From Prosthecobacter sp. (lineage in GTDB: Bacteria; Verrucomicrobiota; Verrucomicrobiia; Verrucomicrobiales; Verrucomicrobiaceae): 64,000 nucleotides of DNA. Shown one piece after another: positions 1 through 64,000 of the stretch. The stretch covers positions 1 through 64,000 of the forward strand of contig JAIPJY010000011.1 in assembly GCA_021733925.1 (NCBI GenBank), written 5' to 3'. The notes beneath the pieces were generated by a model that searched no databases, had not been told where the DNA came from, and saw only the letters and a list, made by a program, of their open reading frames with translations. The position numbers were made by a program, and so were the translations under genes. Within the stretch, counting starts at the first letter, position 1; each line of letters begins with the position of its first letter.

Positions 1-10
1 AGCGTTCCTA

Positions 11-42
11 TCAGCGTCTAATCAGCGGTTAAAATCCGCCTC
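11..42 (+). repeat. Dispersed repeat, copy 1
   Basis: This copy and 277-307 share a pattern of AGCGTC, then a short AT-containing stretch, then GGTTAAAATCCG. About four fifths of the positions match by eye. No coding frame explains the similarity, so it is probably a dispersed intergenic repeat. Confidence 0.5.
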
Positions 43-108
43 TTCCTCCAGCACCATCGAGTAATGAAGGACAGGATGGAATCGCACCCACTCAACAGAG
101 AAGATGGA

Positions 109-197
109 ACCACGGATGGCACGACCAGCACGGATCAAAACATTAAACGATTCTGCTTCAGACTCCGTCATCCGTGTCAATCCGAGTAATCCGTGGT
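109..197. repeat. Imperfect inverted repeat of ACCACGGAT-type units
   Basis: The left arm (109-135) begins ACCACGGAT and ends CACGGAT. The right arm (170-197) begins ATCCGTG and ends ATCCGTGGT, which is the reverse complement of the same pattern. About 34 bases separate the arms. Units like ATCCGTG...ATCCGTGGT occur as dispersed intergenic elements in several environmental bacterial genomes. I cannot tell whether it acts as a terminator, a mobile remnant or nothing. Confidence 0.5.
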
Positions 198-276
198 CAG
201 AGATTCTGGAAGCGGCCCCATGAACAAAAACCATTGCCCGACTCCGGAATTTCTGACTGCCTTCATGAGTGTCTTA

Positions 277-307
277 TTAGCGTCCGATGAGTGGTTAAAA
301 TCCGGGC
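277..307 (+). repeat. Dispersed repeat, copy 2
   Basis: This is the second copy of the motif at 11-42, in the same orientation, again ending GGTTAAAATCCG. The two copies flank the inverted repeat at 109-197. Confidence 0.5.
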
Positions 308-461
308 ATCTCCAACCTCAGTCATTCCCTTGCTCACTCATTCCCTTGCGAAAACCAACGCCCCCGCAGCATCCAGAACAGAGAACAGAAAACTCCACTC
401 CCTCTTCCCCTTTTTTGCGACTTTTTGCGCCATTTTGCGGCCAACCCAATTCCGGCCCCCC

Positions 462-986
462 TCACTCCTTCACAAAATCTCTCATCTCATACAGCTTCGG
501 ATCCCTCATCGGCTGTTTCCTCGCAGCCTTCGCCCGCGTCAGCATCTGTGAAAACAGCGCATCCCCCGCTTCGCCCTCATCCATCCCACCAAACTGCTCC
601 TCCAGTTTCTCCGGATCCTCCCCCGCCTCAAGCCGACGCACCATCTCACGCAGTTCCGGCGGCGTCTTGTCCCCCATCATCTCCGTCATCTTGCGCATGA
701 AATGCCCCAACTGACGCGGATCCGGGTTCTGCTCGTCCAAGCCCCCCATCTCCCGCTCCATGTCCGCCATGAAGCTCTCCATCTTCGCATCATCCACCCC
801 CGCAAACGGATCATCCCCCGACTCCTCCTTCGCCTTCCCGATCACCGCAAACGCCGACACCCGCTTCTCCATCTTCAGCCCCTCACCATCCGGACACACC
901 GGCACCTTGTCCCGATACGCCAGCGTCCGCGCCAGGAATGAATACAGCTTGTTGTTGTCAGGACAGTAGAACTCGTAAATCGGCAT
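462..986 (-). CDS. FmdB-like small protein with a degenerate zinc ribbon
   Basis: The start at 986 gives a 174-residue protein opening MPIYEFYC, the hallmark N-terminus of the FmdB/CxxC_CxxC_SSSS family. An upstream in-frame start at 1049 would add 21 residues with no family likeness. A purine-rich AGAGGAAAG lies about 14 bases before the chosen ATG. Typical family members carry two CxxC knuckles. Here the matching sites read CPDN and CPDG, so each has lost its second cysteine and zinc binding is doubtful. The rest is acidic and Met-rich, with a predicted helical segment (MADMEREMGG, PRQLGHFMRKMTEMM). The family was named as putative regulators, but its role is unsettled. Confidence 0.75.
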   Translation of the reverse strand: MPIYEFYCPDNNKLYSFLARTLAYRDKVPVCPDGEGLKMEKRVSAFAVIGKAKEESGDDPFAGVDDAKMESFMADMEREMGGLDEQNPDPRQLGHFMRKMTEMMGDKTPPELREMVRRLEAGEDPEKLEEQFGGMDEGEAGDALFSQMLTRAKAARKQPMRDPKLYEMRDFVKE

Positions 987-1379
987 AGGGGTCGAAAAAA
1001 ACTTTCCTCTCAATATAACCAGCCCTCTCCACCGCTCAAGCCCCGCCAAACATCTGCCGTCCTTTCCGTCCCTTCATCATATAATCCTCTGCGTTCTCCA
1101 AATCTCCTGAATGACTATCCCTGCCACCCTCACACATCGCCGCCCATCTCTCAATTTCTGGACATTCCATGGCTCACCATTCCTTTGCCAAAAAAACAGC
1201 GCCCCCGCCACCACCCCAGATTTGAAACAAGCCAGCGCACGTATTGTAGTACCGGCTTTAGCCGGAATCTGGAAGCGTGCTTCATCCAAAACGCCCCCAA
1301 ACACCACTGCCATCCTCCAAAGCAAAATCCCAGAGCCTCAATCTCCAGAACTCATCTCTGCGGCGTTCCAATCTCTGCG
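987..1379. other. Intergenic region between divergent fmdB-like and trmB genes
   Basis: About 390 bases separate the FmdB-like gene from the likely trmB start. An open frame runs through the second half into trmB, but its translation has no TrmB similarity and looks non-coding. The only structure I see is a small palindrome, CCGGC-TTTA-GCCGG (1252-1265), inside a stretch that resembles a dispersed repeat. Promoters for both flanking genes should lie here, but I cannot place them confidently. Confidence 0.5.
1252..1265. repeat. Short palindrome CCGGC-TTTA-GCCGG
   Basis: The arms are perfect 5-base complements around a TTTA loop, preceded by GTAGTA. No T-tract follows, so it is not a classical terminator. 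It is more likely a small dispersed palindromic repeat. Confidence 0.35.
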
Positions 1380-2051
1380 GTGAAAAAAATCAGTCTCCCC
1401 ACCCAAAATCTTCACTTGGCACACCCGCCATTCATCGGCACACCATCCCCCGTGCCCGCCCTCTTCACGCCCCCCGACCACTTCCGCGAACTCACCCGCG
1501 CTGAAATCTTCCCCGACCCCACCCGCCCCCTCGAAATCGACCTCGGCTGTGGCGACGGCACCTTCCTCACCGGCATGGCCGCCCAGCACCCCGAGCGCGA
1601 CTTCCTCGGCGTCGAGCGCATGCTCGGCCGCGTGGATAAAACCGCCCGCAAGATCGAGCGCCACCAGCTACCCAACGCCCGCATCATGCGCCTCGAAAGC
1701 GCCTACACCGTCGGCTGGCTCCTCCCCACCTCCGGCGTCACCCGCCTCCACCTCCTCTGCCCCGACCCCTGGCCCAAGAAAGGCCACACCACCCGCCGCC
1801 TCGTCAACCAAGCCGAATTCCTCGACGGCCTCCACCGCATCCTCACCCACAACGGCGAATTCCTCCTCAAGACCGACGACCAGCCCTACTTCGAAGACGC
1901 CCTCGCCAGCTTCGCCACCCGCACCCACCAGTTCACCCGCCTCGATTGGCCCGCCGACGCCTTCTTCTACCCCACCACCGACTTCGAACAAGACTGGCTC
2001 CTCATGGGCCGCACCATCCACCGTGCGAGATGGCAAAAAAAGGAACGTTAA
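1380..2051 (+). CDS. trmB: tRNA (guanine-N7-)-methyltransferase
   Basis: This enzyme methylates N7 of G46 in the variable loop of tRNAs using SAM. The SAM-binding motif I, IDLGCGDGTFL, sits in the first third of the protein. The family signature CPDPWPKKGHTTRRL follows, then the typical ending with TDFEQDWLLMGR. The frame is open from 1185, but residues before 1380 have no TrmB likeness. The GTG at 1380 gives 223 residues, normal for the family. A GTG start with a weak ribosome site leaves the exact start uncertain. The gene is strongly biased to C-ending codons, like the esterase that follows 8 bases later, and the two may be cotranscribed. Confidence 0.9.
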   Translation: MKKISLPTQNLHLAHPPFIGTPSPVPALFTPPDHFRELTRAEIFPDPTRPLEIDLGCGDGTFLTGMAAQHPERDFLGVERMLGRVDKTARKIERHQLPNARIMRLESAYTVGWLLPTSGVTRLHLLCPDPWPKKGHTTRRLVNQAEFLDGLHRILTHNGEFLLKTDDQPYFEDALASFATRTHQFTRLDWPADAFFYPTTDFEQDWLLMGRTIHRARWQKKER

Positions 2052-2059
2052 GTTCCCTC

Positions 2060-2746
2060 ATGCTCCGCCATACCTTTCTCTGCCTCCTTCTCAGCCTCAC
2101 CATCACCCACGCTGAAGAGACCCGCACCCGCATCGCCCTCGCCGGCGACTCCACCGTCACCGACAAAGCCGGCTGGGGAGCCGCCTTCGCCAAGCTCCTC
2201 GGCCCCAACGCCGAGTGCCTCAACTTCGCCCGCGGCGGCCAGAGCACCAAAAGCTTCCGCGACACCGGCAACTGGAAAAAAGTCATCGACTCCAAACCCG
2301 CCTACATCCTCATCCAGTTCGGCCACAACGACATGCCCGGCAAAGGCCCCAAACGCGAAACCGCCCCCGCCACCACCTACCCCGAAAACCTCACCCGCTT
2401 CATCCAGGAAGCCCGCGCCATCGGCGCCCAGCCCATCCTCGTCACCTCCCTCACCCGCCGCATTTTCGAAAACGACAAAATCCGCGGCGAACTCAAACCC
2501 TACGCCGACGCCGCCACCAAAGTCGCCACCGAACAAAAGGTCCCCCTCGTCGACCTCTTCACCCGCAGCGTCAATTTGCACAACAAGCTCGGAATTGCCG
2601 AATCCGACACATTTAACCCACCCGGAAAAGACCCCAAAACCACTGATCGCACCCACCTAAACCCCCACGGTGCCGAAGTCATCGCCTCCATCATCTCCGA
2701 AGAACTCCACAAATCCGCCCCCGACCTCGCAAAGTTTTTGAAGTAG
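2060..2746 (+). CDS. Secreted SGNH hydrolase, rhamnogalacturonan acetylesterase-like
   Basis: The chosen ATG gives a signal peptide (MLRHTFLCLLLSLTITHA) followed by a 210-residue SGNH esterase domain. Block I is ALAGDSTVTD with the nucleophile Ser. The Gly is in FARGGQSTKSF and the Asn in IQFGHNDMPG. The C-terminal DRTHLNPHGAEV carries the catalytic Asp and His. This arrangement fits family CE12 rhamnogalacturonan acetylesterases, which remove acetyl groups from pectic polysaccharide outside the cytoplasm. A start at 1946 would overlap trmB and bury the signal peptide. Substrate is inferred from family resemblance only. Confidence 0.85.
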   Translation: MLRHTFLCLLLSLTITHAEETRTRIALAGDSTVTDKAGWGAAFAKLLGPNAECLNFARGGQSTKSFRDTGNWKKVIDSKPAYILIQFGHNDMPGKGPKRETAPATTYPENLTRFIQEARAIGAQPILVTSLTRRIFENDKIRGELKPYADAATKVATEQKVPLVDLFTRSVNLHNKLGIAESDTFNPPGKDPKTTDRTHLNPHGAEVIASIISEELHKSAPDLAKFLK

Positions 2747-2757
2747 GCGCTGCCTAC
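2743..2757. repeat. Small hairpin GTAGGC-GCT-GCCTAC at the esterase stop
   Basis: A perfect 6-base stem with a 3-base loop overlaps the esterase stop codon. Only AAAGACG follows, with no T-run, so termination is doubtful. Confidence 0.3.
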
Positions 2758-2778
2758 AAAGACGTTTATGATCCCAGC

Positions 2779-5700
2779 GTGAAATTTGCTGGCCAGCTAC
2801 GGGGATGCAGGCGCCTTGTCGGGGCGCTGGCACTCGCATTGGCCCTGCAGCTCCAAGCCCAGACCACCGCAAAACCCTGGGCCGAACGCGAAACCAAGCT
2901 CGCCAACGAGTATCTCTCACTCCTGGTGCAGCAGCCTGAATACGGCCGAGTCTTGGACCTGCTGTGGGCGCTGTATGAGAAGCATGACGCGACCAAACTC
3001 CTCGTCGAAAATGTCTCCCAGCAGGCAGCAAACTCAAAGTTTGAAGCAGTTAAAATTGTCGAGGCGCATCTGATCCGGCGCAGCGGCGATCTGAAACGGG
3101 CCGCTCTGCTGTATGACTCTCTTCTCAAGACGGACCCAAAGAACCTCATCGTATTAAAATCACGAGCCGAAGTGGCGCGCGAACTGTCGGACCCCGCCAC
3201 CGCATTCACGCTGCTTAAAAAAGCGGCTGAACTTGTGCCCGCAGATGATCCACAGGGCCCGCAGTTGTGGATTGAACTGGGTGGCATGGCCATTGCCGCA
3301 GGAAAGAATGCCGAAGCAGCGGATGCCTATGAGCAGGCGGCAAAGCTGAAACCGCAGGACATTGATCTGGCCCGTCAAGTGGCGCAGATGCTTCTGCAAG
3401 CCGGCTTCCCCGAACGCGCGGCGAATTTCTTCTCCCAGCTGGCAGACCAAAAAGACCCGCAGCGCAAACTCGACGCGCTGTATGATCTGGCGCGCATTTA
3501 CGAACACGCCGATCAGTTCGCGAAGGCTGACAAGGCGCTCACTGACGGACTGGCGCTGCTGCATTTTCGTGATGGTCGTTATTTTGATTTTTTCCGCCGT
3601 CGAGTGCGGCTGCATGAACGCTTTGGGACACTGGAAGATTTGCGCAAGACATTGGAGGAAGCAGCCAAGAGCACCCCACCCTCAGAACAGGCGCTGCTGG
3701 ATGCCGCACGTTTTTTTGAACTGACGGTCGAGCCGGATGAGCAGGTGCGCTGGCTGCGCACCTTGGTACAGGCGGTTCCTCAGGTGGAAGACTACCGCTG
3801 GCAGCTGGTGCGTACACTGCTGGATCACGAAGCCGCCGCCGAGGCGGCGAAACTGCTCGATGAACGGCTCAAAAACGACGGAAGTGACTTCCCCGCCTTA
3901 GTGATGCTGCGTTGTGAAGCCGATTTGCGCAGCGGCGATGCGAACAGCGCCAAGCAGCGGCTGCTCAAGCTGCTGGAGATACAAAGCTCAACCGACGTGG
4001 AAAAGCAGGTTCTGGGGTTTGCTCAGACGCGAGCGCTGGATGTGGTCATTGAAAAAATCCTGCGCGCACGTGTGGAGCGTGATCCACAAAAAGCAGAGGC
4101 GGTCTTCGATCTGGCGGGATTTTTCCGTGCACGCCGTGATGTGGTGGCGGAGGACAAGCTGCTCCATGGGTTCACGGACAGTGCGACGACTCCGGAAGAA
4201 CGGCAGAAACGACTGAGTGATGCCTCGACCTTTCTGGCGGCAAGCAACAACCTCGACAGCGCGATCATCCTGGCTCGTGAAGCAGTGTCCAAACCAGCTG
4301 CAGGCCGCGATGCATGGCTGCATCTGGCGGAACTTCTCGCTGAACAGGGTGAAAATGACGAAGCGGCGGAATGGATTGAAAAGGCATGGCATGCCAGCAC
4401 GACAGACGAAGAGCGTGTGGATGTGGATGAGCGCATGCTCTCGATCCTGATGGGCGACACGAAGACGGCGGTCAAGCCGGTGACGAACGGTGAGTTCAAG
4501 CTGCCCGATGCGTTCACCGGCACGAGCTTCGCGAGTGATGACTCCGAAGGCACCAAGCGTGAAAAGCTGCCAGAGCGGGTGCTGGACTTCGCACAAAAAG
4601 TCATCGCCACCGCCCGGCAGGCTGACCCCAAATCCACAGAGGCTCAAGCCGCGAAGTTTCGTGGCTGCTGGTGGGCGGTACGCACCAACCAGTTCGAGGA
4701 TGCCTATCAGCTGCTGAATGCCTTGGAATTTGATCCGATGACGGAGAAAAAGCAGCCGGTATCCCTGGTGGTGGAGCAGCTGAAACTGGATCTGGCGCAG
4801 GAGGATGAAAGCTATGCACTGATGGAGCGGCAGTTGCGACGGCTGTCTGAGCTGGATGCCCCGGGACGCGTGCGGTACACGCTGCGACTGGCGGAACTGC
4901 TGCTGGAATCGGAGCGGCGCGTGGACTCAGAGACGAGCAGCCCTGGATGGAAGAGCGACAATCCCCTGCCGCCACCGGGCGTGGCTGCGGCGAAGCTTCT
5001 GGAACGCATGTATCGCGAGTTTCCAGACTCAGGGCAGCTGCTCTCGGCGTTGTCCCAGATTTATTTCCTGCAACGTCGGACGGATGATGCACTCGCACTG
5101 TGGAAGCAGGCGGTGAAGCGCGTCGACGGTCCGGCGGCCATCCCTCTCCTGGAAAATTATGCGGACATCCTTCTGCGGCAGCATCGCATCACGGACCACG
5201 TGGAGGTGCAGGCGCAGATTTTGGAACGTGAGACGGATGTGAAGCGCCGCCGCGAAGTTTTGCGCCGATGCATCGACCGGCTGACGTTTTCGGATGCGAG
5301 CGGTGGCGAACTGGCACCGAGCGTGGCGCGCGACCGCCTGAAGCTGCTGGAGCATGCACTTCAGGAGCGGGTGCAGCGACATCCGTTCGACGGGTTTTAC
5401 CATGAGGCACTGGCTCAGGTGTATGAGCGCGGCGGCGATCATGTGAAGGCCTTCGCGAGCATGAAGCAGGCGTATTACACCGCGCCGGACACACCGTTTT
5501 CACTCGATCAACTGCGTGATGCCGCGCTGAAGGTGGCGGACTTGAAGTCGGCCATTTATTTCCAGAAACAGATCGCCGCAATGGCTCCGCCGAAGGAGAT
5601 CGCCACCGAATCGCGGCGACTGGTGGAACTGCTGGAACAGACGTTTCAAATCACCGAGGCGGACCGCGTGCGGCGGCGCTTGGAGAGCCGGTTCGCCCAG

Positions 5701-8700
5701 GATGCGAAAGCGCTGGAGGAACTGGCAAAGTATTATCAAAGCTCGGGACAGGACGAGGCGGAGCGAAGAGTGTATGAGCAGATGACGCAGGTGCGCCCGT
5801 GGGATGGCCGTGCGCGCCTGCAGCTGGCGCTGAAGTGCCTGCGTTTTGCCGATGAAGCGGAGGCGGAAAAGCAGCTGCTGGCGGTGCTGGCTGCGCCGGT
5901 CAAGGCACGCAATTATCCGACCAGCGGAGTGCGTGCCCCGCTGCCGCTGACGGATACGCGGCGGACCGGCGGAGGCGTGACGACGGGAGACATCGTCTCG
6001 CTGCTGGATCTCGCCCCGGGTCTGGAGCGCAAGGAACTGGACACACTTCGTGCCTTCCTCGGCCAGCCAAGAGCGGAATTTGCCGAACTGCCGGACGACC
6101 CGGCGCTGGTGCGATTGAGGGCGATCGAAGAGCTGGCGAAACTGCGCAACGCCCAGGGTGGAGAGGTGCTGAGCCAGTGGGTCAAACAATGGAGCACAGG
6201 GGCACAGGGGAATGAAGTGGAGAAGCTCTGGGCGCTGTTTTATGCCGGTGCAGGCGTGGAGTTTCGAATGGTGCTGAAGAAGGTGCTGCCGGACACGAGC
6301 AAGCTGGAGGCGCAGTTTGCGATGGTCTGGCTGACGCTTCACAGCCATGGGATGGATGAGGCGGTACGCTGGGCGAGCGAGAAAGGCTGGTCGCCTGAAG
6401 AATTGAAAGCACGAGCGAGCCTGCTGCAGGCCTGTGTCTCAATGCTGGTGGATGTGAACAGTTTCCGCTTTCGTCCCAGCAGCCTCACCCAGCTGGGCAC
6501 CTCTCGGGTGCTGCGCAACTCCGCCATCGTGGAACTGACCCGCAAGCTGCAGGACAAGCAGCGCTATGACGAGGCGCTGGCGCTCGGCGCCTGTCTTCCC
6601 ATCAATTCACCGGAGATGGAAATGGACTACTCGCTGTTCCTCGCACGCATTGCCGAAAGCGCGGAGCGCTGGGAACTGGCGCGGAAGTACCTCGATGTGG
6701 CGGTGCGCGGCCCGGTGGCTGCGGAAAACTACCGCACCACCTACGATCCATTTTTGCTGAGCCTCACTTCACTGAGCCGCATGACGAACTCTGAGCAGCA
6801 GCGTGAGGAGGCACTGCAGGACGCATGGCGCAGACTGCAACGCACCCAGCCTTCGGCGCTGACGGCCATACGCAAGGCGGCGGTTGCGGGCCTCTCGGGT
6901 GCGGATCAAACCGGTGCCGAGACGCTGGGGCGGTTTTTGTCCGGACCGTTTATCTCCCAGCGCGACATGACGGATTCCAAAGGCAGCCTGCTCCCGCAAG
7001 GTTCGTCACGCTATGAAGAGCCTCCGCATCTGCGCAGCCTGTGGGAGGAGACGCGGGAGATCGAGGCGCTGCTGGTGCAGCAAGGACTCGATGGCGTGGT
7101 GCAAGGCGCGAACGCCACCCTCGCCCAGCAATACGGTGCCACGATGCTGGGACCGCGCTCGGATTCGGAATTTGGCGAATGGCGCATCAATGACCTGCTC
7201 GGCAGGCTGCGCGAGGTGGACTACCCCACACGGCGACGACTGATCCGTGAGCACCTGGCCGCGGTCGATCTTCGAACCGAGCACTCTGTGGACACTCTCG
7301 GTAATCTTGGCAGCCGTTTGGAGAGCGCAGGCTTTGTGCGCGAAGCCATCGACATTTACAGCATGCTGCCAGACCGTGCGCCATCGAATCCCGACTATGC
7401 GCTGTGGCTGCTGCGCGTGTGTGAAACGTCGATGGAGATCGAGCCTGGGCTGAGCTACTCACTCAAGCTGCTGCTGGCCGAACCACCGCTCAAGCCGCCA
7501 CAACCCGGTGATGACACCCTGCGCGAGAAGCATGCACTGTTCCTCGCGCGAGATTTCAATGTGGATGAACTGCGTCGTCAGGGCTTCCGCGAGAAGTTTT
7601 CACAAGTGCTCGAACGCCGACGCCCGCATGAGGTTTCCTACCTCCGTGAACTCGGCCTGCTGCAGGAACGCATGCAGAAGGACCAGGCGGCACTCTCCGC
7701 CTGGGATCGTCTGCACGCCTGCTATGTGGCGAATGACCAGGCCGGCACGGACCTCGATATCGAGGCCAGCTTGCATCGCGCTCAGATCCTGCAGCGCCTT
7801 GCGCAACCCCAAGCCGCCCTGAAGGTGCTGCGTGAGGTGCCGCTGGCAGATCCGCTGGACCCCGTCGCTCAGGATCTGCTGAAACTGCGCTGTCAGATCG
7901 CCACAGCGGCTGGCGCCTCGGATGATGTGCGCGATCTCATGACGCTGTGTGTCGAACGCAAATCCCTGCCCTGCGTGGTGGCACTGGCCACTGGGCTGCG
8001 CACTCATGATCGGGCAGCTGAGGCGCTGAACCTGCTCACGCAGGCCGACCGCACCATCAAGGGCGACCATGAACGCTTCACGCTGCGGTTGGAACAGCTC
8101 AAGGTGATTGCGGCAGCGGCTGACTGGGCACCGGAACGAGGCCGGGCGCAGATCTCCGCGTTGTTTCGCACCACGACCAGGGATCAGGATGCACTCAAAG
8201 ACATGCACGCGTGGCTCAAGGAACAGGCCGCTGGCAAACAGGCTGCTGGCTGGGCCGCGATCCTGCGCACTGAAGCACGGGCGGGCACGGACCGGCCACT
8301 CGCAGCGCTGGCGCTGAGTGCCTTCACAGCCGGACTGCCGCAGGAAGCGCATGCGGATTTTATCAGCGCCTGGCAGAAGGTGGAGGAAAAAGACCGGATC
8401 TGCATCGAGCTCGCCGCTGAAGAAATGCTCAAGGCAGGCCGTGCGGCATGGGCCTGGGATGCCTGCGAAATCGTGGCTGGCATCCCGACATTCCGCGAGC
8501 AGGGGCGCAAGCTGCCGCTGGCCGTGCGCGTGGCGCATGCACTGCATGATGAAGCATCGGTGCAGGAACTTTTCAGTGAAACACTCCGGCTGACTTTCCC
8601 AGGCGGCGCGCAGACGATCGAGTGGGCGAAGGCCTTTGAAGACACCGGCCATGCAGGGCTCGCGCATGAACTGCTGGGGGCGGCGCTGCAGCGTCTGGAA

Positions 8701-8973
8701 GACACCGCCGCGCTGCAGCCGGAGCTGTTTGCCGCGCAGGCACGCTTCCTCATGCGTCAGCAGGATTTTGAAAAGGCTGAGATTTTTCTCATGCGCATGA
8801 ACTGGACCATGCCGGCCGAGTCGGCAAAACTCATCTTTGAACTCTACCAAAGCTGGGGCAGACTAACGGGCATCGAAACGGAGCTGCCAAAGTTCCGCCT
8901 GCCAGGAGGTGTGAAGCAGGAAATCCTGTTCCTCACCCGGCAGACGACCGCCAAAACCACGCCTCAGCCATGA
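2779..8973 (+). CDS. Giant secreted TPR-repeat protein
   Basis: This 2064-residue protein starts with GTG and a signal peptide ending near LQLQAQ. The rest is almost entirely alpha-helical TPR-like repeats, for example EAADAYEQAAKLKPQDIDLARQ and RVYEQMTQVRPWDGRARLQLALK. I see no catalytic motif or C-terminal membrane segment. It is probably a periplasmic or surface-associated scaffold. Its stop overlaps the ATG of the next gene (ATGA), so the two proteins are likely translationally coupled partners. Large TPR proteins of this kind are common in Verrucomicrobia and Planctomycetes, mostly without assigned function. No frameshift or internal stop is visible over 6.2 kb. Confidence 0.85.
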   Translation: MKFAGQLRGCRRLVGALALALALQLQAQTTAKPWAERETKLANEYLSLLVQQPEYGRVLDLLWALYEKHDATKLLVENVSQQAANSKFEAVKIVEAHLIRRSGDLKRAALLYDSLLKTDPKNLIVLKSRAEVARELSDPATAFTLLKKAAELVPADDPQGPQLWIELGGMAIAAGKNAEAADAYEQAAKLKPQDIDLARQVAQMLLQAGFPERAANFFSQLADQKDPQRKLDALYDLARIYEHADQFAKADKALTDGLALLHFRDGRYFDFFRRRVRLHERFGTLEDLRKTLEEAAKSTPPSEQALLDAARFFELTVEPDEQVRWLRTLVQAVPQVEDYRWQLVRTLLDHEAAAEAAKLLDERLKNDGSDFPALVMLRCEADLRSGDANSAKQRLLKLLEIQSSTDVEKQVLGFAQTRALDVVIEKILRARVERDPQKAEAVFDLAGFFRARRDVVAEDKLLHGFTDSATTPEERQKRLSDASTFLAASNNLDSAIILAREAVSKPAAGRDAWLHLAELLAEQGENDEAAEWIEKAWHASTTDEERVDVDERMLSILMGDTKTAVKPVTNGEFKLPDAFTGTSFASDDSEGTKREKLPERVLDFAQKVIATARQADPKSTEAQAAKFRGCWWAVRTNQFEDAYQLLNALEFDPMTEKKQPVSLVVEQLKLDLAQEDESYALMERQLRRLSELDAPGRVRYTLRLAELLLESERRVDSETSSPGWKSDNPLPPPGVAAAKLLERMYREFPDSGQLLSALSQIYFLQRRTDDALALWKQAVKRVDGPAAIPLLENYADILLRQHRITDHVEVQAQILERETDVKRRREVLRRCIDRLTFSDASGGELAPSVARDRLKLLEHALQERVQRHPFDGFYHEALAQVYERGGDHVKAFASMKQAYYTAPDTPFSLDQLRDAALKVADLKSAIYFQKQIAAMAPPKEIATESRRLVELLEQTFQITEADRVRRRLESRFAQDAKALEELAKYYQSSGQDEAERRVYEQMTQVRPWDGRARLQLALKCLRFADEAEAEKQLLAVLAAPVKARNYPTSGVRAPLPLTDTRRTGGGVTTGDIVSLLDLAPGLERKELDTLRAFLGQPRAEFAELPDDPALVRLRAIEELAKLRNAQGGEVLSQWVKQWSTGAQGNEVEKLWALFYAGAGVEFRMVLKKVLPDTSKLEAQFAMVWLTLHSHGMDEAVRWASEKGWSPEELKARASLLQACVSMLVDVNSFRFRPSSLTQLGTSRVLRNSAIVELTRKLQDKQRYDEALALGACLPINSPEMEMDYSLFLARIAESAERWELARKYLDVAVRGPVAAENYRTTYDPFLLSLTSLSRMTNSEQQREEALQDAWRRLQRTQPSALTAIRKAAVAGLSGADQTGAETLGRFLSGPFISQRDMTDSKGSLLPQGSSRYEEPPHLRSLWEETREIEALLVQQGLDGVVQGANATLAQQYGATMLGPRSDSEFGEWRINDLLGRLREVDYPTRRRLIREHLAAVDLRTEHSVDTLGNLGSRLESAGFVREAIDIYSMLPDRAPSNPDYALWLLRVCETSMEIEPGLSYSLKLLLAEPPLKPPQPGDDTLREKHALFLARDFNVDELRRQGFREKFSQVLERRRPHEVSYLRELGLLQERMQKDQAALSAWDRLHACYVANDQAGTDLDIEASLHRAQILQRLAQPQAALKVLREVPLADPLDPVAQDLLKLRCQIATAAGASDDVRDLMTLCVERKSLPCVVALATGLRTHDRAAEALNLLTQADRTIKGDHERFTLRLEQLKVIAAAADWAPERGRAQISALFRTTTRDQDALKDMHAWLKEQAAGKQAAGWAAILRTEARAGTDRPLAALALSAFTAGLPQEAHADFISAWQKVEEKDRICIELAAEEMLKAGRAAWAWDACEIVAGIPTFREQGRKLPLAVRVAHALHDEASVQELFSETLRLTFPGGAQTIEWAKAFEDTGHAGLAHELLGAALQRLEDTAALQPELFAAQARFLMRQQDFEKAEIFLMRMNWTMPAESAKLIFELYQSWGRLTGIETELPKFRLPGGVKQEILFLTRQTTAKTTPQP

Positions 8974-9557
8974 ATCCAACCCTGCGACTTCTGATCTGCC
9001 TCAGCGCAGGCGTTGTCCTGTGCCAGTGTTCCAGCACAAAGAAGAAGAAAAAGGAGGATCCATCGGAGCAATCGCTGGTCAAGCGCACCACTTCGGGGGT
9101 GGATACTAACAAGCGCAGCCAGTACGAGAAATACATGAATGATCCAAAGCTGTCGAAAGGCAGCGCAGGCTCGTATTTTCAAAAGCAGACGCATCACTCC
9201 AAAAACTTCAACGGTGGCAATTCGTATTCCGGGCAGAAGGAGTTCAAAACCAGTGAAAGCCTTTACGGCAGATCAAGGACAAAATTGGACATGACCTACG
9301 TGCTGGGAGACAAGCAGGCCCTCAGCAAGAACAACAGCTTCAAGGCCGATGAGTCCCGCTTTGGCAGCCAGAAGGCCCGCGAAGGTGAGAGCCTGTTCAG
9401 TGGGGCTGACAATCAATTCAACACCGGGTCCGCCCTGACGCGCTCCAAAAGCATCGGCAAGGCCCCCAAGATCATCGAAAACTACAATGACAAGGGTGGC
9501 GGAAAGAAGAGCGCGTACTCCGAGGAGGAAGTGAGAAAACTCCTGAATCGGAACTGA
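8970..9557 (+). CDS. Small lipoprotein-like hypothetical protein
   Basis: This 195-residue protein has a hydrophobic leader (LRLLICLSAGVVLCQCSS) followed by a lysine run (KKKKKED). The cysteines at about 18 and 20 suggest a lipoprotein, but the residues before them (LCQ) fit the lipobox poorly. The mature part is polar and rich in Ser, Lys, Asn and Gly, and looks disordered up to a short C-terminal helix (SEEEVRKLLNRN). The gene overlaps the giant TPR gene by four bases, so a joint envelope role is likely. I do not recognise the family. Confidence 0.75.
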   Translation: MNPTLRLLICLSAGVVLCQCSSTKKKKKEDPSEQSLVKRTTSGVDTNKRSQYEKYMNDPKLSKGSAGSYFQKQTHHSKNFNGGNSYSGQKEFKTSESLYGRSRTKLDMTYVLGDKQALSKNNSFKADESRFGSQKAREGESLFSGADNQFNTGSALTRSKSIGKAPKIIENYNDKGGGKKSAYSEEEVRKLLNRN

Positions 9558-9651
9558 GCCCTGCGGTGGAAATGACAGTGCGCAGAACCTTCAACAGGTC
9601 TCTTGTTGATGACGGCGCTTGCATGAGCATCTGCCCTTTCTAATCAACTGC

Positions 9652-10797
9652 ATGCGCATCCTCCACACCGCAGACTGGCATCTCGGCGCCCGACTCGTCG
9701 AGCGCGACCGCCTGACGGAGCACGCCGCCTTTCTCGACTGGCTCATCGACACACTACGCGCAGAGAAAATCGACGCGCTGCTGCTCAGCGGCGATGTCTT
9801 TGATGCAGCCAACCCACCGCAGGATGCCGTGGGACTGTATTTTGACTTCCTCAAGCGCCTTGCCGATTTGCGCAAGGTAAAGGCCGTCATCACCGGCGGC
9901 AATCACGACTCCGCCTCGCACCTCAATGCCCCGCGTGAACTGCTGAAGCATTTCGAAGTTCATGTCTTCGGTCATGCGGGAGACACCATCGTCGATCTCG
10001 GTGATGTCGTCGTCACTGCCGTGCCCTTCCTCCGCGAACGCGATCTGCGGCAGGCCACCGCCGGAGAGGCCATGACGGATGTGCAATCCCAGGTCCGCGC
10101 CGCCATTCGTGCGCATTACGCCGGGCAGCTTGCTTCAAGTCGTGCGCAGGCCGGGAAGCGCCGCGTCATAGCCATGGGGCATCTCACCGTGCTCGGTGCC
10201 ACCACCAGCGACAGCGAACGCGACATCCACATTGGCAATCTCGGAGCCGTGGGCGCGGATGTGTTTGCCGGGTTTGACTACACCGCGCTCGGCCATCTGC
10301 ACCGTCCGCAACAGGTCGCAGGCTTGGACAATGTGCGCTACAGCGGTTCGCCCATCGCGCTCAGTTTCTCTGAGGCTGCGGATCAAAAATCCGTCGTCGT
10401 TCTCGACACGCAGGGGATGAAAATCGAGACGTTCCCAGTGCCCATCACACGTTTGCTCACTCGTGTCAGCGTCAGCCGTGCGACACTCGCCACCGACCTC
10501 GAAAAAGTCCCTGCATCAAGCTGGGCGGAGGTCACGGTGAAACTCGACGCCCCCGAACCCGACCTAGACCGCCAAGTCCGTGAAGCAGCCGCTTGTCGCT
10601 TCGAAGTCTTGAAGGTGCTCGCAGACCTCCCCTCCACTCTCGCATCCACCTGGCAGCACACCGGCCCCACTCTGAGTGAACTCCAGCCCCGCGAGGTCTT
10701 CCGCGAACTGCTGAAGGAAAAGCAGATTGAAGGCGATGAATTGAGCGTGGTGTTTGATGAACTGCTGGCGATGAGAGAACAAAAAATCACTGCCTGA
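9652..10797 (+). CDS. sbcD: SbcD nuclease subunit of SbcCD (Mre11-like)
   Basis: SbcD is the manganese-dependent nuclease of the SbcCD complex, which opens DNA hairpins and processes double-strand-break ends. The metallophosphatase motifs appear in order: ILHTADWHLG, LLLSGDVFD, ITGGNHDS, a single His in AMGHLTV, and ALGHLHRPQ. The protein starts at 9652 with MRILHTADWHLG, the usual SbcD N-terminus. An ATG at 9619 would add 11 unrelated residues. The product has 381 residues, normal for the family. sbcC begins three bases after the stop. Confidence 0.95.
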   Translation: MRILHTADWHLGARLVERDRLTEHAAFLDWLIDTLRAEKIDALLLSGDVFDAANPPQDAVGLYFDFLKRLADLRKVKAVITGGNHDSASHLNAPRELLKHFEVHVFGHAGDTIVDLGDVVVTAVPFLRERDLRQATAGEAMTDVQSQVRAAIRAHYAGQLASSRAQAGKRRVIAMGHLTVLGATTSDSERDIHIGNLGAVGADVFAGFDYTALGHLHRPQQVAGLDNVRYSGSPIALSFSEAADQKSVVVLDTQGMKIETFPVPITRLLTRVSVSRATLATDLEKVPASSWAEVTVKLDAPEPDLDRQVREAAACRFEVLKVLADLPSTLASTWQHTGPTLSELQPREVFRELLKEKQIEGDELSVVFDELLAMREQKITA

Positions 10798-10800
10798 GAC

Positions 10801-13623
10801 ATGCGCCTCCTTGCCGTACGACTTCAAAACCTCAACTCACTCAGCGGAACGCATGAGGTGCGGTTTGATGCGGCTCCGCTGAGCGCGGCGGGCGTGTTTT
10901 TGATCACGGGGCCGACAGGTGCGGGGAAATCGACTTTGCTGGATGCGATGACGCTGGCGCTCTATGGCCGCGCGGCGCGTTATGGCAATGACCGGGCGGA
11001 CGAGATGATGAGCCGGCACACGGCCGAGTGTCTGGCCGAAGTGGATTTTGAAACGGGCGGTGAAACACTGCGCGCCATCTGGCGGCTGCGGCGTGCGCGC
11101 GGCAAAGCGGATGGGAAACTTCAGCCGGTGGAGCGACGTCTGGCCAACGCCGTCACCGGGGAGATCCTTGCCGAGAAGGCCGCTGAGATGGATCGCATCA
11201 TCGAGGAAAAAACCGGTCTCGATGTGCAGCGCTTTCTTCGGTCCGTGCTGCTGGCCCAGGGGCAGTTCGCGGCGTTTTTGAAGGCGAAGCCAAACGAGCG
11301 GGCGGAACTGCTGGAAAAGATCACAGGCACTGAGATTTACAGTGACCTGTCTAATCTGGCCTTCGACACCCACAAGGCAAAGGACGAATCAGCCCGCACG
11401 CTGAAGGAGCGCCTAGGTGCGGTGACGGTGCTGGACGGCGAAGGACGCGCGAATCTCGAAAGCAGCCTCGCAGAAGCCAAAACCACCGCCGAACGCCTGC
11501 ATAGCGAAAGCCAGGCCGCGACACTGCAACTGCGTGATCAGGGTGATCATGCAGTCATCGTGTCTGATATTGCCAGACTCACCGCCTCGCATCATGCGCT
11601 GCAGAAGTCGCATGCTGAACTGGCCACCGAGGTTTCCAAAACCGAAGCTGCCTCAAAGGAAGCAAAACAACAACGCGCCAAGCGCGATCCGGTTTGGGAG
11701 CAAGCAGCGGGCATGGCGGCACAGAGCGAGCAGTTTGAAAAGCAGCTTGGCGAAAGCCGTGCGATGTATCAAACGTGGGCGAAGGAGCAGAAAGAAGCTG
11801 CTGCACGACGCGAAGCCGCCGAAAGCGCGCTTTCAACACACACTGATGCCACGCAGGCGCTCGAAACGTGGCTCAAGCTAAACGCTGGCGATGCAGAACT
11901 CGGCGAGACCTTGCCGAAGCTGCGTATGGCCGTGCGCGAGTGGCGTGGCGCGTTTGAAAAACTCGCCGAAGGCCGGAAGCGTCATGCGGAGGCGCTGGCG
12001 CTCAATCAAAACCTGGTCAAAGCGGAGACGGCTGCGGCGGCTTTGACGAATCAAGGCATAGAAGGAGCAGCCAAAGCAAAAAAGGATCGTGCGGAGCTGG
12101 AACGAGTCACGAAGGCACTGGAAGGTCAACGGGAGCTGACGCGACATGCCGAGAAGGTGGCAGGCTTTGACGAGCATCGGCACGATTTGAAACCGGGCGA
12201 GGCCTGCCCGCTCTGCGGAGCACTGGAGCATCCGTTTGCGCAGGCGGAAATAAACTTTGAATCCCAGCTTCAAGTCGCACGAAAGCTCCTCAACGGTCTC
12301 GAACAGCAACGGGAGAAAGCGAATCGTGATCTCACGACTCTGGAGCGTGAACTGGCGAAGAACGAGGCGGAGGTGACGGCGGAGCAGAAGCGCATCACGG
12401 AGACGAAGAAGCGAGTGAGTGAGTTGGAGGCGCCTTCGGATGAAGTGCTGGAGCAATGGAGTGCTGAAGAACAGCAGAAGCGCGGTGCGGTTCAAAGCAT
12501 TACCGGGGCCGTGCAACTGCACGACCTGTCTTCGCCTCAAGACTCGGAGCGTGCAATCAGCGTGCTAGAGCAGCGTGCAGCCATGTTTGCGAAGAAGCGT
12601 GAAGAGGCGATTCATAAGCGCAGTGAACGGCAGAAGATCGAAGGCGACATCCAGCTCGCGCGGCAGGAAGAGGCGGCGAAGACGAAGCGCCTGGAAGAGT
12701 TGAAGGCCGAAGGTGTGATGCTGCGGTCGAGGGCGGAGGCGTTGAAGGCTCAGTTAAGTGAGTTGCTCGGTGACAAGACGCTCAGTGAAGATCGGCAACA
12801 GCATGAAGGCCGTGTTGCAACGGCGGACAAGACCTGGCGCGATGCGGAGGCCAAGCTGAACGTGCTGCAAACACAGAGCGCGGCGACGATGGCGAAGCTG
12901 GAGCAGCTCGAAGCACGCCGGCAGCCGTTTGCAGGACTGAGCGTGCTGAATGAGGATGCCTTGAGCGAACTAGACTCAAAGGCGAAGCGATTGAACGATG
13001 CCTTTGCGACCAAGCGCACTGAACTCGGCGCGTTGGAGCAGCAGATCCGCAACGATGACGAGGCACGGAAGCGGCGCGAGTCTGGAGGTGCCGAATTGCA
13101 GGCGGCGGAGGCTGAGGCGCTGCGCTGGGGACGGCTGAAGGAACTGATCGGCTCGGCAGATGGCGCGAAGTTCTCGCGCTTCGCGCAGTCACTCACGCTG
13201 CGCCAGCTCATCGGTCTGGCGAACGAGCATTTGAAAACCCTGGCTGAGCGCTACCGCCTCATGGCCGCCGAAGGCGATGAACTCGACCTGCGAATCGTGG
13301 ATCTATACCAGGCCAATGTGGACCGCCCGATGGAGAGCCTGTCGGGTGGCGAGAGTTTCCTGGCGAGTCTCGCCCTGGCACTGGGTTTGAGCGAGCTCGC
13401 AAGTCGGCATCACCCGATTGATTCGCTCTTCATCGATGAAGGCTTTGGCACGCTCGATTCCGAGACGCTTGAGATCGCGCTGAGTGCGCTGGAGAATCTG
13501 AGGTCACGCGGGAAGACGATTGGTTTGATTTCGCACGTTGAGCTGCTCAAAGACCGGCTCACCACGCAGGTGCGCGTGGTTCGCGGCGCGGGTGGCACGA
13601 GTCAGATCGAGGTGGTGGCGTGA
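10801..13623 (+). CDS. sbcC: SbcC ATPase subunit of SbcCD (Rad50-like)
   Basis: SbcC is the SMC-like ATPase that works with SbcD. Walker A (GPTGAGKST) is near residue 35. A long coiled-coil arm follows, then a zinc hook (ACPLCG, near residue 468) that joins two SbcC molecules, then the returning coiled coil. The C-terminal lobe has the ABC signature (SLSGGESFLASLALALGL) and Walker B (SLFIDEGFGTLD). At 940 residues it is slightly shorter than E. coli SbcC but structurally complete. It forms an operon with sbcD. Confidence 0.95.
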   Translation: MRLLAVRLQNLNSLSGTHEVRFDAAPLSAAGVFLITGPTGAGKSTLLDAMTLALYGRAARYGNDRADEMMSRHTAECLAEVDFETGGETLRAIWRLRRARGKADGKLQPVERRLANAVTGEILAEKAAEMDRIIEEKTGLDVQRFLRSVLLAQGQFAAFLKAKPNERAELLEKITGTEIYSDLSNLAFDTHKAKDESARTLKERLGAVTVLDGEGRANLESSLAEAKTTAERLHSESQAATLQLRDQGDHAVIVSDIARLTASHHALQKSHAELATEVSKTEAASKEAKQQRAKRDPVWEQAAGMAAQSEQFEKQLGESRAMYQTWAKEQKEAAARREAAESALSTHTDATQALETWLKLNAGDAELGETLPKLRMAVREWRGAFEKLAEGRKRHAEALALNQNLVKAETAAAALTNQGIEGAAKAKKDRAELERVTKALEGQRELTRHAEKVAGFDEHRHDLKPGEACPLCGALEHPFAQAEINFESQLQVARKLLNGLEQQREKANRDLTTLERELAKNEAEVTAEQKRITETKKRVSELEAPSDEVLEQWSAEEQQKRGAVQSITGAVQLHDLSSPQDSERAISVLEQRAAMFAKKREEAIHKRSERQKIEGDIQLARQEEAAKTKRLEELKAEGVMLRSRAEALKAQLSELLGDKTLSEDRQQHEGRVATADKTWRDAEAKLNVLQTQSAATMAKLEQLEARRQPFAGLSVLNEDALSELDSKAKRLNDAFATKRTELGALEQQIRNDDEARKRRESGGAELQAAEAEALRWGRLKELIGSADGAKFSRFAQSLTLRQLIGLANEHLKTLAERYRLMAAEGDELDLRIVDLYQANVDRPMESLSGGESFLASLALALGLSELASRHHPIDSLFIDEGFGTLDSETLEIALSALENLRSRGKTIGLISHVELLKDRLTTQVRVVRGAGGTSQIEVVA

Positions 13624-13748
13624 GCGCGTGACATCGGATCACTTTTTCTCGAAGACGACTTTCCCACCAATTCTTGTCTTGAGCACCTGTGTTTGCACAT
13701 ATTTCCGCTTCTCTGGACGGTCCGGCCATGCTTGCTTGAACGCCTCCA

Positions 13749-14051
13749 ATGGCCATCTCAAATATCGAAAACAAAGAATCCCAGATCTGGGTCTATGACG
13801 AAAACAGCCAGTGTGTCGGCCGCATGCCCAACACCCGCGTGGAACTGGCTGGATTTACCTCCGACTTCTTTGTCACTGTGGAAGGTGGCTGGTTACGCAC
13901 CTATGACCAGGACTGTGAGCGACTTGGGAGCCTGAGCGCCATTGGCATTACCGTTCGCAGTGTCTCGGGTGGCAACTTTACTGTTTCTGATGCGGGTGAT
14001 GTCAGGACTTATGACAGACGTTGCAAAGAGATGAGGAAGCGGGGTGACTGA
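13749..14051 (+). CDS. Small protein of three 36-residue repeats
   Basis: This 100-residue protein has no signal peptide. A tyrosine-aspartate pair recurs at residues 16-17, 52-53 and 88-89, an exact 36-residue period. Each unit has hydrophobic residues just before YD and a cysteine 4-6 residues after the tyrosine (IWVYDENSQC, LRTYDQDC, VRTYDRRC). The segments between repeats look like short beta strands with glycine turns. This suggests a small beta-rich repeat fold. The gene stands alone between sbcC and the convergent hrpA, only 3 bases from hrpA's stop. I cannot assign a function. Confidence 0.75.
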   Translation: MAISNIENKESQIWVYDENSQCVGRMPNTRVELAGFTSDFFVTVEGGWLRTYDQDCERLGSLSAIGITVRSVSGGNFTVSDAGDVRTYDRRCKEMRKRGD

Positions 14052-14054
14052 GCG

Positions 14055-17000
14055 CTACACCCACATCGCCTGCAGGCGCTTCACGCTCACGGGCTGGGCG
14101 GTGCCGAGCTCCTGGGCGAAGACTTGGACGCGGTATTCTTCCATCATCCAGCGGAAGGTTTCGTGCTGGGATTTGGGAACGTGTGAGTGCCAGCCATCGA
14201 AGTCGGCGATGAGGTTGTATTTCTCGATGTCCTTGGCGGGATTGGCGAGGCAGCGTTCGTTGCGGATCTGGATGGCTTTTAAATAACGCGGGAGATGCTG
14301 AAGCTGCTCGTGTGGTGTGGTGGCGAGGAGATCGGCGGGAATGAGGCGGGCGAGATCTTGTTCGAGGCCGGGGTAACGCTTGGGCTGCGCGAGGAGTTTG
14401 GCGCGCAGATCATGGATCTGCGTGAAGAGCGTCTTTACGCGATGGGTGACGACGGGGAGATCGCGCCGGACGGTTTCGCAGAGCTCGAAGAATCGTTTCT
14501 CGGTGAGCGGGAAAGTAGGCTGCAGGCGCAGCATGTAGGCGAGGATGTGCTCGTGGGCTTGCTGGGAGAGATTTGAGACTGGGGCGGCAGCGGTGGGAGT
14601 ATTTAGCTGGGTGAGAGCGGCCTGGAAGCTGACGGCTTGCTGCGGTTTGGCGGTGGCTCCGCCGATGCTGCGGAGTTCTTTGGGGAGCCACGCGAGGTCT
14701 TTGCTCAGAGTGTTCTCGGCCAGTTGTCGAATGGCAGCGGGTGTGGTGCGTGCGGCTTCGGCGGAGGTGCGGAAGAGACGTACATCAATTTCGTTCTCGC
14801 GCAGGACGAGGCCGAGGTAACCGAGGATGGGCGTGCCGTTGAGTTCTTCAACAACGATGGTTTCCGGCAAGTCGCCGAAAGACCAGGACTTCAAGGCGAA
14901 GCGTTCGACGCGTGGCAGCAGCTTGTCCCAGGCGTCGGAACGCGGGTCCTGCTTTTGCATGCTGGTGCGGATGGTGTCGAGGTCGCGACTGGAGGCGATG
15001 ACGGTGTTCTTTTTGGGATCGAGCACTTCAACGCGCGGCTGCAAATGCGCGGGCAGACTTTGTGGGGGCCAGTCTTCGGCGCGCACCTGGATGCGATAGC
15101 GTCGTGTGATGAAATCGGCGAGAGCGTCGAGGAAGGCTTCGCGGCCGGGATCGAAGTCAGCGGCGATTTCGCGGGCCTTGGGATCAATCGGCATCAACTG
15201 GCGGCGGATGACTTTCGGCAGCGCGCGCAGCATGACGTTGGCGAGTTCTTCGCGGATGCCGGGCACCATCCACTGAATCTGGCCGCTGGTGAGATGGCCG
15301 GCGAGCTGCGCGGGTACGCGCACGGTGACGCCATCGTTTTCCTCGCCGGGCTGATAGTTGTAGGTGAGGGGCAGCGCGGTGTTACCGAGGGCAACCTGAT
15401 CCGGGAACATCTGCAGGTCGGCCTCGAACTCTTCGCCAGCGGTGAGATCCTGCTCGGTGGCGCAGAGGAAGTTCGGCTGCTCGTCGATGTGTTCTTTGAC
15501 GAAGCGGTTGAGGTCGTGAATCGACGAGACGTTTTTGATGCGTGCGTCATAGAAATTGAACAGGCGCTCCTCGATGGCATAGACGCGATTGCTCCGCACG
15601 CGGGTGAGCATCGTTTCGATCTTCTGCCGCAGCTTGTTGTTGTGCGCGTAGAAGCGAAGGGTGATGGGCACCTCCTGGCTGTCGATGAGCGCGGCGCGGA
15701 TGAACATCTGTGTGGCGCCGACGGCATCGACCTTGAGGAAGTCGATATGCTGGCCTTTCACCTCCAGGCCGTGAATGAGCACGCGCTGTGTCACCAGAAC
15801 GCGCCCGGCTTTGAGGTTCCAATGCGGCTCGCTGTATTTGAACTGGCAGAGATGCGCGCCGAGTTCCGCGATCCAGTTCGGATCAACCTTTGCGAGCGTG
15901 CGCGCAAAGAGCTGCGAGGTCTGCACGATCTCACCGGCGACGACCCACGGCGGCTGGCGGCCTTTGTCCTGACCGGGCTTGCCCTTGCCGTTTTTCTCGC
16001 GGCGCTCGTAGAGATTTGAGCCGGGGAAGACGGACACCTCGCGATTGCCCGCAGCCTTGTAAAGATTGCGCTCCTCTTTCATCGCGACGTGGCCAAGCTG
16101 CGCGGCGAGGATGCTGCGATGGATGGCGTCGTCGGTCGCGGGTGGCGTTTGCTGGCGCAGATCGTCGCTGAAGGAATCGCAGAGCTGCTTCCACACATCG
16201 CGCCATTCCTGCATGCGGGTGAAGGAGAGGAAGTTGGATTTGCAGAACTTCCTCAGCCCATTGCGTGAACCGCCCGAGGCTTCGGGTGTGGCATTCCAAA
16301 TCTTGAGCAGCGTGATGAAATCGGATTCGGGTGCAGCGAAGGCCTTGTGCGCGGCGTTGGCGAGTTCACGCTTTTCTTCGGGGCGTTCACGCGGATCGGG
16401 AATGCTGAGACCAGCGGCGATGATGAGGAGTTCAGGCAGTGCTTTTTCAATGCGCGCCTGCAACAGCATACGGCCCAGCGTGGGATCCAGCGGCAGCCGG
16501 GCAAGTTCGCGGCCGAGTGGTGTGAGTTCGTGCGTTTCACTGAGTGAGCCGAGCTCGTGCAGCAAATCGTAACCGGCACGGATGGACGCACTGACGGGCG
16601 GATTGATGAAGGGAAAGTCTTCGATCTCGCCGAGCTTGTAGGCCTTCATGCGCAGGATGACCTCAGCGAGATTCGCACGCTGAATCTCCGGCATGGTGAA
16701 GCGATCCCGTTTCTCAAAATCCTCCTGCGAGTACAAACGGATGCAGATGCCGTCCTGCACACGACCGGCACGGCCCGCACGCTGATTGGCGCTGCTTTGC
16801 GACACTGCTTCCACGGGCAGGCGCTTGGTGCGCGTGCGTGGATTGTAGTGGCTGATGCGCGCCAGGCCCGTATCCACGACGTAGCGAATGCGTGGAATGG
16901 TGATGGATGTTTCAGCCACGTTTGTGGCGATGACGACGCGGCGTTTGCGGCCGGGCTGGAAGATGCGCTGCTGCTCGGCGGAGGCCATGCGACCAAACAG

Positions 17001-17762
17001 GGCGAGCACTTCGAAGCCGGAACCGAGGCGGCCATCGAGAAGATCGCGCGTGTCGCGGATGTCGCGCTCGGTGGGCATGAACACGAGGACGTCGCCGTCG
17101 TCGGTTTCAATGAGGGCGTTTTCGACAGCGGCGGCGGCACCGTCGATGAAGCCGAAGTCGTCTTCACCGCCAGAGAGCGGTGCGTAGCGAATATCCACGG
17201 GGAACATGCGCCCGGAGACCTCGATGATCGGTGCGCCACCGAAGGCGGCGGAGAATGCCTCGGTGTCGATGGTGGCGGAGGTGACGAGCAGCTTGAGGTC
17301 GGGCCGCTTTTTCAGCAGGCCCACGAGATAGCCGAGCAGGAAGTCGATGTTCAGGGAACGCTCGTGCGCTTCATCGAGAATGAGCACGGAGTAGTTCCGC
17401 AGCATGGGATCACTCTGGATCTCGGCCAGCAGGATGCCGTCCGTCATGAACTTGATGCGGGTGTCGCGGCTGGTGTCGTCGCTGAAACGCATCTTGCAGC
17501 CGACCTCGCGCCCCCAGGGCACGTTCAGCTCCTCGGCCACACGTTTGGACACACTCATCGCCGCCACACGCCGTGGCTGCGTGCAGCCGATCTGCCCGCG
17601 CACATCGCGCAGGGCTTCGAGGCACATCTTGGGCAGCTGCGTGGTCTTTCCCGAGCCGGTTTCGCCTGCCAAAATCACCACCTGATTCTCACGAATGGCC
17701 GCGACGATCTCGTCACGGCGGGCCGTGATGGGCAGGTCTGGGGGATAACTGATGTGCGGCAT
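14055..17762 (-). CDS. hrpA: ATP-dependent RNA helicase HrpA (DEAH box)
   Basis: This DEAH-box helicase is related to E. coli HrpA, which is linked to mRNA processing and rescue of stalled ribosomes. Walker A is GETGSGKTTQLP, the DEAH motif is in LILDEAHERS, motif III is TSATIDTEAF, and motif VI is QRAGRAGR. The long C-terminal part carries the extra domains specific to HrpA (DUF3418 type). I chose the start at 17762 (MPHISYPPDLPI), giving 1235 residues. The upstream start at 17867 would run into the divergent DUF1003 gene and adds a non-conserved leader. Confidence 0.93.
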   Translation of the reverse strand: MPHISYPPDLPITARRDEIVAAIRENQVVILAGETGSGKTTQLPKMCLEALRDVRGQIGCTQPRRVAAMSVSKRVAEELNVPWGREVGCKMRFSDDTSRDTRIKFMTDGILLAEIQSDPMLRNYSVLILDEAHERSLNIDFLLGYLVGLLKKRPDLKLLVTSATIDTEAFSAAFGGAPIIEVSGRMFPVDIRYAPLSGGEDDFGFIDGAAAAVENALIETDDGDVLVFMPTERDIRDTRDLLDGRLGSGFEVLALFGRMASAEQQRIFQPGRKRRVVIATNVAETSITIPRIRYVVDTGLARISHYNPRTRTKRLPVEAVSQSSANQRAGRAGRVQDGICIRLYSQEDFEKRDRFTMPEIQRANLAEVILRMKAYKLGEIEDFPFINPPVSASIRAGYDLLHELGSLSETHELTPLGRELARLPLDPTLGRMLLQARIEKALPELLIIAAGLSIPDPRERPEEKRELANAAHKAFAAPESDFITLLKIWNATPEASGGSRNGLRKFCKSNFLSFTRMQEWRDVWKQLCDSFSDDLRQQTPPATDDAIHRSILAAQLGHVAMKEERNLYKAAGNREVSVFPGSNLYERREKNGKGKPGQDKGRQPPWVVAGEIVQTSQLFARTLAKVDPNWIAELGAHLCQFKYSEPHWNLKAGRVLVTQRVLIHGLEVKGQHIDFLKVDAVGATQMFIRAALIDSQEVPITLRFYAHNNKLRQKIETMLTRVRSNRVYAIEERLFNFYDARIKNVSSIHDLNRFVKEHIDEQPNFLCATEQDLTAGEEFEADLQMFPDQVALGNTALPLTYNYQPGEENDGVTVRVPAQLAGHLTSGQIQWMVPGIREELANVMLRALPKVIRRQLMPIDPKAREIAADFDPGREAFLDALADFITRRYRIQVRAEDWPPQSLPAHLQPRVEVLDPKKNTVIASSRDLDTIRTSMQKQDPRSDAWDKLLPRVERFALKSWSFGDLPETIVVEELNGTPILGYLGLVLRENEIDVRLFRTSAEAARTTPAAIRQLAENTLSKDLAWLPKELRSIGGATAKPQQAVSFQAALTQLNTPTAAAPVSNLSQQAHEHILAYMLRLQPTFPLTEKRFFELCETVRRDLPVVTHRVKTLFTQIHDLRAKLLAQPKRYPGLEQDLARLIPADLLATTPHEQLQHLPRYLKAIQIRNERCLANPAKDIEKYNLIADFDGWHSHVPKSQHETFRWMMEEYRVQVFAQELGTAQPVSVKRLQAMWV

Positions 17763-17801
17763 GAGACGAAACGGGCGCGGAGAGTAGGCGGAAAATGGCA
17801 G

Positions 17802-17825
17802 ATGACGAATTCCGAATGACGAATG
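17802..17825. repeat. GACGAAT-type dispersed repeat between hrpA and the DUF1003 gene
   Basis: The stretch contains ATGACGAAT twice, separated by TCCGA. Tandem GACGAAT-like units are frequent in intergenic DNA of Verrucomicrobia-like genomes. A related reverse-orientation unit, CCTTCGTCATTC, sits at about 23800-23812 before sufD. No role is evident. Confidence 0.35.
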
Positions 17826-17847
17826 CGCCAAAGATGTATTATCCGGC

Positions 17848-18522
17848 ATGGAAGCCACCCGAACCAAGACATCTACTCATGGCGTTTGTGCGGTCACCGG
17901 CAAGTCGCAGCCAATGTCCAAACTGCTCGTTCTGCGGGAGCTGCGGCCCAACATTGCGCAACTCCTGCGCACCAGCCATCCTGAACTGACCGATGAGTCG
18001 CTGCTGAGTGCTGAAGCAGTCAATGCAGCGCGGCTGGAATACGTGCGTGATTTGCTGGAAACCCAGGTGGGTGATCTGACACGACTCGACGAGGAGGTCT
18101 TGGAGAGCCTGCACAAACACGAAGTGCTGAGCGAGCGCCCGCTCTCTGAGACGGAGGAGGTGCAGCAGCTTAGTTTTGGCCAGCGACTGGCGGACAAGAT
18201 CGCGGAATTCGGCGGGAGCTGGACATTCATCCTGTCGTTCTGCTTTTTTCTCGTGCTTTGGATTGCCATCAATATCGGGTTATTTCTGCGTCAGCCATTT
18301 GACCCGTATCCGTTCATCCTGCTGAACCTCATGCTGTCATTCCTCGCCTCACTCCAGGCACCCGTGATCATGATGAGCCAGAACCGGCAGGAGGCGCGGG
18401 ACCGCCAGCATGCTGAGGGCGACTACAAAATCAATTTGAAGGCGGAACTCGAAATCCGTCATCTGCATGAAAAGGTGGACTACCTGCTGCATCACCAGGC
18501 GACGCGGCTGATGGAAGTGTAG
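17848..18522 (+). CDS. DUF1003 membrane protein, apparently shortened by an in-frame TAG
   Basis: This 224-residue protein opens with a CAVTGK motif (CPVTGK in typical relatives). Two membrane helices lie in the second half (FILSFCFFLVLWIAINIGLF and YPFILLNLMLSFLASLQAPV). A conserved tail follows, IMMSQNRQEARDRQHAEGDY then LKAELEIRHLHEKVDYLL. DUF1003 proteins are inner-membrane proteins of unknown function. The frame ends with TAG at 18520-18522. Nineteen further sense codons follow in the same frame, QIQIELLRELAHGRDKPHA, to a TGA at 18580. Relatives commonly continue with this kind of sequence, so the TAG probably trims a short C-terminal helix. Confidence 0.88.
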   Translation: MEATRTKTSTHGVCAVTGKSQPMSKLLVLRELRPNIAQLLRTSHPELTDESLLSAEAVNAARLEYVRDLLETQVGDLTRLDEEVLESLHKHEVLSERPLSETEEVQQLSFGQRLADKIAEFGGSWTFILSFCFFLVLWIAINIGLFLRQPFDPYPFILLNLMLSFLASLQAPVIMMSQNRQEARDRQHAEGDYKINLKAELEIRHLHEKVDYLLHHQATRLMEV

Positions 18523-18583
18523 CAGATTCAGATCGAACTGCTGCGCGAACTGGCGCACGGGCGCGACAAACCGCACGCTTGAT

Positions 18584-19000
18584 TCAGATCGAGCGCGGCA
18601 GCGGTCCCTGAGGCACGAGTTTCACGTTGTGCACGGGCACCTTGGCTCCGTGTTTGATCCAGTCGCGGAGGGTCTGGACGTCCTGCTTGGAAATGGCATG
18701 CCCACTGGGCGGCATGGCACCGGGGATTTCATCAGGAAAGGTGACGACCTGAAAGAAGCGGCTGGCCTCCGGCTTGCCAGGCACGATCCAATGCGAGCCG
18801 ATGAGCTTCGAAAGCGCCTGCGTGTCGTTGATCGGCGGCATGGTGGAGAGCCGGTTGTCGCCGTGGCAATGGACGCAGTTCGTTTCGAGCACGGTACGAA
18901 CCTTGGCGAAGGCCTTCTCCTCCGCCGGGTTTGTGTGGATGGAGGTGCAACTGGCGAGCAAGGCGACCAGAACGCACGTGACGAGGATGGACGGCTTCAT
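18584..19000 (-). CDS. Lipoprotein c-type cytochrome (Planctomycete cytochrome C-like)
   Basis: The start at 19000 gives a 138-residue protein with a lipoprotein signal peptide (VTCVLVALLASC). A single haem-binding CxxCH (NCVHCHG) is followed by SRFFQVVTFPDEIPGAMPPSG and then DVQTLRDWIKHGA. This is the pattern of Planctomycete/Verrucomicrobia cytochrome-like domains, with a methionine haem ligand likely in GAMPPSG. It is probably a membrane-anchored electron carrier in the periplasm. In these phyla the domain is often fused to PSD1/DUF1549 proteins, but here it stands alone. Confidence 0.85.
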   Translation of the reverse strand: MKPSILVTCVLVALLASCTSIHTNPAEEKAFAKVRTVLETNCVHCHGDNRLSTMPPINDTQALSKLIGSHWIVPGKPEASRFFQVVTFPDEIPGAMPPSGHAISKQDVQTLRDWIKHGAKVPVHNVKLVPQGPLPRSI

Positions 19001-19058
19001 CCTGCAGCATGCCTGCATTTCGTGACCTTGAAACTGCAATGCCTGCGCATGAATTGGC

Positions 19059-19535
19059 CTATTCCTCGCCTTTGAAGTACTCCACTTCCTGCATTTCGAA
19101 GGCTTTCTTATGCGGTTTGGTCATCCATTTGCCGGAGTCCGGGTAATGGATCACGTCCGCCTGCGGCTGGTCGGCAATGACGAAAAAGGTGAGATCTTCG
19201 GAGCCGTTGTTGATCAACTGATGGGCCTCTCCGGGTGGGAAGACGAGGTAGTCTCCTGCCTTGATATCTTCCTGGCCCTTCGGTGTGCGCACCTGGCCGC
19301 TGCCGCTTAGGATGTAATAGGCCTCCCACTGGGCGGAATGCTCGTGGAGCGGGAAATTGATCTTTCCGGCCGGAATGCGTTGAATTTCAATGTCAAACGG
19401 ATGTCCTCCACCCCAGGTGCCCACATCCTTCACCCCTCCAGCGGCCTGCGACAAGTTGCGGCGCAGGATGCCATACTTGCCTTGAGGGGAGTTCTGCTGG
19501 GTCCAGGGGAGGTCGTCGGCGTGGGCGCGGGTCAT
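19059..19535 (-). CDS. Cupin-domain protein
   Basis: The start at 19535 (MTRAHADDLPW) gives 158 residues. The cupin motif 1 is HEHSAQWEAYYILSGSGQV, with metal-binding His, His and Glu. Motif 2 is FPPGEAHQLINNGS, with the second metal-binding His. Single-domain cupins of this type bind a metal and may be sugar-binding or isomerase-like, and the substrate cannot be read from sequence. Longer starts up to 19649 add residues without cupin character. The gene is divergent from the Fur-type regulator. Confidence 0.85.
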   Translation of the reverse strand: MTRAHADDLPWTQQNSPQGKYGILRRNLSQAAGGVKDVGTWGGGHPFDIEIQRIPAGKINFPLHEHSAQWEAYYILSGSGQVRTPKGQEDIKAGDYLVFPPGEAHQLINNGSEDLTFFVIADQPQADVIHYPDSGKWMTKPHKKAFEMQEVEYFKGEE

Positions 19536-19639
19536 ATGGGCAGGTTGTAGCATGCGACGGGCGATTTGGCGTGATTTGGCGCAAAGAATTTTCGGCAAAA
19601 CCGGCATCCCCGCTTGCCAATCGGGCGTTTCCAATACAG

Positions 19640-19654
19640 TTAGAATCATTCTAA
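19640..19654. promoter_or_regulatory. Fur/PerR-type operator (perfect 7-1-7 palindrome)
   Basis: TTAGAATCATTCTAA is a perfect 7-1-7 inverted repeat that matches the layout of PerR and Fur boxes (TTATAATnATTATAA-like). It ends 13 bases before the ATG of a Fur-family regulator. A second overlapping half-site (ATTCTAA) extends it to 19660. It is well placed for autoregulation, and for control of the suf genes if they are transcribed from here. Confidence 0.7.
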
Positions 19655-19667
19655 TTCTAAATTCGTC

Positions 19668-20138
19668 ATGCCCCCCTCCCCTTCACGCACTCCTGCCAAA
19701 CCTACCGGTCTGGACTGCCGTCTCGCCGTGCTGGGTTCGGACGTCCGCCTGACGCCGCACCGGCGCGAGGTCTTCGAAGTCCTCGCCTCCTCGACGGACC
19801 ACCCCACGGCCTACGACATCCTTGACCGGGTGAAAAGCCGCAGCCCCGGCATGTCTCTGGCCACGGTTTATAACTGCCTCGAACACCTGACCACCGCCGG
19901 GCTCATCAAGCTCGTCCATCTGGAGCGCGGCCAGTCCCGCTACTGCGCGAACCTGCACGAGCACGTCCATTTCCACTGCGAGACCTGCGGCAAGGTCATC
20001 GACGCGCATCCCACCACTGACTTCGACGCTGCCAAGTTCTGGAACCTCCCCGCTGGCACCAAGATCGCCCGCACCGACCTCGCCATCCACGGCACCTGCT
20101 CCAAATGCGCGGACAAAGCCCTGAACTCGCAAGCCTGA
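19668..20138 (+). CDS. Fur-family transcriptional regulator (Fur/PerR-like)
   Basis: This 156-residue protein has an N-terminal winged helix ([13 protein letters not shown], then [21 protein letters not shown]). The metal-binding half has [13 protein letters not shown] and a second CxxC in GTCSKCAD, so a structural zinc site of two CxxC pairs is present. Such regulators sense iron (Fur) or peroxide (PerR), and the sequence alone does not decide which. A matching palindrome lies just upstream. sufC begins 17 bases after the stop, so the regulator heads a probable Fe-S assembly operon. Confidence 0.9.
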
Positions 20139-20155
20139 ACCCCAACACACTTTCC

Positions 20156-20911
20156 ATGTCACTCGAAATAAAAGCCCTCCACGCCCAGATCCCCGGCCGC
20201 GAAATCCTCAAAGGCCTGAACCTCACGATCAATCCCGGTGAAGTCCACGCCATCATGGGCCCGAACGGCTCCGGCAAGAGCACCCTGAGCAAGGTCCTCT
20301 GCGGCCACGAAGACTATGAAGTCACCAGCGGCGAAGTCCTGCTGGATGGCGAAAACGTCCTCGACATGGCCGTGGATGCCCGCAGCCGCGCCGGTCTCTT
20401 CCTTGCCTTCCAGTACCCGCATGAAATCCCCGGCGTCAGCAACGCCAACTTCCTCCGTGCCGCCTTGAAGGCCCGCCTGCCGAAGGGCGAGGACATCGAC
20501 GCCGTGAGATTCTACAAGCAGCTCTATGCCCGCATGGATCAGCTTGAGATGGACCGCAGCTTCACCAGCCGCAGCGTCAATGAAGGCTTCTCCGGTGGTG
20601 AAAAGAAGCGCAACGAGATCCTCCAGCTCATGATGCTGGAGCCCAAGTACGCCATCCTCGACGAAACCGACTCCGGCCTCGACATCGACGCCCTCAAAAT
20701 TGTCTCCCGTGGCGTGAACGCCATGCGCAGCGAGAACCGCGGCTTCCTTGTCATCACCCACTACCAGCGCCTGCTGAACTACATCCAGCCCGACATCGTC
20801 CACGTCCTCAAAGACGGCCGCATCGTGAAGACCGGCGGCAAGGAGCTCTCCCTTGAGCTCGAAGAACGCGGCTATGACTGGGTCCATGAGGAGTCTCTGG
20901 CGGCGGCATAA
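20156..20911 (+). CDS. sufC: Fe-S cluster assembly ATPase SufC
   Basis: SufC is the ABC-type ATPase of the SufBCD scaffold complex that builds Fe-S clusters in the cytoplasm. Walker A is GPNGSGKST, the SufC-type signature is [13 protein letters not shown], and Walker B is [12 protein letters not shown]. The start at 20156 ([10 protein letters not shown]) gives 251 residues, normal for SufC. An upstream start at 20105 would overlap the regulator and adds unrelated residues. It lies directly behind the Fur-type regulator and its operator. Confidence 0.95.
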
Positions 20912-20919
20912 CTGAATTA

Positions 20920-21450
20920 ATGAGCGAAGAGATTACAGTTTCATACACCTTTGATGCAGATGTCTTGATCCGGGCATTCTGGTGGCATCACCGCCGTAAG
21001 TACGTGCGGAGAATCCTGGTGTACGTCACTGCATTTCTTTTTATGCTAGGTTCGTTCTACTCTGGCCTGAACTCAGGTCACGGAGTTCCGACACAAGTTT
21101 ACGTTTGGGGTGGCGTCGGTGTCCTTGTGTTCTTTTTTGTGCTCTGGCAGTTGATTCAACTAATTAATCGCTTCTTTTGGCGACGACGTATCAATGCGAT
21201 GCCGCTATGCGGCAAGCAGGTCACATGGACAGTGACGGAGTCCGCTCTGAAATGCGTAATGAGCGGTGCTGATGCCACTATGGATTGGAGTGTGATCTTG
21301 GAGAGCGTAGCGACCCCCGAGGGCATTTTGATTTATCCGCAAAAGAACCTCTTTTATTGGCTCCCCCGAACCGCCTTCACCACCGAGTCCGAGTACATCC
21401 ATTTCCGCGAGCTTGTGGCTTCGAAGACCAAACATTCAAAACTCGGCTGA
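20920..21450 (+). CDS. YcxB-like membrane protein inside the suf operon
   Basis: This 176-residue protein has two membrane helices near residues 30-48 and 62-82, separated by a short loop. A C-terminal cytosolic domain follows. The N-terminal VSYTFDADVLIRAFWWHH and the late DWSVILESVATPEGILIY resemble YcxB-like (DUF3592/YcxB) domains. It begins 8 bases after sufC and is followed by sufB, so it is in the operon. It is less GC-rich than its neighbours, which may mean a later insertion. No link to Fe-S assembly is known to me. Confidence 0.7.
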   Translation: MSEEITVSYTFDADVLIRAFWWHHRRKYVRRILVYVTAFLFMLGSFYSGLNSGHGVPTQVYVWGGVGVLVFFFVLWQLIQLINRFFWRRRINAMPLCGKQVTWTVTESALKCVMSGADATMDWSVILESVATPEGILIYPQKNLFYWLPRTAFTTESEYIHFRELVASKTKHSKLG

Positions 21451-21502
21451 TCGTTCCTCACCTTGAAACTTTAAAATCTGAAACCCGCCAACTTTTAACA
21501 CT

Positions 21503-22921
21503 ATGGTCACTGCCCCAGACAACGACATCTCCGACATCAAAGTCGATAACGTCGGCGATTTCACTTTCCCCGAGCGCAACAAGTACGACTCCGGTTTCGG
21601 CATCACCGACAAGACCGTCGATTTCATCGCCGATGTGAAAAATGATCCCGACTGGATTCGCGAGTTCCGGCACAAGGCGCTCAAAATCTTCCAGGACAAA
21701 CCCATGCCCACGCATTGGGCCACGAAAGATCTGGAGAACATCAAGTTCGACGAATTCCGCTACTACCTCAGCGACGGTCAGAAGCCGAAACGTTCCTGGG
21801 ACGACGTCCCTGAGGATGTGAAGAAGACCTTCGACCGCCTCGGCATCCCTGAGCAGGAACGCAAATTCCTCGCAGGTGTCGAAGCGCAGTATGACTCCGA
21901 AGCCGCCTATTCTAACATCAAGGCCGCCGTGGCAGAACAGGGCGTCATCTTTGTCAACAGCACCGAAGGCCTGCACAAATACCCCGAGATCTTCAAGAAG
22001 TGGTTCGGCAAGGTCATCCCCACCGGCGACAACAAATTCTCCGCGCTCAACAGCGCCGTGTTCTCCGGCGGCTCGTTCATCTACGTGCCACCCGGCGTGA
22101 AGGTGAAGCATCCGCTGCAGGCGTACTTCCGCATTAACAGCGAACAGTTCGGCCAGTTTGAGCGCACGCTCATCATCGCCGATGAAGGCGCGGAAGTGAT
22201 GTACATGGAAGGCTGCACCGCGCCGAAGTTTGAGACCGCCACGCTGCACAGCGCCGTGGTCGAGCTCGTCGCCTTGAAAGGTGCCAAGATTCAGTATGTC
22301 ACCGTGCAGAACTGGAGCAGCAATGTCTTCAACCTCGTCACCAAGCGCGGCATCGCGATGGAAGACGCCGAAGTGCGCTGGATCGACTGCAACATCGGCA
22401 GCCGCCTCACCATGAAGTACCCCGGCGTCATCATGAAGGGCAAGCGCGCCCGAGGTGAAGTCATCAGCATCGCTCTGGCAAACAGCGGCCAGCATCAGGA
22501 CACCGGAGCCAAGATGGTCCACGCCGCCGATGACACCACGAGCAACGTCATCTCCAAATCCATCTCCATCGGCCAGGGCCGCAGCACCTACCGCGGTCTG
22601 GTTCACATCCCGAAGCACCTCAAGGGCTGCAAGAACAACACCGAGTGCGATGCGCTGCTCATCAACAGCAACAGCCACACGGACACCTACCCCGCCATCA
22701 GCGTCCGTGGCAATCAGCACTCCACGCAGCATGAGGCGAGCGTCAGCCAGGTCAGTGCGGATCAGATTTTCTACCTCATGCAGCGCGGCCTCACCGAGGC
22801 TGAAGCGATGAGCCTGTCCGTGAACGGCTTCATCAATGACCTCGCGAAAGAATTCCCGATGGAATACAGCGTGGAATTGAAGCGCCTCATCGACCTGGAG
22901 ATGGAAGACAGCGTCGGCTGA
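21503..22921 (+). CDS. sufB: Fe-S cluster assembly protein SufB
   Basis: SufB is the scaffold subunit on which the nascent Fe-S cluster forms with SufC and SufD. This 472-residue product has the family sequence throughout: [14 protein letters not shown] at the start, [20 protein letters not shown] in the middle, then TEYVMYMEGC-like [13 protein letters not shown]. The late segments include [19 protein letters not shown] and the C-terminal [19 protein letters not shown]. Length and motifs are complete. It is in the suf operon between the YcxB-like gene and a candidate hydrolase. Confidence 0.95.
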
Positions 22922-22963
22922 TCTGCCCCTCGGCATCCGCCATTCACTGAAGCGCCTCGCTTA

Positions 22964-23779
22964 ATGACGCCCTCCCCCCCATCAGTCGCACACTCCCGCC
23001 GCGCTCCTTTCGGGTTCGCGGCTGTTGTGTTGGCGGTGGCGGCGGCCATTGCCATCGGCGCTTGGGGTTGGAATTCGTCTCGCACGCCTGCCCCTCCGTC
23101 TATCCCAATCCGAGCAGAGGAACCCGAGCCACCGCCGCCCGATTCCAGCTACGTCATTGCCCGCGAGAATCTCGAGATCACACGCCAAGATCTCGCCAAA
23201 CGTCTCACGTCCGCCACGGATGCCGCTGAGCGCCAGAAGATCCTCACCGAGGCCCACGCCGTCTTTGCCAATGGCATCAGCCGCCACCTCGCCCCTTGGT
23301 GGAAGGACACGCCATGGGACTTCAATGGCACCACCCAGACACCCGGCCAGGGCAAGATCGCCTGCGGCTACTATGTCTCCACCCTCCTTCAGCACGCAGG
23401 CCTCAAGGTTGAACGCATCCGCATGGCCCAGCAGGCCTCGTTGCACATCATTCAAAGTCTCGTTGGCAAGGATGCACTCGTGAAAGGCCACAGCCTCCCC
23501 CTTCAGCAATTCGTCGACCGCATCAAGACCTGTGGAACTGGCCTCTACGTCGTCGGTCTCGACAACCACACCGGTTTTCTTTGGAACGATGGCACCGACG
23601 TCTGGTTCCTTCACAGCAGCTTCGCTGGCAAACGCTGTGTCGTCAGAGAACGCGCCCATCAATCCGAAGTCCTCGGCGCCTCCAAATACCGCGTCGCCGG
23701 CTACCTGAGCGGCAATCGTGAGCTCATGGAATCCTGGCTCGCCGCCCGCGACATCCCAACCAAGCTTCCATCCGCCTGA
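22964..23779 (+). CDS. Membrane-anchored candidate cysteine hydrolase (NlpC/P60-like fold suspected)
   Basis: This 271-residue protein has an N-terminal membrane anchor (about residues 17-36) followed by a Pro-rich linker. The core contains GKIACGYYVSTLLQHAGLKV, with Cys134 at the start of a helix. A later strand has GLDNHTGFLWNDG (His202), then VWFLHSS. A Cys at a helix start followed by a His on a strand is the layout of NlpC/P60-type peptidases. A periplasmic hydrolase acting on peptide or cell-wall material is therefore plausible. The family assignment is an inference from spacing. It lies between sufB and sufD, an unusual site for an envelope enzyme. Confidence 0.6.
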   Translation: MTPSPPSVAHSRRAPFGFAAVVLAVAAAIAIGAWGWNSSRTPAPPSIPIRAEEPEPPPPDSSYVIARENLEITRQDLAKRLTSATDAAERQKILTEAHAVFANGISRHLAPWWKDTPWDFNGTTQTPGQGKIACGYYVSTLLQHAGLKVERIRMAQQASLHIIQSLVGKDALVKGHSLPLQQFVDRIKTCGTGLYVVGLDNHTGFLWNDGTDVWFLHSSFAGKRCVVRERAHQSEVLGASKYRVAGYLSGNRELMESWLAARDIPTKLPSA

Positions 23780-23819
23780 TCCTTTTCTCTTCGGCCATTC
23801 CTTCGTCATTCACACTCCA

Positions 23820-25178
23820 ATGCCCGCCACTCTTTCCGCTCCCAAGTCTCCCTCAATGCCCTCCGAAGTCCCAACCTCGCCTGTCTCTGCTCTTTCCGGC
23901 CTCGAAATCACCCTGCCTGTGCGCGATGAAAAATCCGCACCCGGCTGGTTTATCGCCCGCTCGGAAGCGGCTTGGGCTGAGTTCCAGAATATGCCGATGC
24001 CTGGCATCAAGGACGAGCACTGGCGCTACTCCAGCTCGAAGAAAATCGAGCTCGCCGATCACACGCCAGCTACCGCACCCACAGCTGCGAATACCGCTGC
24101 TGCCCTCGCCACCACCGAAGGACTCAAAGAACGTGCCGCCCGCTTTGTCTTCGTGAACGACGTGCTTGTCGAGTCTGACACCACCAAACTGCCAGCCGGT
24201 GTTGTTTGCGTGACCTTCGCGGATGCGCTGCGCGATCACAGCGAGGTGCTCAAGGAACACTTCATGCAGCGCGAGATGACGCTGGGCTCCGCCAAGTTCG
24301 CGGCCCTGCACCTGGCGCATGTGAAAGCAGGCGTGGTTGTCATTGTGCCAAAGAACGTGGCCATTGAAAAGCCCGTCGAAATCTTCCACTGGGTCGTCGG
24401 CGATCACGCCGCCATCTTCCCACACACGCTCATCGTGACCGGAGACAATGCCGAGGTCAGTGTCGTCGATCATTACCGCAGCCTCGAAGGTGAAGGCGGT
24501 CTGAGCATCGCCATTGCCGATCTCGTCGGCGGTCGCGGCAGCAAGATCACCTACGCCGCCTGCCAGGAGCTGGCGGATGACGCGCAGGCGCTGCATCTTT
24601 CCAGCATCGTTGCCGGGCGTGATGCCGCCATCAAGAGCTTCCAGGTGCAGCTTGGCGCAAGCTTCAGCCGCAGCGAAAGCGTGAGCGATCTCATCGGCGA
24701 AGGCTCCCGCAGCGACATGCTCAGCGTGTCTCTGCCCATCGGCGAGCAGGTCGTGGATCAGCGTACGCTGCAAAATCACAAGGCCCCGCACGCCAGCAGC
24801 GACCTGCTTTACAAAAACGCCCTCTACGGCAAATCGCGCAGCATCTTCAGCGGCCTCATCACCGTGGATGAAGGCGCGCATTACACCGACGCCTACCAAA
24901 CCTGCCGGAACCTGCTCAACAGCAACGAAGCCGAGGCCACGAGCCTGCCGGGCCTCGAAATCAGCGCCGACCAGGTGAAATGCAGCCACGGCGCCACCAG
25001 CGGCCCCATCAGCGACGAAGAACTCTTCTACCTCAAGGCACGTGGCATCAGCGACAGCGAAAGCCGCAAGCTCATCATCGAAGGCTTCCTGGCCGGTGTG
25101 ATCGAACGCTTCGGCAATGGCGAACTGCTTGATACATTGGTAGCACGCATCGACGAGAAGTTGGAGCGTGCGGTGTAA
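23820..25178 (+). CDS. sufD: Fe-S cluster assembly protein SufD
   Basis: SufD pairs with SufB in the SufBC2D scaffold. The 452-residue product opens with a variable N-terminus. Family sequence follows: KDEHWRYSSSKKIEL, then NHKAPHASSDLLYKNALYGKSR and SADQVKCSHGATSGPISDEE. The start at 23820 (MPATLSAPK) sits 40 bases after the preceding stop. A frame opening at 23718 would overlap that gene and adds non-conserved residues. No sufS, sufE or sufU is found in the window, so the cysteine desulfurase must be encoded elsewhere. Confidence 0.93.
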   Translation: MPATLSAPKSPSMPSEVPTSPVSALSGLEITLPVRDEKSAPGWFIARSEAAWAEFQNMPMPGIKDEHWRYSSSKKIELADHTPATAPTAANTAAALATTEGLKERAARFVFVNDVLVESDTTKLPAGVVCVTFADALRDHSEVLKEHFMQREMTLGSAKFAALHLAHVKAGVVVIVPKNVAIEKPVEIFHWVVGDHAAIFPHTLIVTGDNAEVSVVDHYRSLEGEGGLSIAIADLVGGRGSKITYAACQELADDAQALHLSSIVAGRDAAIKSFQVQLGASFSRSESVSDLIGEGSRSDMLSVSLPIGEQVVDQRTLQNHKAPHASSDLLYKNALYGKSRSIFSGLITVDEGAHYTDAYQTCRNLLNSNEAEATSLPGLEISADQVKCSHGATSGPISDEELFYLKARGISDSESRKLIIEGFLAGVIERFGNGELLDTLVARIDEKLERAV

Positions 25179-25191
25179 GGCGTTTTCTGGA

Positions 25192-25770
25192 TCAGACAAG
25201 CGCGGGAATCACCCCGACTGAAAGATCCACTGGGCAGTTGGTCACGCTCGGGGTGAGCCGCTCCCACATGTACTGCACGGCCTGGGCCAGCAGTTGCACG
25301 TCCACGCGGGCATCATGCCGTTTCACGCCCTTGCTGGAGACACCGACGCGGCCCAGCACTGCGTCAAGTCCGTGGCCGCCTTTGCCGCCCCAGATTTTGC
25401 GGGAGAAATCGCGCGAATCGAGGGCGCTGGTCTCACGCACCGGTATGCCGTGCCGTTTGCAGTGCTCTGCGATGAAGCGCATGTCGAAACGAATGCCGTT
25501 ATGCGCGATCAAGGTCGCATTCTGACCGACGAAGCGGGAGAATTCCATCAGCACATCCGTCGGCAACGGCGCATTAGCCACCTGCGCCTGTGTGATTCCG
25601 GTCAGCTTGGTGATGAACGACGGAATGCGATTTTCCGGCCGCACGTAACTGTCGAAATACTCCCCCTCGTCCCACTTGCCGTTCTTCACCTTCATCGCTG
25701 CGATCTGGATGATCTCATGCTGGGAGGGTAATAGGCCGGTGGTTTCGAGGTCGAAGATAATGAGGTTCAT
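25192..25770 (-). CDS. DEDDh-type 3'-5' exonuclease (RNase T/DNA Pol III epsilon family)
   Basis: The protein of 192 residues opens MNLIIFDLETTG (Asp and Glu of Exo I). The next acidic site is in AHNGIRFDMRFI (Exo II). The HDARVD motif near the end supplies His and the last Asp (Exo III, DEDDh type). Such enzymes degrade single-stranded DNA or RNA ends or proofread. The start at 25770 fits the conserved N-terminus better than the frame opening at 25797. It is convergent with sufD, with only 13 bases between the stops. Confidence 0.85.
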   Translation of the reverse strand: MNLIIFDLETTGLLPSQHEIIQIAAMKVKNGKWDEGEYFDSYVRPENRIPSFITKLTGITQAQVANAPLPTDVLMEFSRFVGQNATLIAHNGIRFDMRFIAEHCKRHGIPVRETSALDSRDFSRKIWGGKGGHGLDAVLGRVGVSSKGVKRHDARVDVQLLAQAVQYMWERLTPSVTNCPVDLSVGVIPALV

Positions 25771-25839
25771 GCATGCGGGCGGAATACGCTGTCGCATCCC
25801 ACCCCTTCGTTGCGGCCATAGCAGACTGATTGCAAGGCA

Positions 25840-26958
25840 TTAAACGTACACCCGGGGTACGCGGGCGTTGATGTTGGTCATCACTTCATACGCAATGGTA
25901 CCAGCGGCGTCCGCCACATCCTGCACGGCAATCGTCTCATTCCCGTCGCTGCCAATGAGGGTCACGACATCGCCATTGTAGGCCGTGCCCCACTCCAGAT
26001 TCACCATGAACTGATCCATGCACACGCGCCCGACAATCGGGTGGCGCTGGCCACGAATGAGCACTTCGCCACGATTCGACAGCGCCCGGAAATACCCATC
26101 GCCATAGCCCACGGGCACAGTGACGACACGTACCGGGTGATCGCTCTGCCACGTGCTGCCATAGCTGACAGGTTTGCCCGGCTGCACGACTTTAAAGAAC
26201 ACCACCTGCGATTTCCAGTTCAGCGCCGGCTGCAAGACGACCGTTTGCCGCACCTCCTTTGAGGGATACACGCCATAGAGCATGATGCCCGGGCGGACGA
26301 GATCGAGATGACTTTCGGGCAACTGCAAAATGCCGCCGGAGTTGGCGATGTGCCGCTGGGGCGGCTGCAAGCTGCGCTTCGGATAAAACTCCAGCACTTC
26401 GAGAAACCGTGCGAGCTGCTCTCTGGCCGAGGTGAGGTCTGCGTCGTCTGAATTCGCAAAGTGCGAGTAGATGCCGGCCACTTCCACATTCGTGAAATTC
26501 AGACTGGCCTCCAGCAGCTTTTCCGCGCTGTACCAATGTACGCCGATGCGTTCCATGCCGGTGTCGATCTTTAGATGCACGCGCGCCTTCGTCTTCACCG
26601 CTGCAGCCGCCTCGTCAATCTGCCGCAGCTTGTCGATGGAGGATGCCGCCATCATCAAACCATGAGCGATGAACTGCGGGATCTGCCGCGTGGCCACGCC
26701 GCCAAAGACGAGAATCGGCAGAGTGATGCCCGCCTGCCGTAATTCGATCGCCTCTTCCAGCAAGGCCACCCCCAAACAAGGCGCGCCATGATTCATCAAG
26801 TGCCGCGCCACCTCGACGATGCCATGACCATACGCATTTGCCTTCACCACCGGCATCACAGACGCAGTGCCCACATGCGCACAGATCGCGTCATAGTTCT
26901 GCGCGATGGCACCGAGGCTGACCTCGACGTGGGCTGGGCGGATGGCGTCCATGTTCAC
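25840..26958 (-). CDS. alr: Alanine racemase
   Basis: Alr is the PLP enzyme that makes D-alanine for peptidoglycan. The 372-residue product has the PLP lysine in VVKANAYGHG (Lys39). The second catalytic tyrosine lies in KPVSYGSTW near residue 265. The C-terminal segment has GRVCMDQFMVNL. The gene starts at 26958, overlapping the stop of the VOC gene by four bases (ATGA), so the pair is probably translationally coupled. Together with the dipeptidase fusion at 60 kb it forms part of the cell-wall theme of the window. Confidence 0.95.
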   Translation of the reverse strand: MNMDAIRPAHVEVSLGAIAQNYDAICAHVGTASVMPVVKANAYGHGIVEVARHLMNHGAPCLGVALLEEAIELRQAGITLPILVFGGVATRQIPQFIAHGLMMAASSIDKLRQIDEAAAAVKTKARVHLKIDTGMERIGVHWYSAEKLLEASLNFTNVEVAGIYSHFANSDDADLTSAREQLARFLEVLEFYPKRSLQPPQRHIANSGGILQLPESHLDLVRPGIMLYGVYPSKEVRQTVVLQPALNWKSQVVFFKVVQPGKPVSYGSTWQSDHPVRVVTVPVGYGDGYFRALSNRGEVLIRGQRHPIVGRVCMDQFMVNLEWGTAYNGDVVTLIGSDGNETIAVQDVADAAGTIAYEVMTNINARVPRVYV

Positions 26959-27347
26959 GCATCATGGAGAGTCGGAGAGCCGTCGGCATCCACTTTTCGC
27001 TCTGTTAGCTCAATGCGATGTCCTTCGGGATCATCCAAGACTGCACGCATTCCCCAGACTCCGATCTTTGGGGCAGAAACCAACCTCCCACCATTGAGAC
27101 TGATGTCTGCACAAGCATCTGCCACAGAATCCACGCAGAAGCCAATCCGTGTCGCCGTGGTTGGGCAATCTGCAGCATTGAGCGGGTAAATTTCAAACAC
27201 GCCGCCAGTACCAAGCTCTGCCGAAAAATGTTCTGGGCCACTGCCATGACGATGCTTCACGAATTTCATGCCGAGGTGAGCATAAAAGGCCGCCAGTCTC
27301 TCCGGATCAGCGGACCGGAGTACAAGGAGCGACAGGCTGGGATTCAT
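26955..27347 (-). CDS. VOC-family (glyoxalase/bleomycin resistance-like) protein
   Basis: This 130-residue single-domain protein opens with NPSLSLLVLRSADPERLAAFY, typical of the vicinal-oxygen-chelate fold. The second half reads MRAVLDDPEGHRIELTE, the usual ending with a metal-binding Glu. Such proteins bind metals or small molecules, and the substrate cannot be inferred. It is coupled to alr by a four-base overlap. Confidence 0.85.
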   Translation of the reverse strand: MNPSLSLLVLRSADPERLAAFYAHLGMKFVKHRHGSGPEHFSAELGTGGVFEIYPLNAADCPTTATRIGFCVDSVADACADISLNGGRLVSAPKIGVWGMRAVLDDPEGHRIELTERKVDADGSPTLHDA

Positions 27348-27360
27348 GCCGAGCCATCGC

Positions 27361-27936
27361 CTAGCCCAAGATCGCTTTCAACTTCGCCTTCACATCGGCA
27401 AACGCTTCATCGCTCAGCGCGGGCGTGGCAGCCGCAGCCATGGGCAGGCCCTCTTCAGGCAGCGTGATCCAGGAGCGGCAGCCACCGTAGCTCTTCGCAT
27501 ACGGGAAATGCCAGTTCTGCGGGAGTTTGTAGGCGCGGACCAAAGCCACATGGAGGCAGCTTTCGTCGTCATAGATGAAGCGCTCCTTCACCACGTCCTC
27601 ATTCCAGATGTGCAGCGGAGCCAGCGCGGCCACCTTGTCCCAGTCGGTGACCTTCCACACCTGCTCCAGCGCGGCGCAGCCGTCGATATCGACGGTGGTG
27701 CGCTGCTCTTCCGGCGGGAAGTCACGCTGGGTGTTCTCAGGCACCCAGCTCAGCTTTTCGGCCTGATTGTGAAACCAGGTTGGAAACAGGAAGAACTCGC
27801 GGTGCTTCCACTCAAAGCCGCCACGGCCTTCGTGAATGCCGCCTTTGCGCAAAATGATGCTGAGCCGGCCCTGCGCCAGCGCGTCGCAGACGAAGGACCA
27901 TTCTTTGAATCCGGTGGGGGTGATTAAATCAGGCAT
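27361..27936 (-). CDS. DUF1802 family protein
   Basis: The 191-residue protein has the DUF1802 pattern: GFKEWSFVCDALAQGRLSIILRKGGI at the start, then EFFLFPTWFHNQ. YAKSYGGCRSWITLPE occurs near the end. The family is cytosolic and functionally unassigned, found widely in bacteria and often near unrelated genes. No signal or membrane segment is seen. It starts 13 bases upstream of the VOC gene (reading on the minus strand) and may be in the same transcript. Confidence 0.85.
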   Translation of the reverse strand: MPDLITPTGFKEWSFVCDALAQGRLSIILRKGGIHEGRGGFEWKHREFFLFPTWFHNQAEKLSWVPENTQRDFPPEEQRTTVDIDGCAALEQVWKVTDWDKVAALAPLHIWNEDVVKERFIYDDESCLHVALVRAYKLPQNWHFPYAKSYGGCRSWITLPEEGLPMAAAATPALSDEAFADVKAKLKAILG

Positions 27937-28029
27937 GATAATGGGTTACGTAAGCGGAGCAGCGGGGAGAGCAAGCAGGAGCAAAAAACGAAGATAGAAT
28001 GACAAAGGACGAGGGTCACTCTTCGGACA

Positions 28030-29319
28030 TCAGATAACCACGTCCGGCTCCAGCGCCCTTATCCGCTTGACCGCCATATCCAAGTCCACCGCTTCGTCAC
28101 TATCCACCAACCAGTGGGCCATGATCAACGCTGACCTTTGCAACCCCAGCTGGCAGTGCACAAAGACTCGCCTTCCCTCGGCCCGCTGTCTGCGAATGTA
28201 CTCCACCGCCGTCGCGATTTGCTCCGTCTTCAGCGGCATCAGATCCAACAGCGGCAGATTCACATAAAACGCCCTCTCCCGAAACGCCCTCGGCGCATTC
28301 GTCTCCGCCGTCAGATCCAGCACCGCCAGCGCTGTTCCTTCGGCTTCTGCAGCGGCTACCATCGCCACAGCCTCCTTGCCCGTCAGCCGTCTTCCAAAGC
28401 ACACTCCCGGCGTCACCTCACACCAGCCAGGCTTTCGCTTCAGCCATTTTTTCTGCACCCAGCCCCGCACCAGCAGGATCGGCAGCAGGCACCACTCAGC
28501 CGAGGGCGACAGCGTCCCGTTCTCTTTGCCCAAAAGACGCGAAAGCCCCGTCCCATACGCCAGCGCCATAATCCCGCACGCCACGGCCGGCCACACAAAC
28601 CCGATCCACGCAAACCCCAGCGCCCCGCACACCACCGCGCCGATGCCATAACGCACCGCATACTTCTTCGAGGGATTTCGCGTCCCCATCTGCCGTGGGT
28701 CCGGCACCAGCGCCGCCACCACCCACCCCATGATAAATCCCCCCGCCACATCAATGAGGTGATGCTGCCACACCAGCAGCGTGGAAAGCCCGATCAGGAT
28801 AAACCACACCTTCACCGCCGTGCGCGCATGCCCCGTCAGGTGCGCCCCATAAAACACCCACACCAGCGACCTCAGGCTGATGTGCAGGGAAGGCGCCAGA
28901 TTGTACGGCAGATCATTGAAATACAGCGCGTGAAAAAACGGCGCCGTCCACCCGCTCGGCTCCGGCCTCGGCAGCCCCAGCTTCAATGGAAACAGCAGGA
29001 AAAACAGGCCGCTCAGAATCGTCACGGTTATGAGCCGCTTCGTCAGCAGATTCAGCTCCGTCTTGCTCCCGCACAGAAAAAACGCCCCGCAGAAAAACAA
29101 ATCCAGCGACCAGTACGGCACCACCAGCTCTCTCACAAACGGGATGCTCTTCTCCCATTCGAACATCAGCGTCGGCACGTCCCCCCGCATATGCGTGAGA
29201 AGGTTGCATCCGCTGTACACGATCACAAACGTCGCCCCCGCCAGCGCCAGCCGCCACAGCCTTGGCCACAGCAATCCCGGCTCACGCGGCGTTCGATTCG
29301 GCAGGGTTTGCATCGTCAT
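28030..29319 (-). CDS. PAP2 phosphatase fused to a dual-specificity phosphatase (YnbD-like)
   Basis: The protein of 429 residues has an N-terminal multi-pass membrane half of the PAP2 superfamily. Its motifs are KLGLPRP, APSLHISLRS and WQHHLIDVAGG. A C-terminal soluble domain has the tyrosine/dual-specificity phosphatase loop VHCQLGLQRSA (CX5R). This two-domain architecture is that of E. coli YnbD. Two start codons are 6 bases apart (29319 and 29313). A longer frame to 29442 enters repeat DNA and is unlikely. With the two genes upstream it forms a ynb-like lipid module. The proposed role is removal of phosphate from a lipid intermediate, an inference. Confidence 0.88.
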   Translation of the reverse strand: MTMQTLPNRTPREPGLLWPRLWRLALAGATFVIVYSGCNLLTHMRGDVPTLMFEWEKSIPFVRELVVPYWSLDLFFCGAFFLCGSKTELNLLTKRLITVTILSGLFFLLFPLKLGLPRPEPSGWTAPFFHALYFNDLPYNLAPSLHISLRSLVWVFYGAHLTGHARTAVKVWFILIGLSTLLVWQHHLIDVAGGFIMGWVVAALVPDPRQMGTRNPSKKYAVRYGIGAVVCGALGFAWIGFVWPAVACGIMALAYGTGLSRLLGKENGTLSPSAEWCLLPILLVRGWVQKKWLKRKPGWCEVTPGVCFGRRLTGKEAVAMVAAAEAEGTALAVLDLTAETNAPRAFRERAFYVNLPLLDLMPLKTEQIATAVEYIRRQRAEGRRVFVHCQLGLQRSALIMAHWLVDSDEAVDLDMAVKRIRALEPDVVI

Positions 29320-29364
29320 GATTGAAGCAGTTGATATGATTTCGAAGTCCGCAAATTTTCTCCC

Positions 29365-29460
29365 TCTCCTCGCCCCAGATTCTCGCAAACACTCGCAATC
29401 TTCTTCGGGGAACCGGAGCGCAGCGGAGATAGACGAAGTCAAAGGGTTGGGGTGAGGGGA
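29365..29460. repeat. Imperfect inverted repeat in the ynbC-ynbD gap
   Basis: The left arm TCTCCTCGCCCC (29365-29376) pairs imperfectly with GGGGTGAGGGGA (29449-29460). CCTCACCCCAACCC-like units of this kind are widespread in intergenic DNA. The interior contains an extra stretch (GGAACCGGAGCGCAGCGGAG). It separates the second and third genes of the module and may weaken their coexpression. Confidence 0.4.
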
Positions 29461-29486
29461 CGACCAAAGCCTCCGATAACACCGAA

Positions 29487-31232
29487 CTACGCCCCACCCT
29501 TTGGCTTCCTCGCTGCACTCACCGTGAAGATGCCAAAGTCATCCACCCACTCCTTCTCCTTCTTAAATCCAGCCGCCTCCACCAGCGCATCCATCTCCCC
29601 CTGCGGCCGTCGCCGCATGACCCAGAACTGCCCATCACGATTCGTCAGCGTCCGCGCGATCATCTCCACCTGCGGATGCCAGGGCTGCCCCGTGTAGATC
29701 AGCCACCCACCGTCATTCACCGCACGGTGCAGTCCGCGCAGGGACCTCTGCAGCTTTTCGTTCTCCGGAAACAGCTCATACAGCCCGGATACCACGGCCA
29801 CCGACGGCTTCGGCTCCACACTCGCCAGCGAGTTCTCATCAAACGCATCGCCCTTCACATGCGTGATCCTGTCCTGCAGCCCCTTCTCCCGCGCCGTCGC
29901 ACGCCCCGTGTCCAGCGCGGATTCACTCCAGTCCCGGCACAGCACTTTCAGATCAAAGCCAAATTCCTGGTCCTCCAGAACATCCAGCAAATAGCGCCCT
30001 GCGCCGCCCGCAATGTCCATCAATTGCAATGGCAGCCCTTCATCGCGCACCTGCTTCAGCGCATACTTCAAGGCTTGGTTCATGCACGCCCGCCGTTGGC
30101 GGATGCCACGCCAGCCGATCGCATCCAGATAGCCACGATCAATGACTTTCCCGATACCCAGTCCACCGTTCGCCTTGTTCTTGTACACATAGTCCAGGGA
30201 CTCCCCTGAATCGAACCCCGTCGCATGGCCGATGCGGATCCCCTCGCTCAGCTTGCCCAGCGTTCCCATGCTGATCCGCTGCAGCAAAAACGACAGTCCA
30301 CGCACGGAAGGGGAAGGCAGCGGCTTCTTCAGCATCGCAAATTCCGCGTTCGTCACCGGATGGGACAAGTCCGCCTCCAGCCGAGGTGGCGTGAAGTTCG
30401 CAATGCAGCGCTCCGCAAAGCGTTTGATGGCCCCGCACACCTCATCCCGGCACACATCGTGAAAGATCGCATGTCGCGCTCCTTTCAGCGTCAGGTGGGT
30501 CTTCTGGTCGCTGCCATAGTTCTCGTACAACTGGTCTGCCGCCTCACGCTTCACCACCTTGTCAGCCCCGGCAGAGAACATCAGCAGCGGCCGGTCCATC
30601 ACCTCCGCATCACTGATCACCCGCTTCGCGGTGTCGAAGAGGTCCACCAGGACTTTTGCCGAGATGTCCTTCGAAATGAGAGTGTCCGCATCATACACCG
30701 CCGCCGCACTCGCATCCCGTGTCAGCCATGAGCCCTGCACATAGCTCTTGATCGTCGCATCCGTCTTCACCTTCTGCAGCAGGCGGATGCCCGTCAGTGC
30801 TCCCGGCACAATCAGGTTCACCTCCAGCGCAGGCGTCGCCAAAACCAGACCCGCGATTCGTGGCGCGAAATCATGCACCCATGCCGCCCCCACCACACCT
30901 CCCACACTGTGCGCCACGACTACCGTCCGCTCGGGCACCAGCCCATGCACCTTCTGCAGGTGGTGAAAAAATGTATCGAGATCCCGCACATACTCCATGA
31001 ATCCCGCCGCATGCCCGCGCTTGCCCGGCGACTGCCCATGGCCCCTGGCTTCCCACGCATAGATCGCCGTGTCCGACATCGTCAGATGCGGCACCACCGT
31101 GTCCCACCGGTCCGCATGCTCATGCCCGCGATGCAGCAGCACCAGCGCCTTGGACGCACCCGCCACGTTCCACGTCTTGTAGTGCAGCTCCAGCCCGTCA
31201 TCCGTCGTGAATTGCAGTCGTTCAGAGTTCAT
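29487..31232 (-). CDS. Alpha/beta hydrolase fused to a SAM methyltransferase (YnbC-like)
   Basis: The first 300 residues form a monoacylglycerol-lipase-like hydrolase with the nucleophile elbow VVAHSVGGVVG near residue 110. The acid and His follow later (FSAGADKVV, KGARHAIFHD). The second half is a class I methyltransferase with motif I in MDIAGGAGRYLLDVL. The protein has 581 residues. This fusion is the architecture of E. coli YnbC. It lies 7 bases after the CDP-alcohol phosphatidyltransferase gene, so the two are surely cotranscribed. I infer processing or modification of a lipid made by its partner, and the substrate is unknown. Confidence 0.88.
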   Translation of the reverse strand: MNSERLQFTTDDGLELHYKTWNVAGASKALVLLHRGHEHADRWDTVVPHLTMSDTAIYAWEARGHGQSPGKRGHAAGFMEYVRDLDTFFHHLQKVHGLVPERTVVVAHSVGGVVGAAWVHDFAPRIAGLVLATPALEVNLIVPGALTGIRLLQKVKTDATIKSYVQGSWLTRDASAAAVYDADTLISKDISAKVLVDLFDTAKRVISDAEVMDRPLLMFSAGADKVVKREAADQLYENYGSDQKTHLTLKGARHAIFHDVCRDEVCGAIKRFAERCIANFTPPRLEADLSHPVTNAEFAMLKKPLPSPSVRGLSFLLQRISMGTLGKLSEGIRIGHATGFDSGESLDYVYKNKANGGLGIGKVIDRGYLDAIGWRGIRQRRACMNQALKYALKQVRDEGLPLQLMDIAGGAGRYLLDVLEDQEFGFDLKVLCRDWSESALDTGRATAREKGLQDRITHVKGDAFDENSLASVEPKPSVAVVSGLYELFPENEKLQRSLRGLHRAVNDGGWLIYTGQPWHPQVEMIARTLTNRDGQFWVMRRRPQGEMDALVEAAGFKKEKEWVDDFGIFTVSAARKPKGGA

Positions 31233-31239
31233 GCGTCGC

Positions 31240-31902
31240 TCATCCTTTCGGGTTTTTTTGATTCAAGGCCTTTGCCAGGTGCGCCGTGCGCCGCCAGCAA
31301 GTGATCACGATGCCAGCGTTCACAATCACAAGACACCACATCATAAGCGGCGGTGCTTTCACATTCATAATATCGATAGTCATCATCGATAGACAGCCCA
31401 CCGTCACTGCAAACATCCGGTGCGGCTTCGCCATCGGCCCGCAGAAATCATGCCTCCCAGTCAGGCTGGCACCCAGCGCCCGAATGTACGCCGTCAGCAC
31501 CGCACCGCCCATCGCTGCCCAGCCAAGCGCAATGGTCCAGTCTGTCCCGGCCGCATAACCCAGTGGCACTAAAATGAACGCATCATCAATCCGGTCCGGA
31601 ATCTCATTGAAGAGATCCCCCGTCACCGACTTCAGCCCGCCCTCCACCGCCAGCAGCCCGTCCATCATGTTGCAGAAAAGCCGCATCTGAATCCCCGCCG
31701 CTGCCAGCAGCCAAAACGCCCACGCATGCCCGCTGTTCGGAGCCATCAATGCCGCCCCTCCGCCCACCGCCGCGCAAACGATGCCCAGCACCGAAACCAC
31801 ATTGGGCGTCAGCCCCGCCTTCAACATCCACCGCGAGAAAAACCCCGCCCACGCCGTCGTGCGAGACTTAAGAGGACGCCGTGAGGCAGAGTCATCGATC
31901 AT
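31240..31902 (-). CDS. CDP-alcohol phosphatidyltransferase family protein (YnbA-like)
   Basis: The start at 31902 (MIDDSASRRPLKSR) gives 220 residues with several membrane helices. The catalytic region reads CNMMDGLLAVEGG then TGDLFNEIPDRIDD. In the general family motif DGxxARx8Gx3Dx3D, the Arg is Val and one Asp is Asn here. The rest (DG, G, and the PDRIDD end) is kept. I recall this as normal for the YnbA-like branch. The enzyme would transfer a phosphatidyl group from CDP-diacylglycerol to an alcohol. A long frame to 32298 is open upstream but overlaps the divergent DUF1501 gene and is not family-like. Confidence 0.85.
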   Translation of the reverse strand: MIDDSASRRPLKSRTTAWAGFFSRWMLKAGLTPNVVSVLGIVCAAVGGGAALMAPNSGHAWAFWLLAAAGIQMRLFCNMMDGLLAVEGGLKSVTGDLFNEIPDRIDDAFILVPLGYAAGTDWTIALGWAAMGGAVLTAYIRALGASLTGRHDFCGPMAKPHRMFAVTVGCLSMMTIDIMNVKAPPLMMWCLVIVNAGIVITCWRRTAHLAKALNQKNPKG

Positions 31903-32023
31903 GGTATGCAAGCAACAGCACGCACGCCTCCCCCGCAAGTAGCCGATTGCCCTGTGCCACTGTCCGCCGCATAATCCTGACACTCTCGAACGTATAGCAT
32001 GTCGTAAGTCAGTCCGCCGCCTC

Positions 32024-33460
32024 ATGCCTCCCTTCCCCAATCCCACCGGTGCTTGCTCCCCGGTCACCCGCCGCCGCCTTCTCACTGCCGGCGGCCTCGG
32101 CATGCTCGGCCTCACCATGCCCCGCTTCCTCCGCGGCGCAGACGCGCAGCAGACGGCAGCCTTGGCTGCGGCCTCCGCCACCACCCCGGGCTTGGACAAA
32201 CTCGTCGCCCGCGCCAAGTCGGTGATCTTTTGCTTCCAGTGGGGCGGGCCGAGCCACCTGGAGACCTTTGACATGAAGCCGGACGCTCCCGAGGGCATCC
32301 GTGGTTTTCATAAGCCAATCAAATCAAATGCCGACGGCATCTGGGTCTCCGAGAAACTCCCCAAGACGGCCAAGGTGATGGACAAGGTCACACTGGTGAG
32401 GTCCGTGCATCACACGATGAAAAATCACAACAGCGCCGGCTACTACGCGCTGAGCGGCCACGCGCCGCCAAGTGACGACCAGCGCCTCAAGGACTCACCA
32501 GACCTGTTTCCCGCCTACTCCTCCGTGGTGGACAGGATCGCACCACTCACAGGCGAAATCCCCACCTCCACCACCTTTCCCTACATCGTGAGCGATGGCT
32601 CCGTGACGCCGGGACAACGCGCAAGCTTCCTTGGCAAAGAACACGACCCCTTCATCGTGCTGCGCGATCCCAGCGCGCCCGGCTTTGCATTGCCCGAACT
32701 GAGCCTGCCCAATGGCGTCAGCTTTGAGCGACTGAATGCACGGCGCGAGCTGCAAAAGATGGTCGATTCCCAGACACGGCTGCTCGATTACTCCGCCGAA
32801 GCACGCGGCATCGAAAGCTACTACGACAAAGCCCTGTCCATGCTCCACAGCGAAAAACTGCGCGCCGCCTTCGACCTCACCAAGGAGCCTGACAAGGTGC
32901 GCGATGGCTACGGACGCTCGCCCTACGGACAAAGCCTGCTGCTCGCACGGCGTCTGGTCGAAGCAGGCGTGAAGTTTGTGACGGTGAATTTCTCGCAGGG
33001 CATCGGAGGCCAGAGCACCACTGAAGGAGGCTGGGACACGCATGGCTTCAATGACACGCGCATGTTCCCGATCATCGAGAAATATCACCTGCCCATCACC
33101 GAGCAGACGCTGCCGACCTTTCTGACCGATCTCGATGAACGCGGCCTGCTGGACGAGACGCTGGTCGTGTGGGTCGGGGAGTTTGGCCGCACACCGAAGA
33201 TCAACAAGAACGTCTCCCGTGATCATTGGCCGCAGTGTTACACCGCCCTCCTGGCAGGTGGTGGCGTGAAGCGCGGCTTCGTGCATGGCGCATCCGACAA
33301 AAATGGCGAGCATCCCGCCGACAAACCGGTGAAGCCCGACGATCTGGCCGCCACGATGTATCACCTCCTCGGCATTCAACCCGACACCGAGGTGCGTGAC
33401 GTGGTCAACCGCCCCGTGCCCATCAGCTACGGCAAAGTCATCCAGGAAATCATCGCATGA
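32024..33460 (+). CDS. DUF1501 family protein, Tat-exported
   Basis: The 478-residue protein has a twin-arginine-type signal (TRRRLLTAGGLGMLGLTMP). The conserved start of the mature domain is SVIFCFQWGGPSHLETFDMKP. Later conserved blocks include GGWDTHGFN, VWVGEFGRTPKINK and GRDHWP-like SRDHWPQCYTALLAGGGV. DUF1501 proteins belong to the alkaline-phosphatase/sulfatase-like fold and abound in Planctomycetes and Verrucomicrobia, usually beside cytochrome/DUF1549 genes. Here no such partner is adjacent. Its stop overlaps the next gene's ATG by four bases. Confidence 0.92.
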   Translation: MPPFPNPTGACSPVTRRRLLTAGGLGMLGLTMPRFLRGADAQQTAALAAASATTPGLDKLVARAKSVIFCFQWGGPSHLETFDMKPDAPEGIRGFHKPIKSNADGIWVSEKLPKTAKVMDKVTLVRSVHHTMKNHNSAGYYALSGHAPPSDDQRLKDSPDLFPAYSSVVDRIAPLTGEIPTSTTFPYIVSDGSVTPGQRASFLGKEHDPFIVLRDPSAPGFALPELSLPNGVSFERLNARRELQKMVDSQTRLLDYSAEARGIESYYDKALSMLHSEKLRAAFDLTKEPDKVRDGYGRSPYGQSLLLARRLVEAGVKFVTVNFSQGIGGQSTTEGGWDTHGFNDTRMFPIIEKYHLPITEQTLPTFLTDLDERGLLDETLVVWVGEFGRTPKINKNVSRDHWPQCYTALLAGGGVKRGFVHGASDKNGEHPADKPVKPDDLAATMYHLLGIQPDTEVRDVVNRPVPISYGKVIQEIIA

Positions 33461-33972
33461 AGACACTGCTCACCACTCTCTGCCTGCTGGCTGCCACCAG
33501 CCTTCCCGCCAAGGATCTTGGCATGAATCCAGTCTTCAAGCATTACGTCGGCAACTGGAAAGCCGCAGGCGAACTGAAAGGGGAGAACAATGTTCTCACC
33601 ATCACCGAAGAATGGAGCGGCAGCGCCGAGGGCGACAATTCCTTCGTGGTCAAAGGCACGCGCACCATCAATGGCGACACCCAGCCTTTCGAATGGACGA
33701 TCACCTACAATGAGGGCGCGGACAGCTTCGAGGCAATTCTCTCCGGAGCAGAGGGCTCCCAGACCATCCGCTTCGAAGGCCATGTGTCGGAGGTCAATCT
33801 CACGTTTGAACTCAAGGCCATCACCGGCAGCGGCGAGAGCAGCATCACCATCACCGAAGCCTTCGCGGGTGATGCCAAAGACGTCATCGAAAGCAAGGTC
33901 ACCTTCACCGGCGACACAGGACAGACCACCCTGCAAGGCGTGATCAAACATCAGAAAGAAAAACACCCCTAG
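33457..33972 (+). CDS. Secreted beta-rich hypothetical protein
   Basis: The 171-residue protein has a clear signal peptide (MKTLLTTLCLLAATSLPA). The mature part alternates short hydrophobic strands and polar turns (VLTITEEWSGSA, FEWTITYNEGADSFEA). This suggests a small beta-barrel or lipocalin-like fold similar to DUF1579 proteins. It is coupled to the DUF1501 gene before it and the methyltransferase after it by overlaps of four and one bases. Function is unknown. Confidence 0.75.
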   Translation: MKTLLTTLCLLAATSLPAKDLGMNPVFKHYVGNWKAAGELKGENNVLTITEEWSGSAEGDNSFVVKGTRTINGDTQPFEWTITYNEGADSFEAILSGAEGSQTIRFEGHVSEVNLTFELKAITGSGESSITITEAFAGDAKDVIESKVTFTGDTGQTTLQGVIKHQKEKHP

Positions 33973-34553
33973 TGAACGTCACCGACTGGAATCAGGCCTA
34001 TCAAGAGAACTTTACCCCGTGGGACAAAGGCCTGCCCTCACCACCGCTGGTGGAATGGCTGACCAACAACACACTCTCAGGCAGTGTGCTCGTGCCCGGG
34101 TGCGGTGTGGGCCACGATGTGGCTCATCTCGTATCACGCGGTATCGACGCATACGGACTCGACATTGCGCCAACGGCCGTGGAACGCGCCAAGGCGCACT
34201 ACCCACAACTGGCGGAGCGCTTTGTCTGCGCGGATCTGTTTGAATTTCGTGGTCAGTATGACGCCATCGTGGAGCACACCTGCCTGTGTGCGCTGCCCCC
34301 GGAATGGCGTACCAAGTATCGGGATGCGGTGACCTCGTTGTTAAAGCCGGGAGGGCTGTTTGTGGGAGTGTTTTTCATCAATCCCGAAATGGACCCCGGT
34401 GAAACCGGCCCACCATTCGGCATTTCGCCAGATGAACTCACCGCCTTGTTCGCGGAGCACTTTCAAGTCTTGGGAAGCCAGTCTCCCACAGCGGCCTATC
34501 CAGGCCGCGAAGGTCGCGAATCTCTCCGCGTGATGCAGCTTACTTCTGCTTGA
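33972..34553 (+). CDS. TPMT-like SAM-dependent thiol/halide methyltransferase
   Basis: The 193-residue protein starts with GTG that shares its G with the previous TAG stop. The N-terminal WNQAYQENFTPWDKGLPSPPL is typical of the thiopurine/thiol methyltransferase family. Motif I is VLVPGCGVGHDVAHL. Further family features are YDAIVEHTCLCALPP and LKPGGLFVGVFF. Such enzymes methylate thiols, halides or related nucleophiles for detoxification, and the substrate is not evident. It is the third gene of a coupled operon. Its stop overlaps the end of the convergent ceramidase gene by 14 bases. Confidence 0.9.
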   Translation: MNVTDWNQAYQENFTPWDKGLPSPPLVEWLTNNTLSGSVLVPGCGVGHDVAHLVSRGIDAYGLDIAPTAVERAKAHYPQLAERFVCADLFEFRGQYDAIVEHTCLCALPPEWRTKYRDAVTSLLKPGGLFVGVFFINPEMDPGETGPPFGISPDELTALFAEHFQVLGSQSPTAAYPGREGRESLRVMQLTSA

Positions 34554-35958
34554 TCGCCCCGGATAAGGGCGCCACCGGATTCAGGATGCGCCGGGTGCTG
34601 AACTCCTGCGGCACGAGCTGCTTCACCGTGCCTGCGATGATGTTCTCGATTCCAGAGGCAAAGCGGGTCGGACGGCCATAGTAGATCATGGCACCACCTC
34701 CTTCGTAGCCGCCTTCCTCCCAGACACGCTGAGAGGGAATGTAGCAGGGCATGTCGTTCGTGTAGCTGTTCACCCAGGTGCGGGCGGGATCGAACTCGCG
34801 TTTGAAGCGCAGGCTGTAATCCACGACCACCTCGCCAGGCAGATTGATCGTGAGCAGATCGTTGCCGTAATTCCAGACCTGAATGTCATAAGGCAGCGCA
34901 GGCGGTATTTTCTCGCCGCGCTCGAGCATGGCCAGATGCTGCTTCGCATGATAGGCCGTCCATTTGTTTGGGTCAGCGGCTTTGGCCTGCCATTCCGCGA
35001 GAGTAGGCAGAATCTCGAACGGCAGCATCACCTCCCGATGGGCGCAGTTGAGCGGACCGTTCAAAGGCAGCATCGGACTGTTGATGATACGCACGATTTC
35101 TTTGGCAAGGCTGACACCGTGATTCACGGCGAAACGGTTTTCCTTGCGCGGGTAGGGATTTTGATCCGCCCCGCAGCCGATGGCAATGATAGAGACCGAA
35201 CCAGGAAACCGCAGTTCCATTTCCTCATGTGCCAGCCCCGCCCAGTCGCCATGAATTTCGTCGATGCCAAGCGTCGTGCAATGGCAGGCGTAGCTGGCAT
35301 GGGTGGCGAGGAGTTTCTTCCCATCCGCAGATTTGACGCAGAGCACCGGCAGGGCGCGGTCGGTTGGCCCGCTGAAATTCTGGGCATTCTGAAATCCAGT
35401 CTCTGTTTTCAACCGGCGGTTGAAGGCGAAGTAGACCTTCCCCACACTCCATTCGAGCCGGGCGTGCTCCATCTTGTCCAATGCCTGACCGATGATGCTG
35501 ACGATGTGTGACGTCAGATCCTCGGTGTAACGCTCAATGTGCTTCACCTGCTCCGCCGTCAGGTCTTCGCCAAAGAGAAACGGCAGCACACCTTTGAGCA
35601 TCGGCGCACAGTGCGTATGGGTGGAATGCAGGGCGAAGCGTTCGTCCGCAATGCTCCTGCCACCGGTGGCAAGCCGTTTGAGCACTTCGGCTCGAACTGC
35701 CGCAGGCACGCCGCAGTTATCGACGCTGACAATGACCGCAGGCTTGTCATCCTGCCACTGCAAGACGAGAGCGTTGGCGTGGAGCCGTTGCGCCACCTTG
35801 GTGGACTCTCCCTTGCGGTTGCCGTAACCGCTCAATCGCACCGGATAGTCCGGCGTGATGTCCACGTCCGCCGCGCCAGCCCTCCAAGCCCCCCCTGTTT
35901 CCGCCAGCAAGGGCGAATGTATGATCAGCAAGAATACCGGGAGGAAGATTCGTCGCAT
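34540..35958 (-). CDS. Secreted neutral/alkaline ceramidase-like hydrolase
   Basis: The 472-residue protein has a signal peptide (RIFLPVFLLIIHSPLLAE), then WRAGAADVDITPDYPVRLSGYGNR, the classic start of the neutral ceramidase domain. Zinc ligands are suggested by LHSTHTHCAP and by ASYACHCTTLG. The distal segments include IGCGADQNPYPR and NLPGEVVVDYSL. In Verrucomicrobia and Planctomycetes such proteins are abundant and often of unknown substrate. True ceramidases are larger, so I would not claim ceramide specificity. It follows tpiA on the same strand with 66 bases between. Confidence 0.85.
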   Translation of the reverse strand: MRRIFLPVFLLIIHSPLLAETGGAWRAGAADVDITPDYPVRLSGYGNRKGESTKVAQRLHANALVLQWQDDKPAVIVSVDNCGVPAAVRAEVLKRLATGGRSIADERFALHSTHTHCAPMLKGVLPFLFGEDLTAEQVKHIERYTEDLTSHIVSIIGQALDKMEHARLEWSVGKVYFAFNRRLKTETGFQNAQNFSGPTDRALPVLCVKSADGKKLLATHASYACHCTTLGIDEIHGDWAGLAHEEMELRFPGSVSIIAIGCGADQNPYPRKENRFAVNHGVSLAKEIVRIINSPMLPLNGPLNCAHREVMLPFEILPTLAEWQAKAADPNKWTAYHAKQHLAMLERGEKIPPALPYDIQVWNYGNDLLTINLPGEVVVDYSLRFKREFDPARTWVNSYTNDMPCYIPSQRVWEEGGYEGGGAMIYYGRPTRFASGIENIIAGTVKQLVPQEFSTRRILNPVAPLSGAIKQK

Positions 35959-36011
35959 TTACCCGATTATGAGCAAATACGACAAATACTTACAAGGCTA
36001 ATCTTTAATCT

Positions 36012-36028
36012 GTAGCCGAAAGGGCTAC
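36012..36028. repeat. Hairpin at the tpiA stop
   Basis: GTAGCC (36012-36017) and GGCTAC (36023-36028) form a perfect 6-base stem around GAAAG. The hairpin overlaps the tpiA stop codon on the minus strand. The following minus-strand bases are AGATTAAAG with no T-run, so strong termination is not expected. It resembles the hairpin at 2743-2757. Confidence 0.35.
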
Positions 36029-36825
36029 GCGTTGGCGTTCGCGTAGTCGATGGCGGCGCGGCAGATGTCCCAGAAACTCTGGGGCTCCATGCTGGCTCCG
36101 CCGACGAGGGCACCGTCCACATCCTTCTGGCTGATCAGCTCGGCCATGTTGCCGGGCTTCACACTGCCGCCGTATTGGATGCGAATCTTGGCGGCGACGT
36201 CGTCACCAAAGAGTTCACCCAGCACCTGACGCGTGTAAGCGTGGGCTTCCTGCGCCTGCTCGGGGCTGGCGGTGCGGCCGGTGCCGATGGCCCAGACGGG
36301 TTCGTAAGCGATGACGCAGTCGTTGATGCGACGCGGGCCCACTTCAGCCAGCGATTCACGCAACTGGCTGCCCAGCACTTGTTCGATCTGGCCGTTGTCA
36401 CGCTCAGCGAGCGTTTCGCCGATGCAAAGTATGGGATGAATGCGAGCTTCGAGTGCCGCCAGCACCTTGGCGTTCACGATGGCGCTGGTTTCGCCATAAA
36501 GGCTGCGACGCTCGCTGTGACCGAGGATGACGTGCTTGCAGCCGCATTCCTTGATCATGCGGGCGCTGATCTCGCCTGTGAAAGCACCCGCCGGCTGGGC
36601 GCTCATGTTCTGGGCGGCCAGTTCCACGCTTGGTTCACGCGCATTGACCAGCACGTCCTGGGCCTTGGCCAGGCTGACGAACGGCGGAGCCACGACGATC
36701 TGAATGGGAGTCTTGTCCGGCACGAGACGGGCAAACGCACGGAGAAAGTCATCCGTCTCCTGCGGTGTCATGTGCATTTTCCAGTTGGCGGCGATGATCG
36801 GTTTGCGGAAGTGAACGAGAGCCAT
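36025..36825 (-). CDS. tpiA: Triose-phosphate isomerase
   Basis: TpiA interconverts dihydroxyacetone phosphate and glyceraldehyde-3-phosphate in glycolysis. The 266-residue product starts with a PIIAANWKM block. The catalytic His is in HVILGHSERR and the catalytic Glu in VIAYEPVWAIGTG. The phosphate loop is IQYGGSVKPGN, and the conserved DGALVGGAS follows. It lies 41 bases after pgk on the same strand, so the two glycolytic genes probably form an operon. Confidence 0.97.
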   Translation of the reverse strand: MALVHFRKPIIAANWKMHMTPQETDDFLRAFARLVPDKTPIQIVVAPPFVSLAKAQDVLVNAREPSVELAAQNMSAQPAGAFTGEISARMIKECGCKHVILGHSERRSLYGETSAIVNAKVLAALEARIHPILCIGETLAERDNGQIEQVLGSQLRESLAEVGPRRINDCVIAYEPVWAIGTGRTASPEQAQEAHAYTRQVLGELFGDDVAAKIRIQYGGSVKPGNMAELISQKDVDGALVGGASMEPQSFWDICRAAIDYANANA

Positions 36826-36866
36826 GGGGGGGTGTTTGTAAAAGTGTTGGAATCTGAAGGGGCTAG

Positions 36867-38081
36867 TTATTTGTCTTTCAAGCAGGCGACACCGGGCAGG
36901 ACTTTGCCTTCCAGCAGTTCGAGGGAGGCCCCACCACCGGTGGAGATGAAGGTCATCTTGTCACCGAGATTGGCCTTCTTGACCGCCTTCACGCTGTCAC
37001 CGCCGCCAATGATGGTCTTCGCGCTGGAGTTGGCCGCGACGGCTTCTGCGACGTCAAAGGTGCCTTTGGAGCTTTCCTTGATTTCGAACACTCCCATCGG
37101 GCCGTTCCAGATGACCGTTTTAGCCTTGGCAATTTCGTCGGAGAAGAGTTTGACGGACTCAGGGCCGATATCCACGCCTTCCCAGCCGTCAGGAATGCTT
37201 TCGCCTGCAGCGGTGAACTTGGTGTTGCCGAGCGTTTTCGTGTCAAAGTCGAAGGAGTCGGTGATCATCGCATCCACTGGGATGAGGATCTTCACGCCAC
37301 GCTCCTTGGCCTTGTCGAGGGCGGCCTGTGCAATCGGCTCCCACTCGGGCTTGTAGAGGCTCTTACCAATGGTGATGCCTTGAACGAGCTTGCGGAAGGT
37401 GTAGGCCATGCCGCCGCCGATGATGATGGTGTCGGCCTTTTCGAGCAGGCGGTTGATGACGCCGATCTTGTCATTCACTTTCGCACCGCCGAGGATCACC
37501 ACGAACGGACGCTCAGGGTTTTCGAGTTCGTCGTGCAGCCAGGTCAGTTCCTTCTCCATCAGGAGACCAGAGACAGCAGGCAGGTAATCTGCGATTCCCG
37601 CCGTGGAGCTGTGCGCACGGTGCGCGGAGCCGAAGGCGTCGTTCACGAAGACTTCCGCGAGATCCGCCATGCCTTTGGCCAGCTCAGGGTCATTCTTTTC
37701 TTCACCGGCATGGAAGCGGGTGTTTTCGAGCAGGAGCACGTCGCCGTTGCCGAGAGCGAGCGCCTTCGCCTTCGCCTCTTCGCCGATGCAGTCACTGGCA
37801 AAAGCAACCGGCTTGCCGATCAGGGCGCTCAGAGCGGGTGCCACTGGGGCGAGGCTCTGCTTGGGATCGGCCTTGCCTTTCGGACGGCCCAGATGGCTGG
37901 CGAGGATGATTTTGGCACCTTTTTCGATCAGAAACTTGAGGGTAGGCAGAGTCTCCTGAATGCGGGTGGCGTCAGTGATGACCATCTGGCCGTCTTTCTC
38001 ATCGAGGGGCACGTTGAAATCGACGCGTACAAAGACGCGTTTTCCGGCGAGGTCGAGGTCACGAATGGTCTGCTTGGGCAT
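36867..38081 (-). CDS. pgk: Phosphoglycerate kinase
   Basis: Pgk makes ATP from 1,3-bisphosphoglycerate in glycolysis. The 404-residue product opens [27 protein letters not shown]. Conserved blocks include [28 protein letters not shown] and [11 protein letters not shown]. The nucleotide site is [11 protein letters not shown] and the end has GGGDSVKAV then [14 protein letters not shown]. The start at 38081 matches the family N-terminus. A longer frame to 38141 adds unrelated residues. It precedes tpiA. Confidence 0.97.
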
Positions 38082-38209
38082 GATGTTTTTAGATGGGGGT
38101 AGACGGGGCCGCAGGGCGGCGAGGGGCTTGATTCCTAGCACAGAGCGTGCTCGTTGCGCATGGATTTTTTTGAACTGCCGGGAGGCTTTTCCAAAAATAG
38201 GGCCACAGC

Positions 38210-39139
38210 CTACCTCTCATTCAAATCCAGCCGGTGGATTTCGACGGGAAGCTCCTGCTCAAGGTATTCGATGAGGCTTTTCACCCGCTGTGGCAGATGC
38301 TCGTGCGCCGCATGGGCGATGTGCAGGTCGATGGGCGCCATGTGCCAGTCTGGCAGCAGCTGCACCAGCCTCCCGGCCGTGATGTCGCGCGCCGCCATCC
38401 ACTCGGGCAGAATCGTGAAACCCGCCCCCTCAATGGCCGCCTCACGCAGGGCGGTGACGGTGTCCAGCAGCATGACCGGAGCGAGCTTGAGCTTCTTTTT
38501 CTGCTTCTCCCGCTCCAGTTCAAACCGGTCACGCGAATAGAAATGCGGCTGCAAAATCCCCAGCCAGGGCAGCAAATCAAGATCCTCTGGGCGGGCGGGC
38601 AAAGCGTGGTTTTTCAGCAGCGATGGCGCCGCCACAAGCCGCCGCTGGAGCTGGGCCACCTTGCGCAGCGTCACCCGGCGATCCGTGGCTGCACCGACCA
38701 GGATGCCGCAGTCGAAGCCTTCCTTGATGAATTTCGTGGCCCGGTTGATCAGATGCAGCTCAGTCGTGACGTCAGGATGCAGTTTTTGAAACCTTGAGAG
38801 CACGCGGGAGACGATCCACTGGCCTACATCGACCACGGAGATCAAGCGCAGATGACCGCGTAGCGAGTGGTGCCCGGAACGCAGGCGGCTGCCCATGCGG
38901 TCCGCGAGCATGAGCAGTTCACGGGCGTCCGACAGGACAATGATTCCGGCATCCGTCAGGCTCATCGAGTGGGTGTCACGGCGAATGAGCGGTGCCCCGA
39001 TTTGCGCCTCCAAAGCCGCCAGATGCCGGCTCAGCGTGGGCTGGGCCATGCCCAACACCTTGGCGGCACGCGAAATGCTGCCAGAGTCAGCGATCTGGAC
39101 AAACTCACGGACTTGCTGGAGATCGTTAAGATTGGTCAT
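38210..39139 (-). CDS. LysR-type transcriptional regulator
   Basis: The 309-residue protein has an N-terminal winged helix-turn-helix (FVQIADSGSISRAAKVLGMA, then QPTLSRHLAALEAQIGAPL). A periplasmic-binding-like effector domain follows from about residue 90. It is divergent from an RND efflux operon with 69 bases between the start codons. By the usual LysR rule it likely controls that operon. The effector cannot be guessed. Confidence 0.92.
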   Translation of the reverse strand: MTNLNDLQQVREFVQIADSGSISRAAKVLGMAQPTLSRHLAALEAQIGAPLIRRDTHSMSLTDAGIIVLSDARELLMLADRMGSRLRSGHHSLRGHLRLISVVDVGQWIVSRVLSRFQKLHPDVTTELHLINRATKFIKEGFDCGILVGAATDRRVTLRKVAQLQRRLVAAPSLLKNHALPARPEDLDLLPWLGILQPHFYSRDRFELEREKQKKKLKLAPVMLLDTVTALREAAIEGAGFTILPEWMAARDITAGRLVQLLPDWHMAPIDLHIAHAAHEHLPQRVKSLIEYLEQELPVEIHRLDLNER

Positions 39140-39208
39140 TCACTTACGGTATAAGCGATATGCCCATTATGCACTGTTTAAGATACTAACACATTCGTAA
39201 CTCTCTCC
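39140..39208. promoter_or_regulatory. Divergent control region, lysR / RND operon
   Basis: These 69 bases separate two divergent starts and must hold promoters for both. The interval 39151-39170 has ATAA and TTAT ends around a GC-containing centre, an imperfect dyad that could be a LysR-type site. It is also AT-richer than its surroundings. I cannot assign -10 or -35 elements with certainty. Confidence 0.4.
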
Positions 39209-40405
39209 ATGCAACGCGCCCCGCTTTTCCATAGACCCCGGACCTTCACTTGGGGGCCAGCCCTCATGGGGCTGCTCATCATGAGCTCCATGACCGCCTG
39301 CAAACGCGAGGCCACGGGGGCAGGCGGCCCGCCAGCAGCGGCCACGCCTGAGGTCACCGTCGCCAAACCCATTTCACGCCGGCTCAAGGACTGGGATGAA
39401 TTCACCGGGCGTCTGACGGCGCGGGAGCGTGTCGAGATTCATTCGCGCGTTTCCGGCTACATCACCAAGGTCAGCTTCAAAGAAGGAACGGAGGTCAAGG
39501 CGGGCGATCTGCTCTTCACCATTGACCCACGCCCGTACGAAGCCCTCGTCGAACGCGCGGAGGCCATGCTCTCTCAAGCGAAAACGGCAGCCGAACTCGC
39601 CGGCGTCGAAGCCAAGAACGCCACCGCCCTGCGCCAGGGGCAGGCGATTTCGGTGGGGGAGTCCGAGCGCCGTATCAAGAGCGCCACAGGCGAACTGGCC
39701 GGGGTGCGCGGTGCGGAGGCAGCCTTGCGCACCGCCAGGCTCGATCTCGAGTTCACCGAGATCCGCGCCCCCATCAGCGGACGCATCAGTGATGCCCGTG
39801 TGACCGAGGGCAACCTCGTCAGCGGCGGCACCCAAAACACCACACTGCTGACCACCATTGTCGAGCTTGACCCCATCTACTGTGAGATCGAAGCCGATGA
39901 GCGTTCGGTGCTCAAATACCGCACGATGCACAAGAGTGGCGAACGTGTGAGCGCACTGTTCTCACGCATCCCTGCCGAAATGTCGCTCATCAATGAAGAG
40001 GGCTGGCCCCATAAAGGCGAAGTCGATTTCGTGGACAATCAGCTCAATCCCGCCACCGGCACCATTCGTGCCCGTGCCGTCTTTCCGAATGCTGACCGCC
40101 TGATGGCCCCCGGTTTCTTTGCCAAGGTGCGCATTCCCGGCAGCGGTGAATACGACGGCCTGCTCATTCGTGATTCCGCCGTGGGCGACGATCAGGGCAG
40201 CAGCTTCGTCTGGGTGCTCGATAAAGATGACCAGGCCGTCTATCGCCCCATCACCCTCGGGCCATTGCTCGATGGCCTGCGCGTGGTTCGCACCGGCCTG
40301 AAGACGGATGATCGCGTGGTCGTGCTCGGACTCATGAGCGTGCGCAACGGCGTCAAAGTGAAGGCCACACTGACAGACATGCTGCCAGCGGCGGCCACCA
40401 AGTAA
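39209..40405 (+). CDS. RND efflux periplasmic adaptor (membrane fusion protein)
   Basis: The 398-residue adaptor has a lipoprotein-like leader ending LLIMSSMTACK. The biotinyl-lipoyl halves are RVEIHSRVSGYITKVSFKEGTEVKAGDLLFTIDPRPYEA in the first part and LEFTEIRAPISGRISD in the second, with a helical hairpin between. Beta-barrel and membrane-proximal domains follow. It links the inner-membrane pump encoded 6 bases downstream to an outer-membrane channel. This organisation fits AcrA/MexA-type drug export. Confidence 0.94.
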   Translation: MQRAPLFHRPRTFTWGPALMGLLIMSSMTACKREATGAGGPPAAATPEVTVAKPISRRLKDWDEFTGRLTARERVEIHSRVSGYITKVSFKEGTEVKAGDLLFTIDPRPYEALVERAEAMLSQAKTAAELAGVEAKNATALRQGQAISVGESERRIKSATGELAGVRGAEAALRTARLDLEFTEIRAPISGRISDARVTEGNLVSGGTQNTTLLTTIVELDPIYCEIEADERSVLKYRTMHKSGERVSALFSRIPAEMSLINEEGWPHKGEVDFVDNQLNPATGTIRARAVFPNADRLMAPGFFAKVRIPGSGEYDGLLIRDSAVGDDQGSSFVWVLDKDDQAVYRPITLGPLLDGLRVVRTGLKTDDRVVVLGLMSVRNGVKVKATLTDMLPAAATK

Positions 40406-40411
40406 TACATC

Positions 40412-43400
40412 ATGAATTTCGCCCGCTTTTTCGTGGATCGGCCCATCTTCGCGGCCGTGCTGAGCATCGTCATCACGATGCTGGGTGGCCTCGCCTACGT
40501 GTCGCTGCCCATCGCGCAATACCCCGAGGTCATTCCGCCCACCGTGGTGGTTTCGGCGACGTATCCCGGTGCGGATGCGCGCACACTGGCCGAGACCGTT
40601 TCCACGCCGCTGGAACAGGAAATCAACGGCGTCGAGAACATGCTGTACGTGTCGTCCTCCTCCACGAGTGACGGCAAGGTGCAGATCACCGTCACCTTCC
40701 GTCTCGGCACGGATCTCGACCAAGCCCAGGTCCTCGTGCAAAACCGCGTGAATGCCACCATCTCACGCCTGCCGGAAGAGGTGAGACGCCTCGGCGTCAA
40801 CGTGAACAAACGCTCACCCGACCTCACGCTTGCCGCTCAGTTCTACAGTCCTGACGGCTCACGTCAGGTCTCTTATCTCAGCAACTACGTCACGCTGCAG
40901 ATTCAAAACGAAATCGCCCGTATTCCTGGTGTGGCGGAAGCCTCCTCCCTCGGCGGACTCGACTACTCGATGCGGATCTGGCTCGATCCCGAAAAGGTCG
41001 CCGCACTGAGTCTGACTGCGGGTGACATCGTGCGTGCGATTCGTGAGCAAAATGTGCAGGTCGCCGCCGGATCACTCGGCCAGCCGCCTGCCGCCACAGG
41101 TTCGGATTTTCAATACACCCTCACCGCGCCCGGACGTCTGAAAAAGGCGTCGGAATTCGGCGACATCGTGCTCAAGACCGGCAGGCAGGGAGACGTGGTG
41201 CGCCTGGCAGACGTCGCCCGCATCGAACTCGGCTCGCGTGATTACTCCAGCCGCACCTACATGGACGGCTACAACGCGGTTTCACTCCGCGTGTTCCAGC
41301 TTCCCGGCAGCAACGCCATTGCCACCGCCGACGCCGTTTACAAACGCCTCGCACAGCTCAAGGAGCGTTTCCCGCCGGGCATCGATTACAAAATCAACTA
41401 CGACACCACCAAGTTCGTCCGCGCCTCGATCAAATCGGTGCTGCACACGCTGATGGAGGCGGTCCTCCTCGTCGTCTTCGTCGTCATCATCTTCCTGCAG
41501 AGCTGGCGCGCCTCCGTGATCCCCCTTCTCGCCGTTCCCGTTTCACTCATCGGCACGCTGGCCGTCATGCAGTGGCTGGGTTTCTCGCTGAACAATCTCT
41601 CCTTGTTCGGACTGGTCCTCTCCATCGGCATTGTCGTCGATGACGCCATCGTCGTGGTCGAGAACGTCGAGCGCAACATCGCCAAGGGCCTCGCTCCGCG
41701 CGAGGCCGCGGTACGCGCGATGAACGAGGTCAGCAGCGCCGTCATCGCCGTGGCGCTGGTGCTTTGCGCCGTGTTTGTGCCCACCGCGTTCATCAGCGGC
41801 ATCACCGGCCAGTTCTACCGGCAGTTCGCCCTCACCATTGCGGTCTCCACCATCATTTCAGCCTTCAATTCGCTCACGCTCAGCCCCGCGCTCTGCGCCA
41901 TCCTTCTACAGCCGCACGGGGTGAAGCCCGACTGGTTCAGCCGCCTGTTGAACCTCCTCTTCGGCTGGTTCTTCCGGGGCTTTAACCGCGTCTTCCAGTT
42001 CGGTTCTGATCTCTACGCCGGGCTGGTCGGAAAGCTCATCCGCCTGACGGTGCTGGTGCTCATCGGCTATGCCGCCTTGATCGGCCTGGCTGGCAAGCTG
42101 TTCCATGATGTTCCTGCCGGGTTCATTCCTTCCCAGGACATGGGTTATGCCATCGTGCTCGTGCAGCTGCCAGATGGCGCCTCCTTCGAGCGCACCGACA
42201 CCGTCGTGCGCCGGATGGATGCCATGGCACGCGAAATCCCCGGCATCGACCACACCTTCGCCATCTCCGGCTATTCCTCCGTTTTGCAGGCCAATCAGCC
42301 GAACGTCGGCGCCGCTTTCCTGGTCTTTGATGACTTCGCCAAACGTCAGGATCCATCGGTCAAGGGCGACGGCATCTTCGCGGCCATCCGCAAAAAATTC
42401 TCCACGATTCAAGAAGGCCGCGTCCTCGTCCTGCCACCGCCGCCGCTGCGTGGTCTGGGCAATGCCGGCGGCTTCAAAATCCAGGTGCAGGATCTCAACA
42501 ACGCAGGACTGCCAGCCCTCGAAGCCGCCACGCAGAAGCTGCTCGCCGCCGCCCAGCAGGAACCCGGCCTGATCTCCCTCATCACCGGCTTCCGCGCCAA
42601 GACGCCGCAGTTCAAACTCGAAATCAACCGCGCTCAGGCCAAAACCATGGGCGTCTCGCTGGCCGATCTGAACGAAGCCCTGCAGGTTTACCTTGGTTCC
42701 GTCTATGTGAACGATTTCAACCTCTTCGGCCGCACCTATCAGGTCACCGCCCAGGCGGAGCCTGCCTACCGCAAAGACCCGACGGATGTGGGCCGCATCA
42801 AGATTCGCAATCAGGCCGGCGAGATGGTGCCGCTCGCCGCGCTCGTCAAAGTCATCAAGACCGGAGGCGCTGACCGCGTGCAGCGCTACAACCTCTACTA
42901 TTCTGCCGACATCAACGGCAACACGCTTCCAGGCGTCAGCTCCGGCCAGATGATCGAGAAAATTGAACGCCTGGCCAAAGAGAACCTGCCCGTTGGTTTT
43001 GCCATCGAATGGACCGATCTCACCTATCAGCAGATCCTCGCCGGCGACACGCTCATGTACATCTTCCCGCTCTGCGTCATCTTCGTCTTCCTCGTGCTCT
43101 CCGCACAGTATGAGAGCTGGAGCATGCCCATGGCCATCATCCTGATCGTGCCCATGTGTCTGCTATCCGCCATCGGCGGCGTATGGCTGCGCGGGCAGGA
43201 CAACAACATCTTCACTCAAATCGGGCTCGTCGTGCTCGTCGGTCTCGCGGCCAAAAACGCCATCCTCATCGTCGAATTCGCCAAGCAGTTGCAGGACACG
43301 GGCATGGACCGAGTCAAAGCCGCCGTCGAAGCCTGCCGTCTACGCCTGCGTCCCATTCTGATGACCAGCTTTGCCTTCATTCTCGGCGTGCTGCCGCTCG

Positions 43401-43582
43401 TGCTCGCCAGCGGCGCAGGTGCTGAAATGCGTCAGGCGCTAGGCACAGCGGTGTTCTTTGGCATGATCGGCGTCACCATTTTCGGCCTGCTCTTCACCCC
43501 CGTCTTCTATGTTATCCTGCGCGCCTTCGTTGAACGCCGTCAGTCCGCCGCAATCTCCTCCACGCCTCATGCAGCCCATTAA
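40412..43582 (+). CDS. RND family multidrug efflux pump (HAE1 type)
   Basis: The 1056-residue inner-membrane transporter opens MNFARFFVDRPIFAAVLSIV, typical of AcrB/MexB-like HAE1 pumps. Transmembrane helix 4 carries the proton-relay acids in SIGIVVDDAIVVVENVERN. Two large periplasmic loops flank the two sets of membrane helices. The second half has IGLVVLVGLAAKNAILIVEFAK. Length and order match the family. It forms a tripartite system with the adaptor before it and the channel after it. The transported drugs cannot be predicted. Confidence 0.96.
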   Translation: MNFARFFVDRPIFAAVLSIVITMLGGLAYVSLPIAQYPEVIPPTVVVSATYPGADARTLAETVSTPLEQEINGVENMLYVSSSSTSDGKVQITVTFRLGTDLDQAQVLVQNRVNATISRLPEEVRRLGVNVNKRSPDLTLAAQFYSPDGSRQVSYLSNYVTLQIQNEIARIPGVAEASSLGGLDYSMRIWLDPEKVAALSLTAGDIVRAIREQNVQVAAGSLGQPPAATGSDFQYTLTAPGRLKKASEFGDIVLKTGRQGDVVRLADVARIELGSRDYSSRTYMDGYNAVSLRVFQLPGSNAIATADAVYKRLAQLKERFPPGIDYKINYDTTKFVRASIKSVLHTLMEAVLLVVFVVIIFLQSWRASVIPLLAVPVSLIGTLAVMQWLGFSLNNLSLFGLVLSIGIVVDDAIVVVENVERNIAKGLAPREAAVRAMNEVSSAVIAVALVLCAVFVPTAFISGITGQFYRQFALTIAVSTIISAFNSLTLSPALCAILLQPHGVKPDWFSRLLNLLFGWFFRGFNRVFQFGSDLYAGLVGKLIRLTVLVLIGYAALIGLAGKLFHDVPAGFIPSQDMGYAIVLVQLPDGASFERTDTVVRRMDAMAREIPGIDHTFAISGYSSVLQANQPNVGAAFLVFDDFAKRQDPSVKGDGIFAAIRKKFSTIQEGRVLVLPPPPLRGLGNAGGFKIQVQDLNNAGLPALEAATQKLLAAAQQEPGLISLITGFRAKTPQFKLEINRAQAKTMGVSLADLNEALQVYLGSVYVNDFNLFGRTYQVTAQAEPAYRKDPTDVGRIKIRNQAGEMVPLAALVKVIKTGGADRVQRYNLYYSADINGNTLPGVSSGQMIEKIERLAKENLPVGFAIEWTDLTYQQILAGDTLMYIFPLCVIFVFLVLSAQYESWSMPMAIILIVPMCLLSAIGGVWLRGQDNNIFTQIGLVVLVGLAAKNAILIVEFAKQLQDTGMDRVKAAVEACRLRLRPILMTSFAFILGVLPLVLASGAGAEMRQALGTAVFFGMIGVTIFGLLFTPVFYVILRAFVERRQSAAISSTPHAAH

Positions 43583-44960
43583 GCCTTTCCTGCTCATCCT
43601 TTGCACGCTTTCCAGCTGCAATGTCGGGCCGAAATTCGTCAAACCGCAGCCCAAGATGCCTGCTGACTTCGCCTCGCGTGCCGATGCAGCGCGTGCTGCC
43701 GAGGTGGATGCCGCCTGGTGGCGCAAGCTCAACGACAGCACGCTGAATGAGCTGGTGGCCCTCGCCGGCACCCAGAACAAAGATCTCAACGCCGCACGCT
43801 CGCGCCTTCTTGAAGCCCGCGCCCTGTGGCGTGAGTCCACCTTCAACTACGCCCCCACCGTCACTTTCGGCTCGAGCTATGACAGCGTACGCAATGGAGC
43901 CACCTCGTTCTCGGGTCTGCGCACCCGCGATTTTGAGCTCTACCGCACAGGCTTTGACGCCGACTGGGAACTGGATTTTTTTGGGCGCATCCGCAACTCC
44001 GTCAAAGCCGCCAAGGCAAACTCAGGAGCCATGGATGCCAACCTGCATGACCTGCTGATTTCTCTGCAGTCCGAGATTGCCATCAACTACCTGGAACTGC
44101 GCGGAGCCCAGGCCCAGCTCAACGTGGCGAATGAAAACGCCGGCAATCAGTCCGACGCCATGCACATCGCCGAAGCCTCGCTCAAGGGTGGCCGTGGCAC
44201 GCAGCTCGATGTCGCCCGGGCCAATGCCCTCTGGAACACCACCCTGGCGCAAATCCCCACGCATCAGGAAAACATCGCCAAGTCCATCCATCGCATCGCC
44301 GTTTTGTGCGGGCAAAACCCCTCCGAACTCCGCACGCGGCTGCAAAGCAGCAAAAGGCAGCCTGTCGCTCCAGCCCGGATCGGCATCGTCAAACCTGAGG
44401 AACTGCTGCGTCGCCGCCCTGACATTCGTGTCGCCGAAAACATTCTGGCGGCCGAAACCGCCCGCATTGGTGTGGCGGTCGCAGATTTGTTTCCGCGAGT
44501 CACATTCAACGGCCGCATCGGCATAGAGGCGTCCACACTGGGCTCCCTGACAGGCCGCAATTCCGATGGCTTCACCCTGGGCCCGCGCATCACCTGGGCC
44601 GCCTTCAATCTCGGCCGCGTGCGTCAGCAGATCGCCGCCGCCGGACGCCGCGCCGACACCGCGCTCGCCCGCTATGAGCAGACCGTGCTCCTCGCCCTTG
44701 AGGAAACTGAAAATGCACTCACATCCTATGACCGTGAACGTGTCCGCCTGCACCATCTCGAACTCTCCGCCACCTCCGCCCGCGAGGCCGCCACCCTGGC
44801 GCGCAAACGCTACCAGGACGGCATTGCTGATTTCCTCACCGTGCTCGACGCAGAACGTGTCGCCCTCGGTGCCCAAAACGACATCGCACTCAGCCGCACC
44901 CGCGTCGCCACCGCCTGGGTGCGCATCTACAAGGCCATGGGCGGCGGCTGGCAAGGTTAA
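43569..44960 (+). CDS. Outer-membrane efflux lipoprotein (NodT/OprM family)
   Basis: The start at 43569 gives 463 residues with a lipoprotein signal (FLLILCTLSSC). The mature N-terminus reads NVGPKFVKPQPKMPADF, as in NodT/OprM channels. Two TolC-like repeats follow, each with long coiled helices, for example NYLELRGAQAQLNVANENAGNQ and LARKRYQDGIADFLTVLDAER. The gene overlaps the pump gene by 14 bases, completing the tripartite RND operon. Confidence 0.94.
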   Translation: MQPIKPFLLILCTLSSCNVGPKFVKPQPKMPADFASRADAARAAEVDAAWWRKLNDSTLNELVALAGTQNKDLNAARSRLLEARALWRESTFNYAPTVTFGSSYDSVRNGATSFSGLRTRDFELYRTGFDADWELDFFGRIRNSVKAAKANSGAMDANLHDLLISLQSEIAINYLELRGAQAQLNVANENAGNQSDAMHIAEASLKGGRGTQLDVARANALWNTTLAQIPTHQENIAKSIHRIAVLCGQNPSELRTRLQSSKRQPVAPARIGIVKPEELLRRRPDIRVAENILAAETARIGVAVADLFPRVTFNGRIGIEASTLGSLTGRNSDGFTLGPRITWAAFNLGRVRQQIAAAGRRADTALARYEQTVLLALEETENALTSYDRERVRLHHLELSATSAREAATLARKRYQDGIADFLTVLDAERVALGAQNDIALSRTRVATAWVRIYKAMGGGWQG

Positions 44961-45287
44961 TTCTACTTTGGTATGTCTTCGGGAGGGGCATAAAATTAAT
45001 CGGGAGGGCTTTCCTGCGGCATGACTTCTGATGCCATGGAATGTCCTGCCAGGTTGCCGCCGTCTCTTATTTTGCCCTCACACTCCGCTTTGCACCAGTC
45101 CCAACGGGACTGCGCATCATAGCGAAGGGGTGCCGAGCCTGGGCGAGGCTCCCCTGGTACCAGACGTCATCTTCGGAAAGCAAACCCAGCGCCTTCGCCA
45201 CAAACCACGCCCACCAGCAGCGTTTGCAAAAAGCCCCGCCGCGCCCAGAGAGTGTGTCTCCAGCCCCACGAACTTACCAAGGTAGGA
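44961..45287. other. Intergenic region with palindromic repeats, RND operon / anti-sigma gene
   Basis: About 327 bases lie between two convergent genes, and no believable frame occurs. The centre contains a stem AGTCCC-AAC-GGGACT and a nested stem-loop (45126-45155). The region may supply termination for one or both flanking transcripts, though no U-rich tail is visible. Confidence 0.5.
45097..45155. repeat. REP-like palindromic element
   Basis: The first stem is AGTCCC-AAC-GGGACT (45097-45111). The second is nested: AGGGG (45126-45130) pairs with CCCCT (45151-45155), with GAGCCT (45135-45140) pairing with AGGCTC (45146-45151) inside it, so the last base of the inner stem and first of the outer one compete. 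CCAACGGGA-type palindromes are, as far as I recall, dispersed repeats in related genomes. No RAYT transposase is seen nearby. Confidence 0.45.
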
Positions 45288-46205
45288 TTACGGCCCGACC
45301 ATCAGGAGCTGCCCTTCGCTCTTCGGCACGCCGCCTTTTTTCTCGACGCTCAGCGCAAACTTGGCCTCGCCGGTCACCGCTTCGACTGGCTTAAAGGTGG
45401 CCTTCACGGAGCCCTGGGCATCCACGGTCACCACCCCAGCACTCACCGGGTTGGGCTTGCTAGGATCCACGACCCAAAGCTGATAATCTTTGTCAGAATC
45501 CACCTTCGGCATCTTGTCGAGCATCACCACGCCCTGGCTGCGTTTCTCGTCCCAGACCACGAGCATCTCGCTGCGACGGTATTCCCAGACCTTGCTTTGA
45601 AGGGTGGCGACCTGCAGCTTTGACTCCTGCTCCTGCAGCTTCAGCGCCGCCACTTCGGCGGTGAGCTTGGCATTCTGAGCTTTGACGTCCGCCTCGCTCT
45701 TGTGCAGCGATTCGATCTCCTTCTCCAGCGCCAGTTTCTGCGCCTCGAAATCATCCCGACGCTTTTTGAGCTCTTCCTCAAGCGTGCGCGTCTTGCCGTC
45801 ATCCACCACCGGAGTGGTCGGGTTCACCGGGGCAATGGCACGCGAAGCTGCGGCAAGCTGCTGGGTCAGACCGGCTTGTTCGCGCCACAGCCATACCGAG
45901 GCAACGGCAAAACTGGCCGCAAGCGCCCAGCCAATGCCACCAATGACGACACCACGTGAGACACCCACACCCTTGACGCCGGTGGCGCGCATCTTGGCAC
46001 GGATGCGCTTCTTCATGTTCGCAGGCGGCTCCACCGGCACGATGAGATAGCCCAGTTCGGCGGTCGTCTGCTCCAGTTCCGTGGCGAGCGTACGCAGCTC
46101 TTTGTCGCGTGCGACGGCACCATCCAGAGAACGCTTTTCGTCGTTCTCCAGCATGCCGAGCGCATTCATGGCGGCCAGTTCTTCAAATCGCTCCTGGTCC
46201 ATCAT
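45288..46205 (-). CDS. Membrane anti-sigma factor (RskA C-terminal type)
   Basis: The 305-residue protein has a short cytosolic N-terminus with FEELAAMNALGMLENDEKRSL, the anti-sigma-like helical part. A single membrane helix lies near residues 83-107, with a periplasmic coiled coil at about 120-205. The C-terminal RskA domain reads WVVDPSKPNPVSAGVV and ends near KSEGQLLMVGP. Its start overlaps the sigma factor's stop (ATGA), which indicates they are a regulator pair. The unusually long coiled coil may be a sensing or interaction part. Confidence 0.88.
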   Translation of the reverse strand: MMDQERFEELAAMNALGMLENDEKRSLDGAVARDKELRTLATELEQTTAELGYLIVPVEPPANMKKRIRAKMRATGVKGVGVSRGVVIGGIGWALAASFAVASVWLWREQAGLTQQLAAASRAIAPVNPTTPVVDDGKTRTLEEELKKRRDDFEAQKLALEKEIESLHKSEADVKAQNAKLTAEVAALKLQEQESKLQVATLQSKVWEYRRSEMLVVWDEKRSQGVVMLDKMPKVDSDKDYQLWVVDPSKPNPVSAGVVTVDAQGSVKATFKPVEAVTGEAKFALSVEKKGGVPKSEGQLLMVGP

Positions 46206-46768
46206 GCGCCTCCTTTCAAAAGATCGCGCAGGCGCAGCAGCCCGCGGCGGATATTGGTTTTCACTGTGCCGAGCGGGATGCCCAGCGACTCGGCGATCAC
46301 ATGATGTGTCAGTCCCTTCAAGAATGCGAATTCAATCAACTGGCGCTGCTCTTTCGGCAGTTCATTCAGCGCCTCGCCCACCACGACGCTGCGCTCATTA
46401 GCCTGCACCTCTTCATCCACACCGACATGGGCGGAAGCCGAGAGAGTGGCCTGTTCCAGCGCCGCGCTCTCCACCAGGCGGTTGCGCCGGCCCAGCATGC
46501 GCATGCGGTCGATCGCCTTGTGGCGAAACAGCATCACCGCCCAGGTGAATGCCTTGCTGCGCTCAGGATCAAACGTCGAGGCCCTCTCCCACAGCAGCAC
46601 AAAACCATCCTGCAGGATGTCTTCGGCTTCGCGCTCGTCATGCAGCATCTGGCGCAGGAGTCCAAAGAGCCGCGGTGCCATCCGGTCATAGAGCTGGTCG
46701 AACGCGCGCGCTTCCCCGCGTCCAGCACGCTGGAGCAGGTCTTCTTCGCTGGGTTCTGGCTGGCTCAT
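46202..46768 (-). CDS. ECF RNA polymerase sigma factor (SigK-like)
   Basis: The start at 46768 (MSQPEPSEEDLLQRA) gives 188 residues. Region 2 includes AFDQLYDRMAPRLFGLLRQM and EAEDILQDGFVLLWERAS. Region 4 has LPKEQRQLIEFAFLKGLTHHVIAESLGIPLGTVKTNIRRGL. Extracytoplasmic-function sigma factors of this group are held by a partner anti-sigma factor, here the next gene, and released by an envelope signal. An in-frame start at 46840 would add 24 unlikely residues. The regulon cannot be read from the window. Confidence 0.93.
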   Translation of the reverse strand: MSQPEPSEEDLLQRAGRGEARAFDQLYDRMAPRLFGLLRQMLHDEREAEDILQDGFVLLWERASTFDPERSKAFTWAVMLFRHKAIDRMRMLGRRNRLVESAALEQATLSASAHVGVDEEVQANERSVVVGEALNELPKEQRQLIEFAFLKGLTHHVIAESLGIPLGTVKTNIRRGLLRLRDLLKGGA

Positions 46769-46883
46769 GAGGGGTTTGGGCGCAGATCGCGCCGAAAAGG
46801 CTACGATGCGCGGATTCCATGCCAGAGCTAATGCGGTCACACAAGTTTTTGCGTCATCAAAGCCAGTCTGGATTCAAAAAAAG

Positions 46884-49800
46884 TCACTTTACATCCACCA
46901 GACGGCAGCTCCGGGTGAACAGCAGGGCAGATTCGATCTGCTCCAGTTTCAGGCCTGTCAGCCGCACCAGCGCCTGGCGGTACAGCATGATCTGCGGTCG
47001 ATAACCTGCCACTTTTTCGGCCAAAGCTTCCTCGTCCGCCGCCTCATCGGTCTTGAAATCAATCAGTTGCACCGAATCGCGCTGGACCACGACCCGGTCA
47101 AACACGCCGCTGATCCAGCTCCCCTCATGGATCAGGTCAAATGGCCGCTCCCTCCACGCCTGAGCCTCCGCCGCAGGTTTGGCAAAGGCAGACTGGGCAG
47201 CCGCTGAATGCAGCACACCGCGCACCATCGCCAGCGCCGTCGCTTCAACCGCCTCCCCGCGCAACAAACCGGACTCCTGCCAGCGCGCTTCAAGTTCGGC
47301 CATGCTGGATGCTGCATCCCACCATTCCACATGGGCCAGCAGCTCATGCACCAGATTGCCCAATCTCCGACCCGGCTCACGCCCGGCGCTGAAGAGCATG
47401 CTGCCCTTCACTTGAAAAGCTTCCTCTCCCGAAGGCGTCACGCGCTTGGCCAGCGGCTGGAACTCCCGCAGCAACTCCCCCAGCGGACGCGACACCACCG
47501 CCGTTTCCGATGGCCGGGGCGATGCGCCTGACGATGCGGCAAACCACTGCGCGTCCCCCGTCTGCCACTCAGTCAAATACTCAGCACCTGCTTCGGCTTC
47601 ACCCGCCACGCCCAGCATCCGGCGCAAAAACTGCGCCTCTTTCATCGCCGGCTCCTTCGCCTTCGGCGCTGGTTCAGCGATCAGATACAGCCCCCGTTTG
47701 GCCCGTGTCATCGCCACATACAGGCGGCAGAGCGACTCAAAACCCGAGCGCTGCTTCGAAGTCTCCATCTCCTCATTCAAAGCCTCATGCAACGGCGCAA
47801 AAATGCGCGGCGGCTCCTGCAACACCCATGAAATACCCTGCGCATCGCGGTTCACGATCAGCGAGCGCCGCCGCACGTTGTCCATCGCGTCGCCATCCAA
47901 GTCCGGCAGAATGACCACATCAAACTCCAACCCCTTGGCCTTGTGCACCGTCATCACCTGCACCGCGTTTGCAGCACCCCGCACCTGCATCGGCGCATCC
48001 CGCGCATGCAGCAAAAACGCATCGATGTCGCGTGAACCGCCCGCATCAAACTCAGCAGCCATTTCACCAAACTGACGCAACCGCATCTCATGAAAGGCGT
48101 CCATTTCCGGCAGCAGTGCGCGCACCTGCCTAGTCCAGACTTCCGTGAAGCCGACAAAGCCGCGCTCAAACACCGATTCACGCACCTGATGGCAGGTCAG
48201 CGCCCACCCCTGCTCTGGAAACTCGATCTGCGGCCACAGCGGCGTCATTTTGAGATGCTCCAGCGCCAGGGTGTCCCCCGGATGCGCCGCAAGTTGCAGC
48301 AGTGAGAGCAGGGCAAGCGTCACCGCATTGTCCGTGGCCGGATGGATCTGCGATTCGCACACGACCTCCATGCCCGTCGTCGCACTCAGTTCTTCTGCCA
48401 CCTCATTGGCGTTCTTGTTCCCGCGCACCAGCACCGCACAGGTCAGCCCCCGCTCCAACGGGCGGATCTCGTTCAGCAGCGCCGTCACCGCAGGTGTGGT
48501 GGAGGGATTACGCACGCCCTCTTCATTCGACACACTCAGCAGCGCCGCGTAACCGGTGAGCCGCTGATTCCTCTCCGCAGCCACATGCTCGCTGAAGGCA
48601 AACCCGGCAGTGCAGCCCGGCAGCACCGCTTCAATGCCAGCGGCGTTTGCAAACACCGCATTCACCGCATCCAGCACCGGCGGAGCACTGCGGAAGGACT
48701 GGCTGAGCGTCTGCGGTTCCAGCCCGTCCTGGTCCTGATGCGGCCATTCGCGCAACACATCGTCAAACAGACCCGGCTCAGCCTGACGCCACAGATAGAT
48801 CGACTGCTTCGGATCCCCCACAGCGTAAAAGCTCCGCCTGCCGGTGTCATCCTGCATCACCTCGTCCACCAATCCGCGCACCACATTCCACTGCACTCGG
48901 CTGGTGTCTTGAAACTCGTCAAACAGCCAGTGGTCATAACGTCCGTCGAGCCGGAACCACAGATCCCCGCTCTCGCCGTCCGCCCACTCCGACCCATCAG
49001 CTGCCGCCGCCGCCAGCAGTCGCTGCACATCAGCAAAGGACAACCTGCCGCGTGAACGCACACGGCGGGCGTACTCGGCCTCATACAGCGCCATGAGCGC
49101 CGCCATGCCCTGAGTCCGCTGCACACGGCAGATCAGCTCATGATTTAAAATCGCCCCAGCAACTCGCACCCAAGCCCGTGCGGTTTCCCCCGTAAGTTCA
49201 GATTTCTTCCCGCGCCCCCAGCCTATTTCAGCCCTGCCCGCCTTTAAATCCTCCCAAACGGCCGACGTTTTATCCAAAAAATACTTCACCCTGGGCGGCA
49301 ACGTGGCCCCCGGCTCCATGGCCGAAGCTTGCGAGATCAATTGCTCCATGAACAGGGCCCCTTCATCAGTGCGCGGCACAAACCGATCCCTCAAATCATC
49401 GAGCGCAGCCTTGAGATTCCCGGCACCTGCCAGCTCCAGCCCGGGCAGCCTGCCCCAGGGGGAACCATCCCCGCTGTCGAGCCAGGTGGCGTGATGATCG
49501 TTGATCCAGGACTCCAGGCTGCTCGCCGCGCTGCGCTCCTCAATACCAAAGGTGGCCTGCTTGAAACCTTCGAGCAGCGCACGGCCCGCATGGTCATCAC
49601 GCGAGGAATGGATGCGTTCCAGCAGCGCATCCAGCGCCTCCCGCCGCGCCTGCGCCGATTCATTTTCAGCCATCACACTGGCACCCAGCGGCAGGCCGAG
49701 CTCCAGCGGAAAGCAGGCGGTGATGTTGGCAAAAAAACTGTCCATCGTCCCCAGGCGCAGGCGATGGAGCCGCTGCGTGACCTTGCGCAGGAGCACCACA

Positions 49801-50090
49801 AACTCCGGCCACTGCTCCGGCAAAGGCGCCATGCCCGCAAAGTAGTGCTCCGGCTGCTCCCCATGCTGTGAGAGCACGGACAACCGCTGCAGGATGCGCT
49901 GGAAAAACTCCCCCGCCGCCTTGCGCGTGAAGGTCATCGCCGCGATGCCCTCCGGCCGCTGCCCGAGCGCCAGCAGATGCAGGTGCCGCCGCACCAGCTG
50001 GTAGGTTTTTCCGGAACCTGCTGAGGCGGAGACAAGAATGTGGCGGAGGCGGTTCACGTGTCCGCGATGCAAGCCCACGCCGCGCAGCAT
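46884..50090 (-). CDS. AddA-type UvrD helicase with RecB-like nuclease domain
   Basis: The protein (1068 residues from 50090) carries superfamily I helicase motifs: Walker A in SASAGSGKTYQL, motif II in LFDEFQDTSRVQW, motif III in VGDPKQSIYLWRQ, and motif VI in LYVAMTRAKRGLYL. The C-terminal RecB-family nuclease has GNLVHELLAH, GVFDRV, LIDFKTDE and PQIMLYRQAL, so its catalytic residues are present. This is the plan of AddA, which processes double-strand breaks with AddB. No addB lies beside it. Start choice: the ATG at 50129 overlaps the transporter gene by 28 bases, the GTG at 50099 has GGAAAGG just upstream, and 50090 is the first ATG after the transporter stop. Confidence 0.88.
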   Translation of the reverse strand: MLRGVGLHRGHVNRLRHILVSASAGSGKTYQLVRRHLHLLALGQRPEGIAAMTFTRKAAGEFFQRILQRLSVLSQHGEQPEHYFAGMAPLPEQWPEFVVLLRKVTQRLHRLRLGTMDSFFANITACFPLELGLPLGASVMAENESAQARREALDALLERIHSSRDDHAGRALLEGFKQATFGIEERSAASSLESWINDHHATWLDSGDGSPWGRLPGLELAGAGNLKAALDDLRDRFVPRTDEGALFMEQLISQASAMEPGATLPPRVKYFLDKTSAVWEDLKAGRAEIGWGRGKKSELTGETARAWVRVAGAILNHELICRVQRTQGMAALMALYEAEYARRVRSRGRLSFADVQRLLAAAAADGSEWADGESGDLWFRLDGRYDHWLFDEFQDTSRVQWNVVRGLVDEVMQDDTGRRSFYAVGDPKQSIYLWRQAEPGLFDDVLREWPHQDQDGLEPQTLSQSFRSAPPVLDAVNAVFANAAGIEAVLPGCTAGFAFSEHVAAERNQRLTGYAALLSVSNEEGVRNPSTTPAVTALLNEIRPLERGLTCAVLVRGNKNANEVAEELSATTGMEVVCESQIHPATDNAVTLALLSLLQLAAHPGDTLALEHLKMTPLWPQIEFPEQGWALTCHQVRESVFERGFVGFTEVWTRQVRALLPEMDAFHEMRLRQFGEMAAEFDAGGSRDIDAFLLHARDAPMQVRGAANAVQVMTVHKAKGLEFDVVILPDLDGDAMDNVRRRSLIVNRDAQGISWVLQEPPRIFAPLHEALNEEMETSKQRSGFESLCRLYVAMTRAKRGLYLIAEPAPKAKEPAMKEAQFLRRMLGVAGEAEAGAEYLTEWQTGDAQWFAASSGASPRPSETAVVSRPLGELLREFQPLAKRVTPSGEEAFQVKGSMLFSAGREPGRRLGNLVHELLAHVEWWDAASSMAELEARWQESGLLRGEAVEATALAMVRGVLHSAAAQSAFAKPAAEAQAWRERPFDLIHEGSWISGVFDRVVVQRDSVQLIDFKTDEAADEEALAEKVAGYRPQIMLYRQALVRLTGLKLEQIESALLFTRSCRLVDVK

Positions 50091-50101
50091 GTCCAGCACT
50101 C

Positions 50102-50983
50102 TCACCTTTCCACCCAGCGCCGAATCCATGGCAACGTCAGCACGACGGCAATGATGACCGATGCGCCAAGATAAAAACCCGCGCTCATGAACTCCGCCTT
50201 CCCAAACACCAAAGCTGCGAGCACGATGCCATACACCGGCTCCATATTATACACGACGTTCACCGTGAAGACGCTGACGCGCCGCAGCACGTCCATGAAC
50301 CCCGCATAGGCGGCCACCGTGCACACCAGGGCCAGCACACCCAGCCAAAGCGCGGAGCCAGCATCCGGCAGCCCCGGCATGAGTCCGCTTTCAAGGAAGG
50401 GGCGTGAAACACACGCCGCGAGGCAGGCTCCCCCCATCTGATAAAAGCCAATGACGCTCCAGTGCGTGTCCCGGGCGACCTGCTGCTTGCTCAAGGTGGC
50501 AAAGAAGGCGGCCAGCACCGCGGCGGCGATGGCCACGGAGAAGCCGAGCCAGTAACGGAACTCCACCTGATAAATAAGCCACACGGCCCCCACCATGACC
50601 GCGCCCACGAGAAGCTCGGCAAACCGCCAGCGCCGTGAACCATCGATGACAGGCTCGATCAACGAGCACCACAGCATGGCCGTGGGCATCGCCGCCAGGC
50701 AGACAGAGGCAGTGGCCAGCCGCGCCGACCAGAAGAACAAAATCCAGTGCAATCCTAGAATGACGCCCACACCGAGCATCGCAAAAATCCTGCGGTGAGA
50801 AACCCATAATGAATGCCCCAGGCACCGGGCCAGTACCGCAAAGCAAAGGACTGCGATCGCCGTACGCCACAGCACCACGTCCACTGGAGGCAGCAGGATG
50901 AGCTTGCCCAAAATCGCCGTAAGCCCCCAGGCCAGCACGACAAGATGCAGCTGGATGTAATTGCGTACATTGGAACGGGACAT
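50102..50983 (-). CDS. EamA/DMT-type transporter
   Basis: The start at 50983 (MSRSNVRNYIQLHLVV) gives 293 residues with about ten hydrophobic helices in two repeated halves, as in EamA transporters. The first half reads LVVLAWGLTAILGKLILLPP and the second ends in MEPVYGIVLAALVFGK, the conserved MEP motif region. Substrates of such exporters vary (amino acids, metabolites). It runs in the same direction as the AddA-type gene and ends right at its start. Confidence 0.9.
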   Translation of the reverse strand: MSRSNVRNYIQLHLVVLAWGLTAILGKLILLPPVDVVLWRTAIAVLCFAVLARCLGHSLWVSHRRIFAMLGVGVILGLHWILFFWSARLATASVCLAAMPTAMLWCSLIEPVIDGSRRWRFAELLVGAVMVGAVWLIYQVEFRYWLGFSVAIAAAVLAAFFATLSKQQVARDTHWSVIGFYQMGGACLAACVSRPFLESGLMPGLPDAGSALWLGVLALVCTVAAYAGFMDVLRRVSVFTVNVVYNMEPVYGIVLAALVFGKAEFMSAGFYLGASVIIAVVLTLPWIRRWVER

Positions 50984-51236
50984 GCTAGGTGACGAAACTG
51001 TTGCTCCAGCCTTTACAGTTGCCGAAAGCCTCATTTTTCCCGCCCTCTCAACAAGGACGAAATCCAACTTTCCGCCATCGATTCATCATGTGCCCGCAAA
51101 AAAATAGCAAGATCCCTCTTAGAACTTACGCCTTGACGTTGAGCACTGCGGTAGCAGTAATGCAGGCTTGTCATGCTCCAGTCTGGGCGTGCCCTGCTGT
51201 CCTGTCTTTATCCCGTCTGCCAAATCTGCCCTGCCT

Positions 51237-53588
51237 ATGAATCACGGAACTTCCCCTCTGTCTCGCCTGACCCTTTTATCTGTAGTGGCTTGCACACTCT
51301 TCGTGGCCCAAACGCAGCAGGTACGAGCGCAAGCGGGCCTCCCAGCGGCGCCCTCGGTAAAAAAGATCGTGCAGGATGTGCAAATCGTCACCAAAGGCGC
51401 GGTCAAACTGGATGAAAGTCGCATTCGCAGCCAGCTGTCCACCCGTGTGGGCCAGCCCTTCAGCAATGAATCGGTGGAACGTGACATCCGTGCACTTTAC
51501 AGCACCGGGGCGGTGGAAAACCTGGACATCCGCGCGGTGGACGTGGCAGGCGGCGTCAAAGTCATCGTCGAAATCATTGGCCGCGGTGGCATTGCCGAGA
51601 TCAATTTCATTGGCAACACCGCCATCGACAACAGCAAGCTGCGCAAGGACATCGCGGTCAAAGTGGGTGACCCGGTGGATGACATCAAGCTTTCCGCTGC
51701 ACAGCAGAAGATTGTGGAATCGTATGAAAAGAAGGGCTTCTCCGATGTCGTCGCAAGCTATGACATCACCCCGTCCGCCCGCGAAGGATTCTCCACGGTG
51801 ACTTTCAAGATCGATGAAGGTGCGCGCGGCATCATTCATGACATCCTCTTTGAAGGCAACACCGCCATCAAGTCGCGCGTGCTGCGCAGTCAGATCAAAT
51901 CTCAGGAGCACCACATCTGGAACTTGTGGGGCAAAAAAGGCAAGCTCAGCAATCAGGATCTGCAGGAAGACATCAAGAAGATCGAGCAGGCCTTTCAGGA
52001 TAAGGGGTATGTTTATGCCAAAGTGACCGAGGTGCGGCGCGAACCGGTGTCCTCCAAGCAGATGGACCTCGTCTATGTGATCAATGAAGGCGCCAAGTAC
52101 GACGTCTCGGCAGTCAAGATCTCCGGCAACACCATTTTCACCACTGAGGTGCTGATGCAGGGCATCAAGACGGAACCCAACTTCCCTTATGTCGGCAGCT
52201 TCATCAAGGCGGATGAAAAGATGATTCAGGACTACTATGGCTCCCGTGGCTATGCCGATGCGCGTGTGGAGACCAGCATCTTGGAGACCGGTGCCGGACA
52301 GGTCGCCGTGGCCTACAACATCGTGGAAGGCACCAAGTCCTACATCAGCAAGGTCAACATTTCCGGAAACTCGGTCACGAAGGATGAAGTTATCCGCCGC
52401 GAACTGCCATTTGCTCCAGGCGAGGAGCTGAACACCGTGAAAATCGAGGCCGGTAAAAGCCGCCTGCAAAACCTGAACTACTTCAGCTCGGTGGACATGC
52501 GCAACACGCCCACCACGGCTCCCGGCTACAAGGATGTGGACATCAACGTGCAGGAGCAGTCCACCGGCACGGTGAACTTCGGCGCCGGCTTCAGTTCCAT
52601 CGACAGCATCACTGGATTCATCCAGGTGACCCAGACCAACTTTGACATCAGTGACTGGAAAGATTTCCGCGGAGGCGGCCAGCGTTTCAATGCCAACATC
52701 CGTGCAGGTGCCCTGCGTCGTGATGTCACTGTCAGCTGGACCGAGCCGTGGTTCCTGGGCCGCGAACTGGCCCTCACGGTTGAGGCGTTCTATCACAACC
52801 TCTACTATCTCTCCAACTTCTTCACCCAAACCAACGTCGGCATCTCGTCAGGTTTGCGCAAACGGCTGGGCGAGCACTCCTACATTGAAAGCACTTACAC
52901 CCTTCAGGACATCACCATCGGCAGCATTGCCAGCGGTGCCTCCGCTCTGATCGCACAAGAAAAAGGATCCTACATCCAGAGCAAGATTGACACGAACTTT
53001 GTGCACGACACGCGGGACAGCGTCTTCATCACTCGCAGCGGTCACAAGATCGAAGCAGGAATCCTCCTGTCAGGTCTTGGGGGCAATGTCCCGGTTTATG
53101 GCGGCAGCGTCAGAGGCCAGCAGTTTTTCAACCTGCCAGGAGACACCATTCTGAGTTTCGATGGAATGTTCCAAACCGTCAACAGCTGGAATGGCGACCG
53201 GGTGCCCATCTTTGAACGCCTGTTCCTCGGCGGTGCCAACAACCTGCGTGGCTTCACCTATCGTCATGCCGGCCCCAAGGATAATACCGGTGAGCCCATC
53301 GGTGGTCTGACATCCATCTACGCCACCAGTGAATTTTCTGTTCCGGTGCACATCACCGCCAACATAGAAAAGTCACCGCGTGTCGTCGTCTTTGGCGACA
53401 TCGGCACCATTAGCGGGGCCACAGGTGCCACCTATGGCAATAGCGCTGTGTATTCCGATGCGGGTATCGGCCTGCGCCTCTTCCTGCCCGTCGGCCCTAT
53501 CCGTGTTGACTATGCGGTTCCAATCGGCAAGGACGCCACCTCAGGCTCCGGTGGCCGCTTCCAGTTCAACATGGGCTACAAGTTCTAG
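51237..53588 (+). CDS. bamA: Outer membrane protein assembly factor BamA
   Basis: BamA inserts beta-barrel proteins in the outer membrane. The 783-residue product has a signal peptide (about residues 1-31, ending near VRAQA). Five POTRA-like modules follow: the first begins VKKIVQDVQIVTKGAVKLDE and later ones include IAEINFIGNTAIDNSKL, GIIHDILFEGNTAIKSRVL and ISKVNISGNSVTKDEVIRR. The C-terminal barrel starts near GTVNFGAGFSSIDSI and ends with Phe (FNMGYKF), the usual outer-membrane signal. A start at 51168 would add residues before the signal peptide and is rejected. skp follows, as in the classical bamA-skp-lpxD order. Confidence 0.95.
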   Translation: MNHGTSPLSRLTLLSVVACTLFVAQTQQVRAQAGLPAAPSVKKIVQDVQIVTKGAVKLDESRIRSQLSTRVGQPFSNESVERDIRALYSTGAVENLDIRAVDVAGGVKVIVEIIGRGGIAEINFIGNTAIDNSKLRKDIAVKVGDPVDDIKLSAAQQKIVESYEKKGFSDVVASYDITPSAREGFSTVTFKIDEGARGIIHDILFEGNTAIKSRVLRSQIKSQEHHIWNLWGKKGKLSNQDLQEDIKKIEQAFQDKGYVYAKVTEVRREPVSSKQMDLVYVINEGAKYDVSAVKISGNTIFTTEVLMQGIKTEPNFPYVGSFIKADEKMIQDYYGSRGYADARVETSILETGAGQVAVAYNIVEGTKSYISKVNISGNSVTKDEVIRRELPFAPGEELNTVKIEAGKSRLQNLNYFSSVDMRNTPTTAPGYKDVDINVQEQSTGTVNFGAGFSSIDSITGFIQVTQTNFDISDWKDFRGGGQRFNANIRAGALRRDVTVSWTEPWFLGRELALTVEAFYHNLYYLSNFFTQTNVGISSGLRKRLGEHSYIESTYTLQDITIGSIASGASALIAQEKGSYIQSKIDTNFVHDTRDSVFITRSGHKIEAGILLSGLGGNVPVYGGSVRGQQFFNLPGDTILSFDGMFQTVNSWNGDRVPIFERLFLGGANNLRGFTYRHAGPKDNTGEPIGGLTSIYATSEFSVPVHITANIEKSPRVVVFGDIGTISGATGATYGNSAVYSDAGIGLRLFLPVGPIRVDYAVPIGKDATSGSGGRFQFNMGYKF

Positions 53589-53599
53589 CAGCGTGTTGT

Positions 53600-53621
53600 G
53601 CGGACATTTTTGTTTGTCCGC
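53600..53621. other. Hairpin between bamA and skp
   Basis: GCGGACA (53600-53606) and TGTCCGC (53615-53621) form a perfect 7-base stem with an 8-base T-rich loop. CCCCTCC follows, so this is not an intrinsic terminator. It may stabilise or attenuate the bamA-skp transcript. Confidence 0.4.
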
Positions 53622-53653
53622 CCCTCCAATCACTTTCCAACCCCCCCACACTT

Positions 53654-54292
53654 ATGATTCGCAGCGCGTTCATCGCCCTTCTCCTCGCCACCGTCACCAC
53701 TCTTCATGCCGCCGATCTCAAAATCGGTGTGATCGACATGTCCAAAGTCTTTCAGGAGTTCCACAAAACCAAAACCGCTGCGGACAAGTACAAGGCCAAT
53801 TACGAAAAAGCCGCCCAGGAAATGACTGAGCGTCAAAACACGTATAAAAACCTGGCTGCAGAGGCCGGAAAGCTTCAGAAAATCGCACAGGACCCGATCA
53901 TCACCCCCGAACAACGTGCGAAATACGGCGCTGAACTGGGTGAAAAAGTGAAAGAAATCCGCGCTCTGGAAATGGAAATGCAGGAATTTGCGGACCGTCG
54001 CCAGCAGCAGCTCAAGCAGGAGGACATGCAGATCCGCAAAGGCCTCTATGAGGAAATTCTCGTCGTCGTCCGTGACCGCTCCAAAGCAGATGCCTACGAC
54101 ATGGTTTTTGACAAAACCGGCGTCAGTCTTTCCACCGTGCCGATCATCCTCCACGTCCGGGAAGGCTTCGCCACCGACCTCACCGATCAGCTCATCGTCG
54201 AACTGAACAAGGATGCGCCACCTCCGGGAGCTGAGCCAAAGAAGGAAGAGGCCGCCGCTCCGGCACCCAAGGCTGAGGAACCCAAAAAATAG
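53654..54292 (+). CDS. skp: OmpH/Skp-family periplasmic chaperone
   Basis: Skp binds unfolded outer-membrane proteins in the periplasm. The 212-residue product has a signal peptide (MIRSAFIALLLATVTTLHA). IGVIDMSKVFQEFHKTKTAADK, the usual OmpH/Skp start, follows. A long charged helical hairpin then runs through ALEMEMQEFADRRQQQLKQE. The C-terminus is a Pro/Ala/Lys/Glu tail (PKKEEAAAPAPKAEEPKK) that looks disordered. It lies between bamA and a strong terminator, upstream of lpxD. Confidence 0.92.
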   Translation: MIRSAFIALLLATVTTLHAADLKIGVIDMSKVFQEFHKTKTAADKYKANYEKAAQEMTERQNTYKNLAAEAGKLQKIAQDPIITPEQRAKYGAELGEKVKEIRALEMEMQEFADRRQQQLKQEDMQIRKGLYEEILVVVRDRSKADAYDMVFDKTGVSLSTVPIILHVREGFATDLTDQLIVELNKDAPPPGAEPKKEEAAAPAPKAEEPKK

Positions 54293-54315
54293 CCTGCGGC
54301 TGTCAGTTTACTCAA

Positions 54316-54350
54316 GGCACGCCGCAAACATTTGCGGCGTGCCTTTTTTT
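54316..54350 (+). terminator. Rho-independent terminator after skp
   Basis: GGCACGCCGCAAA (54316-54328) and TTTGCGGCGTGCC (54331-54343) are perfectly complementary over 13 bases, with two bases between. Seven T residues (54344-54350) follow. This is the clearest intrinsic terminator in the window. It ends 29 bases before lpxD, so lpxD probably needs its own promoter or read-through. Confidence 0.88.
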
Positions 54351-54379
54351 GTTCCAGCGTAGATACAACCATCTGCTCC

Positions 54380-55441
54380 ATGAGCAACTCCATCACCCTG
54401 CAGAAACTCACCGAACTCGTCGGAGGCACACTCTCCTCGGGCAGCCCGGAATTCACCATTTCCGGCCTGAACTCCATCCTCGAAGCCGTCCCGGGTGAAG
54501 TGACTTTCCTTGGCAACGCACGCTACCTGCCGGCGCTCAAAACCACCCGCGCCTCTGCCGCCCTCGTGCCGGAGGATCTTGACGCTGAAGATGCGCGTGA
54601 GGGGCTTGCCCTCATTCGCCTCAAAAATCCCACGCTTGCCTTTTCCCATGTCATTCGTTTCTTTGGCCCTCCAGCCATTGAATTTGTACCCGGCGTGCAC
54701 CCCACCGCCACGGTTGCCAGTGACGTCGTTTACGACCCGCAGAAGGTCAGCATCGGCCCGCACGCCGTCATTGAGAGCGGCGCACAACTGGGGGATGGCT
54801 GCACGATTCACGCTGGTGCCTACCTCGGTCGCGGCGTCAAACTCGGCACCGACTGCGTCATTCATGCCAATGCCGTCATCAAGGAATACTGCATCCTGGG
54901 TCAGCGCGTCATTCTCCACAGCGGTTCCGTGATCGGCAGCGACGGCTTCGGCTATGAGCAGGTTCAAGGCCGCCACCAGAAAATTGATCAGGTCGGCATT
55001 GTGCAGATCGATGACGATGTCGAAATCGGTTCCTGCACCACCATCGACCGCGCCCGCTTCGGCCGCACCTGGATTGGCGAGGGCAGCAAGATCGACAATC
55101 TGGTGCAGATCGGTCACAACTGCACCCTGGGGAAGCACTGCATCATCGTCTCCCAAACAGGCATCTCCGGCAGCACCCGCCTGGGCAATTACGTCACCAT
55201 GGGCGGGCAGGTCGGCGTGGCCGGTCACCTCGAAATCGGCGACAAGGTCATGTTCTTTGCCAAATCTGGCGTCACCAAAAGCATTCTTGAAGCCGGAGCC
55301 TACACCGGTTTCCCCGCCCGTCCGCTCATGGAAGGGCGCAAGATGCTCAGCCTCCCGGCCAAGATCCCCGACTTGCTGGAGCGCGTCCGCGCCTTGGAAA
55401 AAAAACTCGCCGCCCTCGAAGGCGGAACGGTCCATTCCTGA
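54380..55441 (+). CDS. lpxD: UDP-3-O-acylglucosamine N-acyltransferase LpxD
   Basis: LpxD adds the second acyl chain in lipid A synthesis. The 353-residue product starts with MSNSITLQKLTELVGG. The uridine-binding N-terminal domain is followed by a left-handed beta-helix of hexapeptide repeats (for example IGPHAVIESGAQLGDGC). The catalytic His is in VQIGHNCTLGKHCII. A C-terminal helix (LLERVRALEKKLAALEGG) closes the protein. In many bacteria fabZ and lpxA follow, but here trpB comes next. It implies a lipopolysaccharide-bearing outer membrane. Confidence 0.95.
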   Translation: MSNSITLQKLTELVGGTLSSGSPEFTISGLNSILEAVPGEVTFLGNARYLPALKTTRASAALVPEDLDAEDAREGLALIRLKNPTLAFSHVIRFFGPPAIEFVPGVHPTATVASDVVYDPQKVSIGPHAVIESGAQLGDGCTIHAGAYLGRGVKLGTDCVIHANAVIKEYCILGQRVILHSGSVIGSDGFGYEQVQGRHQKIDQVGIVQIDDDVEIGSCTTIDRARFGRTWIGEGSKIDNLVQIGHNCTLGKHCIIVSQTGISGSTRLGNYVTMGGQVGVAGHLEIGDKVMFFAKSGVTKSILEAGAYTGFPARPLMEGRKMLSLPAKIPDLLERVRALEKKLAALEGGTVHS

Positions 55442-55516
55442 GCAAGGTTCGTAACTTTGCCTGAAGCCCGCCCGGACGTTGCCAAGGTCCGGTCTTCGTT
55501 CTACCTTCATCCCCCC

Positions 55517-56743
55517 ATGACCGCCGCCTCCATCCTCCCACTTCCCGTGATGCCCGACAGCCACGGCCACTTCGGCCAATACGGCGGCATGTTCGTACCA
55601 GAGACACTCATGGCGGCGCTGACCGAGCTGTCGGATCATTATGAACAGGCGAAAGCCGACCCCGCATTCCAGAAGGAACTCGACCGGCTGCTCCACGAAT
55701 ATGTAGGCCGCCCCACGCCGCTCTATTTTGCCGAACGCTGGACCGAAAAGCTCGGTGGCGCGAAAATTTACCTCAAACGCGAGGACCTGCTGCACACCGG
55801 CGCGCACAAGATCAACAACGCCCTCGGGCAGATCCTGCTCGCGCAACGCCTGGGCAAGAAGCGCATCATAGCCGAAACCGGTGCCGGCCAGCACGGTGTC
55901 GCCACCGCCACGGTCTGCGCACGTTTTGGCTGCGAATGCGTCATCTACATGGGCAAGGTGGACATGGAGCGCCAGGCGCTGAATGTCGCACGCATGCGTT
56001 TCCTCGGTGCCAAGGTCGTCGCCGTGACCGCCGGCCAGGCCACCCTCAAGGAAGCGGTGAACGAAGCCATGCGCGACTGGGTCACCAACGTGCGCACCAC
56101 GCATTACATCCTCGGTTCCGCGCTCGGCTCACACCCCTTCCCCATGATGGTGCGTGATTTCCACCGCATCATCGGCGTCGAGGCACGCCGCCAGATTTTG
56201 GAACGTGAGGAACGCCTGCCAGATCTCCTCGTCGCGTGTGTCGGCGGTGGCAGCAACAGCATCGGCCTCTTCCATCCCTTCCTGAATGACAAAGACGTGC
56301 GCATGACCGGCGTCGAAGCTGGCGGCGACGGCATCATCCCTGAGCGCCACGCCGCACGCTTCCAAGGCGGTCGCCTTGGCGTCCTCCAAGGCACCAAGAC
56401 CTGGCTGCTGGCCAATGCCGACGGCCAGATCGAGCTCACCCACAGCGTCAGCGCCGGTCTCGACTACGCCGCCATCGGCCCCGAACACGCCTGGCTTCAC
56501 GATCAAGGCCGCGTCACCTACAATTACGCCACCGATGACGAGGCCCTCGCCGCGTTCCAGGAACTCAGCCAGGTCGAAGGCATCATCCCTGCCCTCGAAA
56601 GCAGCCACGCCATCGCCGAAGTCCACAAAGTGGCCCCCACCATGCGCAAAGATCAGATCATCCTTGTGAACCTCTCCGGTCGCGGGGACAAGGACGTCGC
56701 CCAGGCCGCACGCATGATCTTCGGTGAAGAATTGAAGTTTTGA
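55517..56743 (+). CDS. trpB: Tryptophan synthase beta subunit
   Basis: TrpB is the PLP enzyme that joins indole and serine to make tryptophan. The 408-residue product starts near [16 protein letters not shown]. The PLP lysine is in [11 protein letters not shown], and the ammonia-channel and serine-site sequences include [14 protein letters not shown]. The phosphate loop is [15 protein letters not shown], and the end has [11 protein letters not shown]. trpA is not adjacent in this window. The start at 55517 gives the conserved N-terminus. An upstream ATG at 55457 adds a non-conserved leader. Confidence 0.96.
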
Positions 56744-56749
56744 CCGCTG

Positions 56750-57469
56750 ATGAAGCTGTGGAGCATCTCACTTGACCTGCTTGCCCTTGCCTGCGGTCAT
56801 GGTGCTTTCGCCGCGCCCAGACGCATCCACGTCTTCGTCGCACTCGCTGACAATGCCAGCCAGGGAATCGCCCCTGTGCCCGCGAAGATCGGCAATGGCG
56901 ACGATGCCGAAGAAAACCTGTACTGGGGCAACTCCGAAGGCTTCAAATCGATCTTTGGCCGCAGCAAATCTTGGAAGCTCGAAAAAGCCGAGGCCAATCC
57001 AACGCCCGAGATCCTGGACCGGCGCAGCTACCGTCATGCAGACAAAGACTGCATCCTCATCGCCGAAGCATGGCGTGGCAAAAACATTCACCAGTGCCTG
57101 GAATCCTTCTTCGCCGGTCTGCGGGATCGTCGCAGTGATCTCACCGCCTTCATCGGTCACAATGGCCTCATGGACTCCCCCGTGGCGGTCTCTGTCCTCA
57201 GTCCCGGGGCCAAATCAACCGACGCCATTATCCTCTGCTGTGTCAGCGGCAGTTATTTCAAGCCGCATCTCGCCGCCTTGCAGGCCCGCCCGGTTCTCAC
57301 CACGGAGCAGCTGATGTATCCCGGTTCCTTCCTGCTGCGTGATGCCCTTGAAGTCTGGCTGCGCAGCGGCTCCCGGCCCGAAATCCGCATGGCTGCCGCC
57401 AGGGCGTATGCGGCCAATCAAAAGATTTCCGTCAAAGCTGCGGCGGGAGTGTTTTCCAAACTCGAGTGA
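56750..57469 (+). CDS. Secreted hypothetical protein after trpB
   Basis: The 239-residue protein has a signal peptide (about residues 1-22, ending GAFA). The mature part starts RRIHVFVALADNASQGIAPVPA and contains GNGDDAEENLYWGNSEGF. A second region reads LTAFIGHNGLMDSPVAV and ILCCVSGSYFKPHL. I do not recognise an enzyme motif. It begins 6 bases after trpB and is 1 base from the next gene, so it is likely in the same transcript. Confidence 0.75.
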   Translation: MKLWSISLDLLALACGHGAFAAPRRIHVFVALADNASQGIAPVPAKIGNGDDAEENLYWGNSEGFKSIFGRSKSWKLEKAEANPTPEILDRRSYRHADKDCILIAEAWRGKNIHQCLESFFAGLRDRRSDLTAFIGHNGLMDSPVAVSVLSPGAKSTDAIILCCVSGSYFKPHLAALQARPVLTTEQLMYPGSFLLRDALEVWLRSGSRPEIRMAAARAYAANQKISVKAAAGVFSKLE

Positions 57470-57470
57470 C

Positions 57471-58091
57471 ATGAGCCCGCACCTTTCATCCTCTGCGCAG
57501 CCCCAGCCTGCCAACGCCATTCAGCAGGACATGTCACAGCTGAAATCGCTGCTGCATGACTCGCTTTCGTCGCATCTGCCTGCGGCGCAGAAGGACATGC
57601 GTATCCTCAACCTCGCCTGTGGGCGCTGTGATGAAGCTGAGACCTTGATCCAGGTCGGCTCCGAACTCACCCAAGGGGGTGGGGTCGAAATGATCGGCGC
57701 GGACATTCGCATCCGCGAAATCCGGCAGGCGCGTGAAAACCACCGCCATCTGCCCGCGCAGTTTTTGATCGAGGACGCCACCAAGATCGACCAGCACAAG
57801 GAGCTGAAGGATGACTTCAACATGGTCTTTCTGCGCCACCAGAACTTCTGGCATGGTCAGGAGCTGTGGAAGAAGATTTTTGACCAGGGCATCGCCAAGC
57901 TGCGCCCCGACGGCATGCTGGTCATCACCAGCTATTTCGATGTCGAACACCGTCTCGCGCTGCGTGCGCTGGAATCTCTGGGCATGGAAGTTGTCAGCAA
58001 CAAGCGCAACAAGAACAGCCGGGCTCTGCAGGACGCTCCGGGCAAGTCCGTGGACCGCTGGGTGGCTGTTTTAAGGCGCCGGCAGGCCTGA
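57471..58091 (+). CDS. Class I SAM methyltransferase-like protein
   Basis: The start at 57471, one base after the previous stop, gives 206 residues. Motif I reads MRILNLACGRCDEAETLI, a variant of the usual DxGxGxG. Later segments fit the fold: EMIGADIRIREIRQAR, the predicted acidic end of strand two, and LRPDGMLVITSYFD. Substrate is unknown. A longer frame from 57339 overlaps the preceding gene and is not family-like. Confidence 0.75.
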   Translation: MSPHLSSSAQPQPANAIQQDMSQLKSLLHDSLSSHLPAAQKDMRILNLACGRCDEAETLIQVGSELTQGGGVEMIGADIRIREIRQARENHRHLPAQFLIEDATKIDQHKELKDDFNMVFLRHQNFWHGQELWKKIFDQGIAKLRPDGMLVITSYFDVEHRLALRALESLGMEVVSNKRNKNSRALQDAPGKSVDRWVAVLRRRQA

Positions 58092-58160
58092 GACAGGCTG
58101 CCAAGACCATTTACAAGACTGCCGCCAAGCGGTAAACTCCGCACCCTTCCCCAAAATTCC

Positions 58161-60329
58161 ATGAATCGTCTCTTTTACGCCCTCACCCTTTTTGCGGCGC
58201 TTGCCTTGGCCGCACCGGTGTCGCATGCCCAGTCCATTGATGCCAGCAGCGAAGTGGCTGACCAGTACTTCCGCGGCTTTGTCCTCAACAATGAGGCCGC
58301 CGCACTCGAAACCGCCGGCGACTTCACACTCGCGCAGACCAAATTCAAACAGGCTGGCGAGATCATGGAAAGCATTGCCCGGAATTACCCGACGTGGCAG
58401 CCGGAAATGCGCGCTGCACGTCAGCAAAAAATTCAGGATTCCCTCACACGACTGCAGTCACGTTCTTCGCAGGCGCAAGGACAGGTGACCGCAGCCGCAC
58501 CTGCCCCGGCAGCGGCCGCAGCTCCCGCCCCCGCGATGGCAGCAGCCGCCATTCCTTCTCCCGGCATACTGGCCCAACCCGCCGCCGCCATTCCCGCCAA
58601 CCCCGGCTCACTGCCCAGCCTCAACGACATGCTGAGTCAATGGGAGCAGATGCACAAGCAGCGCATTCTGGAACTGGAAACGAAAAACAACCAGCAGCAG
58701 ATCGATCTCGGCAAATGGCAGAACTGGTACCAGTGGGCCTCCGGCGAGATCACCACCGCGCGCCAGCAAAACGACGCCCTTGGCAAAAAGGCCACCGCCC
58801 TGGAGCAGAGCCTCCTCGCCATGGGCAGGGATGTGGAGGAAGGCCGCGCCGCGCAGGCCCAAATGGGCAGGCTGATGGAAGAAAAAATGGCGGTTGATCT
58901 GGAGATGCGTAAAAGTGCCCAGCGCCTGATGGCCGCCGAAGCCGCTGCCAAGGATGCCTCGCAAAAACTGTCTGATGCCTCCACCCAAATCGCGGCTGTA
59001 CAGCAGGAGCGTGAGAAGCTCAACAACGAACGTGACCAGATCATCAAGGAACGTGATGGCGCGATCGCTCAGCGCGATGAAGCGGTGAAAAAGAGTGAAT
59101 CAGCCGTCAAGGAACGTGACGCCGCCAGCGCCCGCAGCCTGGGATTGCAGGCCGAGGTGGAAGAATTGAAAAAGAAAACCGGCAGCGCCGAAATGAAGCG
59201 CCTCATTGCCGAGAACGAGCGTTTGAAAAAGGAGATCGTCGAAGCACAGAAGCAGGTGGAAACCCTGAAGGCGGATGTCGGACGCAAGGACCAGGAAATC
59301 GTCGCCCTGCGCGGCCAGCTCACCGGATTGCAGGGCCAGATGGCCGAACTCCGCAAAGAAAGCACCACCTACCAGACCCAGGTCGCCGAGCTGACGAAGC
59401 AGCTCAAGGAAGTGCAGGGCGGCATGGAGGGCAAGATCGCCACCACGCCTGAGCTCACCCAGGAAAATGAAATGCTGCGCAGCATCATCATGCGCCAGCT
59501 GCGCACCCAGCATCGTCAGCAGGCCGCCAAGGACCTCATGATCGCGGAACTGCAGAAAATGGAGAGCGCCTCCAACGATCTCGTCAAACAGGTCGAAGAA
59601 ATGAAGAACGCGCGCATGATTCTGACACCGGAGGAGGAAAAACTCTTCTCCGATCCCGTCGTGCGGGAACTGCTGGGTTCGAAGGGCGGCATGCAGGCCA
59701 CCCTCATCGCCAACGCATCCCCGGACAGCGATAAAAAAGTGGCTCCTCCTCCACCGACCTCCGTCGAAAAACTCATCAGCCAGGCCAACGAAACCTACAT
59801 GAACAAGGATTTCGAAAGCGCGGCCAAGCTCTATCAGGACGCGCTGCGGGCTGAACCCAAAAACGTGACCGCCCTCATCGGTCTGGGCATCACCCGCCAG
59901 CGTGAAAACAAACATGCCGACGCCGAAGTGTCCCTGCAGAAGGCCCTGGCCTACGATCCGACCAACGAACCCGCCTCATTCGCGCTCGGTGTCACCTATT
60001 TCAAACAGGAACGCTGGAAGGATGCGATGACCTACTTCGAGAAGAGCCTCGCCAAACGCCCCGACAACGCCAGTGGCAGGCATTACCTCGGCATCATCGC
60101 TACCAAGCTTAACTTGATTGAACGTGCCGAACGCGAATTCAAAACGGCTCTGGCCATTGATCCCACCTACGGCGAAGCCCATTTCAATCTGGCCGTGCTC
60201 TACATCACCTGGGATCCCCCGCAGTGGGACAAGGCACGTGCTGAATACGCTGAGGCGATCAAAAAGGGTGTCCGCCCCGACCCCAATCTCGAAAAACTGC
60301 TCGAAGGCGACAAGGTTTCGCAGCGTTAA
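58161..60329 (+). CDS. Secreted coiled-coil and TPR protein
   Basis: The 722-residue protein has a signal peptide (MNRLFYALTLFAALALAAPVSHA). A short helical N-terminus follows, then an Ala/Pro-rich linker at about residues 108-150. A long coiled coil runs from about 180 to 500 (for example AEVEELKKKTGSAEMKRLIA). TPR repeats fill 540-720 (SAAKLYQDALRAEPKNVTAL and KDAMTYFEKSLAKRPDNASG). It is probably a periplasmic scaffold. Its architecture echoes the larger TPR protein at 2.8-9 kb. It has no enzymatic motif that I can see. Confidence 0.85.
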   Translation: MNRLFYALTLFAALALAAPVSHAQSIDASSEVADQYFRGFVLNNEAAALETAGDFTLAQTKFKQAGEIMESIARNYPTWQPEMRAARQQKIQDSLTRLQSRSSQAQGQVTAAAPAPAAAAAPAPAMAAAAIPSPGILAQPAAAIPANPGSLPSLNDMLSQWEQMHKQRILELETKNNQQQIDLGKWQNWYQWASGEITTARQQNDALGKKATALEQSLLAMGRDVEEGRAAQAQMGRLMEEKMAVDLEMRKSAQRLMAAEAAAKDASQKLSDASTQIAAVQQEREKLNNERDQIIKERDGAIAQRDEAVKKSESAVKERDAASARSLGLQAEVEELKKKTGSAEMKRLIAENERLKKEIVEAQKQVETLKADVGRKDQEIVALRGQLTGLQGQMAELRKESTTYQTQVAELTKQLKEVQGGMEGKIATTPELTQENEMLRSIIMRQLRTQHRQQAAKDLMIAELQKMESASNDLVKQVEEMKNARMILTPEEEKLFSDPVVRELLGSKGGMQATLIANASPDSDKKVAPPPPTSVEKLISQANETYMNKDFESAAKLYQDALRAEPKNVTALIGLGITRQRENKHADAEVSLQKALAYDPTNEPASFALGVTYFKQERWKDAMTYFEKSLAKRPDNASGRHYLGIIATKLNLIERAEREFKTALAIDPTYGEAHFNLAVLYITWDPPQWDKARAEYAEAIKKGVRPDPNLEKLLEGDKVSQR

Positions 60330-60334
60330 GAAGA

Positions 60335-60357
60335 CGACGGACGCAAGGTTTCCGTCG
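60335..60357. other. Hairpin before the dipeptidase fusion gene
   Basis: CGACGGA (60335-60341) and TCCGTCG (60351-60357) form a 7-base stem with a 9-base loop in the 38-base gap between two same-strand genes. No T-run follows. Its role, if any, is unclear. Confidence 0.35.
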
Positions 60358-60367
60358 CTCTTCAGCC

Positions 60368-62863
60368 ATGAAAACCCTGCTCGCTTTTTTACTCGCGGCC
60401 TCCGGCCTCGCAGCCCAAACCTTGGTCGAAATCGGCACCAAGGCGGATGGCCTCGTGATCGATCTGCGCTACACCACGGCGGACAATTTTTTCAAAACGG
60501 CGTTCTATCCCAGGCATGCACGCGCCATGCTGCGCCCGGCCACCGCAGCCAAACTGGCCTTGGTACAAGCTGAGTTAAAATCCCAGGGCCTGAGCTTGAA
60601 AATCTGGGACGCCTACCGTCCGCTCTCCGTCCAACGCGCGATGTGGAAAACGCTGCCAGATGAGCGCTTCGTGGCCGATCCCTCCAAAGGCGGTCGTCAT
60701 AACCGGGGAGCCGCTCTGGATGCGACACTCGTCGATTCCCATGGCGTGGAACTTCAGATGCCGACAGCACACGATGACTTTTCAGAGAAAGCCGGTGCTC
60801 ATTTCAAACTGGTGCCGCCCGAAATTTTCAAGAACCGCGAAAAGCTGCAGCAAGTGATGACCAAGCACGGTTTCGCCTTGTTCGAAAGCGAGTGGTGGCA
60901 TTTTGATGACGCCGACTGGAAACAGTATGAAGCCTTGGACATTCCTATCGAGCCGCTGCAAGCGAAGCACCTGCTGCTCGACTCACGTGTGGTTCAAGAG
61001 ACGCTGAATGCCAAACTCATCCTCGGCACACCGCAGAAGCATCCGGCCAATCCGCTGATTCAAGCTGACAAGCCCTGGGAAAATTCGATGAACAACCTCT
61101 ATCCCAATGTGATCTGGGATGAAGACGCTCAGCTCCTCAAACTCTGGTACAAGTGTGTTCTGGCCGACAAGGAAGTGATCGCGCAGATGGATCAGCCCAG
61201 CACGGTGCATGATGTCGGCTGGTATCTGCTGTATGCCACCTCCAAAGATGGCATTCACTGGGACAAGCCTGAACTGGGCATCCACAAGTTCGCCGGCAGC
61301 AGCGCCAACAACATCGTCGCCCGTGATTGCCCGAATGTCGGCGTGTTCAAAGACCTTCACGATGCCGATCCGGCGAGACGCTACAAAATGGTGAGCGATG
61401 TCGGCCTCGGCAAGCCCCAGGTGCGTTTCTCAGCCGACGGCATTCACTGGGGCGAAGCCCTGGCCGCCCACGGCTTCGGCGCACAGAACGGCGACACCCA
61501 CAACAATGCATTCTGGGACGAACGCAGCGGCAAATACCTGTGGTTCACCAAACTCTACCTCGGCGAACGGCTCGTCTCCCGCTTCGAGAGCGATGACTTC
61601 CTCCATTGGAAAAACAACGGCCTCGTTCTGCGCTCCAACATTGATGAAGGCCGCGCCAGCCAGACCTACTGCATGCCCGTGTTTCGTTACGGCAGCATCT
61701 ATCTCAGCTACGTAATGATGTACAACGTCGGCAGCGGCCGCTCAGTCGATTGCGAACTGGCGTGGAGTCACGACGGCCTGCAATGGCAGCGTGTGGCCCC
61801 CGGAACGCCCTTCATCCCACGCGGAGCGAAAGGCAGCTACGACAGCGAATGCATCTACGCGATGGCCGGCCCGCCCATCTTGAAAGACGGCAAGCTCATG
61901 ATCTACTACGGTGGCGATGACTTCCCCCACACCGGCTGGAAGCGTCATTGCCTGCCCTGCCTTGCAACGCTGCGTCCCGATGGATTCGCAGGCTACACAC
62001 CCGTCGAGGCCGACAAACCCGCCCACGTGCTGACACGGACACTGCGACTGACCTCGGAGCCGGTTTGCATCACTGCCGATCTAGCCCCTGGCGGCAGCCT
62101 GCGTGTCCTGGCAATAAATGACCAAGGCACCGTGTTGGACACAGCAGAAGCAATCTCAACCTCAGTGACAGATGCGCCCCTAAAATGGAACAAGGGTCCC
62201 TTAACAGCCCCGGCTGCCCGCTTCCGCATCGAACTGGACCATGCGGTGCTATATGCCATCAGCGGCGGCGACTTGGTTCACCAAGAGATGCCGCCCCCCG
62301 AAAATCCATTGAAGTCGGCGACACGTGTGATCCATCCCACGACGACACAAACGCTTTCATTCGATGCAGATGCCCAGGGCTGGAAAGGCGTGGATCAACT
62401 CGAACACCATGCCGCAGGCGGCGCGAAAGGCGGCTACATCCACGTCTCACGCAGCGGCAGGGCGCTGCCCATTGCCCTCTCCCCGGTGACGGCCAAAGAA
62501 TCACCTCTGGCGGGTGACTGGACCCAGGTCATCGGCGGCAAGGGCGCCGAGATCACCTGCCAGGTGCGTTCAGCGAAACCGGGAGGTCGTGTCAGGATCG
62601 AACTGTTCGCAAATGACATCGCTCAGTGGCAGTTCGAGACGCAGACCACGTTTTCACCTGAATGGAGCAAGGCCGCAGCCACCTTGCGCTATGACTGGGA
62701 CGATGCCGAAGCGCTGGCCGCAGGCTGGAAACGTGCAGCCAACAGCTTCTCATGGGCGGACACGATTCAACACATCGGCAAAGTCGTGATCGTCCCCGGC
62801 GCTGCTGGAGCGCAGGAGAGTTTCGACTTGGATGAACTGAGCGTCAGTGGTTCAACCCGCTGA
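60368..62863 (+). CDS. Secreted D-Ala-D-Ala dipeptidase (VanX/M15D) fused to a glycosidase-like beta-propeller domain
   Basis: The 831-residue protein has a signal peptide (MKTLLAFLLAASGLAAQ). Residues about 20-200 form a VanX/DdpX-type M15 dipeptidase: IWDAYRPLSVQRAMW, the zinc-site block GRHNRGAALDATLVD, and the catalytic ESEWWHFDD. From about residue 230 a second domain has propeller-like repeats, such as SKDGIHWDKPELG, RFSADGIHWGEAL and SHDGLQWQRVAPG, resembling GH43/GH32-type five-bladed propellers. A beta-sandwich-like tail closes the protein. I infer periplasmic cleavage of D-Ala-D-Ala linked to carbohydrate binding or hydrolysis. The propeller's activity is not established. Confidence 0.85.
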   Translation: MKTLLAFLLAASGLAAQTLVEIGTKADGLVIDLRYTTADNFFKTAFYPRHARAMLRPATAAKLALVQAELKSQGLSLKIWDAYRPLSVQRAMWKTLPDERFVADPSKGGRHNRGAALDATLVDSHGVELQMPTAHDDFSEKAGAHFKLVPPEIFKNREKLQQVMTKHGFALFESEWWHFDDADWKQYEALDIPIEPLQAKHLLLDSRVVQETLNAKLILGTPQKHPANPLIQADKPWENSMNNLYPNVIWDEDAQLLKLWYKCVLADKEVIAQMDQPSTVHDVGWYLLYATSKDGIHWDKPELGIHKFAGSSANNIVARDCPNVGVFKDLHDADPARRYKMVSDVGLGKPQVRFSADGIHWGEALAAHGFGAQNGDTHNNAFWDERSGKYLWFTKLYLGERLVSRFESDDFLHWKNNGLVLRSNIDEGRASQTYCMPVFRYGSIYLSYVMMYNVGSGRSVDCELAWSHDGLQWQRVAPGTPFIPRGAKGSYDSECIYAMAGPPILKDGKLMIYYGGDDFPHTGWKRHCLPCLATLRPDGFAGYTPVEADKPAHVLTRTLRLTSEPVCITADLAPGGSLRVLAINDQGTVLDTAEAISTSVTDAPLKWNKGPLTAPAARFRIELDHAVLYAISGGDLVHQEMPPPENPLKSATRVIHPTTTQTLSFDADAQGWKGVDQLEHHAAGGAKGGYIHVSRSGRALPIALSPVTAKESPLAGDWTQVIGGKGAEITCQVRSAKPGGRVRIELFANDIAQWQFETQTTFSPEWSKAAATLRYDWDDAEALAAGWKRAANSFSWADTIQHIGKVVIVPGAAGAQESFDLDELSVSGSTR

Positions 62864-62865
62864 GA

Positions 62866-64000
62866 TCAGGGACGGATTTCTTCGCCCGTAGTCGCATTCG
62901 CCAGGGTCATCTGCTCTCGATGGAAAGCAGGGTCGCTGCGGAAGGTGAGACGCGCCTGATACTTGCGTTCGAGATCCACCAGCAGCTCACCATCCTCGCT
63001 CTTGAGACGGGTCAGCACCTCGGGATGCACGATGACGATAATGCTCTTCTGATCCTCCTTGGCCCGACCCAGCACCGCGACAAGACGGCGCTGCAGCTCG
63101 ACGCTCATGGTGAGCGGCGTTTTGACCTGGCCGTGGCCTTTGCAGTACGGGCAGGGTTCATAGAGCGTGGTGCCGAGGCTCTCATTGAGACGCTGGCGGG
63201 TCATCTCCATGAGACCGAACTGCGAGATAGGCAGCACCTGGGTCTTGGCCTTGTCACGCTTGAGATGATCGATCATGAGCTTGTACACGGCCTGCTGGTC
63301 ACGGCGGTGTTTCATGTCGATGAAGTCCACCACGATCAGGCCGCCCATGTTGCGCAGGCGGAGCTGGCGCGCGACTTCGGCGGCGGCTTCGAGGTTGGTT
63401 TCGAGCAGGAGCTTGTCGACGTCCTTGTGCCCCTTGTTGCGGCCGGTGTTGACGTCAATGGAGACGAGCGCCTCAGTTTGATCGATCACGATGTAGCCAC
63501 CGCACGGCATCCACACCTGGCGGTAGAAGGCGTTGTCGATCTGCTTTTGGATCCCGTAGTGCTCAAAGATGGCGCTCTGGCCCTGGTAGAGATTGATCCG
63601 GCGTTTCGCACGGCCGGAGATGTGCGCAGCCATGCGCTGCATGCGTTCGACGGTGGCGGCGTCATCGCAGGCGACTTCATCGATGTCCTCGGTGAGGAAA
63701 TCACGCACCGTACGCTCGACGAGATCAGGCTCTTGGAAGCAGCAAACAGGGGCGTTCTGGCCGTCGCGCTTGGCGACGATCTGGTCCCACTCATCGAGGA
63801 GGATGTTCAAATCCCGCACGATGTGCCGCGCACGCTTGCCGGAAGCTTCGGTGCGCAGGATGATGCCCATGCCCTCAGGCAGGCTGATTTTTTCGATGAT
63901 CTTGCGGAGCCTCGAGCGCTCCTTCGGGTCTTCGATCTTGCGCGAGATACCGCAGGTGTCATTCAGCGGCATCAACACAAGCAGTCGGCCTGCGAGGGAG
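62866..64000 (-). CDS. Ribonuclease E/G family protein, cut by the window edge
   Basis: The frame runs off the right end of the window. The codons up to 63999 still read SLAGRLLVLMPLNDTCGISRKI, the conserved RNase E/G sequence, so the true start lies beyond 64000. The visible 370-odd residues hold the DNase I-like catalytic site (YIVIDQTEALVSIDVNTGRNKG region and GLIVVDFIDMKHR) and the zinc-link CPYCKGHG. The small C-terminal part follows. The enzyme cleaves single-stranded RNA in mRNA decay and rRNA maturation. Whether it is RNase E or RNase G cannot be decided from this part. Confidence 0.93.
   Translation of the reverse strand, partial: SLAGRLLVLMPLNDTCGISRKIEDPKERSRLRKIIEKISLPEGMGIILRTEASGKRARHIVRDLNILLDEWDQIVAKRDGQNAPVCCFQEPDLVERTVRDFLTEDIDEVACDDAATVERMQRMAAHISGRAKRRINLYQGQSAIFEHYGIQKQIDNAFYRQVWMPCGGYIVIDQTEALVSIDVNTGRNKGHKDVDKLLLETNLEAAAEVARQLRLRNMGGLIVVDFIDMKHRRDQQAVYKLMIDHLKRDKAKTQVLPISQFGLMEMTRQRLNESLGTTLYEPCPYCKGHGQVKTPLTMSVELQRRLVAVLGRAKEDQKSIIVIVHPEVLTRLKSEDGELLVDLERKYQARLTFRSDPAFHREQMTLANATTGEEIRP

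Follow-up and report, generated by a model that had tools for sequence, protein, structure and literature searches.

A VanX/DdpX-type dipeptidase domain joined in frame to a propeller-like domain of an unnamed family in a Prosthecobacter-like clade

Why would a dipeptidase and a propeller-like domain share one polypeptide chain? The question is raised by a gene in a 64,000-nucleotide stretch of DNA from Prosthecobacter sp. (the window), in which a signal-peptide-like start, an M15 dipeptidase domain of the VanX/DdpX kind, a nine-residue linker, a propeller-like region and a separate C-terminal domain follow each other in a single frame with 0 internal stops (Table 1). The open-licence literature yielded no description of a dipeptidase-propeller fusion of this kind. 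Two-domain phage endolysins and wall hydrolases also carry a peptidase and a glycan-active domain on one chain, but compared with the phage endolysins the window fusion is chromosomal, has its own signal-peptide-like start and has no propeller relative on viral contigs. If its halves were coupled, it would be an unusual wall-recycling enzyme, and an earlier note on this DNA had proposed such a link between the processing of peptide stems and of glycans. The reading that we prefer, and hold with about even confidence, is that of an exported chain with two hydrolase-type domains, a DdpX-like dipeptidase and a glycan-active propeller, each with its own substrates, in which the join is tolerated and not required.

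Table 1. Features of the fusion gene and its two neighbors (positions in the window).
Feature	Position	Strand	Basis or remark
Whole fusion gene	60368..62863	+	831 aa plus stop; same intact frame in four further genomes
Probable Sec signal peptide, residues 1-17 (MKTLLAFLLAASGLAAQ)	60368..60418	+	by inspection only
M15/VanX-DdpX-type dipeptidase domain, residues 18-191	60419..60940	+	profile matches, alignment
HNRGAALD motif, H111 to D118	60698..60721	+	1r44 alignment, M15 comparison
EWWH motif, E175 to H178	60890..60901	+	1r44 alignment, M15 comparison
Linker, residues 192-200	60941..60967	+	variable; other four fusions 1 to 4 residues longer
Propeller-like region, about residues 201-535 (limits approximate)	60968..61972	+	fold inferred from remote profile matches
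Post-propeller region, about residues 536-645	61973..62302	+	aligns, up to about residue 639, with the tail commonly seen in the wider family
C-terminal domain, residues 650-831, no known family	62315..62860	+	family scan
Upstream coiled-coil/TPR gene, left marker of the slot	58161..60329	+	ends 38 nt before the fusion
RNase E/G gene, right marker of the slot, convergent	62866..63999	-	2 nt past the fusion stop; cut by the window end

Within the N-terminal half, residues 25-183 match Peptidase_M15 (PF01427) at an E-value of 1.1e-31 and 110.6 bits, well over the gathering cut-off of 27, and residues 16-191 match the NCBI D-alanyl-D-alanine dipeptidase model (DdpX equivalog NF007557; E 1.9e-44, 151.6 bits, below its cut-off of 176 bits). 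The score against the VanX equivalog NF033115 is 55.8 bits, below a cut-off of 320 bits, so that the domain lies nearer the DdpX than the VanX model and under both equivalog cut-offs. Residues R84, H111, D118, E175 and H178 stand opposite the VanX catalytic-site positions in an alignment to the solved chain 1r44, a D-alanyl-D-alanine dipeptidase, and are invariant in 33/33 aligned M15 domains. We take these positions to be the catalytic arginine, the zinc ligands and the base of VanX, with H111 and D118 of the HNRGAALD motif presumably zinc ligands, and E175 and H178 of the EWWH motif presumably the base and a zinc ligand. Together with the signal-peptide-like start, the family match and the retained catalytic-site residues support the VanX-type dipeptidase with intact zinc-site motifs that had been read from this DNA before. 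Domain and catalytic-site residues are thus common to the fusion and to the DdpX and VanX dipeptidases (PF01427), whereas the C-terminal propeller and tail are missing from solo dipeptidase relatives such as L025, L027 and L166-L169.

Membership of this family leads us to predict that the N-terminal half acts as a zinc D-Ala-D-Ala dipeptidase of the DdpX sort. The start of the protein, judged by eye, points to export, and the signal peptide ahead of the dipeptidase would export the protein as a whole. Outside the cytoplasm the dipeptidase would free D-alanine from D-Ala-D-Ala, most likely in scavenging or recycling. Use of the dipeptide is suggested by E. coli, in which ddpX is the first gene of an operon that encodes a D-Ala-D-Ala dipeptidase with a transporter and is induced by nitrogen shortage (PMC8743547).

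The second half had been described as a GH43/GH32-like propeller with repeated DGIHW-type units. Four such units, of the form S-x-D-[GF]-x-x-W, were indeed found, at residues 292 (SKDGIHW), 355 (SADGIHW), 408 (SDDFLHW) and 467 (SHDGLQW), and their spacing of 63, 53 and 59 residues is blade-like. A Pfam scan of the window protein gave 0 matches behind residue 200. GH43 (PF04616) had no match in the window protein, nor was it among the 10 families listed for 71 members of the propeller family; the curated GH32 model (PF00251) likewise missed the window protein and matched 2/71 members (best E 0.044), and GH130 (PF04041) matched one of the 71 at an E-value of 0.16, which does not carry an assignment. 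The NCBI scrB model, which we take to be GH32-type, matched 8/71 members (best E 0.0067), BNR_2 of Pfam matched one, and the NCBIfam model of beta-1,2-mannobiose phosphorylase reached 20 bits against a cut-off of 450.

Profile comparison with hhalign gave GH32N a probability of 70 with the propeller profile and of 76 with that of six paralogues from the same genome; the corresponding values for GH130 were 4.7 and 2.1, and GH43 reached 0.6 with the propeller profile, the GH43 profile holding only 4 sequences, three of them near-identical. The GH130 and GH43 values lie near the level of two unrelated controls, the M15 profile (1.0) and a PQQ-type propeller (0.5, from a profile of eight rows). 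Against the six other proteins of its own genome the propeller scored a probability of 100 (E 2e-54, about residues 198-639). By its sequence the second half is a member of a large propeller family of Verrucomicrobiota and others (own-genome paralogues L003-L008, loci L068-L140) that has neither name nor curated model. The superfamily with which it shares its repeat spacing, GH32, GH43, GH62, GH68, GH117 and GH130, is grouped as a five-bladed assembly with a catalytic acid and base (PMC9728383). To this superfamily the propeller would be distant kin at most: no curated family model reached its cut-off, and the catalytic residues are not mappable with certainty. What stands of the earlier assignment is the general GH32/GH43/GH117/GH130 sort. 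GH43 or GH32 membership was rejected on the curated models.

Searched against the PDB, the propeller profile found 6n1a first (E 7.8e-7) and then 4u6d at 0.15 among noise, and the paralogue profile found 7fip, 6n1a, 4onz and 4u6d at E 0.03-0.44, beside beta-galactosidase entries at 0.27. These matches are weak, and plainly spurious entries such as Granzyme A stand among them; those to 7fip, 4u6d and 5ta7 are non-significant (E 0.03-3.4). We take 6n1a, 7fip and 4u6d to be five-bladed carbohydrate enzymes, and because the remote matches reach them, the second half likely folds as a five-bladed propeller. The post-propeller region appears beta-sandwich-like. For the C-terminal domain (the last ~180 residues) no family was matched in the scan. 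A search for the domain itself gave 12 matches in 11/37 genomes, all in frames with this propeller subfamily, and the domain may bind glycan.

How the propeller occurs elsewhere was surveyed across 84,980 species with the propeller alignment, and the scan was restricted to sequences that contain either of two short patterns. This gave 73 loci, some of them cut by contig ends, of which four are fusions; the other 69 are without a fused dipeptidase and, except for a signal-peptide match in L068 (the locus of genome G001), without any dipeptidase match in the fetched stretch. Judged by eye, many of the separate propellers have their own signal-peptide-like start. A viral origin was rejected, as the propeller profile confirmed 0 of 60 pattern-matching stretches in viral contigs. 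An alignment of 71 rows, made up of 70/73 loci and the window (L139 and L140 are too short, and in L136 the match begins late), contains 41 invariant columns, among them the seven acids D205, E238, D329, D376, E463, D469 and D492. The counts are biased at the scan patterns (residues 235-242 and 432-440), and E238 lies inside one of these, so its conservation is partly due to selection of the loci. In six distant paralogues D205 is kept in 6/6, D329 in 5, D376 in 4, E238 and D469 in 3 each, D492 in 2 and E463 in 0. The conserved acids that the earlier note had proposed to look for are thus present, and the set of invariant columns looks like an active pocket.

On remote similarity and invariant acids together, we infer a carbohydrate-active propeller in the C-terminal half, its most likely identity being that of an exo-acting glycosidase from an unnamed family. 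We propose no substrate, since the neighboring genes are diverse: among 213 ORFs from 52/73 loci, 81 were picked by hand (in 34 loci) and scanned, and no family occurred in more than 4 of these 81 among the 25 of 124 families listed. An unlikely alternative, which nonetheless retains some weight, is that the propeller binds glycan without catalysis and serves as an anchor for the dipeptidase. In its favor, the propeller has no assigned GH family, most of the invariant acids are missing from one or more of the distant paralogues, and the best PDB match, 6n1a, was deposited as a carbohydrate-binding protein; it sits poorly with 41 columns, including seven acids, that are invariant in 71/71 rows, and with 69/73 loci at which there is no fused enzyme to anchor.

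How firmly is the propeller tied to the dipeptidase? The whole frame is present in 5/56 genomes searched, namely that of the window (G000) and G020, G027, G029 and G030. The other four fusions (loci L069, L070, L077 and L071), from MAGs of Verrucomicrobia/Verrucomicrobiaceae and a Prosthecobacter sp., measure 832, 832, 832 and 836 aa, are stop-free and share 88-90% identity with that of the window; all five assemblies show the same junction, with linkers that differ. In everything searched, the fusion is restricted to one Prosthecobacter-like clade, where it sits between the TPR and RNase E/G genes. Across the 10 fusion pairs the median omega (Nei-Gojobori) is 0.13 for M15, 0.07 for the propeller, 0.17 for the region that follows and 0.12 for the C-terminal domain, at a mean dS of 0.52-0.91 (about 0.5 for M15 and propeller). 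Both halves are under purifying selection, and the fusion is real but rare; the single-frame fusion first noted in the window is repeated in four other assemblies, and its distribution, which the earlier note had wished to see examined, is that of one clade. That five genomes keep the fusion intact, at low omega, would also be expected if the join were needed.

The slot between the TPR and RNase E/G genes has varied contents. The TPR gene is present in 46/48 genomes of the genus, and the slot was surveyed in the best 30 of these 46, of which 20, including the window genome, belong to the nearer subclade. Among the 20, five hold the fusion (the genomes named above), three the dipeptidase alone (G002, G022, G058), two the propeller with another signal peptide, unlike that of the fusion (G016, G032), seven neither gene (G004, G008, G011, G012, G014, G031, G067) and two other sequence (G025, G026). 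In the remaining one, G001, whose TPR gene is 97% identical to that of the window over a 309-residue query, a near-identical signal-peptide segment of the dipeptidase type runs directly into the propeller without an M15 domain; this arrangement was seen in one assembly only. The other 10/30 genomes have neither half within 1.1-1.5 kb behind the TPR gene.

Relics of the fusion gene were sought in nine propeller-less slots (G008 was left out), with 300 shuffles each that kept base composition only. G058 holds two relics. One, of 59 nt, comes from the 3' end of the gene (score 73, best shuffle 29); the other, of 30 nt, comes from the start of the propeller (35, best shuffle 28) and follows codon 193 of the dipeptidase after 12 nt, against 17 nt in the fusion. 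G012 holds a 3'-end relic (81, best shuffle 29) and G014 a relic stretch of the dipeptidase (58, best shuffle 28), and in G002, G022, G004, G011, G031 and G067 relics were at chance level over the 300 shuffles each. A signal peptide would not fit ahead of the start relic in G058, so this genome most likely descends from one with the fusion. A TPR tree of 24 genomes joins the five fusions and G001 in one clade (0.955), followed by G002 (0.998), G058 (0.829) and G012 (0.989). Most simply, a fused ancestor existed at the G058 node or earlier, and its descendants later lost the propeller, the dipeptidase or both parts; on this reading the fusion predates its present holders and was trimmed in both directions. 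Part of the slot's history can thus be read: a fused state, trimming from one side or the other, and emptying, with relics still to be seen. Before the fused ancestor, the slot may have held a tandem pair or a single gene. G002, the nearest genome outside the fusion clade, is without a propeller relic, and the signal peptides of G016 and G032 are unlike that of the fusion; both observations count against the explanation preferred here.

The junction seen today suggests how the join may have arisen: the mature part of a propeller would have come in frame behind the dipeptidase, minus the propeller's own signal peptide. In the reading of two tolerated activities, the join would give co-export and a fixed stoichiometry. 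That the fusion is functionless as a fusion, a transient stage in a slot where genes come and go, is what the varied contents and relics across the genus might lead one to expect; we consider this about as improbable as a mere binding module, for the five genomes have diverged (dS about 0.5 for M15 and propeller) and the fusion has stayed intact, with low omega in both halves.

Returning to the glycosidase that we favor for the second half, a less probable identity for it is that of a metal-dependent sugar deacetylase or other non-glycosidase of the five-bladed fold. The best PDB match is again the reason to consider it, 6n1a being, as we understand it, a GalNAc deacetylase of Flavonifractor plautii, and the invariant H378 is aligned opposite a histidine of that protein. 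The match is, however, made up of four short stretches around the DGxxW motif that score 1.8 to 10.9 bits and are not significant singly, and it drops to E 0.013 with a narrower profile; moreover, the invariant D376 faces a proline in 6n1a, H378 is found in 0/6 distant paralogues, and the available part of the GalNAc-deacetylase paper mentions neither a propeller nor a metal (PMC11762096). We regard this identity as distinctly improbable.

Just as slim, in our view, are the chances of a coupled enzyme, in which the propeller would act on the sugar and the M15 domain on the D-Ala-D-Ala end of one cell-wall-derived glycopeptide. Peptidoglycan stems contain D-Ala-D-Ala, both halves are conserved in the five fusions and the start is signal-peptide-like, all of which would suit such an enzyme. 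Against it stands the separate occurrence of its parts. At 69/73 propeller loci the fetched stretch is without an M15 match, the signal-peptide match of L068 aside, and in the slot of relatives either half is found alone; the dominance of separate-gene versions, which the earlier note had named as grounds for doubt, thus holds for the propeller, and the proposed coupling is weakened for both reasons. The dipeptidase of this lineage, for its part, is found in 8/48 genomes of the genus at E 1e-45 (five fused, three solo) and, at E 1e-35, in 9/387 genomes phylum-wide, that of the window included; a second M15 gene, of 35-44% identity, is present in at least 33/35 genomes of the genus. Trimming of the fusion on either side in relatives also argues against obligate coupling. 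In a study of the Van enzymes, VanX is described as a dipeptidase in contrast to VanY and VanXY; VanXY uses pentapeptides and possesses a second cavity that VanX lacks, implying a preference of VanX-type enzymes for the free dipeptide (PMC6403190). As relatives carry only one part or the other, dipeptidase and propeller probably work independently, and the evidence favors two separate activities in one chain.

A broader proposal, in which both halves of a bifunctional exported enzyme act on one wall-derived glycopeptide and the fusion is one case of a recurring, order-wide design of dipeptidase before propeller, we find still harder to credit than coupling in the window fusion itself. Nothing was found in favor of an assembly or sequencing error that joins two genes, the last doubt raised by the earlier note: four other assemblies hold the intact frame, with one junction, differing linkers and purifying selection on both halves, so the fusion is no frameshift artefact and the chance of an error is negligible.

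A related dipeptidase is also fused to a different propeller elsewhere in the order: 8/74 genomes of another family carry a full-length protein that links an M15 domain to a PQQ_2/BamB-like propeller (L028, L174-L181; PQQ_2 E 3.9e-20). Its M15 domain lies on the same side of the tree as that of the window, and its propeller is a different one, with an hhalign probability of 0.5 against that of the window. In an M15 tree of 33 rows the PQQ-type fusions group with a solo gene (93/90) and the window-type group of fused and solo genes is separate (100/99), both within a larger group (100/98). Because the AU test does not strictly reject a single clade that unites both kinds of M15 fusion with the three solo genes (p 0.076), the case for two independent fusions is carried mainly by the unrelated second domains. 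In both fusions the M15 part stops, by inspection, at a similar point before the second domain.

The C-terminal domain of the fusion protein was seen solely alongside this propeller subfamily, the type forming the second half of the protein, among the 37 genomes searched.

Coordinates of the domain, loci and slot discussed here
Feature	Location	Strand	Remark
C-terminal domain, ~180 residues	window 62315-62860	+	matches no known family
Slot between the TPR and RNase E/G genes	window 60330-62865		equivalent in relatives, L038-L057
M15 dipeptidase joined to PQQ/BamB-like propeller	L028:1441-3339		also L174-L181
Second propeller copy, G032	L073:751-2772		separate from slot gene
Second propeller copy, G016	L074:1997-4201		separate from slot gene

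Propeller proteins of ~500 residues without a Pfam assignment form a large family, comprising the paralogues from the window's own genome (L003-L008) and many further search matches, with at least six members in that genome. When six family members were scanned against Pfam, a GH32N match under the cut-off was found in one of the six and a chance-like match in another.

The contents of the slot vary across 20 related genomes, and relics are retained in it in three of these relatives. Genomes G032 and G016, which each carry a second propeller copy, also have the slot occupied by a propeller-only gene.

A second fusion of an M15 dipeptidase domain, related to that of the window, was present in 8 of 74 genomes from another family of the same order; its PQQ/BamB-like propeller is unrelated to that of the window protein.
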